The notes beneath the pieces are model-generated. The model made no database searches. It worked only from the letters and a program-made list of their open reading frames with translations, and was not told the origin of the DNA. A program made the position numbers and the translations under genes. This document shows positions 1 through 64,000 of a stretch of DNA of 64,000 nucleotides, piece after piece. How positions within the stretch are numbered: the stretch's first letter is position 1; each line of letters starts with the position of its first letter. The DNA is from Owenia fusiformis (taxonomy: Eukaryota; Annelida; Polychaeta; Sabellida; Oweniidae): NCBI GenBank assembly GCA_903813345.2, contig CAIIXF020000005.1, forward strand, positions 14,387,375-14,451,374. The letters are read 5' to 3'.

Positions 1-1549
1 TGTAAACCACTCTCAAACTAGCTCCCCCACTTTGCAAGTTCTAAATAAATTACTATTTCAATGCTCTCTGTTTTTCCAATATGTGTCCGAGAATGCAAAG
101 TAGAGAAATGTTCAAAGACTGTTCTTTCTATAGCTTTTCTAAAATTGCCTAATACTAATGTAATAATTTGCCAGTGGGGATAATATAAGAAGTGGAAATT
201 GTACAATACACAAATATGAATATACCCTATCGCCCAGAGGGCCTGTTACTCAAATATAACTCTATATCCAGTCTCATAACAGAGTGATAAACAATAACCA
301 AAGAAGTCATATTAGAAAATATGGAACTGATTTCATTTCTAGCGATGCATGAAATCTCGAAAAATACCCCACTTATCTCCTATTAATTTAGACTATTATA
401 CGAGGGATATTTGTAAAGCATTTTTGTCCAATTACCTCCCCCTTCATGTCAAGCGAGGGTGAAAGTTATCGTTACCAACTAGTTTGCTTTCAGACAAATA
501 ATAAGTCAAGAACAAATTACATTTCGTAAATTGAATATACTCCCCATTGATTTCTGGGAGATTTCTTTAAGCTATAAGAAATTGATCTCTAGTCGTCTAG
601 AGTGCCACTAAGTGCCGTTTTTTAGCACATTCAGAACAATATTGATTCGACAGCTCTATCAAAAAGTAGTTGCGGGGCTTTAGCAATTCAAATTAGTCTC
701 AAGAACAAATATAATTTGTTTCCTTTTCAAACAAAGACAAACACCGTGAAATGTACAATAACTTAACATTTAATTGCAACATTGTCTAGATAGATTACCA
801 ATTTGCCTTAATTTAACCACTATGTATTCCTAAAGCAATAAGTGCCTAAACCAAACATTTGATCTTAATATAGAAAGTAAACAAACAATCAAACTTCAAA
901 ACCAATACAAATAAATAATAAATATAATTTTTCAGACTGTTATTCCCATGGTAATTTATTGAACTTACAAGACTTTTTTATTATCGTCTCATTCATCACT
1001 AAATTCCAAAGCCAAAATTATGTCACAAGGTGTCACATCTAAGATAGCGGTACAATTATCAAAGAATAAAGTACATAGATATCAAGTTGAAGCTAAAGAT
1101 GATATAGAATTGCCCAAAAATCTGACCCTTTATTCAGAGATATTAGCGAAAAAGTACCGCAAGCAGATGGGCAATCTAGAACATGTACTTTCACCAGGAT
1201 ATTGTCTTCAGAAAGCCAATAAACAAATCAGCCTCATTTCCATGGAATGAACCATCTTCCGTTTGATCTTCATGTCAAATAGGCTCAATTTCGCAAAGTT
1301 ACGTTTTCGTGATGTTTGAGCCAACAACTCGAGATTTACATTTAATTGGTAGAAACCGAGAAATGCAATTTTCAACATTGGTAAGTAATCCTTATACGAT
1401 GGTCGTGCTGAGACATTGTGCTAAGTAGTTCTCAACAAGGTTTAATAGATGTCAGGGTGGTCCCTATTTTGTCTTATTAAGTACAAAACCATTGAATACA
1501 ATGTAATCAGCATGCATAGGATATTCAGAATAACAACCCCAAAAAATGT
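1..1549. other. AT-rich sequence without recognisable gene
   Basis: No repeat family, RNA gene or known protein is visible. The one frame that reads like protein is 1020-1250 (+), 76 codons from an ATG (begins MSQGVTSKIAVQL) with a fairly polar, Lys/Glu-rich composition. I recognise no family in it, and chance frames of this length are common here, so I do not call it a gene. Confidence 0.5.
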
Positions 1550-1613
1550 TTGTTTACTTGTTTGTTTGTCTGTTTGTTTGCTTGTTTGTTTGTTTGTTTG
1601 TTTGCTTGCTTGG
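1548..1613. repeat. TTTG/CTTG microsatellite
   Basis: Tetranucleotide array of TTTG with CTTG and TCTG variants, about 16 units. The open frame across it, read as repeated Leu-Val-Cys, is produced by the repeat. Confidence 0.9.
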
Positions 1614-4600
1614 CACAGTCAAGTGATGTCATGATAAAGGTAACATCAACATATCCCCTTTTATCCCCTGAGAGAGAAACTCTTTCAGCCTTTAGTCCCT
1701 ACATAGCTCCTTCATATTGAAATTTAATAACATGCAAATCAATAGATCCAATTTCCATTAAGCCACCCATTGGTAAGTTAATGATAAGTAAGAGATGTAG
1801 ATGTCAAAAAATGAAAGAAAATCATGTTCCACCTCTTGACTGATTGAATATATAGGTCTCTATCATGCCATATCTATGTAACTCATATCAGGACTATACA
1901 GGGCGACACAGGTACAAGGCACAAAGTAGTTAAGGTACAGGGCGCTTGGAGATCATAATCTGTGGTATACTATGTATAAAAAAATAAAGTAAAATACTGG
2001 ATAACTCATATGCTACAGAATTATTCAAGCTACATGATGTTAAATAATTGTCATTTTGAACAGGATATTAAATACAGAGTGAGCCAAATATTCTGTACTA
2101 CCTGCAATATTCAATCTACAGGGTAACACTGATTACACGATAAACCTCATATATCTTGTTTCATCACTAATAAACCTTATAATGAATCAATTTAAAAATC
2201 ATATTCTGGATGTACCACCTCAGATTCAACGATCTATTTCACAAAGAATACCCCTCAGATATATTTCAGCAAGAATTCAATCATTCCAGAATCTCAAAAT
2301 GTTGATTTATACATTTTATCTTTTGTAGTATACATAAAGAGAATATGGCTTAAGTGTTAGTTGAAATGATTCCACATTAATTCTCTCATCCTTGTGATAT
2401 AAAGCAAGGAAAATAAGAAACAATGACTTGATTGATATTCCGTATAAAGGTAGAATGGGTTGGATGCATGATTGGTGAAATGTTTGGAGCCAAGTTTGCT
2501 GTTTTAACCAAATCCCTGCTGATTTGTAGATCTACTTTTCACCCTTAAGTCAAACTCATATATTACCCATGGAAATCTATGAAAAAACATTAAAACCAGC
2601 GACTCGAATCAGTCTACAATCGATATATAGATAATAATGAAACAGCATCCAAAATGATACTTTTATTGTTTATCACAAGCAATTGACGAACTTTATTCAT
2701 TTTATTTTGTTTAAGGGTTGGAAAAACAACACAGACCCAGCATACGGAGTGGCTTTAGATATGTTCAGAACATCTTCCCAAGTCCATATGTTTTCGCACA
2801 TTCAACTATAGAATTCCATCTACCATGAGATTCCTATAAAGGGCGTTGATACTCTATATCATGTAAATACAGGTAGAAAAATCACCTAGAATCCAAAATT
2901 AATAAATTTCTAATCAATAATCATATAATCAATATCTAATTAATATTTCAGCTTCAGTACATATAAAAGGAATTTTCGCTCATAAGTGAGCTAATCAGAT
3001 TTATATCCAAAGGAATTTATGCAATTAGGAAGCTAAGAATTCCTCGTTATCAGCGCCAGCATCTCTGTCTTAATCTCCTGTAACATCTTCTATCCATTTT
3101 TTCTTGTTAATATATCAATAAATCTTTGTAATATCCAAATGCACACCTGAGGTTTGCAGTTCATTGAAATATGACATCACTGGGTGTGTTACCTTAGTGA
3201 TGCTTTATTTGCGCACTATGAGAAAGTATGAAATCCACGAGTTCAAGCTAAGGGTTACTCACCTTAAGCTTTCCAAGAGTTTCTTCCATTTGGACGATGT
3301 TTTCAACTCTGCTAGATTAGCTCGTGAAGCTTCATACCATCACGGCTGTCGAGTTATTACACTCATATCTTTTGCATTCCAATAATAAAAACCCCAGGGC
3401 TAAACATTGGTCATTTCTAAGATTTACACGTAATATGGCACTATTGCTTCCCAGTTATGTTCACGTTACCAAGGTAACAAGATATAAATGTAATGATATA
3501 AGATATAATTTTGTGTTCGAGGAATTTTCAATAAGTAATTTCAAATCTCTATGAGTAACTATTGTGTTGAGATCAAATTGCATATAAGTCTGCGATTTTT
3601 CCTTTCAGAGATATTGCATCTTACAATACCGTGAATCTACAATAAAAATATGAATAAACAATAACTACTTATATACAAATAAAGATTATACTGCAAAAAA
3701 TTAAATTGTGCAAAAACCGGAAAAACCTCTTCCAATATTTTTAAAGAAATGAGCAAAAATGTTTTGTTTTTTTAATAATGTCGTCTGCAAGAGATATAAT
3801 TACTTGAATGCTAATAGCCATCACCTGTGGTCAGACAATAGGTAATTATTATCTCTCGATGTAATGCAAGCCCTTTTCCTAGATCTGTTACAGTCTTTTT
3901 CGTATTAAACATATAAATCATGGTTTTATCTCATCAAAAACGATACCTGGAATCCTTCCACAAATAGAAAATAAAGTGTTAATTGAAAACATTAATAAAA
4001 ATACATAAAAAAATTACTAAATAAAATAAAAAAATTACTTTTTTTCTGTAAGATCGGGTAAGTAATTAGTTGATGTAGAAATATAATGATGTATAAACAT
4101 CTGTATTCATTCCATCATTTGTTCTTGTCAAATACAGCGGCAACCTCGTTACATCATCACGGCTTGTTTTATGTGTATCACATCATCAAAACTGTCAATT
4201 ATTTATCAAAATGAGGATTGAAAAACCTGCTACTGTGCCGATAATTAATTAGTTGACATCAATATCAAGTCCCAAGAGTATCTGTCCATACTTTTGTATT
4301 GTCACTTGTAACTTTGTGATTCTTTCTTGTTAAAGCCGTTTAAACAGTTTCAAATTTCGTCACAGCCTCGTTAAAGTAAGGTACATCAAAGGACGTGAAT
4401 ATACTTTAAAATAAAAATAAAATTCTTTGATATCCTTAACAAAACAGCCACTATCACGAAACGCTTCAAGAAAGACATCTTACCTTATAAACACGAAGAG
4501 AACATTAGATGACGTAAGACCGATCATTAGGTTTCAATCTCTATATATAATTGTCACTGATGAAGCCTTATTTGGAATTCCCTTTCAAGTATTTGCGGAA

Positions 4601-5839
4601 ATTAATCATTCATCAAGCGAAGAGACCATACAGGAACGTTTGTAAACGTCTCACAAACGATTGAGTCGTAGTTTTTCTTTAAATTGATAGGCCTCGAATT
4701 AATGCCTTGTAATTTTCTCATCATAGGTGTATCTATAATCATTACACTAAATGTGGCGGCAGTTTTTTATCTTTTATTTGCATGCTGGGTTTTATTGTAT
4801 CATTCGATTGTTTATCACTCAGATTTGTCTTATTCATATTATAATCTTGGTTATCAATTCTTCTGCCTCATTCTGGGGTTTTATCTGAGTGAGTACATCA
4901 AATGTGTTTAACTATCCGTCTATGCAGTATACATGCTTATTTCACATCATTTTTCCTGTTTACTTGTTCCCAAGAATATTTAGTATCAATATAATCTTAT
5001 ATTTGATGAGATTTACATAATCTTGGGGGAACTGTCTGAATTATTATTGAACTTTTCAAATTTCAAATAAAATATGCAAATGTGAAAATTTTACATTAAA
5101 AATCCAGCGAGGCATAGCTCAAAACTTGCCAATCCGTATCTTTTTTAAATATGTTATGAGGAAAAACCAAGATTTAGGATGAAATATCTTGGAGGGGCAA
5201 ACACTAAAACTCCTCTCTATCACGATTCATTACTTTAACAGTCTTTACTATTTGACATTGTACTCAACTAAGTTTCCCTGCAGACCAATCCATTTGTCTC
5301 CAATCGCAATAAAATCATTGTTTTTTACATGCATTTCATAACAGTGTGAGATAAATCTCGGCAAATGGACTTTAGGCGACTTCAGCTAACATAAAATATG
5401 ACTTATGATTTACAAGTATAGATAAAACATCGATTTATTAGTTGGCTAACCTGAGAATTACCTAGTAAATTACACATAACTCTACTCACTGTATTTATGA
5501 GAATATCGCTGATTTTCTTATCTGACAAAATAAAAGTTCCTTCCTAAAATGCAACATTTGAAACCTCAGTCTCGGATACCTCCAGATACCCTGGATACCA
5601 ATAAGTATTCACATTTTTTAAAATTAATATCAATCATCAATATCAATAAAATTTACTTACCCATCATCCTTATAATGTCCTGTAACGTATTATGTCTCTT
5701 CATATTCAAATTCAAAAATTGTATGAACTGTAGAGAATAAAGTTCCATTTAACTTACCTGAGTGAGAAACTGAATAGTATTGATACGTTTATTAGCAGCA
5801 CAACCAGGGTATAGTAAATGAGTGCACTTATGCTGAAAT
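1614..5839. other. AT-rich unique sequence, nothing identified
   Basis: I see no transposon ends, RNA genes or convincing exons. Short frames are present, such as 4684-4911 (+), which is very hydrophobic (Ile/Leu/Tyr/Phe) as expected from AT-rich DNA. That frame starts at TTG and resembles no family I know. Confidence 0.45.
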
Positions 5840-6003
5840 CCGTCTGCTCGTGTTTATTCCATGTGATATCTCTCAAAAATTTGAATGAAGTGTCTGATTT
5901 TCTTGCATTTCTATATAATTTGGAGTTTGCCCTACATGCCTGTTTACTTTATTTCTTGCTAATTCCCCTCTTTGCTACTTTATTTCATGATTCAAAACAT
6001 GCC
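5840..6003 (-). repeat. ~170 bp dispersed repeat, reverse copy
   Basis: Starts with CCGTCTGCTCGTGTTTATTC and ends near AAAACATGCC. This is the reverse complement of the family best seen at 8331-8500. It holds the core blocks 'AATTTGAATGAAGTGTCTGA', 'CATTTCTATATAATTTGGAG' and 'TGTTTACTTTATTTCTTGCT'. An 85-codon plus-strand frame crosses it, but differences from the 7011 copy change amino acids freely and other copies carry stops, so I treat it as non-coding. Confidence 0.75.
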
Positions 6004-7010
6004 AATCATGAAATTTTACTTACAGGACTACTTTTATCACTGAATCATTACAGATGCATCTTGGATTACCTGTGAAAGTTGTATCCTCAATTTACCAGGA
6101 ATATTCCGGGAGTTTATTTCTCAATGTTGCTGATCAGCTGTCCGAAATGTCCGAGTAGAGGCATATTTAATTTGCCAATGGGTTAAAACAACTAAACTAA
6201 CACCACATCAAGTTTATCGTCTTTACAAATAAAACAAGCACCATCAGAAAACCATAAGCTATAAAGATTCCTAAATCCTTAATCTGTTATAAAATGTTCC
6301 CTAACTCTAGACGCAAGTTCAGCGAAGTAGAAAAACTACTCTAATACAATCCTGGCGCAATCCATGACTCAACCACAGATTGGGAAAACACAATCTCAAC
6401 CCTTCCAATAAAATTCCCTCCAACCATATTTTCCGGTTCGAAATATACATTTTTACCACTTATCTCCCATTCATACATAATTCTGAGTATCAGCTTGATG
6501 CATACCTTGACCATTTTTAGTAGTTCGACTTAGTTCTTCCACAAGACACAAATCAAATCATCAACTGGTTGTGATGTCAACATTGGGTTATACCAGTGAG
6601 AAAAAATCTATCTTCTGAAAGTGATAAGTTTCCTTAGGATAACTGAGTGATACCTTCTGTCCAATAGATTTCTCATTATTTTCCAATTTCATATAGTCAG
6701 ACCCTTGCAGAAAAACCAATGGAACTGCAATAGAATCCTTGCAAACTTCAAACTAACAAATTAGAAGACAATGTAGTTAAACTAATATGTCCTTATTCTA
6801 TCCTGAAACTTTTCAAAATTGATGAAAGATGGCATTTCTATATAATAAGGATTAAACATGAAATAATGATAATATCCCATGAAAAAGAAATTTTTGGTAA
6901 GGTTTGATAGAAATTAATAGACTTATTTCATAACTGTTAGAGGAGTATTCAGGCGATATAAGAGGGTTTATCTCATATGGATCAAAGTGGAATTCCCTCG
7001 ATTTAAAATC

Positions 7011-7176
7011 TGCGTCTGCTCATGCTTATTCCTTGTTATTTCTCTGTAAAATTTGACTAAAATATCTGATTTTCTTGCATTTCTCTATAATTTGGAGTGT
7101 TGTGTACATGTCTGTGTACTTTATTCCTTGCTAACTTCATTCCTTTTTACAATATTTTTCACTTCAAAACATGACC
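7011..7176 (-). repeat. ~170 bp dispersed repeat, reverse copy
   Basis: Same orientation as the 5840 copy, about 1.2 kb away, beginning GCGTCTGCTCATGCTTATTC and ending near AAAACATGACC. The core (GATTTTCTTGCATTTCTCTA) is nearly identical to the 5840 copy, while the flanks differ. Confidence 0.78.
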
Positions 7177-7924
7177 AACATGGGCCTTTACTCTTGGGCT
7201 TTTTACTTGTAGTTATGACTCACACATCCCCGATCATCTGAACCCAGTAAATTAAAATACAAATATAAGATTAGCCTTCCTTGTTGTGGTTTTTAATATA
7301 TAATTGTGCTAATATTTTCCTCATTGATATGGCACAATCAGATTATTAAATTCCAACTTGGCTATAGAGATGGAAAAATCATATAATCCTATTGGTAATC
7401 TACTCCTACACCTAATAATAAAAAATATAAACATTATATTTATCTTCTTCAGATGTGGTCTCAAAATTAAATTTGAGTATCTAATAATTAAACAAAATTG
7501 TGCTTTCAAGGATGTTCTGATTTAGAAACTTTCAAATGATGTATTAACAAATACAAATTCATGAAGATAATTTAAAGTGTCAGTTTGTAAGGAAATTGAA
7601 GTATTGCCTTGACAGAGCTCAATATTTTTGTTCCATACCCTAGTCCAAGGGGTTCTTGAAGCTAAAGCCTGGGGGTCATGTGTTTAGTATGTTCAAACAT
7701 ATGAACTGACATATGTTCAATATTTCAATACGCAATCCAGACAAGAGCTATTTGAACTTGATTCTTAGTACTTTTATATAGATTAGTTCTCATATAAAGA
7801 TTTTTTGAGAAACAATCAAATCCTGGATTGGTTTTGACATCTGATACTAACAAACTGATATATTCACACAAAGGCTTTGGCGGTGGTTTTCCAGATGTCA
7901 GGTTGAGATATGATCTTCTGGATG

Positions 7925-8060
7925 AGGGCATCACCCTGTAAAGATTTATGTGATCACCATGTATAGTATGTTACCACCTTGTATAGATTTAATGTTGTCA
8001 CCCTGTATAACTCGTAATTATCCTGTATATATGATCACCCTGTATTTATATGAGTTAACA
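7925..8060. repeat. Degenerate tandem repeat, TCACCCTGTATA units
   Basis: Five imperfect units of about 25-30 bp around the motif TCACC(C/A/T)TGTATAG. They have diverged strongly in spacing and sequence. Confidence 0.55.
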
Positions 8061-8330
8061 TAGGTGTCTCCAGATATTAGACATACTGATTTAATATCAC
8101 AGCATCACCTACATTTAACCTAACTTCTAAAATGTAATCATAAGAAATATGATCATCTGGTATGATTAAAGGTAGAATCTAATATAGTACAACCTGTGAT
8201 TAACCTAACATAGGTATGTAACTAAGTATTATAGGCTTCTATTGTAATCTAGAGTGAAACAAAAGCCAAGACTAATGATGTTTCATAAATTCAATGATAG
8301 ATATTAGCTCAAGAGAAAAACGCCACATGG

Positions 8331-8500
8331 TCATGTTTTGAAATGTGAAAATAAGTGAAAAAATAGAGAAGTCAGCTGGGAGATATTTAAACAGACATAT
8401 AGCTCATACTCTAAATTGTATAGAAATGGCAGAAAATTAAGCAGTTTATTCAAATTTTAGAGAGAAATAGAGTGGAATAAGCATGAGCAGACGGACATTT
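8331..8500 (+). repeat. ~170 bp dispersed repeat, forward reference copy
   Basis: Used here as the reference orientation. Blocks in order: TCATGTTTTGAAATGTGAAA; a poorly kept middle; ACTCTAAATTGTATAGAAAT; TTTATTCAAATTTTAGAGAG; GTGGAATAAGCATGAGCAGA; CGGACATTTG. No pol III A/B boxes, poly(A) tail or target-site duplication are clear, so the class (SINE-like or MITE-like) is open. Confidence 0.8.
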
Positions 8501-10718
8501 GTCTCATGGTTTGAACCTCTGAATCACTGAAAATCATAATTGCTTTCGCTTCAATACAAAATAAGCTGATTATTAATATTGCCCTGTGAATGAAATTCTG
8601 TCAGATGAATTTTGGGAAGAAAACGTACAAAGCATGAAATCCACACCTGAAATCTAAAAAATCAAAGTTTAAGCAGGTTGAGCACTTTTTTCTGTAGAAC
8701 TCCAAGAATTTTAAGATACAGGTGTGAATTCAAACTTGGGACTGGAAATCATTGTTTATAGACATCAGAACTAATATTTTATTTTTGTTGGTCTATTGTT
8801 TTTGTAGTTCATGGTAACTTGATAATAAGAGATGAAAATTGTCATTAGCGCAAATATGGCTGGACAAATATGAACAATTTCACTTGGTTCTTTCAATGAA
8901 AACTCCATGTTCATAACATTTTCTTAACCAACATTTACAATGTTTCTTTGTAAGTATTTGTCATCCTAAACAGGATAAGGTCAAATTCCTGTTAAATAAA
9001 TGTTATTAAATAAATGTGATTGTTAGCATATTAAGTATCCAGATTTTCAAATAAATAAAATAAACAATACACATTACCTGACTTCACCTTCTGACTGCAA
9101 TAAAGCCAAGTCAGTGTGTATAACAAATGTATAAAATAACAATTCCAAAAATACCTTACCTTAAAAATACTGACCATTAAAGGCCTCATGTGGATAAAGA
9201 ACTCTGATAAATCAGAATATGTCTTAATACCTTTAATACTAAACTTACAACATTTGGAACTTTTGGAAGACAAGCCCATAATGCTAAATGGGTCTGAAAG
9301 GTTCTGAATGGGTCAGAACATTATACTAATTGGAGAAGACAGTTGGTCAATAAATGTGAATTCAGTTATAAAGCCCACCTAGTAATCATAATTAGGCCAG
9401 TAATTACATAGTAATTAGTACACTGTAACTTTCCCCTTTTCAAAATCACCCTAATGGTCCTATGTTTTGATAACTATATATTCTGATGGCTATATATTAC
9501 GATAACTACATATTATCAATTATATAAATGAAATGATCATCTTGAAATATTGTTGTACTATGTTCAAGTATGTTAAAAGTCAACTTTAAGCCATTAATAG
9601 TCATTATACGTATTCATAATTCATAATTAGATCCTTTTAGCTATTTATCCATTTATGTATATCAATATTATGCATTTATAATTAGACATTAAACAAACGA
9701 TAGGAACAATAACTACAACTATGCTTTCTTACCAACCAAACTCATTTTACAATTTTACCATTTAAACTCATTTCACAATTTTATTATTTAACAGTCAACC
9801 TAAACAGACATATAATTCCAAATCCAATCTACCATGACGCAGTTAAGAAAGTAAGGCTATTTCAAAAGATCGAACCTGTGACATCATACTATTTTGACCT
9901 TATCTCCCCTACTTATAGATCCCTCTCCTTTCATACATACTTAAATACACAGGATATTTGATGTCTACCTTATTCAAACTTTATCTTCCTTTTGAGTGTA
10001 TTGTTTCATAGCAAGGATATTGTGGATAAACCAAGTCAACAGACAACTACGCCCCTATCCTAAATCACATTAACCGGGAATGATTTTCCTGTCGTTAATT
10101 GTATCAAAAGTGCAAAAGACTTACCACTCGAATCGGTAAAAGCAAACTTTTGAATTGCACTTCCTTAAGATTCTAGTGTTCTATGGTATCTAATTATTTC
10201 TTTATAGGTAAATTATAGGTCTATAAGTAAGTGAGTGTTAAGAACTCTACAAAATAAGTACAAAATTATAAAATAAGGTCAACATTATGATTTCTGATAT
10301 TTTCACATTATTTTCTTATACTTTTCTGCACAAACACATTGTTTTGTCACTTTTCTATTAGTTTTTGTTGAATAAACAATAAACTAAAAGAAAAATAACT
10401 TTCTTCCCTGGAATATCAAGGTAAGTTTATCAATGCAATGTATTGACCAACATGGTACTTCATAAACCCAGAAATAACATGTCATTTTGCTTTGACCGAT
10501 TTCATAAATTGATCTTTTAAACTAAATGAAATTTTTCATTTTCTTTAATTTCTAGACAATAGAGGGTAAGGGATAAGTGATATCCTCTTCATTCCCTGTA
10601 GTTCCTTGAATAATATCTATTTCTCTTATTGAAAGATGATTAAGTTTGTTTTATTCCAGGGGTTTTCTGTTCTCTAACATGTAATCAGATATAGATGAGT
10701 TTCACTTGAATATTGAAC
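8501..10718. other. AT-rich unique sequence, nothing identified
   Basis: No repeat ends, RNA genes or convincing coding segments were found. Short minus-strand frames, such as 9031-9279, have no family resemblance. Confidence 0.45.
10710..10718. repeat. 9-bp target-site duplication, left (ATATTGAAC)
   Basis: Exact duplicate of 11078-11086. The pair brackets the TACCCT element and marks its borders. Confidence 0.85.
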
Positions 10719-11077
10719 TACCCTTTGCAATCGTTTGACTTCACTTCTTAAAAGAGAGCTTCGTCTTCACTCTTTCAAACTAAAATAAACCTGTGAAGTC
10801 ACCGCGCCAATCAGTGTTCGTCGGCCAAATTTGACCGACGTTCTTTATATGGTCATTCCTTCTGACGTCATCGTTGAGCCCGGAATTGACCAATGACATG
10901 CGCATATTTAATTAGAACGCATTTGGCGTATGTTTCTTCAAGCTCGCTGATTGGCGCGTAGGTCAAAAGTGATTTACCCAAACTGTCACCGTACCCGTCA
11001 CGGAAGCGGGGCTACTAAACTGTAATATGGTCTCTACTAGGCAGAGTGTAGTTTAACTAGACTCTGCACGCAGGGTA
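10719..11077 (+). mobile_element. Full-length TACCCT non-autonomous DNA transposon (359 bp)
   Basis: Starts TACCCTTTGCAATCG and ends CTGCACGCAGGGTA, so the ends form a short inverted repeat (TACCCT, then T/C-G-rich, then TGCA). It is flanked by exact 9-bp duplications. Inside are a perfect 12-bp inverted pair (CGCGCCAATCAG / CTGATTGGCGCG), a small hairpin CGTCGG...CCGACG, and a near-palindrome GCAGAGTGTAGTT...ACTCTGC beside the right end. It has no transposase frame and is more GC-rich than its surroundings. A 9-bp duplication fits Mutator-like elements best, with Merlin as an alternative. The superfamily is my inference. Confidence 0.88.
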
Positions 11078-11086
11078 ATATTGAAC
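11078..11086. repeat. 9-bp target-site duplication, right (ATATTGAAC)
   Basis: Identical to 10710-10718 and directly after AGGGTA. Confidence 0.85.
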
Positions 11087-12704
11087 CTTTTTTTCAACCA
11101 TTTCAACCAATCAAAAAACAATTCCATGGTAAATTCTCCCATTTTCACAACTTTTGATTCTTTGAGCAAAAAATACTTTTCAAAAATTTGAGTCAACGTT
11201 TTTAAGTTCAGTCTTGGCTTCAATATATATGTGTTCTACTTTCAAATATTTTTAAACCTTAAGAGTGCATATTTTATCACAAAATTCGTTGAGCTCTGAA
11301 CTTTAGTTCTCACGAAGTTTTTAAATATAGAAAGTTTTAGAAATGCACAATTAATAAATTAACAAATCCATTTGAAATCATTTATTGTGGCAATAATGTT
11401 CAAGTTCAAGGGTTATATGTAAATATAGAAACCATTGCATGCAAAAAAAACTTAACATGCAACCTTAGATATAGAAATATTTAACACTAGACAGTACTCC
11501 AACTGGGGGTATGGGCAAAAATCATGTCAAACTCATGAAACATAAAAAATTCAACCATTGAACCATAATCTCTTTTTGAAAGATATTCATGGCTTGCTCT
11601 AGTGACTTTTCTAATTGTATATGTTTTTTATATGATAGATGGCTTACTTTGAGAGTTTGATGTAGATCATACTCATAATTTTACCAACCACCATATTTCC
11701 GCCATCTGCGACAAAAGCAACAAGGCTTTTTTGAGCCATAAATTACTCGCAATAAAACCTATCTAGGACGTATCTGCGTATTTTCTTCCAGTCGATCTCA
11801 CAATAATAATTTTAATCTCTATAATGAGTCCATTTTTACTGGGATGGTACATTAATAGAGGCACGGCTAGTTAGGCATTTTATGGTTGAATACTTACAGG
11901 TATCCCATTCCGGGTATATTGTAGTGATTTATGTTTGGGTACCCTCGATGCTTGCCATCTAGCACAGAGCATTCTGTGACGCTTCCTCCTAAATTTCCGA
12001 ATTTGACGAATTTTTTTATTTTCAAGATAATCCTGATTTATGGCACTTTTCCTCAATTTGCGATTCCACTGGATAATTTTGATTCCTCAGATTATTCAGT
12101 TCGTCCAAATATTCCAATTTGTCAATTTCTAACTCCAATCGTGAAATACTCTATACATCTGTTAATCCCAAACATAAAATCCAATCATGGTATTCTATAT
12201 TCTACCTAAACTGTAATTAAAGTCCTCTTTCACTGCTACAACAAATAGGAACACTAGACCCATTCAAAAATAATCACCATCAATATAATAGTAATAACCT
12301 GTATGCTGTACTCAAAACACTAGTAAATAATGATAATATCTCACAAAACATATGCCGGACCAATTAGCCTTATGACATCATAAGTATACAGATCACAAAC
12401 TACTTCAAATTCTCCAGATCCAAGATCTTTGAAACAGGTGTTGTAACATCCCTGTCTGTCCACCTGCTAATGTGAGCATAACAAATACCTTTCTAATGTA
12501 TACTCAGTCCACCAGGTGACTGCTGAAAATTAATTAGCTTTCATTGGTTTTTCTGCAGACAAGCACAGCACTGTATCTGTATTTATTGGGAGAGAGAGTA
12601 CTGGCTTTCTTTTGAAAACAAACTGTGAAATTATAATGAATAGATTCAATAGATGGAATATCACAAAAGTTCTATACTTTTCGCATTCAAACTATCTATT
12701 TAGT
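11087..12704. other. AT-rich unique sequence, nothing identified
   Basis: The 92-codon frame at 11931-12209 (+) has an ATG but no recognisable domain and no splice context that would raise it above chance. Confidence 0.4.
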
Positions 12705-12782
12705 TACCCTTTGCATTTGTTCCACTTCACTTCTTAAAAGAGAGCTTCATCTTAGTAGTATATACCTTCTGCAAACAGGGTA
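12705..12782 (+). mobile_element. Short internally deleted TACCCT element (78 bp)
   Basis: Begins TACCCTTTGCATTTG, keeps the CTTCTTAAAAGAGAGCTTC block of the full copy, and ends TGCAAACAGGGTA. The flanks CTATTTAGT and CGATTTTGT match at 7 of 9 positions, as expected for an old 9-bp target duplication. The roughly 280 bp centre of the family is missing. Confidence 0.75.
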
Positions 12783-12972
12783 CGATTTTGTGTCCCTTTT
12801 TAGCAAAATATTGTACATGTACTTTCAAGTCAAATTGTGTGATCTACGTAAGATAACAGAAACATAATGTAACCTACCTGAATACCTGCTACATGTATTA
12901 TATTGACTTTTGGAACGCTTCTCTAAACTCCACACTCTCATATATAAGATGCCTGGGAGTAAAATACCACAA

Positions 12973-13130
12973 GGGTCAAGCTTTCAAATGTGATATAGAG
13001 TGAAATAGAGTGGAATTAGCAAGGAAAATAGTAAACAGACATGTGGCCGATGCTCTAATTTATATAGAAATGTCAGAAATCCAATTACTTTATTCAAATT
13101 TTAGGGTGAAATTGCATATTAAATGAGGAC
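12973..13130 (+). repeat. ~170 bp dispersed repeat, forward copy
   Basis: Good match through GAGTGGAATTAGCAAGGAAA, AGTAAACAGACATGTGG and CTTTATTCAAATTTTAG. The right end with AGCAGACGGA is lost. Confidence 0.75.
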
Positions 13131-13750
13131 TTTCGAGGGAGGTCTAAGCAGCCACCCAATAAAGTTTCCAAGTCAAGAGTGTACATTGTAATTAATAGAT
13201 TATGGAATCAGTAAATAATTAACGGTGTTCGTTTGAATATTGTATTATGCGTACAATACTAATAATTTCCATTGTTGCATAATCCCAATGACGCTGCCTA
13301 TTGAGGATTGGATTTCAACCGAAATGTCATAACTCCTCAATGACACATCTTTATTGGACTTGTAAAATCTTTCTGGTGATTATTTTGTTTTCTCAGAAAG
13401 ATTTCGCTGTAACATCTTTAATTTCAAGATAAAAATATATGATAATGACATTCACTGATTGAAACAGAGACCTTATATTGTGACACATTTTCATACAGTC
13501 ATGGTTTACCTATACATCCTTGCAAATAATACAAACATTACCCTTACAGATTAATAACAGAAAACAGGCATAGCAAGTTAATTGAAACAGATTTTCTAAG
13601 AAAGTCTGAATATTTTAATTCAAGAACAATTAAATTTACATCATCTGCCACCAAGGGTGTTTAGGAGGGACGGCAGGTGGAAAGATGCAAAAGAGAAAAA
13701 CAATCAAAGAACATATAATCAGACAATATTGACCAATCACCTATCCTTAA

Positions 13751-13930
13751 AATGTCCATCTACTGGCAGCTATTCCATTCATTTTCTCTCTTATTTCTCT
13801 GTGAAATTTCAAAGGGCACATTGATTTTATGTCATTTTCATACAATTTAGAGTGCTAATTTCATGCCTATCCTCTTTATTCCTTGCTTTTCAGTTTGTTT
13901 CACTTTATTTCAGCTTTCAGAGCCTGACCC
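13751..13930 (-). repeat. ~170 bp dispersed repeat, reverse copy
   Basis: Reverse-oriented and more diverged. It keeps CATACAATTTAGAGTGC, TTTATTCCTTGCTTTTC and TTCACTTTATTTC. It has a stop in the frame that is open in the 5840 and 7011 copies, which argues that the family does not code. Confidence 0.7.
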
Positions 13931-14466
13931 CCTTGCCATTTTTGGAGAGTCCAAGAAGAATAGGTTGCAGTCAGTAATGTTAAATATGTAATCAGGAATA
14001 TCTGTAAAGCTTAGTAAATATAAATACAACTCTAAATACAGATTCCGCATTTTGACACATTTTCCAAATTTCGAACATACAAAAGAAAGCAATAAGGTGA
14101 TCAAATGTGCTGACAGAATCAAAAAGGAAAAAGAAATTTAAAAATCTGGAACTTTTGAGATGGAGTAGAAATGATTGATAGTTGCATGAGAATTAAAACT
14201 GAAAGTATTATTTCCTCATTAGTACAGAACAGGCAAATCTGAAAAAGCTTTGCACGAAGAACAAAAGAAATCCTTGATTGTCTCTTAATTGGTTTTTAAT
14301 ATGATACATTCCTGATAGATATAGGGCTAATTGAACTATTTCTATAGTTTCCTGATTTTGGATGCATGTGTTAAAATTATAAACATTTCAAACATTTTAT
14401 AATTTTTTGTCAACTCAATGGTGTCACATTGCCACGCTTTAGCATTTTGTAACTTCCAATGGTAAA

Positions 14467-14645
14467 ACATCATAGGGTCAATTTAAAAATGTAAAATTGA
14501 GAAGGAAAGAGTGGAATTAGCAAGGAATTAACTAGACAGACATTGCAAAGATATTCTAAATTATACAAAAACATGATAAAATCGGACACTTCAGTCAATA
14601 TTTAGAGAGAAATGCCATGAAATAAGCATGAGCAGACGACATTCC
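14467..14645 (+). repeat. ~170 bp dispersed repeat, forward copy
   Basis: Nearly complete, from CATAGGGTCAATTTAAAAAT through GAGTGGAATTAGCAAGGAAT to AATAAGCATGAGCAGACGAC. One of the best copies for building a consensus. Confidence 0.8.
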
Positions 14646-15736
14646 AAGTGTAGGTTTGGAACAATTAGTGTCACAACACAAAAAATGGAGGCACAAGGAA
14701 AAGTTTAATCAATAGAGTCTTATACAAATTGTCACTGTCATTATTCACATACTTTCTTCAAAAATGCTGAAAGCTTTAGAAAAATAATTACCTGGGGAAG
14801 GGGTGAGCATGACATGGTTTAAAATGATATGATAGATATTTTTGAAGTTTTCAAAATTAGAGGAAAAATCATGACAGGGAAGAATTATGTTTAATATAAT
14901 GTTACTTTTTAGGAAGGATACGGAAGTACATGTATTTTACTTTGATACAATTCAACAACATCTCTATCAATTATTCAATTAAAATAACAAACAAGCTTCT
15001 AACATCAATTGATTCTAATATCAGTTATCCATTGATATCCAATGAAAATATCCAATAACCTTCGGATATCCTCTTTTTACTGACCTATGATAGGATCCTG
15101 TCTTGCTCGTTACAATCAATTTCGTCTATTTACATAAAGTCCCCATTCTCTTTTCTTGTATCTCTAATCTCCAATACAACAACATGACCATAGTGAATTC
15201 AAAATGATCAATCCCCACATATTTTGTGAATCCATAAAATAACGATATCATGTTTTAATCTATAGTATGCAATAAAATCATATGAAAGATCCTTGAAAGT
15301 TTATAAAAGAAGAATTCTGCACTGTTTCCCAGATACCTAGACACCTATCAAGCTCAATAATTAACAACAAAAAATATAAAACACTCTCATGACAAAGAAA
15401 TACACATATAATTTATAAAATCGTGCTATCCCTATAACACAAGGAATAGCATGTGTACAGTGATTAAAATATAATAAATATTTGATTGTCACATACCATG
15501 GTGATAATTATAATTATTATACACTGATCAATTGTCCAAAAGACCACATCTGACCAGACGAATCACAAAAACATGCCATATTTTGAATGAATGACTATGG
15601 AACATATGTTCAAAACAATTCAAAATCTTGAAGAAATTCCTCAAATATGAAAGCATATATATTATATGAGCGTCTTTAAGAGAGCATATTGTTCAAAGAA
15701 GTACATTACAGGTGTAACAATATTTGCCCTTAGATA
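14646..15736. other. AT-rich unique sequence, nothing identified
   Basis: No repeat borders or coding signal that I could support. Confidence 0.4.
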
Positions 15737-16235
15737 GATAAAGCCTTCCATTCATCTGGAAAGGCCTCACTTTTTATACAGATAAGGCCTGCTTTGGCCC
15801 CATAATCTTGAAAGGCTTCATTTTTTATATAGATAAAGGCCTGATTTGGCCCCATAATCTGGAAAGGCCTCACTTTTTATATAGATAAGGCCTGCTTTGG
15901 CCCCATAATCTGGAAAGGCCTCACTTTTTATATAGATAAGGCCTGCTTTGGCCCCATAATCTTGTAAGGCCTCATTTTTTATATAATTAAGGCCTGCTAT
16001 GGCCCCAAAATCTTGAAAGGCCTCATTTTTCATATAGATAAGGCCTGCTTTGGCCCCATAATCTTGGAAGGCCTCATTTTTTTTATATAGATAAGGCCTG
16101 CTTTGGCCCCATAATCTTGAAAGGCCTCATTTTTTATATAGATAAAGCCTGCATTGGCCCCATAATCTTGGAAGGCCTTATTTTTATATAGACAAGGCCT
16201 GCTCTGGCTCAAATATCTGGAAAGGCCTCGCTCAT
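15737..16235. repeat. 51-bp minisatellite, ten units
   Basis: Ten head-to-tail units of 50-53 bp built on GATAAGGCCTGCTTTGGCCC, CATAATCTTGAAAGGCCTC and a T-rich ATATA end. Because 51 is a multiple of three, the minus strand reads as a repeated 17-residue unit (like KNEAFQDYGAKAGLIYI) for long stretches. Units of 52, 53 and 50 bp shift the frame, and there is no sign of an exon. It is most likely a non-coding minisatellite. Confidence 0.95.
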
Positions 16236-16684
16236 TTTCTTAGATTTCCTTCCCTTGAACCAAAGTCGTCTCTACAACCCAAAAACAACAGCATATTCAA
16301 ATCTCACAGAGTACAAGAACAAGGTAAGATTTAATTAGCATAACAACCAACCAAAGGCATAGAGGTTGCATAACTGGGGTCAAACAACCCAACTTTAATT
16401 AACATTAAAGAGACTTGAAAGGAGTCTGTGATGTAAATACAGTGAACTATACCATCTGTGACCTAACCCTCCCTTGACTTATTTCCTTGAAACAACTCTA
16501 ATAATTAAGTATGATCACATAGACAAGTTTTCTAATTACATGTACATGTATTACTATGATGTCCTATATGTAGAATTTGGAAACATCTGTTTGCTGTTTT
16601 CAATTGTCGTGATGTGATAACGGAATACTGTATAATTCAAAAGCCACAACAACATACACTGGCTTAGACCGAAAATCTGAAAAT

Positions 16685-16845
16685 ATAAGGCTCATTTTTC
16701 ATGATTTGGCTTAAAAAGGCCCAAAAGGCCAAGTCATGGCCAAAAAGGCCCATTTTTGAGGCATATTAAAATCTTTGGGGCCAAAAATTTGTGGGGTCCT
16801 AAATATTTTTTGAGCCCACCCTAGGGCCCCTGGATCTGCCAGTGA
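16685..16845. mobile_element. Possible degenerate DNA-transposon copy ending GATCTGCCAGTG
   Basis: The right edge (GGGCCCCTGGATCTGCCAGTG) read on the minus strand begins CACTGGCAGATCCAGGGG. That is close to a terminus I recall as common in invertebrate hAT-like elements (CACTGGCGGATCCAGGGG). The interior is rich in GGCC and poly-A/T. No left terminus or target duplication was found. Confidence 0.3.
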
Positions 16846-17390
16846 CATATACAGTATATCCCATAGTCTCCTGCAGGAGCAACTTCTCAACTAAGCAAAT
16901 CTCCACTTATTTGAAGTGTACTTAAACAGAATTAACCATCTCCTATACTCACTTAATCATATCATCCAACGAAGTTCCCATAGAATTTCTCTATCAGTTT
17001 CCGATTGAATTTCTATCGAACTTTATCCAACGAACATGACAAATCCGTCAATTTTCAAAAAACACCTGAGCTTTGAGATGATTAATAAGGTAAATATCCA
17101 AACAGATTTCTTTCTCATCCCTATTATCTTGAAAGCTGCTATTACACAATACCTCATCAGGTAGACTATGATAACAACGAGGCAATTTCCTTATTGGAAC
17201 TTCACTAACTGATATCAGTGCGATCATATCAAAGCAATTATCTTTACAAATATTGTTTTTCCTCCTGGAGTCTGCATAAATGTGTGATATTCTGTTTTTA
17301 CTGATTCTGAGCTGATAGAGATTTTGTGCTTCTAATGGTCTTTACTACACTATCTAGTCACCAAAATGTAAATGCATACCATATATGTTT

Positions 17391-17520
17391 AGAGATGCAT
17401 TTTGGTGATGCATCTTCCAAATGCATTTAAGAGATGTATTTTACAGATGCCTTGCATTTTGATGTTGCAAGTTAGAAATGCATTTCAAAGGTGCATTTTA
17501 GAGATGCATTTTGCAGATGT
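17391..17520. repeat. Degenerate GAGATGCATTTT tandem repeat
   Basis: About seven imperfect units of 15-20 bp sharing (A/C)GATGCATTTT, interspersed with variants such as GGTGCATTTT. Confidence 0.75.
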
Positions 17521-20500
17521 GAATAAGATAACGATAATGTCATCAAGCTTCACTGATTTATGGTGCTTGCTTTTAAAATGATTCAAAATGAAAAAACATT
17601 AATTTTCACATTGTTTGGATCTGTATTTACTTAGACTCAGCACCCTATGATGAACACCTATTTATCAAAAAGACCCCTAGAACTCTATTGTTGACGCAGG
17701 ATAATTTTTTCACACTATTATGGCATATACAATTTGTCTTGTGCCAAAAGTGTTTTTATAATTAGTTTACTCAGAATTCAATTCATAGATCATGTTTTGC
17801 GCCATTTACTTTAGATAATATGGCGCAATCAAATGTCGCAATCAAACACCCTATCTATAATTACAGCAATCCAATCCCTACCTTTATTGCCGCTATCAAA
17901 ACAGTTTAGTTCATCGAGGTGTAGTGTTTTATCCCCTTGTACCAGAGATATTCCCTTGGTGGTAGTTATTCTCTGTTAGGACGTGTTGTTCTGGCAATAA
18001 TTTCACAGCTGATTTACCTTTTTCCATTAACGGTCATATCATCTTTGATTCAATTCATTTTTCATTTTTCTTCATCCTGGTACTCCTGTTACTTTTTATC
18101 AAACTTTTCCAAAATTTTGACATGATTTCAAAGCACTTCACATTTTTGCTAAACATATATTGGCCCAAAACCTTGCTTAACAGAATGCATCATCATAGCA
18201 AATATGCACTACTCCTAATAACTAGATTCGCCTTGATGACACTGCCGCTGGATTACACTACTTGGAGTAATCGCGACTCCTCAAAACTAATCCAACCAAG
18301 CCATGGCAGTAAGCCAGTCAAACAAAATCATAATGCCGATTTTCAATAAAAAGAATTATTAATTGTAATTTGGCCAGTTGCTTATTAGCGACAATGGGAC
18401 AATAATCAATGGAATCCTTGATTTTTCTATTAAATTCTAAATGAATGATAAAAACTGCGAGCATTAATATCTCGATCAATTTTTTCAGCGTCAGATTCAC
18501 TGGCGATTCCAGGACAAGACTGGCGCAATTATTTGTCATTATTCATTTGGTGACAAGCCCTGTGCTTGCCGGCATTGTGTCAATATAATGTTCCACATTG
18601 CCAGTCACGATATACGAACTATTGATTTGTGCAGAATTGGTTGACCATTGTCCCTTTGTTTGCGATTGTCTTATGGCTAAATGACAACTTTCATAATGAT
18701 ACCCTAAGGGAACAAGAAAGTATCATTTCTTGCTAAGGGAATCAGAAAATATTGTCTCTGGCTTACTACAAATAATGTCGCCTTTCATTAAAACAATATC
18801 AATCCACAAAGAAAGTGTTATTTTTCCTGGAGAAATCAAACACTGCATCAGACGAGTTACTAAATACTAGTACCAAATCTCTGGACTACCCCCCCCCCCC
18901 CCCCCCCTCTTGCTCTTCCCTCCCTTCGTTACAAAATTCTCATAACCGCAATTTTTTTTAACTAATCCCTATCTACCAATCAAATCAAAAACGTCTACTT
19001 AAAATATTATCCTATATATCCTTCAATCGAGTACCCCTCCATGCATAAATAATGAAAATCCCTATTGTTTAGGAAATTAATTTATAATCAGGCTGCTTGA
19101 TTCAGGTCATAAAAGGTCAAAATATTTTAATATGAAAATCCTTGGTCCCTAAAAACCCTTAATAGACCACTAACACCACTAGAATGCTATCTCTAACACT
19201 AGATATTGATACATCAAAGAGTTTCTGTCAAAATTCAAAATTTTGGCCGCTGGCTGGAAAATAACGTAAAAAACAGACCTGATTAGTCAATCTGTCATTT
19301 CTATCACCCGGAAACTTTTTATCAAATCTTGTTCTTTTTAGCCTACTCTAGATCTGTAGATGTGTTTTTTATGTTTCTAGCTTGGGAAAAGTTGCATGCA
19401 TGTATACAAAAGCGCAGATCAAATCACACTTTCCAGATTTTTTAATGCTGTTTTTTATAAAATTGACAAGTTGGAATGGATCAATAGATAAAAATAATAG
19501 GGTTTCATCAAAATATTATCATACAAGCCATATGTTTTCAGGTTTTTGTCATTCTAGGGATATTTGAATAGAATTACTTTCTGGTATGACAATTACGTTG
19601 CGATTAGATAGTTCTTTAATTCTTCTCAATTTCACTATATTTATAAAAATATGCCCATGTGATAGTTTATCCCAGGGGTGGTATCCAATAAACTGATGAC
19701 GCTTTCCCAGAAACAGAATCGAAGCCTCAAAATTCATTTAATTTTCAATGTGATATTTGAACCTCATCTAAGCAAATATGATTTTTACGAACATTCTCGA
19801 CAACGCATGCTTCGTAGCATCGTTAAATATTTGAATCATGGCAATCAATCAACGAGTAATATTAATAATAATTACTCATGCAATTAGCCGAGATTGAATC
19901 ACTTTGTCGAACAAATCTTCTATCTGGATCATTGTTTTGGGGAAATCATCATCCCTTGATATTTGTGCTAGAATTCAGTTATCCCATGTTAGGGCTAGAA
20001 TATGGCTTGTATCCCATAGAAGGAAAATTGCATGTATATTTGGTTTTTGTATAATGATTTTGAATTTTGAAATATCGTTAATGACCCTTGAAAATGTAAC
20101 TGCATTATAAAGAAAAACTACTAAGGCGTATTGTATGGTTTATTGTAAGGCACATTTCACTGGCTTACAATACTAACGAACATTCACACTTCTGTTCAAT
20201 CAATATTTGAATTCAAAAAGTACAAAATATCTTTTTACAGGTTCTACAGATTTTCTGAATGGTTCTAAATATAATCCATGCCTTTCTGAATATACCAAGC
20301 TAGGTTAATCCTTTCACAAAACTAAATGAAAATATTGTCAAATATGGAAAACAAAACCTTAGTAAACACAAACCAGACTTGATTTATTATATGGAACCTA
20401 AGATTACATTTTGCATTTTTTACAACCAGCTTCAACATAATGAAAGCCTTTGAAGTCCGATCAGATTCTGCTGCTGGTGATCCAAAAAAGTCTGTTGCTA

Positions 20501-20940
20501 CCCACCCCCTATCCTCACAAAAGTTTCGAACGTTTTCCACAAAAAATAAAAATTCCGATATTTTTCTAGATTTTTTAAAAAATATTTCACGTAAGAAAAT
20601 TTTCAATTTTTTATAAGTTCTCTTTTAAAAATCAATAATCTTTCATATTTTTGTATGAGAAAATCTGCAAATCAGATGCAAGAGACCGATATATTACTGA
20701 TCACACAAAACATATGTTATAAGGTCGTTCTTTATAAATACTTAAAACTTTTACAGGTATGGACAAATAAACAAAGGTATCTACTTTCACCTTGATTAAT
20801 CCCTCTACATACAAAGTTCAAGGTGTTCCAAATAAAAAGAAGTCTCAAAAAATTCTTCAGTTTTGTATTCTTTTCAGTTATGGGGGTAAGTAAAAATTTG
20901 GATTCTCAACAACCTGAAGATGACTGAAAAACTTTCATTT
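17521..20940. other. AT-rich sequence, nothing identified apart from a C-run
   Basis: Several unrelated frames of 60-94 codons occur on both strands (for example 19678-19887 + and 20322-20606 -), without domains I recognise. The 20322-20606 frame has a more protein-like middle (begins NFCEDRGWVATDFFG) and may be an old transposon trace, but I cannot assign it. Confidence 0.4.
18889..18907. repeat. Poly(C) run, 19 bases
   Basis: Homopolymer C tract in AT-rich DNA. Its length is likely to vary and is prone to sequencing error. Confidence 0.9.
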
Positions 20941-21009
20941 TTACGTTATTCAATGCATTCATACCTGCTTTTCTGAAGGCATGATTTGATTTCATATTCA
21001 AAATCTATA

Positions 21010-21110
21010 CAGTAATTGTAACTTACCTATTTAGCATCAATTAATAGTGTTGTTCATTTCATGTTCGGTTCCAAGGAAATCCAAGAGCAGCACATGAAAA
21101 TAGAGAGAAG
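21010..21110 (+). repeat. Dispersed repeat shared with 56125-56232
   Basis: Both places read ATTGTAACTTACCT, then ...ATAGTGTTGTT / ATATTGTTGTT, then GGTTCCA(A/T)GGAAATCCA(A/G)GAGCA and CAGCACATGAAAATAGA in the same order and spacing. This indicates two copies of one element of unknown type. Confidence 0.65.
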
Positions 21111-21723
21111 AAAGAAAAACATCAATAAAAGAAACAAAATTTCTGCTACTGTTCAGAAAGATTTTTCAGATGACCATGACCATTGTCTCCTGAAAGAGGA
21201 GTAATTTATTCAGGTAATCATCAGGTTCTATTTCAGAATCATTTGGGGCAAGATGAAAACATCATTAAAGCACATATAAAACCAAAAACTTATTTCATCC
21301 TATTTCTTCTCTGACACACTTAATATTGATGCTCTATGGCATGACCTACCCTGAAGCATCTAAAGGAACAGTTCCCATGGTTATAAGCTTTTAGGGTATA
21401 TCATCTGTTGCAAGTGGATGTTAGGATTAAAAGAATCATCCTTTAATCCAGCATAGTTAATTCCTGGGAAAGTTATAAAAGTTTTGGTGCTCTTATACAT
21501 CTTGTATATCAAGATAAGCAAACTTTGGGAAAATCTGACCAACAAACAACATTGCCACGCTGATCAAGTAACTATTATTTGTGCATGGTAACCACGTGTC
21601 TACAGATTTGTCCGAATCATAGTCATGAAATAGACAGTTATGGTCAAACAATCCTGATATCCTCACTGAACCAACAGATTGCTTGACCCTTTCTTAACCA
21701 AATGTTTGACACTGATTTCCTAA

Positions 21724-21960
21724 GGGCTGGCCCTGGCTAACCCATTTGAAATAATCTTGAACTGTCCTGGTGCAAATGAGATAGTTGAAGATGTATTAGA
21801 TGCAGCAAAAGTGGTTGATATTATTGCTGAGGTTTCCAATGATGATATTACTAATGCAGCTGGTGCAAATGATAAAGGTGCAACAGTTGACAATATTGCA
21901 AATGATGTAATTACAAGTACAAACGATAATAACATGAAGACTAACATGAAGAATAAATGA
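21724..21960 (+). other. Unassigned open frame, Asp/Asn/Ala-rich
   Basis: Open for 78 codons before TGA, with no ATG near its start. The residues are strongly biased to Asp, Asn, Ala, Val and Ile (for example EIVEDVLDAAKVVDII), and most codons are of the form R-N-Y or G-N-N. Two minus-strand frames are also open across it, which happens when such a pattern repeats. It could be a decayed exon or cryptic simple sequence. I recognise no family. Confidence 0.2.
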
Positions 21961-22035
21961 AATAGCAAGTAGAACTACTGGAGAACAGAGGGTTACAGAG
22001 GGTCTATATTTGATGACAAAAAGGGATATGATCAT

Positions 22036-23831
22036 AATGCTAGACTAATATGGTAGAATCGTGCAAATGACATTATCCAAAATATATTTCATAACATTTC
22101 ACAACACAGCCCTGGAAAAACCACAACTTAATCCAGATCTCTGCAATAATCTAAATGTACAAAGGTAGATCTACCCCAGATATTTTCCGAAAGTTATCCA
22201 AGCAAATATATGTCTAGGGATAAAGCTTTTACATCACTTCTGGTAGCTTTGATGTGGGCTATTACGTGTATTAAAGCTATCTTAATCCTTTAGTCTAGGG
22301 AAACATAACTAAGAGGTAGCCTGGAGTGTGCTTTTGAGGATTTGGGCAAAGTTGCGAAACAAACAGTACCAATTAAAATGATCCCTACAAAAGAGGAAAA
22401 GTGAGGAAGTGAGGACCTGTAAATTACCAGGGTTTGTGACTTGACAAAACATATCAAAGGCCTGACAATAGGCTCATAATAGCTCAAAATGCTACTGCAA
22501 CATAACTTATAAAAGCCCCAAATGCAATGCGACATTACTAAGACTTTGATCATTTTGATTGTGTTGTGATTTGGGGATGTGCTTTTCTTATACTCATCCC
22601 TTCTGAGGAAAGGAAAATATAAGTTCAAGACAAAAGAAATGAGTTATATTATGAATGTCTATAAGGGGTTCTATGAGTGTTAAAGATTTTCCCTAGAAAA
22701 TGATTAAAAGCTGGAAGGTAGACACCTTTCTCTGATATTGTTTTCATCTTTTCCATCTTTAATAAGCTTAGAATCAAAACATCACAAATGACATTTTTTA
22801 CCATAAGGTTAACATGTAGCAAAATCCTAAGTGGGTAACAAAACCCATTTACAAACATATTGATTCAAGACTAAGAATAAACACGCAGTCCAAGAATAAA
22901 TACCAAATATCGCCACTGGTCAAAATCCCGAATCAGGAATGGGGCTATTTCAGTAGTAAAGTAAATGTTTTTCGACCAATATTGTTCCCCGAGTTGACAT
23001 AGGCTGATCAACAATATCGCAGCCTATCTAAAACCTCATTGTTTCCGACATAAACCTCAATGCTTTGAAGTAGGGGAAACGCAAATGTAATCCAACAGTA
23101 CACTGAAAATGCCTTATGCGATTTATGTTTTTCCTACCCCCTTTACGTGAAACACCATTGTGGCTCCCTTGAGTACCTTGTCCAAAACTTAACAACATTT
23201 TCTCAACATGTTATAGCATATCCTGGCCAAAGGTATGTTATTCCCAAATATACACAAGGAAAATATTATAAAATTAAATATGAGATTGTAGTGAGAAACA
23301 GTGACCCTGTTATAAATATTTTAAGTTTAAATGAATTCACTTGGTGCTTCTGAAAATGGTGTTCAAACCATACCAAAAGTAGTCTATGACTTTAAATGTT
23401 TTGAATATTGTAGTTGTATCATGTGTATGTGATCCAAGAAATAAATAAAAAATAATAAAAACTACCCATTTATTTGAAATGTTTCTTGTATGAGGAACAG
23501 TTTTGAATTAAGCTTTTTAATGTAAATGAAGTTAATAAAATAATAATTTCATTTCTCAAGATCTATACAACTGTACATAACTGAGTTATTTATACTTTGG
23601 AAATATGTTTATCAATACTTGAATAAGATATCACTTGTCATGATACTTACATTCTTCTGTTATCATTGATTCAGTCATTTTACATTATCAATTGAATTGT
23701 TATATATTATATTGAACCATTATACAATGTGAGAGATAGCGGGAACCCATGAGAAAAATGTCACCATAGTAAGGTTGAAAACCCAAAACAAGGTAAAAAT
23801 GGAGAATCACCAAGAAATTGAGTAACTGGGT
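22036..23831. other. AT-rich unique sequence, nothing identified
   Basis: The 112-codon minus frame at 22290-22628 is one of the longest open frames in the window but has no recognisable domain. I treat it as chance. Confidence 0.4.
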
Positions 23832-23925
23832 TTGTAGTCTATACAGAAAAAATGTAAAGAAATGCGGGAATATAAGACGGTTCATTTAAGGAGAAATTGG
23901 CATGGAACAAGCAAGACAGGAGATA
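23832..23925 (+). repeat. ~170 bp dispersed repeat, degenerate right half
   Basis: CTATACAGAAAAAATG, TTCATTTAAGGAGAAATTGG and CATGGAACAAGCAAGACAGG follow the order of the family's right half. Confidence 0.5.
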
Positions 23926-25207
23926 CAGTAATACTTTCTCACTTGATAAGGCTCCAACTGTATGTACTTACCGACTTCTGTAAATCTAAGTTGATACATG
24001 TTCTACATACTACCATAACAACTATATATTGACTTACATTTGACCTAATTTATATAGAGTTCATTTAGGTCATTTTCAAAAAATGAAAATGTAATTTGTA
24101 ATATCAAGTGGAGTCAAATTTCTTGCAATTAGTTATTTGCCAAATGTTTTTTTGCTACTTCCATGGTACATATATGCATTAAAATATGACCAATTGGCAA
24201 GCCATACTGATGGAACCCCCGGGAGGCACAATGTGAGCCCCTCGGATTCTGACTGTGAACTCCATAGAAACATAACTTCTTGAATGTATTTCTAATTAGA
24301 TAATTAGTGTTTGTCTAATTAACTCACCAGAACCCACCTGCCATTTGGATAGGTAATTGAAAAGTTGTCTAATGATGGCAGTGCATATTTGTCTCTAAGT
24401 GATAAAGTCAATTTTGACCCCATAATTATCCTTACCCCATAACACCCCATGTTATGTTATGGACACGTGGACCAGTGTGTTAATCATGTGAACATTTTGT
24501 AAAAAACATTATGTGTTATTTATATCATGTGATTGAAAAGTTATGTAATACAAACACAATCAAATTTTTGAGAAACGGTTACCAAAATATGGTCGCACAA
24601 TACAAAACAATGATTTTCCCTATGAATTTTCAATTGTACGTAAGAATACATGTAGATCATGCAATTATAATTACACAACAAAAACCATTTAATACTTTCA
24701 TGAAATCATAATCTGCCGAGTTGTTTCATGTTACAGAACAAATCTGGGACCACTTCATAAGGTTATTTCTTTCAAATTCCCATCGCCCAAGTTGAAAAAT
24801 GTATCAAACTTTAATAAAAACAGCCGAAATGAGCCAATTTCTATTGACATCAAAAGATATATTTTGACAGGTCCATCTAAAAGAGGGACCCAAATAAGCC
24901 CGATGCATGCAATGTAATATATCATAACATCTCATGGATTGTTCAAACATTTTTGATTGTACACTGAAATTCATCTGTTTTACTCCTCATTGACACATAG
25001 GGGTCTCTGTTTCCACACACTTAAGCGCCCAAGCTGATCTCCCATAATGATAATCCTCACTAATCCTTACAGCTAGGAGATTAAAGTCATTAATATTTAG
25101 ACACTTTATTCAAGGGCTGATGGACAGGTTACATGTTTGTAAGTAAAAAGCAAAACAAACTGTGTATATAATCCAACATAGTTATTGCCCACCATGTATT
25201 TCGTTAT

Positions 25208-25390
25208 CATAAAATCTCACAGGGTTATATTTTAAAATTCAAACTAGAGAAAAATTAGAGGAATGAACAAGATATTAAGTGAACAGGCATGAAGTACATA
25301 CTCTAAATTGTGTAGAAATCCAAAAATATCAGAAACTTTATTCAAATTTTAGAGAGAAATGATGTGAAATAAGCATGAACAGACGGATTT
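25208..25390 (+). repeat. ~170 bp dispersed repeat, forward copy
   Basis: Almost full length, with CTCTAAATTGTGTAGAAATC, ACTTTATTCAAATTTTAGAG and TGAAATAAGCATGAACAGAC. Confidence 0.8.
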
Positions 25391-26235
25391 TTAAAACACA
25401 GGGCTAAACACTAAGTAGTCTCAACAAGCACTTATTATATGGTTAGATACCATGAGAAAAATACTTTAGACAATACATAAATAAAATTCTAATGGATTGA
25501 AACTAGAAATATCAAGGGATATGTCTATAAAACATGGGATATGCCTATGAAACCATCTTGATCCATCAAGGTATTACTGAAGGAATATAACAGTTAAACA
25601 AAATGTTTTAAACGAGCAAAAAATAACCATTGCATACAAATATGCTGAAATAACCACTGAATCATAATGCCCTCAATGAAATAAACCAGAGACTTTTGAA
25701 AACTGTAGAGAAAGATTATCAGAGGGCACAAACGGCAACATTTCAAAAACACAACATAAATCCAATATACTAAATCAACAATGTCAATCAAGCATCAATA
25801 CTATAATGGCGAGAATAGTAATCACTTGCAAATGATGACAACAATGAGCACATGTATAAAACTCAGGTAGTTGAAACCCACAGAGATGTAACACAAGAAT
25901 GCAAAGTGCCAGTTGAATCTCGATCCTACCTCCTGTGGTAGCTTATTAACTTCATATTATATGAATATGATTATCATACTTCTATCTTATCTTTCAATTA
26001 CAACCCTACTATGCTGCCCCAGTATAGTAATTAATCAGCTATATATATGTACAGATATGTATACAGCTATGTGTAATATAGCACCCCTCCCCACCAACAA
26101 TCCCTTCTGTATATACAGGTTTATGGCATTGTCGGAACTGTGAACCAAGGTTGATGTAAATCTAATGTAGTATGTGTGATAGTGTCAGTTTACCATATCC
26201 CTTGATTAATTTACATAGTTTTGAGAAGTTGAACC

Positions 26236-26275
26236 TACCCTTTTCAAATAGTCTGATTTGCTTAAAAGAGAGCTA
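26236..26275 (+). mobile_element. TACCCT element, left-end fragment
   Basis: TACCCTTTTCAAATAG followed by TTGCTTAAAAGAGAGCT matches the first 40 bp of the family. A right border near 26330 (TATAGGGTT) is possible but has no matching flank. Confidence 0.5.
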
Positions 26276-26658
26276 TCTAATGTACTAGGCTCTGACTATA
26301 ACACAGAATCTACATTATTATATTATAGGGTTGGGGTCTATCTTTAGTACAGCAACTCACCTTGTTCAATGCAAGAAAATCCCAACTCTCAGCGATTAGT
26401 CCTTGAGAGTTCAAGTTGGTCCGAGTACTCATATTATTCCCCATCTTACATAATGTTGTCAACTTTATAAACACTTTGTCACTTACTCCTCAACTTCAAG
26501 TATATAACCTGGGTGTTATTCCTCAAATCCTCAATCTTCAAAACACTGCCTTAATCATTTATCCCAAATTGGCAAAACTTGGAAAAACAATTTTATTCGT
26601 TACACTCCTACTTGATCGAATACATCCTAGTCCAGTCAATTCAAGTGGTCAATTGTAA

Positions 26659-28064
26659 AGAAATTGACAGAAACGAATGATGAACCAACAAAAACATGTG
26701 TTCAGTTGATTTCACTCTGAAGTCTACTAATCCAGATTCATCATTTAAAAGTCCAGTATTAGATGTTGACAAGTGTCACCAAAATAACTTGATATTACAT
26801 CTGCTTGCTATCTTTTGTATTGTATTGCTCAAGTCCTGTGTGTAATCTCCTATTTGAAAGAGCTCTGTCAACTGACTGGTGGTATGCATGTAGTAATTAG
26901 CATAGGATTAGAGATAAGATGCACCCTTGTTGAATTCCTATAGCTGTTATCCAATAGTCAAGCCTGTATACAAATAAACAGTGGACATTGAAAATCATCT
27001 GCTGTGTTGTTAATGTTATGGCTCCATTTGTCACAGTTGTTCTCAAACATTGCATGAGTTACAATTATTTCATTAATTGATCACAAGTGATCTCAAGCTG
27101 TCTGTAAGTCCAAGTAAAAGTATCCAATAAATCAGAAAATATCCAATACAACCTGGTTATTGATTTTATGAGTTTTATATCCTGATTTGACTTTTACATG
27201 CTTTATATCCAATCCCTGTTCTATTAATGCTGTCAAATACAGTGACAGACATTGGGCTCCAATCGGTGTTGTGCTTCACATAAACCACACGGGTGTTTAT
27301 ATTAAGGCCTAACACTGGTTGATGAAGGGCTCTGACTGGCCACATTTATACCTGCTGTATTCAACACTCAACAATAGCCTGTCCAAATGTCCCACACACT
27401 TCAAACACCAGCCGACTATTCAACTTACTATAGCACAAGTGTAGAGTTTCAATTGACCAATCAAAACAAAGGCGGCACTTTAAAACTCACGGCCCCAGAT
27501 GGAGGGTCAAAACCTTCTCTAATTATCCTTATCATGAAGAGTATAAGAATTTCAATCGAATAAGCTTCTAATTCAATCATGTAAAGAAAATAGATCCTCC
27601 TTCCATGTACTCATTTGAATATCTACTTTAAGATCTTTGGCGATTTTCTCTGCATCTTTTTAATTATTATCATTTTGTCAGATACATCTGGCTTTTTGAA
27701 ACTAATCCTCGAGCATATTTGACATGCATTTTTAAGCATGTATTCCCGACTTCAGACTTTTCAAATTCTCATTACTATTCAAACTTTAAATAAACTATAT
27801 TACAAGTTTCTTTGCTGTAAGTTTCTTTTCAAGATTGATTAAGTGACGTACAAGAAAGAGGTAGTGAAGGAAGACTTCATGAGCCAATAGAGAAGACTAA
27901 TGATCATAATACCCTACAAAGTAAAACACCTAAAAACCAAGACATGAAAATATGAACTTAATACCGGGACTTTAAAATAAACCATCCCCTGCATGGTATA
28001 TTGATATGGGGCAAAGTCTACCGAGAGAAAGGGTAGATGAGGAAAGTGGGCAAGGGGCTCGGGG
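26659..28064. other. Sequence without identified gene
   Basis: Slightly more GC-rich patches occur at 27240-27500 (for example TTGACCAATCAAAACAAAGG), which could be an old repeat or a regulatory stretch. Nothing is firm enough to call. Confidence 0.35.
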
Positions 28065-28067
28065 TAA
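28065..28067. repeat. TAA target-site duplication, left
   Basis: TAA directly before TGGCCTAG, matched by TAA at 28563-28565. Confidence 0.75.
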
Positions 28068-28562
28068 TGGCCTAGTCACATAGCCCGGCCGATGAGGTTC
28101 CGATGAGCCAGCGATGCAATTTTCACCGAACTCGGCCGAACACCGACCGGACACCGGCCGGACATCCGTGGCGTTTGTTGCTTAAAACCGCATCGGTGGC
28201 AGCTCGGTGAAATTTTAACTTCGGAGTTAAATTTCACCGGGCTCTCACCGAGCTCCCTCATCGCAGCCCCATCGTAACCACATCAGAACACACGTCGGCC
28301 GGTGCACGGCCGAGTATCGGTCGGTGTCCCGTGCATCTGAGACAACCAGAGGACGAGGTTTTTTAACGGACACCGGCCGAGCTCCGACCGAGCTCCGGCC
28401 GATGTGGGACAGAGCCTTGGAAAGTATAGTACCTGAAGATGTCCGGACGGAGTCCGTTCACGTCACCGAGCTCTGCTTCCGATGAGGAGAGCTCGGTGGC
28501 ACCAAAAAAATCCACCGAGCTCTACCGATGCCGGACATCGGCCGGGCTATGTGACTAGGCCA
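28068..28562. mobile_element. GC-rich PIF/Harbinger-like MITE (495 bp)
   Basis: The ends form a perfect 27-bp inverted repeat beginning TGGCCTAGTCACATAGCCCG and running on for CGGCCGATG-type sequence. The flanking trinucleotide TAA is duplicated, as known for PIF/Harbinger (TWA targets). The interior is strikingly GC-rich for this window and built from recurring motifs CCGAGCTC, CGGCCG and CACCGG. It includes a 12-bp hairpin stem (AGAGCTCGGTGG / CCACCGAGCTCT) near the right end. There is no transposase; the two minus-strand frames inside are composition artefacts. Confidence 0.88.
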
Positions 28563-28565
28563 TAA
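28563..28565. repeat. TAA target-site duplication, right
   Basis: Matches 28065-28067. Confidence 0.75.
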
Positions 28566-30746
28566 GGGTAGGGGGAGCAAATATGTCAATTAATGACATA
28601 ACCATTATGTTGATATTATTTATATTATTCAACAGCCGAAACTAATATCATATTTAGGAAATGCAGCACATCCTATAACCAAATATACCACTAGTAGAGG
28701 ATTCTCTCTATTCTTTCAGAAGATTATAATTTGTAAAGACATTAAGCTATAAGTTTCCTACAGATGGGTCTGTTTGCTCAGACAACGTATTCACTTTGAT
28801 GTGAAGCACCTTTGTGTCTTAGCTATTCATATTACAATAGGAGATAAAAAACTGTTTTTCTAATCTTGAACACTGCTGAGATCAAAGAAATGTGCATTTC
28901 CAAAATGAACAATCAAACCATTTTATTAAAATTATATGCTCTGATTATTATGCTATTTATATTGTTCATGGTTTTTAAGGGTTTGGTATGATTGATTTTT
29001 GCACTGGTGTTGTTCAAAATTTTTCTCTGAAAAATAAACATCTAATTACCATTTTACATTATTTAAGAATTACATGCATTTACTACATGTAATTAATTTG
29101 AGTCAGATTGGCACACATTGATATAAATTCATGTTTGTTTGTTTGTTCTGTTTACTCATTCCCTTGTTTACCAGCTTGTTTGTTTGTTACCTGAACTAGA
29201 AGTTACCTGTATCGTTTAGACAGGTAGCCTTTGATCTAAAGGGGTTTCAATTTCAATCAGAAATACCTTGAAAATCTGGCGAATGCTAATAGGGGCAATA
29301 ACGAGCAGATAAAACGATTCCGTTAAAATCACCTATTATCATCAACTTCCTTTTGCTTTTGAATTACAGCGTTTAAATTTACCAAGATCAAATCATGAAA
29401 TAATCAACAGTAAAGGTGACAAAATAAATTATCAAGAAATGGTTGAGTTGTTTCGCTGGAGGGTATAGCGGCATTGAAATAACAGGAGACGGTAATAATC
29501 ACAGGGAAATTAGGGGTGGCCTCACGGAAATTAAAGGATTCACCTGACGAAAAGGCTCTATCATTTAAAACTAGCTGTCAAAAATGTAGTGAATAAAGAC
29601 ATATGCCTTGGATAAATAGTAATTGGACTAGGGATATGTCTTTGCAGATGGCTTTTTGTTGGCTACTGTATGAGTACAATGGCCCTATCTGGGGTAATTC
29701 AAACAGTTGCATGCTATATCTAGTACCCTTTATGTTACTTTAATTAGGATTTAACTGCAACAGTTGGGCACACTCATAGAGAGAGATTTACATGACTCCT
29801 TAAGGAGACAATGGGAGATACAAATACCAGTGTAGTTACTCCTTCCTTATGATATCAACTGGGTGATCAAATCTACAAGTCATAATTCAGATGTTTATGC
29901 CGAATGTATCCATCCCCTCTCTCATCATATTAACATTAAACAAACACAGCCCCCTAAAGTCATAACTTTTTTTTAACCCTGCTGGTTTTATAAAGAAAAT
30001 TATAGGATACAGAATTAACACAATACAATCCTATCTATATTTACAAGTTTTGCACCTTCAAAGAACATCACTTGAAAATCATAGTTGTTAAAAAGTTAGG
30101 AAATAAAGAAGATATTTAGCTGTGTGATTAGTATGATAAATGGGGATTGTTAGAGTAATGTTTACCATAACCTGTGTGTTTATCAATTTATGGCATTCAT
30201 ATTTTGACAGCTCCCCTCACAGTTCAATTTTTAAGATCTGCAGATTTTTCAGGAATTCTTGTCTATGTTTATTTCAGGAAATGATGATTCAAATCAAAAA
30301 TACTCAAAGATCCACCTATTATTCTTCATTATATTTGAGGAAAACTGATAAAATTATGATTGAGATATTACAATATCTGTTTTTCAAGGGATCCCTTATA
30401 TTTTATCCACAGCAAAAACTAACGGACTTTCTGATGAAATAAGAAAACGCAAACAAAACTGAGAAAGAACATGATCAGGTATACTCTCAATTAAATATAA
30501 TTGCAAGCGAATCAGAGAGCTCTTCAAATTGTAGAGAAAAGCCAAGAAAATAGAGATGAAGTCTTGAATTATTCAGAAAAGGGCTGTGTAGCTCCTCAAT
30601 AGCAAGCTGTTCACCACCAGATGGGACGTGCTTCTTTATATCACCACAATTAAGACAAAATTAAATAAAATTATTAGCGAAAGAGGCGGTGAGCTTTCAT
30701 CTTTACAGTTTTACTTCCATAACTCATAACTAAAATGAACGACAAT
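28566..30746. other. AT-rich sequence, nothing identified
   Basis: Contains small TTTG runs near 29133-29190 and one copy of the TCTCCTTAAGGAGA palindrome. The 100-codon frame at 30140-30442 (+) has no recognisable domain. Confidence 0.4.
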
Positions 30747-30910
30747 CATATTTTAAAATTGAAAATGTCATAAATAAAAGCAGATTTAATGTAAAACAAC
30801 ATATACAGATATTACCAGTATTCTCTTATCTATATGAAAATGCAAGAAAATTAGATGCCTTATTCAAATTTTAGAGAGAAACTGCACAAAATATGATAAG
30901 CAGACGGAAA
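30747..30910 (+). repeat. ~170 bp dispersed repeat, forward copy
   Basis: The left half is eroded. The right half is clear: GCCTTATTCAAATTTTAGAG, AGAAACTGC and TGATAAGCAGACGG. Confidence 0.7.
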
Positions 30911-31449
30911 TAATTGGCACAGTCAGTGATAGAACATCAAAGAGAATTGAGGCACTGTACATTGAACCCCTTGGAATCCTCATACAATGATACACAATAA
31001 TTAAACTGATTAAAATGTCAGTCCAAATAACTAGAACTGCATGGAGATTTCTTCTACTAGTTAAACATGATTGACACTTAACTGTTGTTCTAATTATTCC
31101 CTATTTTCGCTATTTGCCGCTACTTTCAAAGCAACTTGAGACTACTTAGCCGAACAATAGGTTAACAGTTTGTTATTTGTCTTCGAAAGTTAATTACCTT
31201 GGTACATAATTACTCATTTAAAGCAACTGCCAAATAAACACAATCAAACAGTTTAGTAAAATGGAGGTAAATTTAAAGCATGTCAAACAACATAATACAT
31301 GTACATAACTACTGTATCACTGACAACCATGTTTTAAACAAACATTATATCATAGCTTAAGATGCGAAACAAAAGAACAGATCCAATATTAATAGCATAG
31401 AGCATTAGTAAAATTTGATGCAATATTAACAAAGATTATGCAAACTTAA

Positions 31450-31640
31450 AGTTATGATACAGATTAATAACAATGACAACTTTATGGGAAATGTTGAAAA
31501 CAATGATAAAGAGCATGCTGAAGATTATGATGAAGACAATGACAGACCAAAGTTGTCAAGTTAAATGATGACTATGAAAATGACAATGATAACTATGAAA
31601 TGGTATATGAAGACAATACTACTTACAATGCAGACTCTGT
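31450..31640. repeat. Cryptic simple sequence, GAYAAT/GAAGA-rich
   Basis: Runs of near-repeats such as GAAGATTATGATGAAGACAA and GACTATGAAAATGACAATGA. There is no fixed unit, so it is a degenerate codon-like simple sequence rather than a clear minisatellite. Confidence 0.5.
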
Positions 31641-31702
31641 GCAATTGACCACTATTGTTTCAAGTCTTTGGAAACACCATCCAACTTATATACACAATAT
31701 AA

Positions 31703-31886
31703 TTTGGGCTTTGCCAAGGGGGGATTCACTTTTCCCAAAAAATTGCAGGGGTTCACATTTCACACTTTTGGGCCAAAATCACTTGAAAGTGCTCACAATG
31801 ATGAGTAACTGCATGACTTTGAAATACTTTTTGGCCAAGGGGGGGGGGTGCTTGAATACCCCTGACCCCCAAGCTACGGGCTACTA
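31703..31886 (-). mobile_element. CAGGCCCGTAGCCAGG-family element, reverse copy
   Basis: Reverse complement shows AGCCCGTAGCTTGGGGG at one end and TTGGCAAAGCCC at the other, with the shared centre (AAGTCATGCAGTTACTCATC, GATTTTGGCCCAAAAGTG) seen also at 63237 and 41023. C- and G-runs sit just inside both ends. The terminal bases are worn and no target duplication is visible. The 112-codon frame over it is an artefact. Confidence 0.75.
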
Positions 31887-32547
31887 CTGCATCATGAGCC
31901 CCCTTCCTCCCAGATACACACCATCATCACATAGATGAGAGCCATAAGTGGAGTTCCAGATATTTGATGCAACACAAGATACAAGGCTCTTCTAGCAACC
32001 TTGAGCCTGGTGCAAGTTTTATGAGTGAACAGGCAGTGCAAATAATTAATGCCTCCATCAACCATACATAAACTACTCCACTCCTAAGTATGTTGTCATA
32101 AAATAAATAATAAATGTGATTGCATAAAAATATGGTTTCATTACAAGTACATATTTCATCTTCTGTTGGATCATACTTTCATTATTTTCACATGATTGTT
32201 TTCTTGTAAAACCCAGGATTGATTACAATTGAAATATTGCAAAACAGATAAGTGATGATCATTTTAGTAGAAGATCTTCCAATATTTCAGTATATTTAGA
32301 CTAAAAAATTATTCAGGCAAGTCTACCTAATGAGTTCTAATGAGTCCGCCTATAAAATTGACCCCTAAGCAACCACCTGACTTATCTTCCCTGATAAATA
32401 TAGAACACCACATTGCCTCTTTATCTCTATTATGATGTCACAGTGACAACACTAAATTCACACCTATTCACATTCATTTCTCACTCCTTTCTCTCAAAAA
32501 ATTAATGATGTGTATCTCTGTTCTGGATTTCATAATTCCATCTAATA

Positions 32548-32752
32548 CTGTATAAGTGATATTTAATCCGAGTGGTTAATTTTCCGAATGGTCAAATTTC
32601 ATCATTTTCCTAATTTTAATTTTCCTAATGACAAGAAACCTCCCATTGGATAACATTATAAAGACAATATTTCCGACATTTAATTTTCCGAACCTGGCAA
32701 AAATTAGGAAATAGGCAAATTAAATGATTAGGCAAAATTACCACTTATACAG
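32548..32752. mobile_element. TA-flanked MITE with CTGTATAAGTG ends (205 bp)
   Basis: CTGTATAAGTG at the left and CACTTATACAG at the right are exact inverted repeats, each bordered by TA. Similarity extends inward (AATTTTCCGAAT, AATTTTGCCTAAT). TA flanks fit Tc1/mariner-type insertion. No coding content. Confidence 0.78.
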
Positions 32753-32776
32753 TAACCCACACAAAAATCATTTCAT

Positions 32777-32794
32777 AATCATTAGCTAATGATT
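32777..32794. repeat. Perfect 18-bp palindrome AATCATTAGCTAATGATT
   Basis: One of three identical copies (also 33604-33621 and 33686-33703) beside arrays of ATTA-rich 22-bp units. It holds two overlapping homeodomain-type TAAT/ATTA cores in each half. Confidence 0.85.
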
Positions 32795-32845
32795 ATTGAA
32801 TCCTTCAGGAATAAATCAGAAAACCTGAAGAATTTAAAAGCAACG

Positions 32846-33003
32846 TCTGATTAGTTTCTGAATAATTAACTGAATTGTTTCTGAATGATTAATAATCTGA
32901 ATAGTTACTGAATAATTAAAGATTTGTTTCTGAATGATTAACTTGGAATTCTTTATTCCGAATTGTTACTGAGTGATTAACGATTTGTTTCTGAATGATT
33001 ACC
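32846..33003. repeat. Degenerate 22-24 bp tandem array, first block
   Basis: Units of the form GATTTGTTTCTGAATGATTA and TGAATAATTAAC, about seven in number, with variable spacing. Confidence 0.8.
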
Positions 33004-33438
33004 TAAAAGTCCATGATTTAGAATGAGAAACCCCACATTGGCAGACGTTAAAATTTGGTTAAGATGTGAGAGAATTATTTGTCTAATAAAAGTGAGCATA
33101 AACAACCTGAAGGGTGGCTAGACTATCTTGAAACTTGATCAACATAATCATAAAGGTATGTAGAACATGTTTAGATTGAAACTTATTCATATTTATCTCT
33201 ACTATTCTAATGAATTTGAATTCAAGATATTTTTTTTGAATTTGATCAATTTTGGGTTGTTCCCCATACATGATTAGGCACAAACACTCATTTTAGCCCT
33301 AGGTTTCTGAGCAGATAAATATAAATTAATTTGGAGTATATGTCACCTCTATATGAGCATGTAATAGTCAGAATAATACAAGACAGCTCCAGGAGAGGCA
33401 ACAGGGTCTTGATAAAGAAGAAAATGAGTCAGATAACC

Positions 33439-33574
33439 TGAATAATTACCGATTTGTTTCTGAATAATTAACGGTTTCTTTCTGAATAATTACCGATTTG
33501 TTTCTGAATAATTATTGATTTGTTTCTGAATAATTAACTATTTGTTTCTGAATAATTACTGAATGATTAACGAA
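33439..33574. repeat. 22-bp tandem array, second block
   Basis: Six regular units TGAATAATTACCGATTTGTT+TC with few changes, much tidier than the first block. Confidence 0.92.
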
Positions 33575-33603
33575 GAAAGAAATCAGTGTTTCATTAAATT
33601 CAC

Positions 33604-33703
33604 AATCATTAGCTAATGATTACCCTGAATGATTATCTCATTTGCATGTCAAATTGCTATACTATTTGTTACCTATTTGTTTCATAATCATTAGCTAATG
33701 ATT
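33604..33703. repeat. Two palindrome-bearing ~82-bp units
   Basis: Palindromes at 33604-33621 and 33686-33703 are each followed by ACCCTGAAT. The spacing of 82 bp suggests a partial duplication of a larger unit. Confidence 0.7.
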
Positions 33704-33809
33704 ACCCTGAATATGTATGCTATTATTTTGACCTGGGAACTTACTGTTATTCTTGGTTAATCTTGTTATATTTATTGGGAAAACTAGTAGAAAATATCCT
33801 AGTACCATG

Positions 33810-33890
33810 GAAATTCAAGAAAATCAGACACTTTATTCAAATTCTAGCGAGAAATTGAGCAAAAAAGGAAAAATGAGCAGACGGCTTTTC
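33810..33890 (+). repeat. ~170 bp dispersed repeat, right half
   Basis: Matches from TCAAGAAAATCAGACACTTT through ATTCAAATTCTAGCGAGAAA to ATGAGCAGACGG. The left half is not recognisable. Confidence 0.75.
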
Positions 33891-34063
33891 GATGGAAGAT
33901 GTACCCAACTGAGCCCATTCATACATGTCATAGCGCAACTGTTCTGCATGCAGAGTCTCCCCCACTCATAACCACCCGCACAAATTCCACATATTTTCTT
34001 CATGAAATTTGATAAAGTATCTTTTATGTAATTGGTTCTTGACCACAGCTGACACGTCAATAG

Positions 34064-34300
34064 CTAAGTAAGTGAGGAGGATTTATAAGAGCACCTTGCA
34101 TCATCAAATCTTGCATTTAACTTTGGTAATTCTATGTGTATTGTTTGAAAAGTACATATTGCAAGTACCACTATCCTGCCATCTTGATTCACATCAGTGT
34201 TATAACACCTTGGAAGTCGAAGATGACATATTGCATGTACATCAACTAACTCTTCAGTTTTTGGCTTTATTGGTGCATCATATTCTTTAAATGTTGCCAC
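34064..34300 (-). pseudogene. Possible decayed PHD-like zinc-finger fragment
   Basis: This 78-codon minus-strand frame is bounded by TGA and TAG and starts at GTG, so it is not a whole gene. It reads more like protein than any other frame here. The order of residues recalls the C-terminal PHD-like finger of transposon-derived invertebrate proteins: 'VHAICHLRLP' where C-x-C-R-x-P is usual, then 'DGRIVVLAICTF' where M-V-x-C-x-x-C stands, then 'IHIELPKL' for W-F-H-x-x-C, then 'FDDARC'. Several zinc ligands would be missing, so it would not fold as a finger. The DVNQDGRI segment also resembles an EF-hand loop, but the final Glu is absent. The family call rests on remembered motif order only. Confidence 0.28.
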
Positions 34301-35100
34301 TCATGCTTTTTGATATTGCACAATCCTATGGCTGCTTAGATGGAAACAAGTAGCAATTAAGGAAGCAATTCCGACTCAGACAAAGATAGGGAAGGAACAA
34401 TTTGGGAAACCAGTCGGAAATAGTTCCCAAGAAGATTAAAGAGCAGCAGGATTATCAGGCATAGGTCTAGCACTGGAAATCATCCATGAGATAAACTGTA
34501 ATCCTATTTTACATAACAGGTTGCTCTGATTCGACCTCGAGGGAGAAGTCTATACTGACCCCCTAACCCAATGATCAAAAAATGAATCAGATATCTATTT
34601 ACGTATATATAATTCCATTGATGATTCTTTCATTATATTGGCATCTTATCTCAAATGGATTAAAAAGTGAAAATACAATAGGTCGGCATTAAAATTGTTC
34701 GCTAAGGCAGACGGAAAAGACTCACCACATGATCAACTGACATGACCCACCACATGTTAATGAAGTGAAACAGTTTGATGCATGTTTTAGACTGATTATG
34801 TTATACAAACCCCTGACATCATAGTCATCATATTTAGCCTAAACATGTTCCTCTAAATGATCAAAGGCTCACGGCAGGTTTTTGACATGATATCCTAGAC
34901 AAACTTTTCCCTCAAAAATGTGAATGTTTAGACGTATGCTATGTTTCTCTATGGGTGGGCTTGCATGTGCCCAAATTGCCTTTTTAGCAACAGGACCATG
35001 CTTCAGAAAATACGTGTCCTGGTAGATCGAGGAATGTTTTGAATTACAGGCATGACTGACATCAACAAATTGTCTACCTGAACAACAATGAATAGTACAA

Positions 35101-35632
35101 TGTTCATGCTCATGATTTACCTTTGTAAATGAATTCATGTTCATGACTTACTTGTACAAAGGGATTCATGTTCATGACCTACCTGTAAAAATGAGGAATT
35201 CATGTTCATGCCTACCTATACAGAGGGATTCATGTTCATGACCTACCTGTACAAAGGGATTCATGTTCATGACTTACATATACAGAGGGATTCATGTTCA
35301 TGACCTCTCTTTACAAAAGGATTCATGTTCATGACCTTCCTGTACAAAGGGATTCACGTTCATGACTTACATATACAGAGGGATTCATGTTAATGACCTA
35401 CCTGTACAGAGGGATATGTGTTCATGTCCTACCTATACAAAGGGATTAATGTTCATGCCTATCTGTACAAAGGACTTCATGTTCATGACTTATGATATAC
35501 AAAGGGATTCATGTTCATGACCTACCTATACAAAGGGATTCATGTTCATGCCTATCTGTACAGAGGGATTGATGTTCATGATATACCTGATTAAAGGGAT
35601 TCATGTTCATGGTCTACCTGACAAAAGGATTC
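35101..35632. repeat. 31-bp minisatellite, about 18 units
   Basis: Unit GGGATTCATGTTCATGACCT + ACCTGTACAAA, repeated from 35101 with substitutions (ACAAA/ACAGA, CCTACC/CTTACA). Because 31 is not divisible by three it cannot keep an open frame. The array holds many ATG and TTCATG steps. Confidence 0.95.
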
Positions 35633-36849
35633 AAATACAAAGAAATAGATACCCCCGACCTGGAGAAATATAGCTACAAAATTGAAACTGTAGAAAAAAG
35701 AAAACATAAACACTGATCTCTAAATACAGTATGTCAAAGTTGCAAATATGCCATAGGATAGGTGCAAGTCGACCTCCCAGAAATTACCCTAAGAATATAA
35801 AAGGGGTCAAGTCGAATCAAATCTTATGAATTGAGAAAAGACTTAAGAATAGTATGAACAGAATTGAAGCATGTTTCCTAAATGGTGCAACCATTCAACA
35901 AGATCTGGTAATTTTTAAACTTGAGGGAATTAAAAGAGAACTACATAGTTTGCTGTACTTGAGATGTTTTCGATGGGATAACATGCAAAATGAAACCTTG
36001 CATGATGATCCAAATTTTTCTCTCTGCATGAACTTTTAACGCTCAACCCGGAGATATTAGTTCAAGGTTTTTTTCTCTAAATGTCTTCTGCACGAATATA
36101 CAACCTTATATGTGAGAATTACATCTGTTCAAATATGTCATGGCTTGCTCTATTGACTAAAATGAGATTTCAGCTCTTTCATTAGGGTATTGTACATGAA
36201 TTCTAAATATAATTAATTTTGAACAAAAGTATCAATTTAATAGTCTTTTTATATTGATTTGAGGGACTTTATGCTATTAAGTATCAGTAAAAATACAATG
36301 TTGTTTTAATCAAAATGTAAATTGGAGGGAGTCCGCGTTAAAAATGGATCTTTCAATAATGTTTATATCTCCAACAATGCTAGTTTGTAGTTAGTTATCC
36401 TTAAAATACTTGACCAGTTCAGTAAATGTGTTGATATACAAAGAAAATTAATTTAAATTTCATTTCCTTTTGGCAGTTAATCATTATTTTTATGATGCTA
36501 TCAAGCAGGTAAAAAATGACCAAGCAGCAGGTCTATGCCACACACGCCATATGTACCTGTATACCTACTTTGCCAGGTATTTTAAGCTTTGATGATCCTG
36601 TGGGACCAGTTACAAAATCTATACCTCCCTAAACAAATCAGGGAACTCTTCAAAAAAGAAACTCTGCTTTCTAATTAGACATAAAAACGTTGTCAGTATG
36701 TTAAACGCAAGGCTTCCGATTTTGAAAAAACTAGTAAAAAAGGAATGACTGATTTATAGCAATCAAGAATTCTGGATATAATATTCCCCTTTGAGATGGT
36801 CCCTCTTGGAATATGAACTGATCAAATAGGATACTTCCATTTCTGAAAA

Positions 36850-37018
36850 TTTCATTCTAACCAAGTCTTTTCTACTCCATTTCTCTCTAAAAAATGATTG
36901 AAATGTCCGTTTTTCTAAGATTTCTGTATAATTCACAGCATCAGCTAAATGCCTGTTTAGTTTATTCCATGCCAGTTCTCCTTAATTTCACTCTATTTTG
37001 CATTTTGAAAAATGACCA
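36850..37018 (-). repeat. ~170 bp dispersed repeat, reverse copy
   Basis: CCATTTCTCTCTAAAAAATG, CTGTTTAGTTTATTCCATGC, TTTCACTCTATTTTGCATTT in the order of the reverse family. Confidence 0.75.
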
Positions 37019-37316
37019 CTAAGACTTTTATTCAACATGAAAGCTATGGCCTATGGGCAGTAGAGGTGATTTTGTTATCATACCCTAGGTCGACTTCACA
37101 CAGAACCGACACCTCAAAAATAATATCAACATTGGTCCAGAAAAAGGCCCCCCAAATACTAATATTTTCTGTATGGGGTATGCAAGCAATCCGAACTCCA
37201 AAGGAGATGGGGAGTTGAGAATCCTCTCCTCCAGGAGAAGCTTGAGGAGTTAAATGTTCAGTTTCATCCCCATCTCCAAATGCTGTATTTGTTCATTATT
37301 CTCATCTATTTTACAG

Positions 37317-37489
37317 ACAACAGAAAGTATATTCAGTTGATTACGAAAAACAACAAAGGTGCAAATAATTATTATATCCTAATCCACATGTATCCAAATG
37401 TCTCCCTAAGGAGACATCTTAAGCAGCCAGGTTATTTCCTGTATGATACATTGCAACCTATAAAACCCTCAAACTCAGATGTCGTTTAA
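37317..37489 (+). CDS. Candidate terminal exon (56 codons, low confidence)
   Basis: A long pyrimidine-rich stretch ends in TTTTACAG at 37309-37316, a good splice acceptor. The frame then runs 56 codons to TAA (37487-37489), with aromatic and basic residues (for example NNYYILIHMYPNVSLRR) and ending NSDVV. Downstream come about 270 bp, an AATAAA and an A-tract, as expected for a 3' UTR. Against it: no other exon of the gene was found, I recognise no family, and the segment contains the dispersed palindrome TCTCCCTAAGGAGA, which suggests repeat DNA. Confidence 0.2.
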
Positions 37490-37792
37490 TTCATGTCTGT
37501 CCTTTTTTGATCTATTGTCATTACTGATTTCCCCAGTTCTCTAATCAATTCAAAATTAATATTTCCTATAGTTTTGGCGTCAATATATATTTTCAAACCC
37601 TCACAAAACATTTACTGCAAAACTATGGACACATCTGGTCAAGAAATACAAATTGTTATCAACGTACAATTCAGATATTTGTGAAATTCAAAGAATTACT
37701 TAATGCTTGATCATGCTTTTCTTCAGATATTTCTCTCTGTGTTTATTGTAATAATTTGAAATAAAGAAATACAATATAAAAAAAAAAAAAAA
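37490..37792 (+). other. 3'-UTR-like segment with AATAAA and A15
   Basis: AATAAA at 37760-37765 is followed 12 bases later by fifteen A at 37778-37792. A genomic A-tract at this spacing is the mark of a reverse-transcribed poly(A) RNA, so this may be the end of a retroposed copy on the plus strand. No flanking target duplication is evident. Confidence 0.4.
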
Positions 37793-38262
37793 TTCTCTCT
37801 TTTTTATAACTCCCATGAAAATCACAACCAGATTTAAAAGCATGTCTAAAGAAAGAGTTTGACAGATAGGTTTTGGTCATTCCATCGTCACCACAAAGGT
37901 GCATTATAAAATTAATTTTTACAGTTATTAATTTAATTCATAAAATCTAAGAGAATTAAGTAGATTTCTACATCCAGGTAGACTAAGGAGTAAAAAGTTG
38001 CATGATCAGAATACATTTTTCAATATTCATTCACTTTAGATGTAAAGTTCTATTTTTCAATTTATGACTGTTTATATGAGATTTGACTTCTATATTATGA
38101 TTTATATGTTACCCGAATGTATACTTTGTGTTACTCTCATAAAAAATAAATGATATGAATTAGCCTTTGATCTAAATGCTTTTTTAAAACAATACATCGC
38201 CAATTAGCGTCCCTTTCAATAAATCTAAACCAAATAAATTTCCAGCATCTCGAAAGATGACT

Positions 38263-38349
38263 TAGTCTAGCTACAAGACCCTGTTAGCCCTCTCCCACTA
38301 CGTGAATACACATAATCTCACACAGGGGAGGGGTGTTGTAGCTAGACTA
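38263..38349. mobile_element. Foldback element with TAGTCTAGCTACAA ends (87 bp)
   Basis: A perfect 14-bp inverted repeat (TAGTCTAGCTACAA / TTGTAGCTAGACTA) encloses about 59 bp with a C/T-rich left side and a GGGGAGGGG right side. The ends resemble those at 51236 and 51352. Confidence 0.75.
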
Positions 38350-39070
38350 TAGATGATGCTAAAGTGCAAAATAATATATACTACAAGTTACAAGTACTGT
38401 GCTTGAGTTACAAGTGCTTGAGTTACAAGTTTACCCTATTACAAGTTACAAAGTGCATATGACACCCTGTTATTAGTCCAAAGCATGAGAGATTGTTGAA
38501 ATCGGACAAATTAGAACAAAACTGATGAAAAGCCATATATTATAAATCCTACCTGTATTTACTATTGCCAATGTTAACCCATATTTTGTTAATCTGCACT
38601 TTTTGTCATCAAATCCAAATCAAAGAAGATTCATCCACTTTGAAGCTCCACATATGAGCAAATGCAAGTTTTCAAAATGATATCCATCCATTGTGTTAAT
38701 ATGTTCCATTGTATACAATGTTATTAAAATGGCTTGGTTTATACTAAGAAGACATCTCGAAAATAAATTACTTCACTGGAATTCTCTTGATTTAATTGGT
38801 TTTTGTTATAATGAAGCAATATTCCTTGATGATATGGTACATCAAGCTTCTTCTATGTAGGACCCATGATACAAATTTCGTAAGAAAATCAAAATGTGCC
38901 CTTTCCTCGACAGAGTAAATATATCAAAAACGTTATATCCCAGAAGTATATGATAATTAAAATTATTTTTCAAACGATTTTTCTAAAGCGTCACATGGTT
39001 CTGTGTTTGATATAGAAGAACTTCAGTGGTATTGGTTCTTGGAGACAGTTGATAGATAACGACAATGCTC

Positions 39071-39253
39071 GACGTCTGCTTAAAGATTCACTCTGATTAC
39101 ATTGATTTTCAAATTTTCTCTCAAACATTTGAAACAACAACCTTATTTTTTAGCTTATGCCTACAATTTAGAGTACCCGCCTCAACCCTGTCTATTTTCT
39201 ACTGGCAATTTTGGCTTTTTACATCTCATTTTGTGTTTTGAAACTAGACCACC
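39071..39253 (-). repeat. ~170 bp dispersed repeat, reverse degenerate copy
   Basis: Begins GACGTCTGCTTAAAGATTC and keeps CTACAATTTAGAGTACCCGC and TTTTGTGTTTTGAAACTAGACC. Confidence 0.6.
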
Positions 39254-39828
39254 AATGTATTTTAAGTCGAGGATACTGGTACTGGAGGATGAGCTTTTGT
39301 AGACACAAACCTTCCAAGAAATATTCATCTCAATTTCTTTTTTCACTTTTTATAATTTCACAATAAATACTTGACAACTTGGAATTGATGAACTTGTGAT
39401 ATTAATCATTTGTTTTCATAATTACATCATGCATTACATATTAAAAAAATATTTTCAATTACTTAGATGTCAAAATACAAGCTTTTGTCCCTCGTACAAA
39501 CATTTTTTTCATATCCGGATTACTCAATGAATGTGTTGTCAATTTATATGCAAATATCTCTTAGCTTTATCAAATATGAAATTTTATCATGAACTATTTT
39601 TATTATTAGCAGACGTAACAAAATACACAAATTGTGTAATGGAATCGCGTCAAGGGTATTTTGATAACAGCGATCAATCGCGCTTTAAGCTCTCCCCTAT
39701 TGGCCTAATGCATTGGGTACACCTCCCTGGGGGCAATTTCGCTACATTCACTTTCTAGACTTTTCACACCAATCAACTCATCCCCTCAAATCAATGAAAT
39801 TTTACCAAAAGATCAAATATACCACTAA

Positions 39829-39976
39829 CATATTTCATCCGATATCTCCACAAAATTTGAAACAGGCCCTAGATTTTTTTGCATTTTTATACAATTTAGA
39901 ATATGCACTTCATTCCTGTTTTCTTCAATCTATGCTCGTTCCACTCCTTTTTGCCATATTTGGTAATTTAAAACCA
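39829..39976 (-). repeat. ~170 bp dispersed repeat, reverse copy
   Basis: ATTTTTATACAATTTAGAAT, CATTCCTGTTTTCTTCAATC and GTTCCACTCC follow the family. Part of the 139-codon frame 39713-40132, the longest in the window, is simply this copy. Confidence 0.7.
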
Positions 39977-40533
39977 GCGAGGTCTGCGAGGGAAGATACC
40001 TCTGAAGTAGAATATATTCTACTAGAAATTCCTCCCAGAGGTGGCAGAGTTAACTTTGATGTCAATTCTTATTTCAAATTGTTTTTGCTCTCAAGTAAAA
40101 CTCATATTAATATTGCCTTCTCTCTTTTATAATTGGAAGTTTGCGATAGTATTCAAACACAGCAGGTTGTCTATTACATTTCATAGTATCTGGAACAAGG
40201 CTATTCCCAAATAAAACATATGGACTATCACTTTCATTTTCCAGTAACTGGAAGTTCACAACTCAAGACTATACCAAGTTACATTTAATCCAAATCAGAC
40301 TAAGGATGTCAAAACTGAAAAATGTTCTCTCTCCTCAAATATCACAAATTGTTCAAACAATATAAATGAAATGTGATTGGTAACATCATGGGTTCATCTG
40401 GTTAAATATTAGGAAGTTTTATATTAGCAAATATTACCAATTTATAACATTGGAGAAACAACATTAGGGACAAAGTTACACACTCCCTGTGGGACCAATC
40501 TCTTACAAAGAATGACTCTCATTATCAGAATAC

Positions 40534-40690
40534 ATCATGTTTTGAAATGCGAAATAGGAGAGAAAGGAGTGGAATTAGCAGGGAATAAAGTAAACAGGAG
40601 TGTGGTTGATATTCTAAAATATATAGAAATGAAAAGAAGTTTGACATTTTATTCAAATTTTAGAGAGAAATTGTATGAAATAACAATAAA
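40534..40690 (+). repeat. ~170 bp dispersed repeat, forward copy
   Basis: CATGTTTTGAAATGCGAAAT, GAGTGGAATTAGCAGGGAAT and TTTATTCAAATTTTAGAGAG are very well kept. The AGCAGACGGA end is missing. Confidence 0.82.
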
Positions 40691-41022
40691 ATGACATCAA
40701 ACAAGTTATATAGAGTAATCCTTCATGAAGTACATTGCATGTATACTTAAAAATACATAATGCATATAACATGAAAAATGTCACCACCTGGAAAAGTGTA
40801 ACAATGGTTACAGATGCCAACACCAAACAAGCCAATCATAAAAACAGTGGCTGTAACAATGTTACAATTTCTTGGTGATAACATAAAAAGAGACAATTAC
40901 AGACAACATGAAATGAAAGAATCCACAAATGAGCCATATTTGACAACGCACAATGTATTTTTTATTGACAATCCCTAAAAGAAACTAATTCTACCAGGAC
41001 AAGTCTGCTTGAACAGTTATAG

Positions 41023-41200
41023 CAGGCCCATAGCCAGAGGGGGAGCTGGGGGAGCAGAAGTTCCCCCCGCCCTGGCCAGAAATTCTTTTAAAATCATGCA
41101 GTTTTTCACCATTCTGAGAATTTTTGCATGATTTTTTCGCAAATTGTGAAAAAGCTCCCCCCTGGAAAAAAGCTCCCCTCCTGGTAAAATCTGGACGGGC
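41023..41200 (+). mobile_element. CAGGCCCGTAGCCAGG-family element, worn copy
   Basis: Starts CAGGCCCATAGCCAGAGGG. It keeps GGCCAGAAATTCTTTTAAAA and AATCATGCAGTTTTTCACCA as in the 63237 copy, and ends at TCTGGACGGGC, so the right terminus has diverged. Confidence 0.75.
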
Positions 41201-41379
41201 AAATATAGAGATATAAAAACATAAGGAAGGGTCGTGATATTAAATAGATTCTAACACTCATGGGATCTTAGCTGATTTTCTTTAAGGTTTCTTGGGAAAT
41301 AATAACATAAATTGTCCGTCTCCCAAAAGGTGATTTTGGGTCAATGCAGTATGGAAATCTTAAGAGAATATAATGCGGT

Positions 41380-41700
41380 AATTTTATTAAAAGCCGCCTT
41401 AGTGCTAATTAAATGACGTAAATGGAGTTATCTGATGCTTGCAAAAGCGAATCACTCGACAAACATTGTCTAACTCATTCAAGTCGATCATAAATTGATT
41501 ACTTTTTGTCAGGTCATAAACAAAGACAAGAAAATAGCACGCAAATTATGCTAATAACTCGAAGTAAAGAGCTTTCTTCAAAACTTTTTTCGCAAATCTA
41601 GCGTATGCCAGTAATCTATCCCTGAGGGATAATATCAGCCATAATGCATCTTGAATATTTTGTGAAAATAACCTATTGAAGACTCTGCTAAAATACTTTG
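41380..41700. other. Sequence of mixed composition, possible conserved non-coding DNA
   Basis: This stretch avoids simple sequence and contains spaced homeodomain-like and CRE-like words (GCTAATTAAATGACGTAAAT, AAATTATGCTAATAACTCG). The appearance alone prompts the note; conservation cannot be judged here. Confidence 0.2.
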
Positions 41701-42132
41701 TTTAATCGTGAATATTACATATGCTCACCTCATCTTAACTGACAATAAGTAGCAATATGCATTAAAGGTAGCACAATCCTTTCAACGAAGAATTTCCATA
41801 AAGAAACGAAAAATTCTTCAAGCCAATCAAGTCAAGAAACCCAAGGAGTTCTTTAGAGATATTCAGCCTAGCATCGCAGAGATAATTGTTGAAATCTGGT
41901 GTTTTGTAGGAAACATGTGTTTTTAACCACTAAATAGAACATAGACTGGCTCTGCTAAAACATTAGGGATCTTCTTTCAATGTGAAAGGATAAAAGCAGA
42001 TTAGCTTTACTATCATTGCCAAAAATAGTTCAGTTCAAGTGAAATGTCAAACCAATACCTGGTTAGCCTTAGACCGACAGAGATGATTCATTCTTTATTG
42101 CTCTAACTGGTATTTGGCATAAGCAATAGAAT

Positions 42133-42325
42133 AATCAGCACAACGCAAGGTTTTGAATCAGCAAAACCTAAGATATAATCAGCACAATCCAAGATATAAT
42201 CAGCACAACCCAAGATATAATCAGCGCAATCAAATATAAAATTAGCTCAACCCAAGATATAATCAGTACAACCCAAGATGTAATCAGCACAACCAAAGAT
42301 ATAATCAGCACACCCAAAGATATGA
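42133..42325. repeat. 21-bp minisatellite, about nine units
   Basis: Units ATAATCAGCACAACCCAAGA+T, with GCGCAATCAA and AGTACAACCC variants. Confidence 0.92.
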
Positions 42326-42580
42326 CCTATACATGTGTATCTCAAAGCATTATTTACATAAGTTACATGTTGCTTGCAATTTACTAGATAAAAAATCATG
42401 GTATGACCTGCATGTATCTATATATAATCCAAAGTATAATCTGTATGTTAATGTTATAATCTGCAAAACCCATGCTATAACCACTTTATAATATGAAAAT
42501 CAAACAAGCCATTAGGTATTAGATAACTCATAGCATAATTAACCAAAATTATTGTACAATTTTTGTAATTGATACATATA

Positions 42581-42758
42581 CAGTAAAACCTGTCTTAGTG
42601 AACACCTCTCTCTAGTGAACACCTGTCCCTAGTGGACACCCTTCCTACGCACATAGTCCACTGACTTCTGTATAAATTACCCTCTCTCTAGTGAACACCT
42701 TCCTACAGTGAACGTTTTTTCTTGGCAAAAAAATGTTCACTATACACAAGTTTTACTG
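42581..42758. mobile_element. Pogo/Tc1-like MITE, CAGTAAAACCTGT ends (178 bp)
   Basis: Left end CAGTAAAACCTGTCTTAGTG; right end CACAAGTTTTACTG; both bordered by TA. Inside, AGTGAACACC is repeated several times (for example CTAGTGAACACCTG). CAGT ends with a TA duplication are known for pogo-like elements. No transposase frame. Confidence 0.82.
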
Positions 42759-42926
42759 TACTAGTTCTATGATATAACCTGTATGTTAATGAAATACTCT
42801 CAAAAATGAAATCAAATGAGCCAATATGTGAAAAATATGTCTTTTTATGCTACCCCAAGTTTAAAAGAAGCAAAATGAAACCATCGTGATTTATCAACAA
42901 TTGGAAGGAGTATTTTGTTGATTAGT

Positions 42927-43273
42927 TACCCTGCGTGCAGAGTCTAGTTTAACTACACTCTGCCTAGAAGAGACCATATTACAGTTTAGTAGCCCCGCCC
43001 CCAGGATGGGTACCGGTGACAGTTTGGGTAGTAAATCACTTCTGACCTACGTGCTGACCTTTCTTCCACCAATCAGCGAGCTTGAAGAAACAGACGCCAA
43101 ATGCGTTCTAATTAAATATGCGCATGTCATTGGTCAATTTCGGGCTCATATATGACGTCAGAAGGAATGCCCATATATAGAACGTCGGTCAAATTTGGCC
43201 GACGAACACTGATTGGCGCGGTGAGTTCACAGGTTTATTTTAGTTTGAAAGAGTGAAGACGAAGCTCTTTTTT
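42927..43273 (-). mobile_element. TACCCT element, inverted near-full copy
   Basis: Reads TACCCTGCGTGCAGAG, then the GCAGAGTCTAGTT...ACTCTGC palindrome, CACCAATCAGCGAGCTTG, GACGAACACTGATTGGCGCG, and GTGAAGACGAAGCTC. This is the reverse complement of 10719-11077 over nearly its whole length. The last ~40 bp (with the other terminus) are missing and unrelated sequence follows. One change: CGCCCCCAGGATGGGTACC replaces the corresponding region of the first copy. Confidence 0.87.
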
Positions 43274-45670
43274 AGTTGAAAGCCCATGCTAGCACCCACC
43301 TGAAAATCCATTTGCACCCATTTGAAAATGAAAAAAAATCATGAAAATTTGGCATATTTTGACCAATTTTGGTATGAATTGTGAAAATGAGAATTTTGCA
43401 CCCACTTGAGAAAAATCCTGTGAAGATCACTGTTGATGCTTCAATCTATCAACTGCACTGGTGCACTTGCAACTAGGAGTTGACACTTGCCTTAAGCCAA
43501 GGGCAAGAATGAAGAATAATGAACACACTCGTGTATATACTATGGACAAGTGCTTGACCTACATCTTGACATAATTATTAGCCCATTACCTACAAGTAAA
43601 TATTTCACTTGTACTTGTATATATTGTACGTTGTCTCTGTAAGTACGATTTTTCTGATTTTATACCATTTTGAGGATAGAATTCATCATGGATAATATAA
43701 TCCCATTTATACACAAGCCTTGACGTGTCGATTTTGTGATTATTTTCTTCATGAGAGATGTGCTATTATACATGTATATATACTCCTAAAATAACACATG
43801 CCTTCAGCGATTATGTTGTCTTTAAAAAAATACCAACAACTTCCAAAATAATAGGCCACTAAGTTCCAGGGGCCAAAATAGATAAGTTTTATGACTTTTA
43901 TGATTTCCAAGAATTCTTCAGGATTACTCAGAGAAATCCAAATGAAAACATATTTCTTTTTGAAAAGTGACAAAGTTGATCAATGGTTCGACATGTGAAT
44001 CTACACAAATGACAGGAGCAAATCACAAGAGGCAAGAGTATTATGAAAAGTGTGTACGACAGGTGAAAACAAAATGCCTAAGGATGGAAACAGGTTTTAT
44101 AGTGGTCATACAGGCGTCTATAGGTCTTCATAGTTATATATCTCAAGGACGTTTGCACTTGTTTTACACATAGTAACAGTACTTATAAACTTTTTACAAA
44201 ATTACCATGTTGTTCTTTTCATACGCCAGCACACATTGCATAAAAGAAATTAATGGAACCATAATTATTGCCAATTTTGCATTTCACATGGAATCCTTCA
44301 AAAACTGATGAATTTTGCATTGCTATTTCAGTACTTTATAAAATACATGTAATTATATCATCGTTCTCATTTGTAGAACACATACTGGATAGATGTGAGT
44401 GGGACCTGATTAGGACCTGATTAGGACCTGACTAGGACCTGGGTCCTTCAAATATGAAGTTTCCTGTAATTAGTTAAAGTTCAATGCTTTTCAAATATGA
44501 CACCGAAACCAAAATATTTGATTTAAGTACATGATTAACTAAATATTAATCTAGGAAATCGATTTTAGGGTAAACTAACACTGAAACTCATTTATTTCAA
44601 ATGTCCATTTTATCATATCAAATTACAACAGACACCATATTTCAAATTAAAATTGTGTTTGTTTAATTAATACAAACCAGGTTTCAAAATGAAGATTATA
44701 ACCGGGTTAGAATAATAATCTAGGCAAGAACAAAACGTGTGAATTATTAATTAAATTAATGAACTAAATCCAAATTTGAATATAAATTAGATCACGCCAT
44801 GGCACGTGCACTATTCTCACTCTTCAGAAATTTTCTGTAAGAAACTGGTCCAAAAATAAAATAACACAAATATCAAGATCAGAAGCTTAAAATCACACCC
44901 TCAGAATAAAGATAAAGTTAAAGCTTTTTGTTAGAGATGCAAAATCATACTTTTCACAAAGGGTAGCTTGAGATGTGAGACTATTATATCACAAAGCGGC
45001 AACAAAACTTAAATATACACAGGCACATACAGACCACAAAGTAACATCCCAAATTGAGCTGATCAATGTGAATAGAATGAAGACCTCCAATAAGACGACC
45101 CATTCAACTCCCATGATCATCAAATCACTATCAATATCAAGTTGGATCATAAACCACCATGCTTGAAATGTTACAAATCCTTCTTTGTGATTCTGCTAAA
45201 AGGCGCTAAACTGGCACAAAAGGCTTTGACCATACCCCCTCCCTATTAAATCATCCTTCAATGGACGCCATGGATGTATTTAACAATTCCAGTACATTCT
45301 GAATGATCCAAATGACTTCTATTACAATAGAGCTTGATATTAATAGACCAAAATCCTCCGAAAATAAACCGGTGACCACCAATTAAGAATTTCATCAATC
45401 TTTCAAAAATCAATTAATGTTACTCCTTTGGGTAGTATTTCTATACAATGCACAACAAAGGTTCGTGTTTAGTTGTAAAATTATTTTTGAAATATCCTCT
45501 ATTCCATCTTTTTGCATGAAAAGGGGTAATTTTGGAAGAATTTTAGACAAGTAGCGTTCACCCAGGGATATGTCAACTCTGGTGAATGTCTAGATTGAAA
45601 ACATTTAAATTTTGATTCAGTACAACACAGTTATAATTGAAATATTCACCCGTAGATGAAATTACATGGA
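43274..45670. other. AT-rich sequence, nothing identified but a small tandem repeat
   Basis: Holds the 13-bp array at 44401-44450. No coding or RNA signal was found. Confidence 0.4.
44401..44450. repeat. 13-bp tandem repeat (GGACCTGATTAGG)
   Basis: Nearly four units of GGACCTGATTA, the third with GACTA, ending at GGACCTGGGTCC. Confidence 0.9.
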
Positions 45671-45842
45671 TGTCATGTTTGAAATGAAAAATACAGTGAC
45701 AAAGAGTGGAAAAGGCAAGGAATAAAATAAGCAATGACATAACAAACACTCTAAATTGTATAAAAATACAAAAAAATCACAGACGTCATTCAAATTTTAT
45801 CGAAAAAGGTGAGGAAGAAGCATGAGCAGACGACATTTTCAA
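45671..45842 (+). repeat. ~170 bp dispersed repeat, forward copy
   Basis: TGTCATGTTTGAAATGAAAA, CAAAGAGTGGAAAAGGCAAG, CACTCTAAATTGTATAAAAA and AGAAGCATGAGCAGACGACA, in full order. Confidence 0.8.
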
Positions 45843-47544
45843 GTCTGGTATCAACATACTCGGGTCATTAATTTCATGTTCTGCCCTGATACATGTAAAA
45901 ACTCACCTCACGCAGAGTCACCGCCATGTAAAAAGTCACATAGTATAAAAGGCAGGGGGAGGGGGTATTTGTGAAGTACAGAAAACCAAAGTACAGACCA
46001 CACATATAAACATTCATAAATTAACGAAAAACCAAAGAAATGCTACATTTTTGAAGAGAAATTATAGTATTCTCAGACATGATACTGTATATTGAAATAA
46101 CAATATCTTTACTATTCTGGGTATGATAACAGATAACATTTGCCTTACTGGGGCTAGATATAAGGTTTGGAACTACATGTTCTCCAGTCTCATCTACCAC
46201 CAATATGTGTATTTAGATTTGAGGAAGACAGTGGATATCTTGATTCAGCAAGGAAGTTTCTTGATATTCAAACACGATTCCTATTTGAAAGAGACGTGAT
46301 CTGATCTAAACAACTCTGGAACAACTGATTTCTGGTTCTACTGACCCTAGATGGGGCCACATCTGCATATACAGTGCATACAGGACTTGGGGGTAGATAC
46401 AAGAGGAGGGTTTCAGACACTTGGTACAAGACTAAAAGGAAATAATGGTGAAACAGTGTGAAGAATGGGAGGGGTGACAACACAATCACTTGATATAAGA
46501 GAAGTCAGAGAATGAGCATACAGGAAAGGACTCAATGCAAGATTGCAATATTAGTCCTGCATCAAGGTAGCCCTATATTCCCCCTCTTATCACCACCCAT
46601 TTCACCAAACACAATACCAAGAAACTTAGAGGAGATTCCATGAAGTTGATGAAAGAATAGTGGTTTCATAATTCAAATGATGTAGATGATTTTATATTAA
46701 TAGAGGTTTACAGTTGTTCATTTATCTGTGCTATCATAAAACTTGCATCTAGACCCAAGTCTTTCATAAACATGCTTTACCTTAAAAATACATCTATACC
46801 AGATTTTGAAGTTTCTCTACATTGCCATTAACCTGGTCCAGATGTCCTTAGAGGCTGAGTACCTCACCCCCTTGAATTAACATTTCACATTTTTCATAAA
46901 AAAAACTAAATATTTGGCCTGATTAAGTCCATAGATCACAAGATTTTTAAAGTAGATTTATATTTAGAGGTTTGTGGTCAATTTTATGTTTTTAGTCATT
47001 TGGAACTAGTTGGAAATAGTTGAAATGGTTAGAAAGAGTAGGAAATGGTTTGTTTTAGCTGTTTTCCACCTGAATAACCATAGAAACCAGACTGAACCTC
47101 AGATTTCTCTTTTTTAAACTTTTCATTCATTTTCAACATTTGTTATTTTAACCTTTTAAAGTTTTCCCGACATTTTCTGTTTGACTTTACAAGTCTTTTC
47201 ACCACAATTCACACAAAGCCCCTCTACATTAAATATTATTAATATCTGTTCAATTATGTTTAAAAAAATAATATATGCAAAGTTTGCCATAAAAAACTGT
47301 AAAAGAATATTCTGCTCTTTTTATACTGACTTTAAAGCTGAATAGGCAACTTAGATGTCCTTGTTGTCTACCTCTGGGCAAAATATGCGAACCTAAATGT
47401 GTATTATGGGATTGTGTTCCCTTTACTGTTTAACGTATAGGGTGTGTAGTTAAATTACTACGATGGATAACATCAAACATTTTGTCTAGAAGCCGCTCTA
47501 GGTAGATTTCAAGTGCGATGATCTCAAGGGTCCTAGATACCAAG
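45843..47544. other. AT-rich sequence, nothing identified
   Basis: No transposon ends, arrays or convincing coding segments seen. Confidence 0.4.
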
Positions 47545-47726
47545 TCTGTCTGCTTAAAATTCATCCCCGTTCTTGCATATTTAACATAATTTCTTTCTTA
47601 AATTTGACAAAACTATCAGATTTTTTGATATTTTTGTACAATTCAAAATACTAACTACACATCTGTATACTTTATTCCTTTTTATTCCACTTTATTTCAC
47701 TCTATTTTGCATTTTAATCTATGACC
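47545..47726 (-). repeat. ~170 bp dispersed repeat, reverse copy
   Basis: GTCTGCTTAAAATTC at one end, then TTTTTGTACAATTCAAAATA, TGTATACTTTATTCCTTTTT and TTTCACTCTATTTTGCATTT. It has a stop in the frame open in the 5840 and 7011 copies. Confidence 0.75.
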
Positions 47727-49334
47727 CTCCAACATCTTATTTTCAAGTTTACCTCATTTCAATATGATTATTTGGATTTCAAACATTTAACCTAGTTCTA
47801 CAATTATACAACTTTAACTAGTTAAAGGGTCTTGTTTTTACGCAAAGTTTACTCATGCACCATAAGTAATAACCGACCAATCAGATTCAAGATAACATAG
47901 CATTCAAAGGAGTGAACTATAAGCATGTAACGATTCTCATATTTATAAACATTTGCCCATCAATGTGTTCAAATCTACCACTTGATTTTATGATTTTCTA
48001 CTCTTACAGCAGAAAACTTACACAGTGAGGCCTGTTTATGTCTTATGTCCGAAACTAAATAGCTCTCTGGATATTTCGGTAAATAAGCAATTCAAGTATT
48101 CGTACACAGTCCCTATAATGTTATAAATACCATCCTGAATTACCTATCAGTTCATACATATTCTATATCGTACCATAAATAATTTCAACAAAGTAAATAT
48201 TTTCATAAATTCCCATGGAATTCAGAGTGGGTATTCATACAATTTCTCTCCATTTCTCTCTTATAACATGGATTTAACGTGATAAAAAATGACCACCCAT
48301 GCCTGTATGAATCTCAAGTGTTAGCCAACAATCCAAGTACCCCATAGTGCCTCAATCACCACAGATCCCAAAACTATTTCAACATATTCCGCAAGTGGTT
48401 TCATTTTGATGAAAAAAACATTTTCGATGTTTGTTCACTGATCAAACGATTTGTCCTTTATCAGAATTATCTGAGATTGGCTTGTTTATGTCTACTTGAA
48501 GTATTAGTTGCTATATTTGACACAACATTGGTATGTACATAAGATAGTTTTTGCCATGTTTTTTTGTATTTGATATTCAACAATTAAAAAAACAAAACAT
48601 CAATACGTTTGTATGCCAAAGTTTAGTGATCTTTATTCAAAACTGAATAATTCTTGACTCAAGAAAAATGTTAAGAAAACTATTGTAAAAAACCATTGCT
48701 GTAAACAAAATGGAAAATATTGAAAACAGTAAGCAAAACATTGCAACACAATGGATTAATGGCACAATCAAAGGGGGCACAATCAAATGAAAACACAATC
48801 GGTTATATCAAGAAATGTATATCCCACACTCAATTCTCAAAAAAATGTTTGTTATTTTATAGATTATGAGGAAGCGAGCCCAAAGTTGAGTTGAGAAAAG
48901 CCTGGCCATCAAGAATGTCTTTCTCAGAAAAAATGATACTGATGAAAGGTCGCCCCAGGGACCTGTTTTTGGTACCATATATATTTGTAAACTTCTTATT
49001 ATTCAGTCATAGCAAAAGTGTGCTGGGTTAAATGATTGAATTAATTTATTGTGGGAAGACAAAATAAACTTGGAGATCATATGAACCCTTGCTGTTCTGT
49101 GGAAAGATTTCAATCACGTAGAGAGTGTTTGAAAGATATATGATTTGAGGGTTTTTCCATATACGTAAGTACAGTTGTAAGGACCACAAAATGCATACTC
49201 TTATATTTTGAATCATACAGTGGCCATTTTTTAATGTACCTTATTAGATTTTTGAAAATATGCCCAAATTTTCAGAAATGGGGCTTGAGTTTCATAAAAT
49301 CTTTTTAGGGGTCCCCTCATCAATTTCAAGAATC

Positions 49335-49485
49335 ATACTATGTTTTGAAAAATTCACATGAGTAGAAAAGCGAGAGCTAACAAATAATAGAACATATACA
49401 ATATTCAACTTAATTTGCATACAACAAGCTCTGAAAATTTTTGAGAGGAATCATATGAAATGTAAATGAGCAGACTGGAATTTTA
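49335..49485 (+). repeat. ~170 bp dispersed repeat, diverged forward copy
   Basis: Keeps both ends (TACTATGTTTTGAAAAATTC and ATGTAAATGAGCAGACTGG). The centre is diverged. Confidence 0.6.
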
Positions 49486-50166
49486 CGAGATATGTTCTAT
49501 ATGATATGACAGAGATGCAGCTGGGTTAAAAGGACTCCAGAAAGGACATTTTTGTGGTATAAGGGGTAGACTAGACCCTTTCATGTAATTTCACAATATT
49601 CCTCTAAATTCCTCATTTCTTCTCTAAATGACCCACATTTCGTGCATTTCTCAACAATTAATGGCATTTAAATTCAACCAAACCTGCAAAATTCTAAACC
49701 AATTCCATCAAATTTCATGATATTTACGAGAAACGGGCATGGACTTGGAGAAAAATCGATGGAGGGTAAGCGACCGCAAGTGCAAACCCTGGGAATCTCT
49801 GAATGTCTTCGGGAGATGTCCAATGCAAATGTAACCATTTTAAACTTTTAACTGTTATTTTTAGATTGTATTTGCTCTACACATGTTTTCGAAGATCGGA
49901 GATTTGTAGAATTATTCAAACCCTGAATACCTAAGCTATGGTGCCTATTATCAGCTTAAAATGATTGGCATTTAGCAATGATTCAGTAGATTTAAGTTTT
50001 AGATGGTAAAGTTCCAATTTGTTTGTTATTTGGATAAATCATTTGCCCACACACATAGCTGCATCAATATACATATCTCATTGTCTCCTTAAGGAGAATC
50101 AATTTTTTAGGCTCTCAAATGTTGATACTGATTTACTTTGTAAGAATGAGCTTCTAACTTTAGCCT

Positions 50167-50337
50167 GATCCCCCTTGTGTCAAATCCCCCTTGTGTTAAA
50201 ACCTCTTGTGCCAAAACCCCCTTGTGACAAAACCCCCTGGTGTCAAACCCCCATGTCAAACCCTCTGTTTTAAACCCCCTTTGAGTCAAACCCCATGTGT
50301 CAAACCCCCCCTGTATCAAACCCCCTTATGTCAAATC
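50167..50337. repeat. 14-15 bp minisatellite, CCCCCTTGTGTCAAA
   Basis: About twelve units with length drift. The minus-strand frame across it (repeated Gly-Phe-Asp-Thr-Arg) comes from the repeat. Confidence 0.93.
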
Positions 50338-51232
50338 TACCATTTAATCAAAAAATCAAACATTTAAAAAATTCAAATCCTAGAAACGTAATGATATACT
50401 TTTAGCTCTGTGCTGCGAGTGTGAATCATTGACGTAAAGTAAAAACCAGGTAACCTGAACAGCAAGAGTTGACTGAGCGTAATAGTTTATGATAACACTT
50501 AGACAAAATTTTCTAAAAGAGCTAAGCTGAATCGCAAACTAATCTCAACTCAGACTACTTCTATGTTGTCATTCTGTATGTATCTCAAAATGAACATTTA
50601 CGAAAAGCTAATATTTGCGTATTACGACAAGGCATCATTGAGCAAGATGTAACGAATCGCTAGAGTATCTACTAAGCCACGATGCCCCGATTTCTCTTTA
50701 CAAAACATAACTTGATTTGTTTATTTTAAACACTCAAACTTGCGACTATATTTACTCGGTTTTTACATAATACTCAATTTTGACATGTTAAAGAGCAAAC
50801 AACAAAGCATTAAGTGATATCATTGTCTGAAAATCGATCATCTTATTTCACTTGAGAGTTTTAACATAATGGCAAAGTGAACTGAAACATTTACAATGAA
50901 AAGGGGCCTGCCTTAAGGATTGGGGGAGGGGATAACAGAGGTACAAATAGGGAGGGGGATTTGGGGAATACTTTTATTGAATGTACATAAATGCATTTTG
51001 TTGTCTACTACACCTCCCAAAATAAACACGAGAAATGGAAAACATGGAAATCCTGCCAAAGGGGAGTCTACCACAGAAACCTTCCTGGTGGCAATCATTA
51101 ACATTTCCATCTCAGCCAAATCTTCCAGAGACTTTTTTCTGAACATCTATGTACCTTCCTGTATATGTTTTACTGCAATAATGCAGTCTCTAACTTATAC
51201 CTCTCACACTCTCACATACTCTCTCAGAGTTT
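50338..51232. other. Sequence without identified gene
   Basis: The 138-codon frame 50920-51336 (+) is the second longest in the window, but it has no domain and runs into a foldback element, so I do not call it a gene. Confidence 0.4.
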
Positions 51233-51235
51233 CTG

Positions 51236-51323
51236 TAGTCTTGCATCAAGACCTTATTCCTTCTCATCATTTAATGCATGGGCTTTCAACTCTAATAGAA
51301 AGCCCATGTCTAATGCAAGACTA
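51236..51323. mobile_element. Foldback element with TAGTCTTGCATCAAGAC end
   Basis: TAGTCTTGCAT at the left pairs with ATGCAAGACTA at the right. A second, perfect 11-bp stem (CATGGGCTTTC / GAAAGCCCATG) lies inside at 51277-51308. The whole would fold into a nested hairpin. Confidence 0.75.
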
Positions 51324-51351
51324 TAGTTTACAATAGAAAATATCAAAAGTA

Positions 51352-51456
51352 AGTCTTGCTTCAAGACTCCTGAACCCCCCCCCATCCTTCCCCTTATCAA
51401 CTCCAGATGTTGAAGTTGATAGGGGGGGAAGGGATCCAGGGTCTTGAAGCAAGACT
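51352..51456. mobile_element. Foldback element with AGTCTTGCTTCAAGAC ends
   Basis: A 16-bp perfect inverted repeat at the ends, then a C-rich left arm (CCCCCCCCCATCCTTCCCC) facing GGGGGGGAAGGGATCC, then TATCAACT / AGTTGATA around an 11-base loop. It lies 28 bp from the preceding foldback and shares its end motif. Confidence 0.82.
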
Positions 51457-51862
51457 AGTCAAAAATTCAAATAAAATTCATGATTTTCAAAAACTAATCT
51501 GAATGCATCACTGTGATGCTGAGTTGATGTAGGAAATAACAAAGTAGAAAACTCGATTCAAGACTACCAAAAGCTTTGTATGTGCGAATGAGTATAGAAA
51601 CTATATAAACACGAATTATGGTACATATATGAGTATAAACAACTATACAAAATATATTTACATGAATTACAGGTCTGTTTTGGTCAACTGAGGCAAACAT
51701 GACAGTAAATCATATATTGAAAAACATCTTCATTTATTATGAAAAACCTTGTTGATTTTTTCATTGCAAAGGTGTACTATACTCAAGTTACAACCTGTTA
51801 ACTGCTCCTCCCTCCAACCAACATATTTCATTAATTGTCCCTATATATAGTACACACATATA

Positions 51863-52054
51863 CAGTTAAACTATCTTAAATGAACACTGCTTACTGACTG
51901 AAAAAAAGTGTTCAAATTGAGATAGGTCTGATGACACAATAACACAGGTGTCAATGGGATATGTACAAAATGGGCCCAAAAGTGTTCATATTTTGAGGTG
52001 TTTATATTTTGTGGTGTTCATATATCGAGGTGTTCATATAAAGAGGTTTTACTA
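51863..52054. mobile_element. Pogo/Tc1-like MITE, CAGTTAAACTATC ends
   Basis: CAGTTAAACTATCTTAAATG at the left; TCATATAAAGAGGTTTTACT at the right. The arms match over about 24 bp with several changes. TA precedes the left end; the right end has mutated (ACTAAG). Inside, GAGGTGTTCATAT recurs three to four times. Confidence 0.75.
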
Positions 52055-54909
52055 AGCACACTCCTTATTAACTAACATGTACTCATTCACATCCTATAAA
52101 TCAATCTAAAGCTTAAGCTACAAGTTGCTGGCTGTAATTTATAACAACCAACACAAACAAATACACAAATACAATGTCACAGAGCCAACAAAAATAAAGA
52201 TAAATTCCAATGTATTCAGATTACTTACTAGATTTGCAAGCAAAATTAGACCTGATTGGTATCTTACCATCAAGCCATAAAAACATTATAAAATTCAATA
52301 TCAAATAATAAACACTAACTTTAATCTCATAACTTAATCCTTTCCCCAGGTCTATCTTGGACAAATGGTTTCAAACTTGTGCAAACTTCTAGAAATCTGG
52401 TTCCTAGTAACTTACCTTTAATATGACAAAATCCATGGTCCGGCATGAAGTCTCGAAATATGATATATTTTTCCAGTTCAAGCAATTTCACCTAAAATTA
52501 ATTCCAACTGTGAAATGTACATCACGCAGCTCAAATCAGCTATATCCGTAGAAATATCCTAAATTCTGATAATAAAAGTTCATCAGTTATCATCCGGAAT
52601 AAATCCTAGCAAAATGTCTAATCCATAGATGCCTTTGTTTTAGTGCTTGGTTATTTTAACGTGAACTTTCGATGATTTTGTCCCAAAGTTAATAGTATCC
52701 CTGGGTGCCATTTTGCCTGTAGTCATAGGCTAGTCTGTCATATACTACAGATTTACGCTCGTTCTTTGATTAATCACCTCTGACCAGAGGTAATTAGGCT
52801 TATTAGGCTAATTAATGACCGAACTATGATCCACTGAGCACTACTGTGGCTAAACAATTAAAACATCCGTGTTTTATTCTTACCCCTGGTTCCAAGTGAA
52901 TGTCTCCAAATGCTTTCAGTATCTCACTGTTTATGTATTGTTTACCTTTGTATATAATTGATCACTTCTCCTACTAAATAAACACATCAATACACTAACA
53001 CTGGTTATGAATGATGGCTAATTAAACTTTCTACTACAGACAGTAAATATACCCCATAGAGAGCACTTCTCAGCTTTCAACTGGTACATCAATTTTCAAA
53101 TATCCTTTAATTGAACAATTCATTAACTCTCCGTGAGATAACTCTGAACTGGTCAAAAACTAAATCCAGTTTCACCGAATTTTCCATAAATAAACACAAC
53201 TGTAAGTCAAACGAGAACCTGCTTGTAAATTCCTTGGGATCCTGAAGTACAAGATAGTATAGCCAATAATCCGAGCATCCTAATCTTCATGGAGGAACCT
53301 CTTGGAAACTTTAGTGGTATAAATGCCTGCTTATCTCAGTTAACTCATCTCCAATGGTTGTAGTGTCTTGTCGTTTCGAAGGCCCCTGGCTAAAAGCATT
53401 TACTCATACACACACTGGCTCGGTTTACTATCAGTGAACGGCCAATCAGAAATTCAAACTGTTTTGATTTCAATTTTTCGGTTTAGTTTTCTATGAAAAG
53501 TTTCTCAATGAATGATGACCCAGGTTTTTCTGTGTATTATTCTTTTGATATCAGTTCTGTATACAATACAACATATGTCTCCAACATACACCTGTGTGCA
53601 GATGTGAGATATCAAAAGTGCTTAAACTTTTAACAACATGGATATCACATGAACAACATATAAACTTCCTTCCTCTTGCTTGCCATTTCAAATCAGTGTT
53701 AATTCAGAAAATGAAAATTTAGTGATTTCTTCATCAATTTCACTTGATTTTCATGCTCACTTTTATTTTTTCATAGAGCCTTCATGAAAATAACCTTTCA
53801 TGACTCTCCAGATATGGAAGTTCAAAACTCAATGCTCTGCTAAACTCAAAGGTGCCCTTGCAAAAAATGTCACATCAATTCTGGTTCCTGCTCAAAACAA
53901 CATGCAAAAGGAAGTAAAAAGCCACATTTTTTCACCAAATTATATCTCTAAATCTATACTCTTAATAAACCTAACTGAAAAGTTATTTTCATATTCATTC
54001 ATGAATAGATTTATGATGACAAAGATACATAAATAACTATTATTTTGCTCTGGCTGTTGCCAATATCAGAGAGGGCTGTACTTGGACTGATAAAGCTCAC
54101 TTCACAAACATATCTGATCCGACCAGCAACTCCAAACATCAATGTTAACTGTTAAAAATTTTAATAACTTAATCAAACTTTTGTATTCACAGTCAATTGT
54201 TATTACTTTTATCTCTCCTTAAATTCTGCACGAATCCCTTCAAATCTGGAGTTGAGAATCTTTGTGTTATCCAGCACTTGAAACCATACTCGCTTACTGA
54301 TTTGATTTTATGAAAACTTCATATTTTATAAATCAAAGATGCTTAAAACAGAAAATAGACAATGCCATTCAAGAGGTTATTAAGGTAGCAGTGTATTCCA
54401 CTGCAACTTTCCCTGTAAATAAACAACTTTTGCCAGCCAGAAATATTCAAATTTGATTCATGCAGAACCTAGGCTACACCCCCCCCCTCTACCATTTTGT
54501 AACCGTTCCTTCATTTTGTCCAAAAAGGCCAGGAATTCTCAATAACACACAAAATATGTTTAGCAAATATTTACACATAAGTAAATCAAAACCCTAAATA
54601 AGAAAGTTGAAAATCTCAAAATTTTTTTTAATTTGTACTGTTGACTACAATGATTTGGTATGATTTGGCGAGGGTTCGCTGGAAATTGATCTCAGAGGTA
54701 TGACCTTTTACACCTCCAACTGTGGAGAGTGAGCAATCATGTTACACGTCTTTGGCTTTTAGAGGAAGAAAATACTCAATCAAATTAAATAACAAGTCTA
54801 CGATGATTTAGATGGTTTCAAATCACCCAGCAAGATCTGATTTGATGTCTCGATCTTTATCCCGTGATGAAGTGTTTCTGGAATAGTACGTGAAGCCAAT
54901 GTTCGTCTA
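52055..54909. other. AT-rich sequence, nothing identified
   Basis: Contains the near-palindrome at 52771-52796 and otherwise no repeat or coding feature. The 52640-53500 stretch is of mixed composition and could be conserved non-coding DNA, which cannot be judged here. Confidence 0.35.
52771..52796. promoter_or_regulatory. 26-bp near-perfect palindrome with TAAT flanks
   Basis: TAATCACCTCTGACCAGAGG followed by TAATTA; 11 of 13 base pairs match. The inner ACCTCTG/CAGAGGT and outer TAAT/ATTA could be binding sites for dimeric factors. This is a sequence observation only. Confidence 0.3.
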
Positions 54910-54980
54910 TTAAAACGGAGGATCTAGGAGTGGAATAAAGTAAAATTAGCATGAAATACCCAAACAAATGGCATTGAAAA
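54910..54980 (+). repeat. ~170 bp dispersed repeat, left-half fragment
   Basis: AGGAGTGGAATAAAGTAAAA and TTAGCATGAAATACCCAAAC recall the family's left half. The rest is lost. Confidence 0.4.
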
Positions 54981-55391
54981 ATTGCTGACCATTTCAGTTA
55001 ATCGAATCACCCAATCTGTAAATGAGAGGTGACGTTAAAAGCTTTTTACGCAAAAATGTCTGCCAAAGTAAGGAAATAAGAAAACAAAAAATGAAAAATA
55101 AATTCTTCCAGGTTTTTTCTATCTACCAACACTATACCATATGTACCCCATAAAGCCTTGCTGATTTACTTGTTGGCAAACTTTCTTTAATTTAAGCATC
55201 CTTCCCTTATAAACAGACAACAACAACAATTTTAAAGATTTACTACTCTATAAATTCTACACGGAAAGTGTGAGAGGTTGAATTCTGAGATTTTGAAGAA
55301 GAAAGAAGTTTGGCATCAATTAACGCAGAACCTGCTGTAAAGTAACATACACACATGTTCATTTACCCTGACATAATCATTCAGGAATCTA

Positions 55392-55513
55392 CCTGTACAG
55401 GTAAGGTAATAACCCATGTATAAAGTTTGCCTGGATACGTACGGGAACCCATTCATAAAATTTACATGCACAGAGCCGGTCTACTTGGATTAGTAAGGTG
55501 ACCCATGAATAAA
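55392..55513. repeat. Degenerate tandem repeat with ACCCATGTATAAAGTT
   Basis: Three imperfect units: ACCCATGTATAAAGTTTG, ACCCATTCATAAAATTTA and ACCCATGAATAAAGTATC, each preceded by CTTGGAT/CCTGGAT and GTAAGG-like words. Confidence 0.55.
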
Positions 55514-55863
55514 GTATCTCTTAGGTTTTACCCATGAACACATGTCACATTTTGAATGAGCTCAAGAGAGAATAGAATTAGCAAGTAATTATTTTCCAAT
55601 TCAAAATAGGCCCCTTTCTATCCAAAAAGTTTTCTGTCCATTTCTTTATCACTCATGCATGACTATGTAGTATGTAGTTTCTGTTCATAGGATCACCTGT
55701 CTAACTTTTGTGTTACCTATTTCAGATTTTGATTACTGTACATATATATTTGGCAAGAATTGCCGAGCAGGTAATAAACATCATATATTACAGCATCACC
55801 TGTTTTCCTTTAATTATCAATAAAGCACAAAATAGATAGAGATAAGAAAAAAACAAACAAATA

Positions 55864-55981
55864 CAGTGAAACTTGTCAAGTGGAACACCTCTAGAAGTGG
55901 AACAACTCCCTAGTGGAACACTTTTTAGTGGTATCAAGGGTGTTCCACATGGGAGGTGTTCCACTTCAACAGATTTTACTA
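55864..55981. mobile_element. Pogo/Tc1-like MITE, CAGTGAAACTTGTC ends (118 bp)
   Basis: TA before CAGTGAAACTTGTCAAGTGG. The right end, CAACAGATTTTACTA, is its diverged inverted copy. The interior repeats AGTGGAACACT and GTGTTCCAC in both orientations. Confidence 0.75.
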
Positions 55982-56058
55982 TGCCATACATGTATCCTTG
56001 AAGTCAATAACATATTATGGTATAATGAGTAGATCTAACAATATTAATACACATCCCA

Positions 56059-56096
56059 TCATCTCCTTAAGGAGAAGCTGTCTCCTGAAGGAGAAA
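56059..56096. repeat. Paired TCTCCTTAAGGAGA palindromes
   Basis: ATCTCCTTAAGGAGA and GTCTCCTGAAGGAGAAAC lie side by side. Related palindromes are at 29791-29813, 37397-37416 and 50079-50098. Confidence 0.6.
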
Positions 56097-56124
56097 CCTG
56101 GAAATATAATTGTTCAAGCTTTGT

Positions 56125-56232
56125 ACATTATTGTAACTTACCTAATAGCACCAATGAATATTGTTGTTTGTGTCGAGTTAGGTTCCATGGAAATCCAGGA
56201 GCACAGCACATGAAAATAGATGAAAAATGAAA
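56125..56232 (+). repeat. Dispersed repeat shared with 21010-21110
   Basis: Second copy of the element carrying ATTGTAACTTACCTAATAG, GGTTCCATGGAAATCCAGGA and CAGCACATGAAAATAGA. Confidence 0.65.
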
Positions 56233-56276
56233 GTTAGAAATTGAAACATCATGATGTCATTTAACATTCACATAGT

Positions 56277-56300
56277 ATTCAATTCAATTCAATTCAATTC
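56277..56300. repeat. ATTCA pentanucleotide array
   Basis: Five units (ATTCA/AATTC). On the minus strand this is the simple-sequence tail expected at the 3' end of CR1/L2-type retroelements. Confidence 0.9.
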
Positions 56301-56503
56301 ACTTTATTTCAAATGTTTCAAATACAGTGTTTTACATTGACATGAAAAGACACCCCGAGGGGTGTATAAGTTCCATGTTTAACATACAATATAGCATTTA
56401 TTAAATTAACAGTCAGGTTATATGGAAACAAAAAAATGACAAAGCATAAGATGCATCACAATAAAATACAAGTAATGAGAAGAAAGCATTTTTCAAAGAA
56501 GAT
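56277..56503 (-). mobile_element. 3' UTR and tail of a truncated non-LTR retroelement
   Basis: Lies between the stop codon of the reverse-transcriptase fragment and the (TGAAT)n tail on the minus strand. It contains the inverted pair ACACCCC / GGGGTGT at 56351-56366 (CACCCCGAGGGGTG), a likely stem near the RNA 3' end. Confidence 0.7.
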
Positions 56504-56821
56504 CTAATAATGACTTAGCAAATCAAACTTTAACTTTCGTTCAAATGATTTGATATGTTTAGACTTTTTGAGATCAAGTGAAAGAGTATTGTAAAGTAAT
56601 GGGCCACTTGTTTCAATTGATTTTCTTCCAATTTCTGTTCTGAATTTTTTTACAGTTAAATTCTTATTAATTCTCGTGTCATGATTATGAATTGCGGTTC
56701 CTGGAACAAATAAATGTTTGAACTTTTGAAAAGGAAATTCTGGTGATTCTGAAACAGTTTTCTGAACAAAGCTAATAGTTTCATGGGCAATCTCTATTAC
56801 GTTTGTGAATTGTTTGTTTAT
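56504..56821 (-). pseudogene. Reverse-transcriptase C-terminal fragment, CR1/L2/Jockey type
   Basis: 105 codons open on the minus strand before TAG (56504-56506), with no upstream start because the 5' part is missing. The end of such retrotransposon proteins is recognisable: 'HNHDTR' (usual H-N-x-x-T-R), 'FRTEIGRKSI' (R-T-E-x-G-x-x-S), 'GPLLYNTLSLDLK' (usual G-x-x-L-W-N-x-L-P) and 'FERKLKFDLL' (F-K-x-x-L-K). The catalytic part is absent, so it cannot act. Homology probably stops at 56799, where a 25-bp repeat and unrelated DNA begin. The clade is uncertain. Confidence 0.72.
56775..56799. repeat. 25-bp direct repeat, copy 1
   Basis: ATAGTTTCATGGGCAATCTC + TATTA, identical to 57250-57274. It lies at the border where the retroelement frame loses its similarity. 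Confidence 0.9.
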
Positions 56822-56873
56822 TTAGATTAAAGTTCAAATGGAATTTTCAATGACTGAGGTATGTTTGGTTTAT

Positions 56874-56904
56874 GAGGGTTGTCCCAAAAGTAATGCACTA
56901 TATG
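56874..56904 (+). mobile_element. Mariner-like terminal repeat, solitary
   Basis: GAGGGTTGTCCCAAAAGTAA followed by TGCAC, close to the known mariner terminal pattern (GGTTG-x-CCAAAAGTAAT). TA lies one base upstream. I found no inverted partner downstream, so only one end is supported. Confidence 0.45.
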
Positions 56905-57249
56905 CTCTAACATCAAATTTTACTGATCTTGTAACAAAAATACTTGAACTACTGTGGCCTACTCTAATTACAGAGAAAAGGGCTTTGTATGGCTATTTTG
57001 AGATGTTGGATTTGTAAAATCCTCCAAATAATCCTTTTTGATTTTATAATACAAAACTATCTGGACCCCCTATCTTCACTTTTTATTGTTTGGTCTTTTA
57101 AATGGTGCCCATCGCTTCACTTTTTTGATTTCTTCAAATGCTGCCCCTTGCTCTACATTTCTGATACAACCCTAAACAGTTAACTGTCTGAAGGGTTCTA
57201 CATTATCCAGCAAGGTAGCATTAATTACCATCAAACAAGGTTATGGCAG

Positions 57250-57274
57250 ATAGTTTCATGGGCAATCTCTATTA
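57250..57274. repeat. 25-bp direct repeat, copy 2
   Basis: Exact second copy of 56775-56799, 450 bp away. Confidence 0.9.
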
Positions 57275-57412
57275 ATTAGACCCTGAGAGATATGAGCTAA
57301 TTCTTAGGTAATATATGGGTATCTATCCTTTCAACGAATTTCAGCCTGATTGAGTTCCACATCCTGTCTTAAACAAAGGAAGATCAAATATGTGATTTCA
57401 ATGGAATAATTA

Positions 57413-57451
57413 TGTTACTCAGTTACTCAGATTACTCATTTACTCAGATTA
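57413..57451. repeat. TTACTCAG short tandem repeat
   Basis: Four units of 9 bp: TTACTCAG(T/A) with one TTACTCATT. Confidence 0.85.
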
Positions 57452-58819
57452 CAGCTTTATATTTTTCAAATATTTTCAAGACTGTGATCTGACAAGATTT
57501 GATTTCTTGTACGTTAGAGGGGTGTAGTACATATACTATAGAAGGGACCTGACCTGTTTTCTTGACATGATACAAGATAAAAAATTGCCACTCCTTTGGG
57601 AGAATTTTTTGATGATGCATTACCAAATTTTGAGAAAACACCTAAAATTATACTTCCTTTCTATCAAAAGCGAGAAACGCCTAAATGCCTTTGTGAGATT
57701 CAAAGAAAACCAATTTGATAGTTGATAGTGGGAGTTACCAGTTTCACCATATTGGTGACTAATTTGGGCCAGATAACATGGCACACATATATGAATTTTA
57801 TGAAATGTACTTTATCTTTTATACAAGAAACACTATTCTTGATTTTATAATAGAGGCACTATAGGGTATCCATTCTTTAAAAAAATATGGTTCTCAGGGA
57901 GAATTCAAAGATAAACAATTTCTAACATTTTGTATAGATTTCAAATATGATGTATCACATTGACTTCATTTTGAAAACAACATACAGGCTATTGCATGTA
58001 ATGATGAAAATCAGGTTATTTTTGGTTGCCGAGATGTGAAACTGAACATTTGACCTTGAATGTAAATGTGCTTGATTAAAGACAGTATGAAGAAGAAGAA
58101 TCCATTGAAAGATAAAAATTAAGGACTTAAAGTCCAAGAGACGAGTAAACGTGCTTGCTCAAATGTAGTCTGCCTGTAAAATCCCCATGATTCAATGATT
58201 AGAGGTTAATTTAATAAACTGGAATGTGGCGAAAGGTCTCTGATAATAGGTGTTCAGTTACATAACTTTCCCTGTATGTCATAACATCTGAGAACTTTCT
58301 TTTTAAAGGAATTAGAAAGGACAACCTCCTAAAAACAATTCCCAGATAACCTTACAGACTGGATGATTATGCTCATATGAAGTTAGAACTGTTGGACTTT
58401 TTGCAAAAAAGCCATGGCATGGAACTATGCGATGAATAAATACTGTAGAATTGTGACAGTTTACTATAATTCTCTCAAAGCTACTCTTTTTAAAAAGCAT
58501 GTTATGGTAAATAATGTAAATCAACTCAATTTTTTATAAATTATCTTACATAATAAACTTGTTCATGACAAGATAATACCAGACATTTGGAAAAGAGTGA
58601 GAATTACAAATTGCTGAGTTGAAAAAACTTTCCATCTTTTAAGGTGATAAATACATTCAGAGTTCTTTCACGCAATTTGTTGGTCAATTTTTCATTTCTT
58701 TAAACAGACGATTAATTAAAGTTCATAGCATCTATAGAACTCTCAGTTTCTCCACTGAACTCCATAAAAGATCGCAATGGTGCATAAAACATGTTTGCCC
58801 AAATGCCAAATACCATGGT
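57452..58819. other. AT-rich sequence, nothing identified
   Basis: No supported feature. Confidence 0.4.
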
Positions 58820-58980
58820 AGTCATGTTCTATAACTACAAATAGAGTGAAAAAATGGGACAAGCAAGGAAAAAGAAAGCCCCATGTAGTAAATTAACTCA
58901 ATTGTATAACATAAGAAAAAAAAGTTTCAGATTTTAGAGATAGATATCAAGGAAAATGCAAAAGCAGACGGACATTTGCA
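58820..58980 (+). repeat. ~170 bp dispersed repeat, forward copy
   Basis: GTCATGTTCTATAACTAC, CAAATAGAGTGAAAAAATGG, TTTCAGATTTTAGAGATAG and AAAGCAGACGGACATTTG. Confidence 0.75.
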
Positions 58981-60208
58981 TTATGGGTAGGTGTCTATTT
59001 TTACATCCCATTGCAGAGCAGCCTAGGGTTTTAACAGAACTCAAGTGCTTGCATATGTCCATCTCTTTTCTAGCTCTGAATCTAGCAGGTTGAGGAAGGG
59101 GGACCATATCACCCTACTTGAGGAAAGATGCTGAATCCCACACAGAAGGTATAATCCTACAGGTCCCAATCAGCAAAAGTTCAACATTTGAGAATTTTCA
59201 ACCAATCAAATCACAGAGTTGTGTGTTCAGATGATGGATGGGATATGACCTCCCTTCCCTATTACCTTCACAGGTTGAAAACCAGTGAACAGTATGGAGG
59301 TAGATAAAGCAAGTCAACAAAAATATACATCATAATATTAGAATGATAATGTTTTTCTAGTAAATAACTAATATTTCCCTGGAAATAAGGGAGATTTACT
59401 TTGAAGAATCCCTTTTGATAACTTTTCTCATAGTTTATGGAAGATGATATATCAGTCTTTCAAATATCAAGAGTACATCTCAGATCATTTGTGTTGATTG
59501 TTGTTTTTTCATAATAGATTCAAATACAACTTTGCTCTTAGGATACATCTGCATGTTAAGCATTTTCTTGATTACACCTTTTCAATTTATGTTGAAATGA
59601 CAAAGTGCAGAACTACCTTAAGGTTCCACAGTATAAAAGTATCCCCACCCTAATTTATTACAGGGGTAATGGAGCTCTGATAAAAGTATTCCTGACCAAT
59701 CATCTTCAAATTTAATGTTGTTTTCTTTAACAGAGGGCAGCACTATATGCCTCCATTATTCAGCAGACGTCAATATTTCTGATTACCTGTACCACATGTA
59801 ATAAAACAGCAATGAAAATAGAAGTTACAGACAACCTAAAGTTAAAATAATCATTAAAACTTGTCTATTTTCTCAGGTGGAAAATGGTTTTTATCCTGCA
59901 ACTTTGAAGTTTCAGCAGAATTGTATATTTGCTGTTGGTTTTGACGAAGTGCCATGTTACATAGACCTTGAATGACTACAAAATGAAAATCAGCCAAAAT
60001 AATATTATTTTTCATGTTTCAATATAGTGCTTCTTTGACCTTATTGGGTAAATATTATAAATAGATATCAAATATAAAATGTGACAAGATTAATTTAGTT
60101 TATCTAAAACCACTTACATGGTTAGATTTGATATGAATATTTTCCAAGATATCTTTCCAGAGGTATACCTTTGGTGAAGTTATAGCTTCGATTTCAAATA
60201 TCTTTTTC

Positions 60209-60217
60209 AATGACAGA
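60209..60217. repeat. 9-bp target-site duplication, left (AATGACAGA)
   Basis: Exact match with 60297-60305 around the short TACCCT element. Confidence 0.88.
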
Positions 60218-60296
60218 TACCCTTTGCATTCATTTGACTTCACTTCTTAAAAGAGAGCTTCGTCTTGTAGTTTAACTAGACTCTGGACGCAGGGTA
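60218..60296 (+). mobile_element. Short internally deleted TACCCT element (79 bp)
   Basis: Keeps about 50 bp of the left end (TACCCTTTGCATTCATTTGA, TTAAAAGAGAGCTTCGTCTT) joined to 29 bp of the right end (TAGTTTAACTAGACTCTGG, CAGGGTA). It is flanked by exact 9-bp duplications, so it moved in this short form. Confidence 0.92.
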
Positions 60297-60305
60297 AATG
60301 ACAGA
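60297..60305. repeat. 9-bp target-site duplication, right (AATGACAGA)
   Basis: Identical to 60209-60217. Confidence 0.88.
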
Positions 60306-61094
60306 TAGAAAGAAAACATTATCTAAAAGGCTGTAAATTACAATGCTGTAAAACTGATGGTAATCTGGTAGGAGTTTTCCCAGAATGGTAGCATATTGTT
60401 TCACAGATTGCACCCAATGTCCCTAATGTTCCTGTGTTTGAACAGTCTTGTGTAACAATCGATACGACAAACCCTAAGACAAATGACACATTATATTTTA
60501 ATCTGGCACGCGGTATCAAATATCAGGATTAGTACAGCCACAGCGTCCCTATATTTCTTCTTTCATTGATACAATCATTGGCTTTCAACAGACCCATGAT
60601 ACAATATATGAATAACGGATGTTAGAATTGTGAAGAAAGAATAGGAATTGAAATTTAAAACTGTCCATACGTCTGCTTATATGTACTGCCCAAAAAGTGT
60701 GACCTGAGGCTATGATCGAGTCAATTCTAGACAATGCTTTCATTAAACAGACAATGTAACACTATAAACTGTAGCTATATTGCATAGAGGGGTGTATGAA
60801 CAAGGAAGCACAAGGGAAAACAGTAGAAGAACGAACAAGGCATTAACATGCACAATGTCACCAACTGCCATTTGTTACAGACACTGAACACCAAACACAA
60901 ACTGCTGAACTCTGTCCACAAAAAAGTTGTAGACCATAACAATAGATCACCACTTGTGGTGGTGACATAAAAAAAAGTGAACACCCAGGGCAAATAATAA
61001 TAACCACCATTTTGTGATCATCAAAGGACAGGGAGGCAATGTCCTTAAATAAAGGCAATTGCTGGTCATTCAACATAACCATTTGTCCAACAAC

Positions 61095-61192
61095 TACCCT
61101 GCGTGCAGAGTCTAGTTATAAACTACTGAAGACGAAGCGGGAGACGAAGCTCTCTATTGAGAAGCAAAGTCGAATGATTTCAAAGCTGGGTA
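61095..61192 (-). mobile_element. Short TACCCT element, reverse orientation (98 bp)
   Basis: Starts TACCCTGCGTGCAGAGTCTA and ends with CAAAGCTGGGTA. It contains two GACGAAGC steps, suggesting a small internal duplication. The flanks TCCAACAAC and TCCAACAAA match at 8 of 9 positions. Confidence 0.82.
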
Positions 61193-61274
61193 TCCAACAA
61201 AATGATTACATACATAGATGGCATGCCTCCCTGTACTTTATGGGATATCCAAGGATTGACCCCTAATCTTTGTC

Positions 61275-61400
61275 AGTTAATTTCAAAATCTTTATTTACT
61301 TCATTTCTCTTAAATCAGGATACACCAAAGATGAATACAAATACAAGAATAATACATAATAGATAATAGAAAACTAAGAAGACTAGAGGTCTAGTGTTAA
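61275..61400 (-). mobile_element. Possible 3' end of another retroelement
   Basis: TTTCAAAATCTTTATTTACT on the plus strand recalls the retroelement 3' UTR at 56301 (ACTTTATTTCAAATG), and its complement holds AATAAAG. No protein trace follows, so this is weak. Confidence 0.2.
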
Positions 61401-61917
61401 GTTCGTTGTTAACAGATAACTGGTTGCTCATCTTTAGAAGTAAAGTATTACACAATCACATGATTTGTTTAGTGGTAGTGGTTATATAGATGAAAGCAAA
61501 GCATAAGGATTAAGCTACATCTCCTTCTAATCTACTCTTAACCCAAAATCAACAACATTTGATTGAAAGTTATTATTGTATTGTAATATGATTAGAGATG
61601 ATATACAACCATGGGATATTGAAAATGGAGACCACCTGTTAAAATGTCAAGTCTTAGCTCACTGAAAAAATAATCCTAGATTGATCAAGGGTATAGTTAA
61701 TATCTTCAGGGTTTTCTCTTTTGCATAATAAAATGCAATTTGATTTGATATTGATGGGAAACGAATTGCTGGATCTTATCACGATGGGAAACTTTTTGGG
61801 AAAATAATCAAGATTGAGCAAATACTACAGATTGAATGTTGATAAGTTAGTTATATTCAGTTATAATTGTGAAATAGAAAAAAGGCATGAAATCATCAAA
61901 AATGAAAGAAAATATAG

Positions 61918-61953
61918 ATGAAGCTCTCTTTTAAGAGACTGTTAGAAAGGGTA
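61918..61953 (-). mobile_element. TACCCT element, one-end fragment
   Basis: GATGAAGCTCTCTTTTAAGA and AAAGGGTA match the terminal 35 bp of the family in reverse orientation. Confidence 0.6.
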
Positions 61954-62571
61954 AAACTCAAAAGTCTCTACAGATATTAGAAAAAATGAACCACCCCATT
62001 CAATGCATACTTGTCGTCGATTACCAATTTAATTTTCAATCGTGAAAACTTCATACTTTGGCAATCAAAGATGATGCAATGTTTTCGAGGGAACCACTGA
62101 AAAATAACGACTTTTTAGCAGACACAACACTGAATGGTATAACCCCACAAGAGACCCCTATGATGAAACAATAGCGTCAGACATCATCAACGCTGCTGAA
62201 GATTAGCGTCCAATGGAGACAAATGTTGCTGCAAAGTTGCAAAATGATGATTTATCTCTCCAAAAGTGATTAGGATAATTGGAGTAATAAGTAATGGACT
62301 CAAACTCAAACCAACTGTATGATTCATCCCATTAATAAAAAAAAATTATGTCCCTCAAGGCACACCCCATCTCACAAATAACAAGTTTCATTAACTTAAG
62401 GTTTTCATGATAATATTTGGGGAGATATGATTCAATATGAGTCTACCATCTGTAGTTGTCTGTAGACAGTTTGGTTTGAGGTTTTTCACAATGAGAATAG
62501 TCTTGCATTGTCTCTGAACAAGCAAATGCATGACATAAGCGCAATTCCACGGGATGTCATCGCCTGATTTG

Positions 62572-62588
62572 GTCAATGTTAGGGAGCA
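62572..62588. repeat. 17-bp repeat GTCAATGTTAGGGAGCA, first copy
   Basis: Identical to the tandem pair at 62935-62968. Confidence 0.9.
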
Positions 62589-62934
62589 GGTCGTTTTTAC
62601 AATAAATTTCAATATTTTCACACAAAATATTTTTTTACTGAAAAACTGCTCATTCGCAGAGAAAATGTACTAGCACATGCAATGACAATGTCAATCACGC
62701 TTCTGTACGAAATTCGGCGGAAGTCTTTTATAATCTAATACGAAGTTACTAAAAAAGGCGCGAACGCCCTACACTCAAAATGATCGTTTTTCCATTATAA
62801 CTTTTTAACGTAATTTAACGAAGGCTTCTAATTATTATCCAAGATAGTCTAAATACCGATTAAAATATTTCTTACTTCAAACAGATACGCCGTCTTTTAT
62901 TCAATTTTTTAAAAAATAATAAAAAATAACTCTT

Positions 62935-62968
62935 GTCAATGTTAGGGAGCAGTCAATGTTAGGGAGCA
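62935..62968. repeat. 17-bp repeat GTCAATGTTAGGGAGCA, tandem pair
   Basis: Two perfect head-to-tail copies, 346 bp after the first one. Confidence 0.93.
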
Positions 62969-63236
62969 AAATGATTTTATCAGAATATTAAAAATGTAGC
63001 AAATGGCCATTTAAAATATGTATGGCATTTATAAACTGAACAATTTTGTTTGTATGATTATTTGATACCCTTTGGGGAGGAAAGCGTTAAAATTGTAAGA
63101 AAATCATTGAAAAGGTTATTTTGCATTTTTTATTTTCAGCTAAATCCTGTTTACGTTCGTTTTAGAAATATTTAGATGCGAACCATTCCTTCTTTATTCG
63201 TTGACCTCTAACTGTAAATGAATGGATGTATCGTTA

Positions 63237-63448
63237 CAGGCCCGTAGCCAGGGGGGGTTCGCAGGGTTCGGGCGAACCCCCCCCCCCTGGCCAAAAATTC
63301 TTTCAAAATCATGCAGTTTTTCACCATTTTGAGCACTTCTCAAGTGATTTTAGTCATATTTGGGCCAAAATTGTCAAATGTGAACCCCCCCCTGGAAATT
63401 TTTGAAAAATGAACCCCCCCCCCTTGGCAAATCCTGGCTACGGGCCTG
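63237..63448 (+). mobile_element. CAGGCCCGTAGCCAGG MITE, best copy (212 bp)
   Basis: Starts CAGGCCCGTAGCCAGGGGGG and ends ATCCTGGCTACGGGCCTG, near-perfect inverted ends of 16 bp. The flanks both carry CGTTA, a possible 5-bp target duplication. The interior has four C- or G-runs of six or more. I recall this terminus as widespread in marine invertebrates and hAT-like; 5-bp duplications are reported for some hAT groups. Non-autonomous. Confidence 0.87.
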
Positions 63449-63785
63449 CGTTATGTACACTTTTTGATGATGTCATCAGTTCACAATCCTAAATTGTGGA
63501 TGATAAATTATCTGAACTGATATATAGGCTTGAGAAATCTCCGACATCCTTCAGTTCTATGATTTGATATTTTCCTAGTATTAAAGTAAGAGAGTTAGTC
63601 TCGCACTTATCTTTACGACCGGGTATCACCTGATAGCTGGCACAAACGCTATGAAGGGCTCATTGCGCAGTTACATGTATGGTAGTAGATTTTTACACGT
63701 ATACTTCAATTTGTCAATACTCAGACAATGCAGTATATAACCGATCTCTGTTATATGTGTACCACTTGCTAATGATACTCTAAAG

Positions 63786-64000
63786 CCCGGTATACACCAA
63801 TGGGACAAGTTGGGACCTCCATAGACTTAACATGGCGTGGGACCTAGTGGGACCTTTTGGGATTTTGCCCCATGAAGTCCGTGGGAATCAATGGGACTCC
63901 GTCGGATTTTGCACCAACTTGCATATAATCTTGCCCCATCGAGTCCCATGAGGTCCCACGTTGGACTCGATGGGATTCGATGGGGCAGGATGGGGCAAAA
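63786..64000. mobile_element. GC-rich MITE-like element, cut by the window end
   Basis: Begins near AAAGCCCGGTATACACCAAT and then uses recurring words GATGGGGCA, GGGACC, ATGGGACT and CCCATCGAGTCC through to the last base. The recurrence of a few words in both orientations resembles the style of the 28068 element. The right end is outside the window, so ends and target duplication cannot be tested. Confidence 0.5.

Follow-up and report, generated by a model that had tools for sequence, protein, structure and literature searches.

What kind of element occupies positions 10719–11077 in this part of the Owenia fusiformis genome, and how could it have moved? The window, the whole 64-kb stretch of DNA analyzed here, holds a small family to which this 359-bp sequence belongs. 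Using BLAST and end profiles, we found four complete copies (E1 to E4), one 5'-truncated copy (B) and two weak fragments. Every complete copy has TACCC at its start and GGGTA at its end, and the family comes in two length forms, of roughly 79 and 359 bp. We are confident that the TACCC...GGGTA family is a non-autonomous, MITE-like DNA transposon; the joint reading, that it is such an element and was also mobilized by a Mutator-like (MULE) transposase, we hold to be moderately probable. It is small mobile DNA without a transposase of its own, a common kind of element, and may be a family not yet described.

The long copy E1 (10719–11077, plus strand) runs from TACCCT to AGGGTA and is flanked on the left (10710–10718) and on the right (11078–11086) by ATATTGAAC, identical at nine of nine positions. 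This element and its flanks are present as an earlier note on this DNA had described them, and the flanks that it gave for the other complete copies were recovered as well. E2 (60218–60296, plus strand), a short copy of 79 bp, lies between two exact copies of AATGACAGA (60209–60217 and 60297–60305). The 98-bp copy E4 (61095–61192, minus strand), in which the 5' core is most diverged, lies between TCCAACAAC (61086–61094) and TCCAACAAA (61193–61201), both given in plus-strand letters and matching at 8/9. E3 (12705–12782, plus strand), of 78 bp and with a diverged 3' half, lies between CTATTTAGT (12696–12704) and CGATTTTGT (12783–12791), which match at 7/9. Together the 9-bp direct flanks agree at 33 of 36 positions, in a sample of four insertion sites of which two have imperfect flanks. 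For flank lengths of 3–8 and 10–13 the identity over the four complete copies is 19–40%.

The borders themselves were judged in several ways. Among 625 combinations of border shifts, from -12 to +12 on each side, the borders given above scored highest (33, with a runner-up at 31), while in two million random draws of four site pairs each, taken from the window, the maximum was 25/36. With the five terminal letters (TACCC, GGGTA) as the sole criterion, the window contains 23 pairs spaced 50–500 bp apart; flanks matching at 7/9 or better occur in four of them, which are exactly E1 to E4. The frequency with which random pairs of 9-mers reach 7/9 is 0.0028, so about 0.07 such cases would be expected among 23 pairs. 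In 60 first-order Markov windows no pair had flanks of at least 7/9, the mean number of pairs in these being only 8.5, versus 23 in the real window. The borders and the 9-bp rule proposed in the earlier note are therefore borne out, with 33/36 reached at a length of nine only, the best score of the 625 shifts, and the same four copies returned by the pair scan. When the 150-bp flanks of each of the four copies were joined and compared with the window, they matched only themselves, apart from short matches with E values of 0.015 or higher, leaving no sign in the window of a target copy without the insertion.

The fifth copy, B (42927–43274, minus strand), is a long copy with its 3' end and interior intact and its 5' end truncated. 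It aligns to E1 from E1 position 31 to 359, with 311 of 348 columns identical and 19 gap positions, and the first 30 bp are absent. Its 3' flank, ACTAATCAA, has no partner beside its 5' side, and no duplication is recognizable there. The two fragments are pieces of the 5' core. A weak one at 26236–26274 (plus strand, starting TACCCTTTTCAAA, nhmmer E 0.011) has no 3' end, and downstream to 29000 there is no match to its flank with at most one mismatch. For the other, at 61914–61953 (minus strand, starting TACCCTTTCTAACAG, nhmmer E 1.1e-4), a 3' end was likewise not found, and the one flank-like match lies 1 kb off, not preceded by GGGTA.

All complete copies have in common ~49 bp at the 5' end and 30–31 bp at the 3' end, a core of ~79 bp, which in E1 corresponds to 10719–10767 (49 bp) and 11047–11077 (31 bp). 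The short copies E2, E3 and E4 consist of hardly more than these two segments. BLAST with E1 as the query detected E2 and E4 by both of their ends (E values no higher than 2.4e-7), E3 by its 5' end and B by its 3' core. The diverged 3' end of E3 was not matched in this search and was detected by the end profile, at 9.6e-6 with a profile that itself includes E3. Because the copies scored by the end profiles are those from which the profiles were made, homology is taken from BLAST wherever BLAST finds it. E1 and E2 are identical at 76 of 79 core positions.

The inverted termini TACCCT/AGGGTA are present in E1, E2 and E3 and are followed by an interrupted TTGCA-like stretch, giving a terminal inverted repeat of ~6 bp followed by 5 bp with an interruption. 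The clearest inverted pair is that of E3 (TACCCTTTGCA versus TACCCTGTTTGCA), and on the 5' side of E4 only TACCC is kept. At the borders of the copies there is neither a poly(A) tail nor any LTR structure.

Do the copies encode anything? The window has 77 stop-to-stop open reading frames of at least 70 amino acids, and none of these overlaps E1. Four, of 75–85 amino acids, overlap E3, E4 or B, one of them (42922–43155, plus strand) lying almost wholly inside B. We compared 22 of the 77 with Pfam, including all four that overlap a copy, and found no transposase among them. The four overlapping frames gave no match above the curated cut-off; the sub-threshold matches among the 22 were TMEM234 (E 0.038) and, from the overlapping frames, YDR124W_N (E 0.099). 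Elsewhere in the window, a 105-amino-acid open frame at 56504–56821 (minus strand) has no Pfam match; we take it to resemble the C-terminal region of a non-LTR reverse transcriptase. The window contains no tRNA and no Rfam match at gathering scores.

In all, the same ends recur at unrelated sites with direct duplications of fixed length in four copies, terminal inverted repeats are present, though short, and copies of 78–359 bp carry no transposase of their own. Taken with the missing tail, the lack of recognizable coding capacity and the lack of a tRNA or Rfam match, the inverted termini and fixed-length duplications point to a non-autonomous DNA transposon of the MITE type. Short non-coding sequences with duplications of ~9 bp could also be retroposed copies, of a SINE or a processed small RNA, with target duplications; the fixed length of those duplications, the inverted termini, the want of an A-rich tail and the Rfam and tRNA results for the window all speak against retroposition, which we regard as scarcely credible.

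The long form differs from the short one by an added interior found only in E1 and B, of 279 bp (10768–11046) and 298 bp, respectively, by profile borders. The E1 interior is self-complementary and rich in CpG, with a G+C content of 0.459 and a CpG observed/expected ratio of 1.3, whereas the window overall has 0.336 and 0.42; just 0.9% of 279-bp windows, taken in steps of 50 bp, contain as many CpGs. For B as a whole the values are 0.451 and 0.95. The CpG richness of E1, together with its exact flanks, suggests that it is a recent insertion. The two length forms, copy B, the two fragments, the compact core of 79 bp and this CpG-rich palindromic interior are all additions to the earlier note. 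By reasoning from unrooted copies, a single gain of the interior and a single loss fit equally well.

As single-stranded DNA, E1 folds better than all 100 of its shuffles (z -4.23) by means of nested internal inverted repeats, a result for E1 itself, one of the two long copies in the window. For the three short copies the folding does not exceed that of shuffles (z 0.34, -0.51 and -0.07), which gives no support to a hairpin function of the core. The folding of E1 raises the question of whether the family is a foldback type related to MULEs, like Rehavkus or Tm1, with the palindromic interior as part of its structure. Literature cited here and below by PMC number is represented by excerpts, and what we say of it holds for those excerpts. 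Rehavkus duplications are 9 bp long (PMC6446971) and those of Tm1 mostly 9 bp (PMC3169594), which agrees with such an origin, but the inverted arms of E1 are internal rather than terminal, the three short copies lack any folding beyond that of shuffles, and no tandem-repeat array was reported at the copies. We give a foldback origin a low probability.

Other repeats occur in the window as well. A second interspersed family, up to ~200 bp long, is present at 8306–8509 and at 15 further places from 5839 to 58986 on both strands (BLAST gave 16 further rows, one of which overlaps another place). Its copies are mostly 69–77% identical to the one at 8306 and contain TTCAAATTTTAGAGAGAAAT...AAGCATGAGCAGACGG. 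Tandem arrays lie at 15754–16229 (51-bp unit), 35103–35633 (31 bp), 42131–42323 (21 bp) and 50170–50335 (16 bp), and a 17-bp unit, GTCAATGTTAGGGAGCA, occurs twice in tandem at 62935–62968 and once at 62572–62588.

A longer relative with the same ends could carry the transposase. The window has 578 TACCC...GGGTA pairs at spacings of 501–20000 bp, and in none of them do the flanks match at 8/9 or better. Patterns taken from either end or from the interior, exact or gapped, had no match in viral contigs, and patterns of the two ends had none in prokaryotic genome contigs; these scans needed exact matches and have little bearing on a eukaryotic family, for which a null result was expected. A literature search for four end sequences returned no transposon paper, the 11-letter 5' end occurring once in each of four papers that, by title, concern thalassaemia (two), rice disease and Zika virus. 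In further literature searches nothing on this family was seen among the matches listed, going by title and the start of the abstract.

Could the family then represent a DNA transposon lineage outside the described superfamilies, defined by TACCCT...AGGGTA ends and 9-bp duplications? We know of no superfamily that we could name with such ends, and the unrelated papers returned by the end-sequence search are in keeping with novelty at this level. Against this, the termini of non-autonomous elements vary widely inside superfamilies, and the transposase of the family is not in hand. MULEs with short degenerate inverted repeats, or with none, are moreover known (PMC6446971), and a new lineage appears improbable to us. 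A stronger version, in which the lineage is an undescribed eukaryotic one and the minimal 79-bp form was mobilized as such, placing it among the smallest transposon substrates to occur naturally in animals, is likewise improbable. An undescribed family would mean one more entry for repeat libraries. Apart from the short form, the element is of a type ordinary among eukaryotic mobile DNA. The short form has an interest of its own: three copies of 78–98 bp with 9-bp flanks suggest that ends of ~49 bp and ~30 bp suffice for mobility, and such sufficient end segments would define the region bound by the transposase.

How, then, would a MITE-like element of this kind move? No transposase match was found in the open reading frames scanned and no longer intact relative in the window, so the enzyme must come from elsewhere, and mobilization would be in trans. 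A transposase encoded elsewhere in the genome would recognize the shared ends (49 bp and 31 bp, each beginning with TACCC on its own strand) and either excise or copy the element. The element would then be joined to target DNA with cuts 9 bp from each other, and repair of the gaps would leave the 9-bp duplications.

Going by the duplication length alone, this enzyme is most likely a MULE transposase. Target-site duplications of MULEs are 8–11 bp (PMC6446971) and those of MuDR/IS256 4–10 bp (PMC10045372), and with 9 bp the present family falls inside both ranges. The same guess had been made in the earlier note, and it stands as far as duplication length is concerned, but the inverted repeats of the family are below the 14–500 bp of the MULEs analyzed in PMC6446971. 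Repeats of that length are a common feature of MULEs, not an obligatory one: MULEs with none, or with short degenerate ones, are described in the same paper, so the short repeats seen here do not exclude a MULE. All mollusc genomes analyzed in PMC10294476 contain MULEs, and hAT and Merlin occur in molluscs too, which would bear on the present family if its host were a mollusc.

The same element type could instead have been moved by a transposase from a superfamily that normally makes 8-bp duplications, here in a 9-bp variant. For hAT, P and Zisupton-like elements 8 bp is the usual length. At a flank length of eight, our four copies score 2, 1, 2 and 3 of 8; all four fit nine and none fits eight. 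The TACCCT ends are also, we take it, unlike those of hAT or Merlin. Merlin duplications, at 8 bp (PMC10045372), are one step from nine, and a transposase of one of these 8-bp superfamilies seems to us unlikely, if less so than a new lineage or a foldback origin.

Returning to the MULE reading, we compared the family with known systems. Merlin and IS1016-type elements are DNA transposons with duplications near 9 bp, but 8 bp are reported for them versus 9 bp here (PMC10045372). The MULE-Mollusca group, known from molluscs, is tabulated without inverted repeats, and in the excerpt its duplication length is "not indicated" and its termini are not given, so it offers no comparison with the present family (PMC6446971). 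More can be said of Tm1, a MULE family of root-knot nematodes with MITE-like members (PMC3169594). The ends of Tm1 are composite foldback arms of tandem 13–15 bp units with the outer motifs CGGTTAA/CCTACCC (PMC3169594), whereas the present family has TACCC at both ends, and neither tandem units of that kind were seen nor a transposase found for it. In Tm1, 45 of 53 complete elements have duplications of 8–10 bp, most often 9, and, as far as the excerpt goes, the two families are alike in their 9-bp duplications, their short transposase-less members and their asymmetric ends (PMC3169594).
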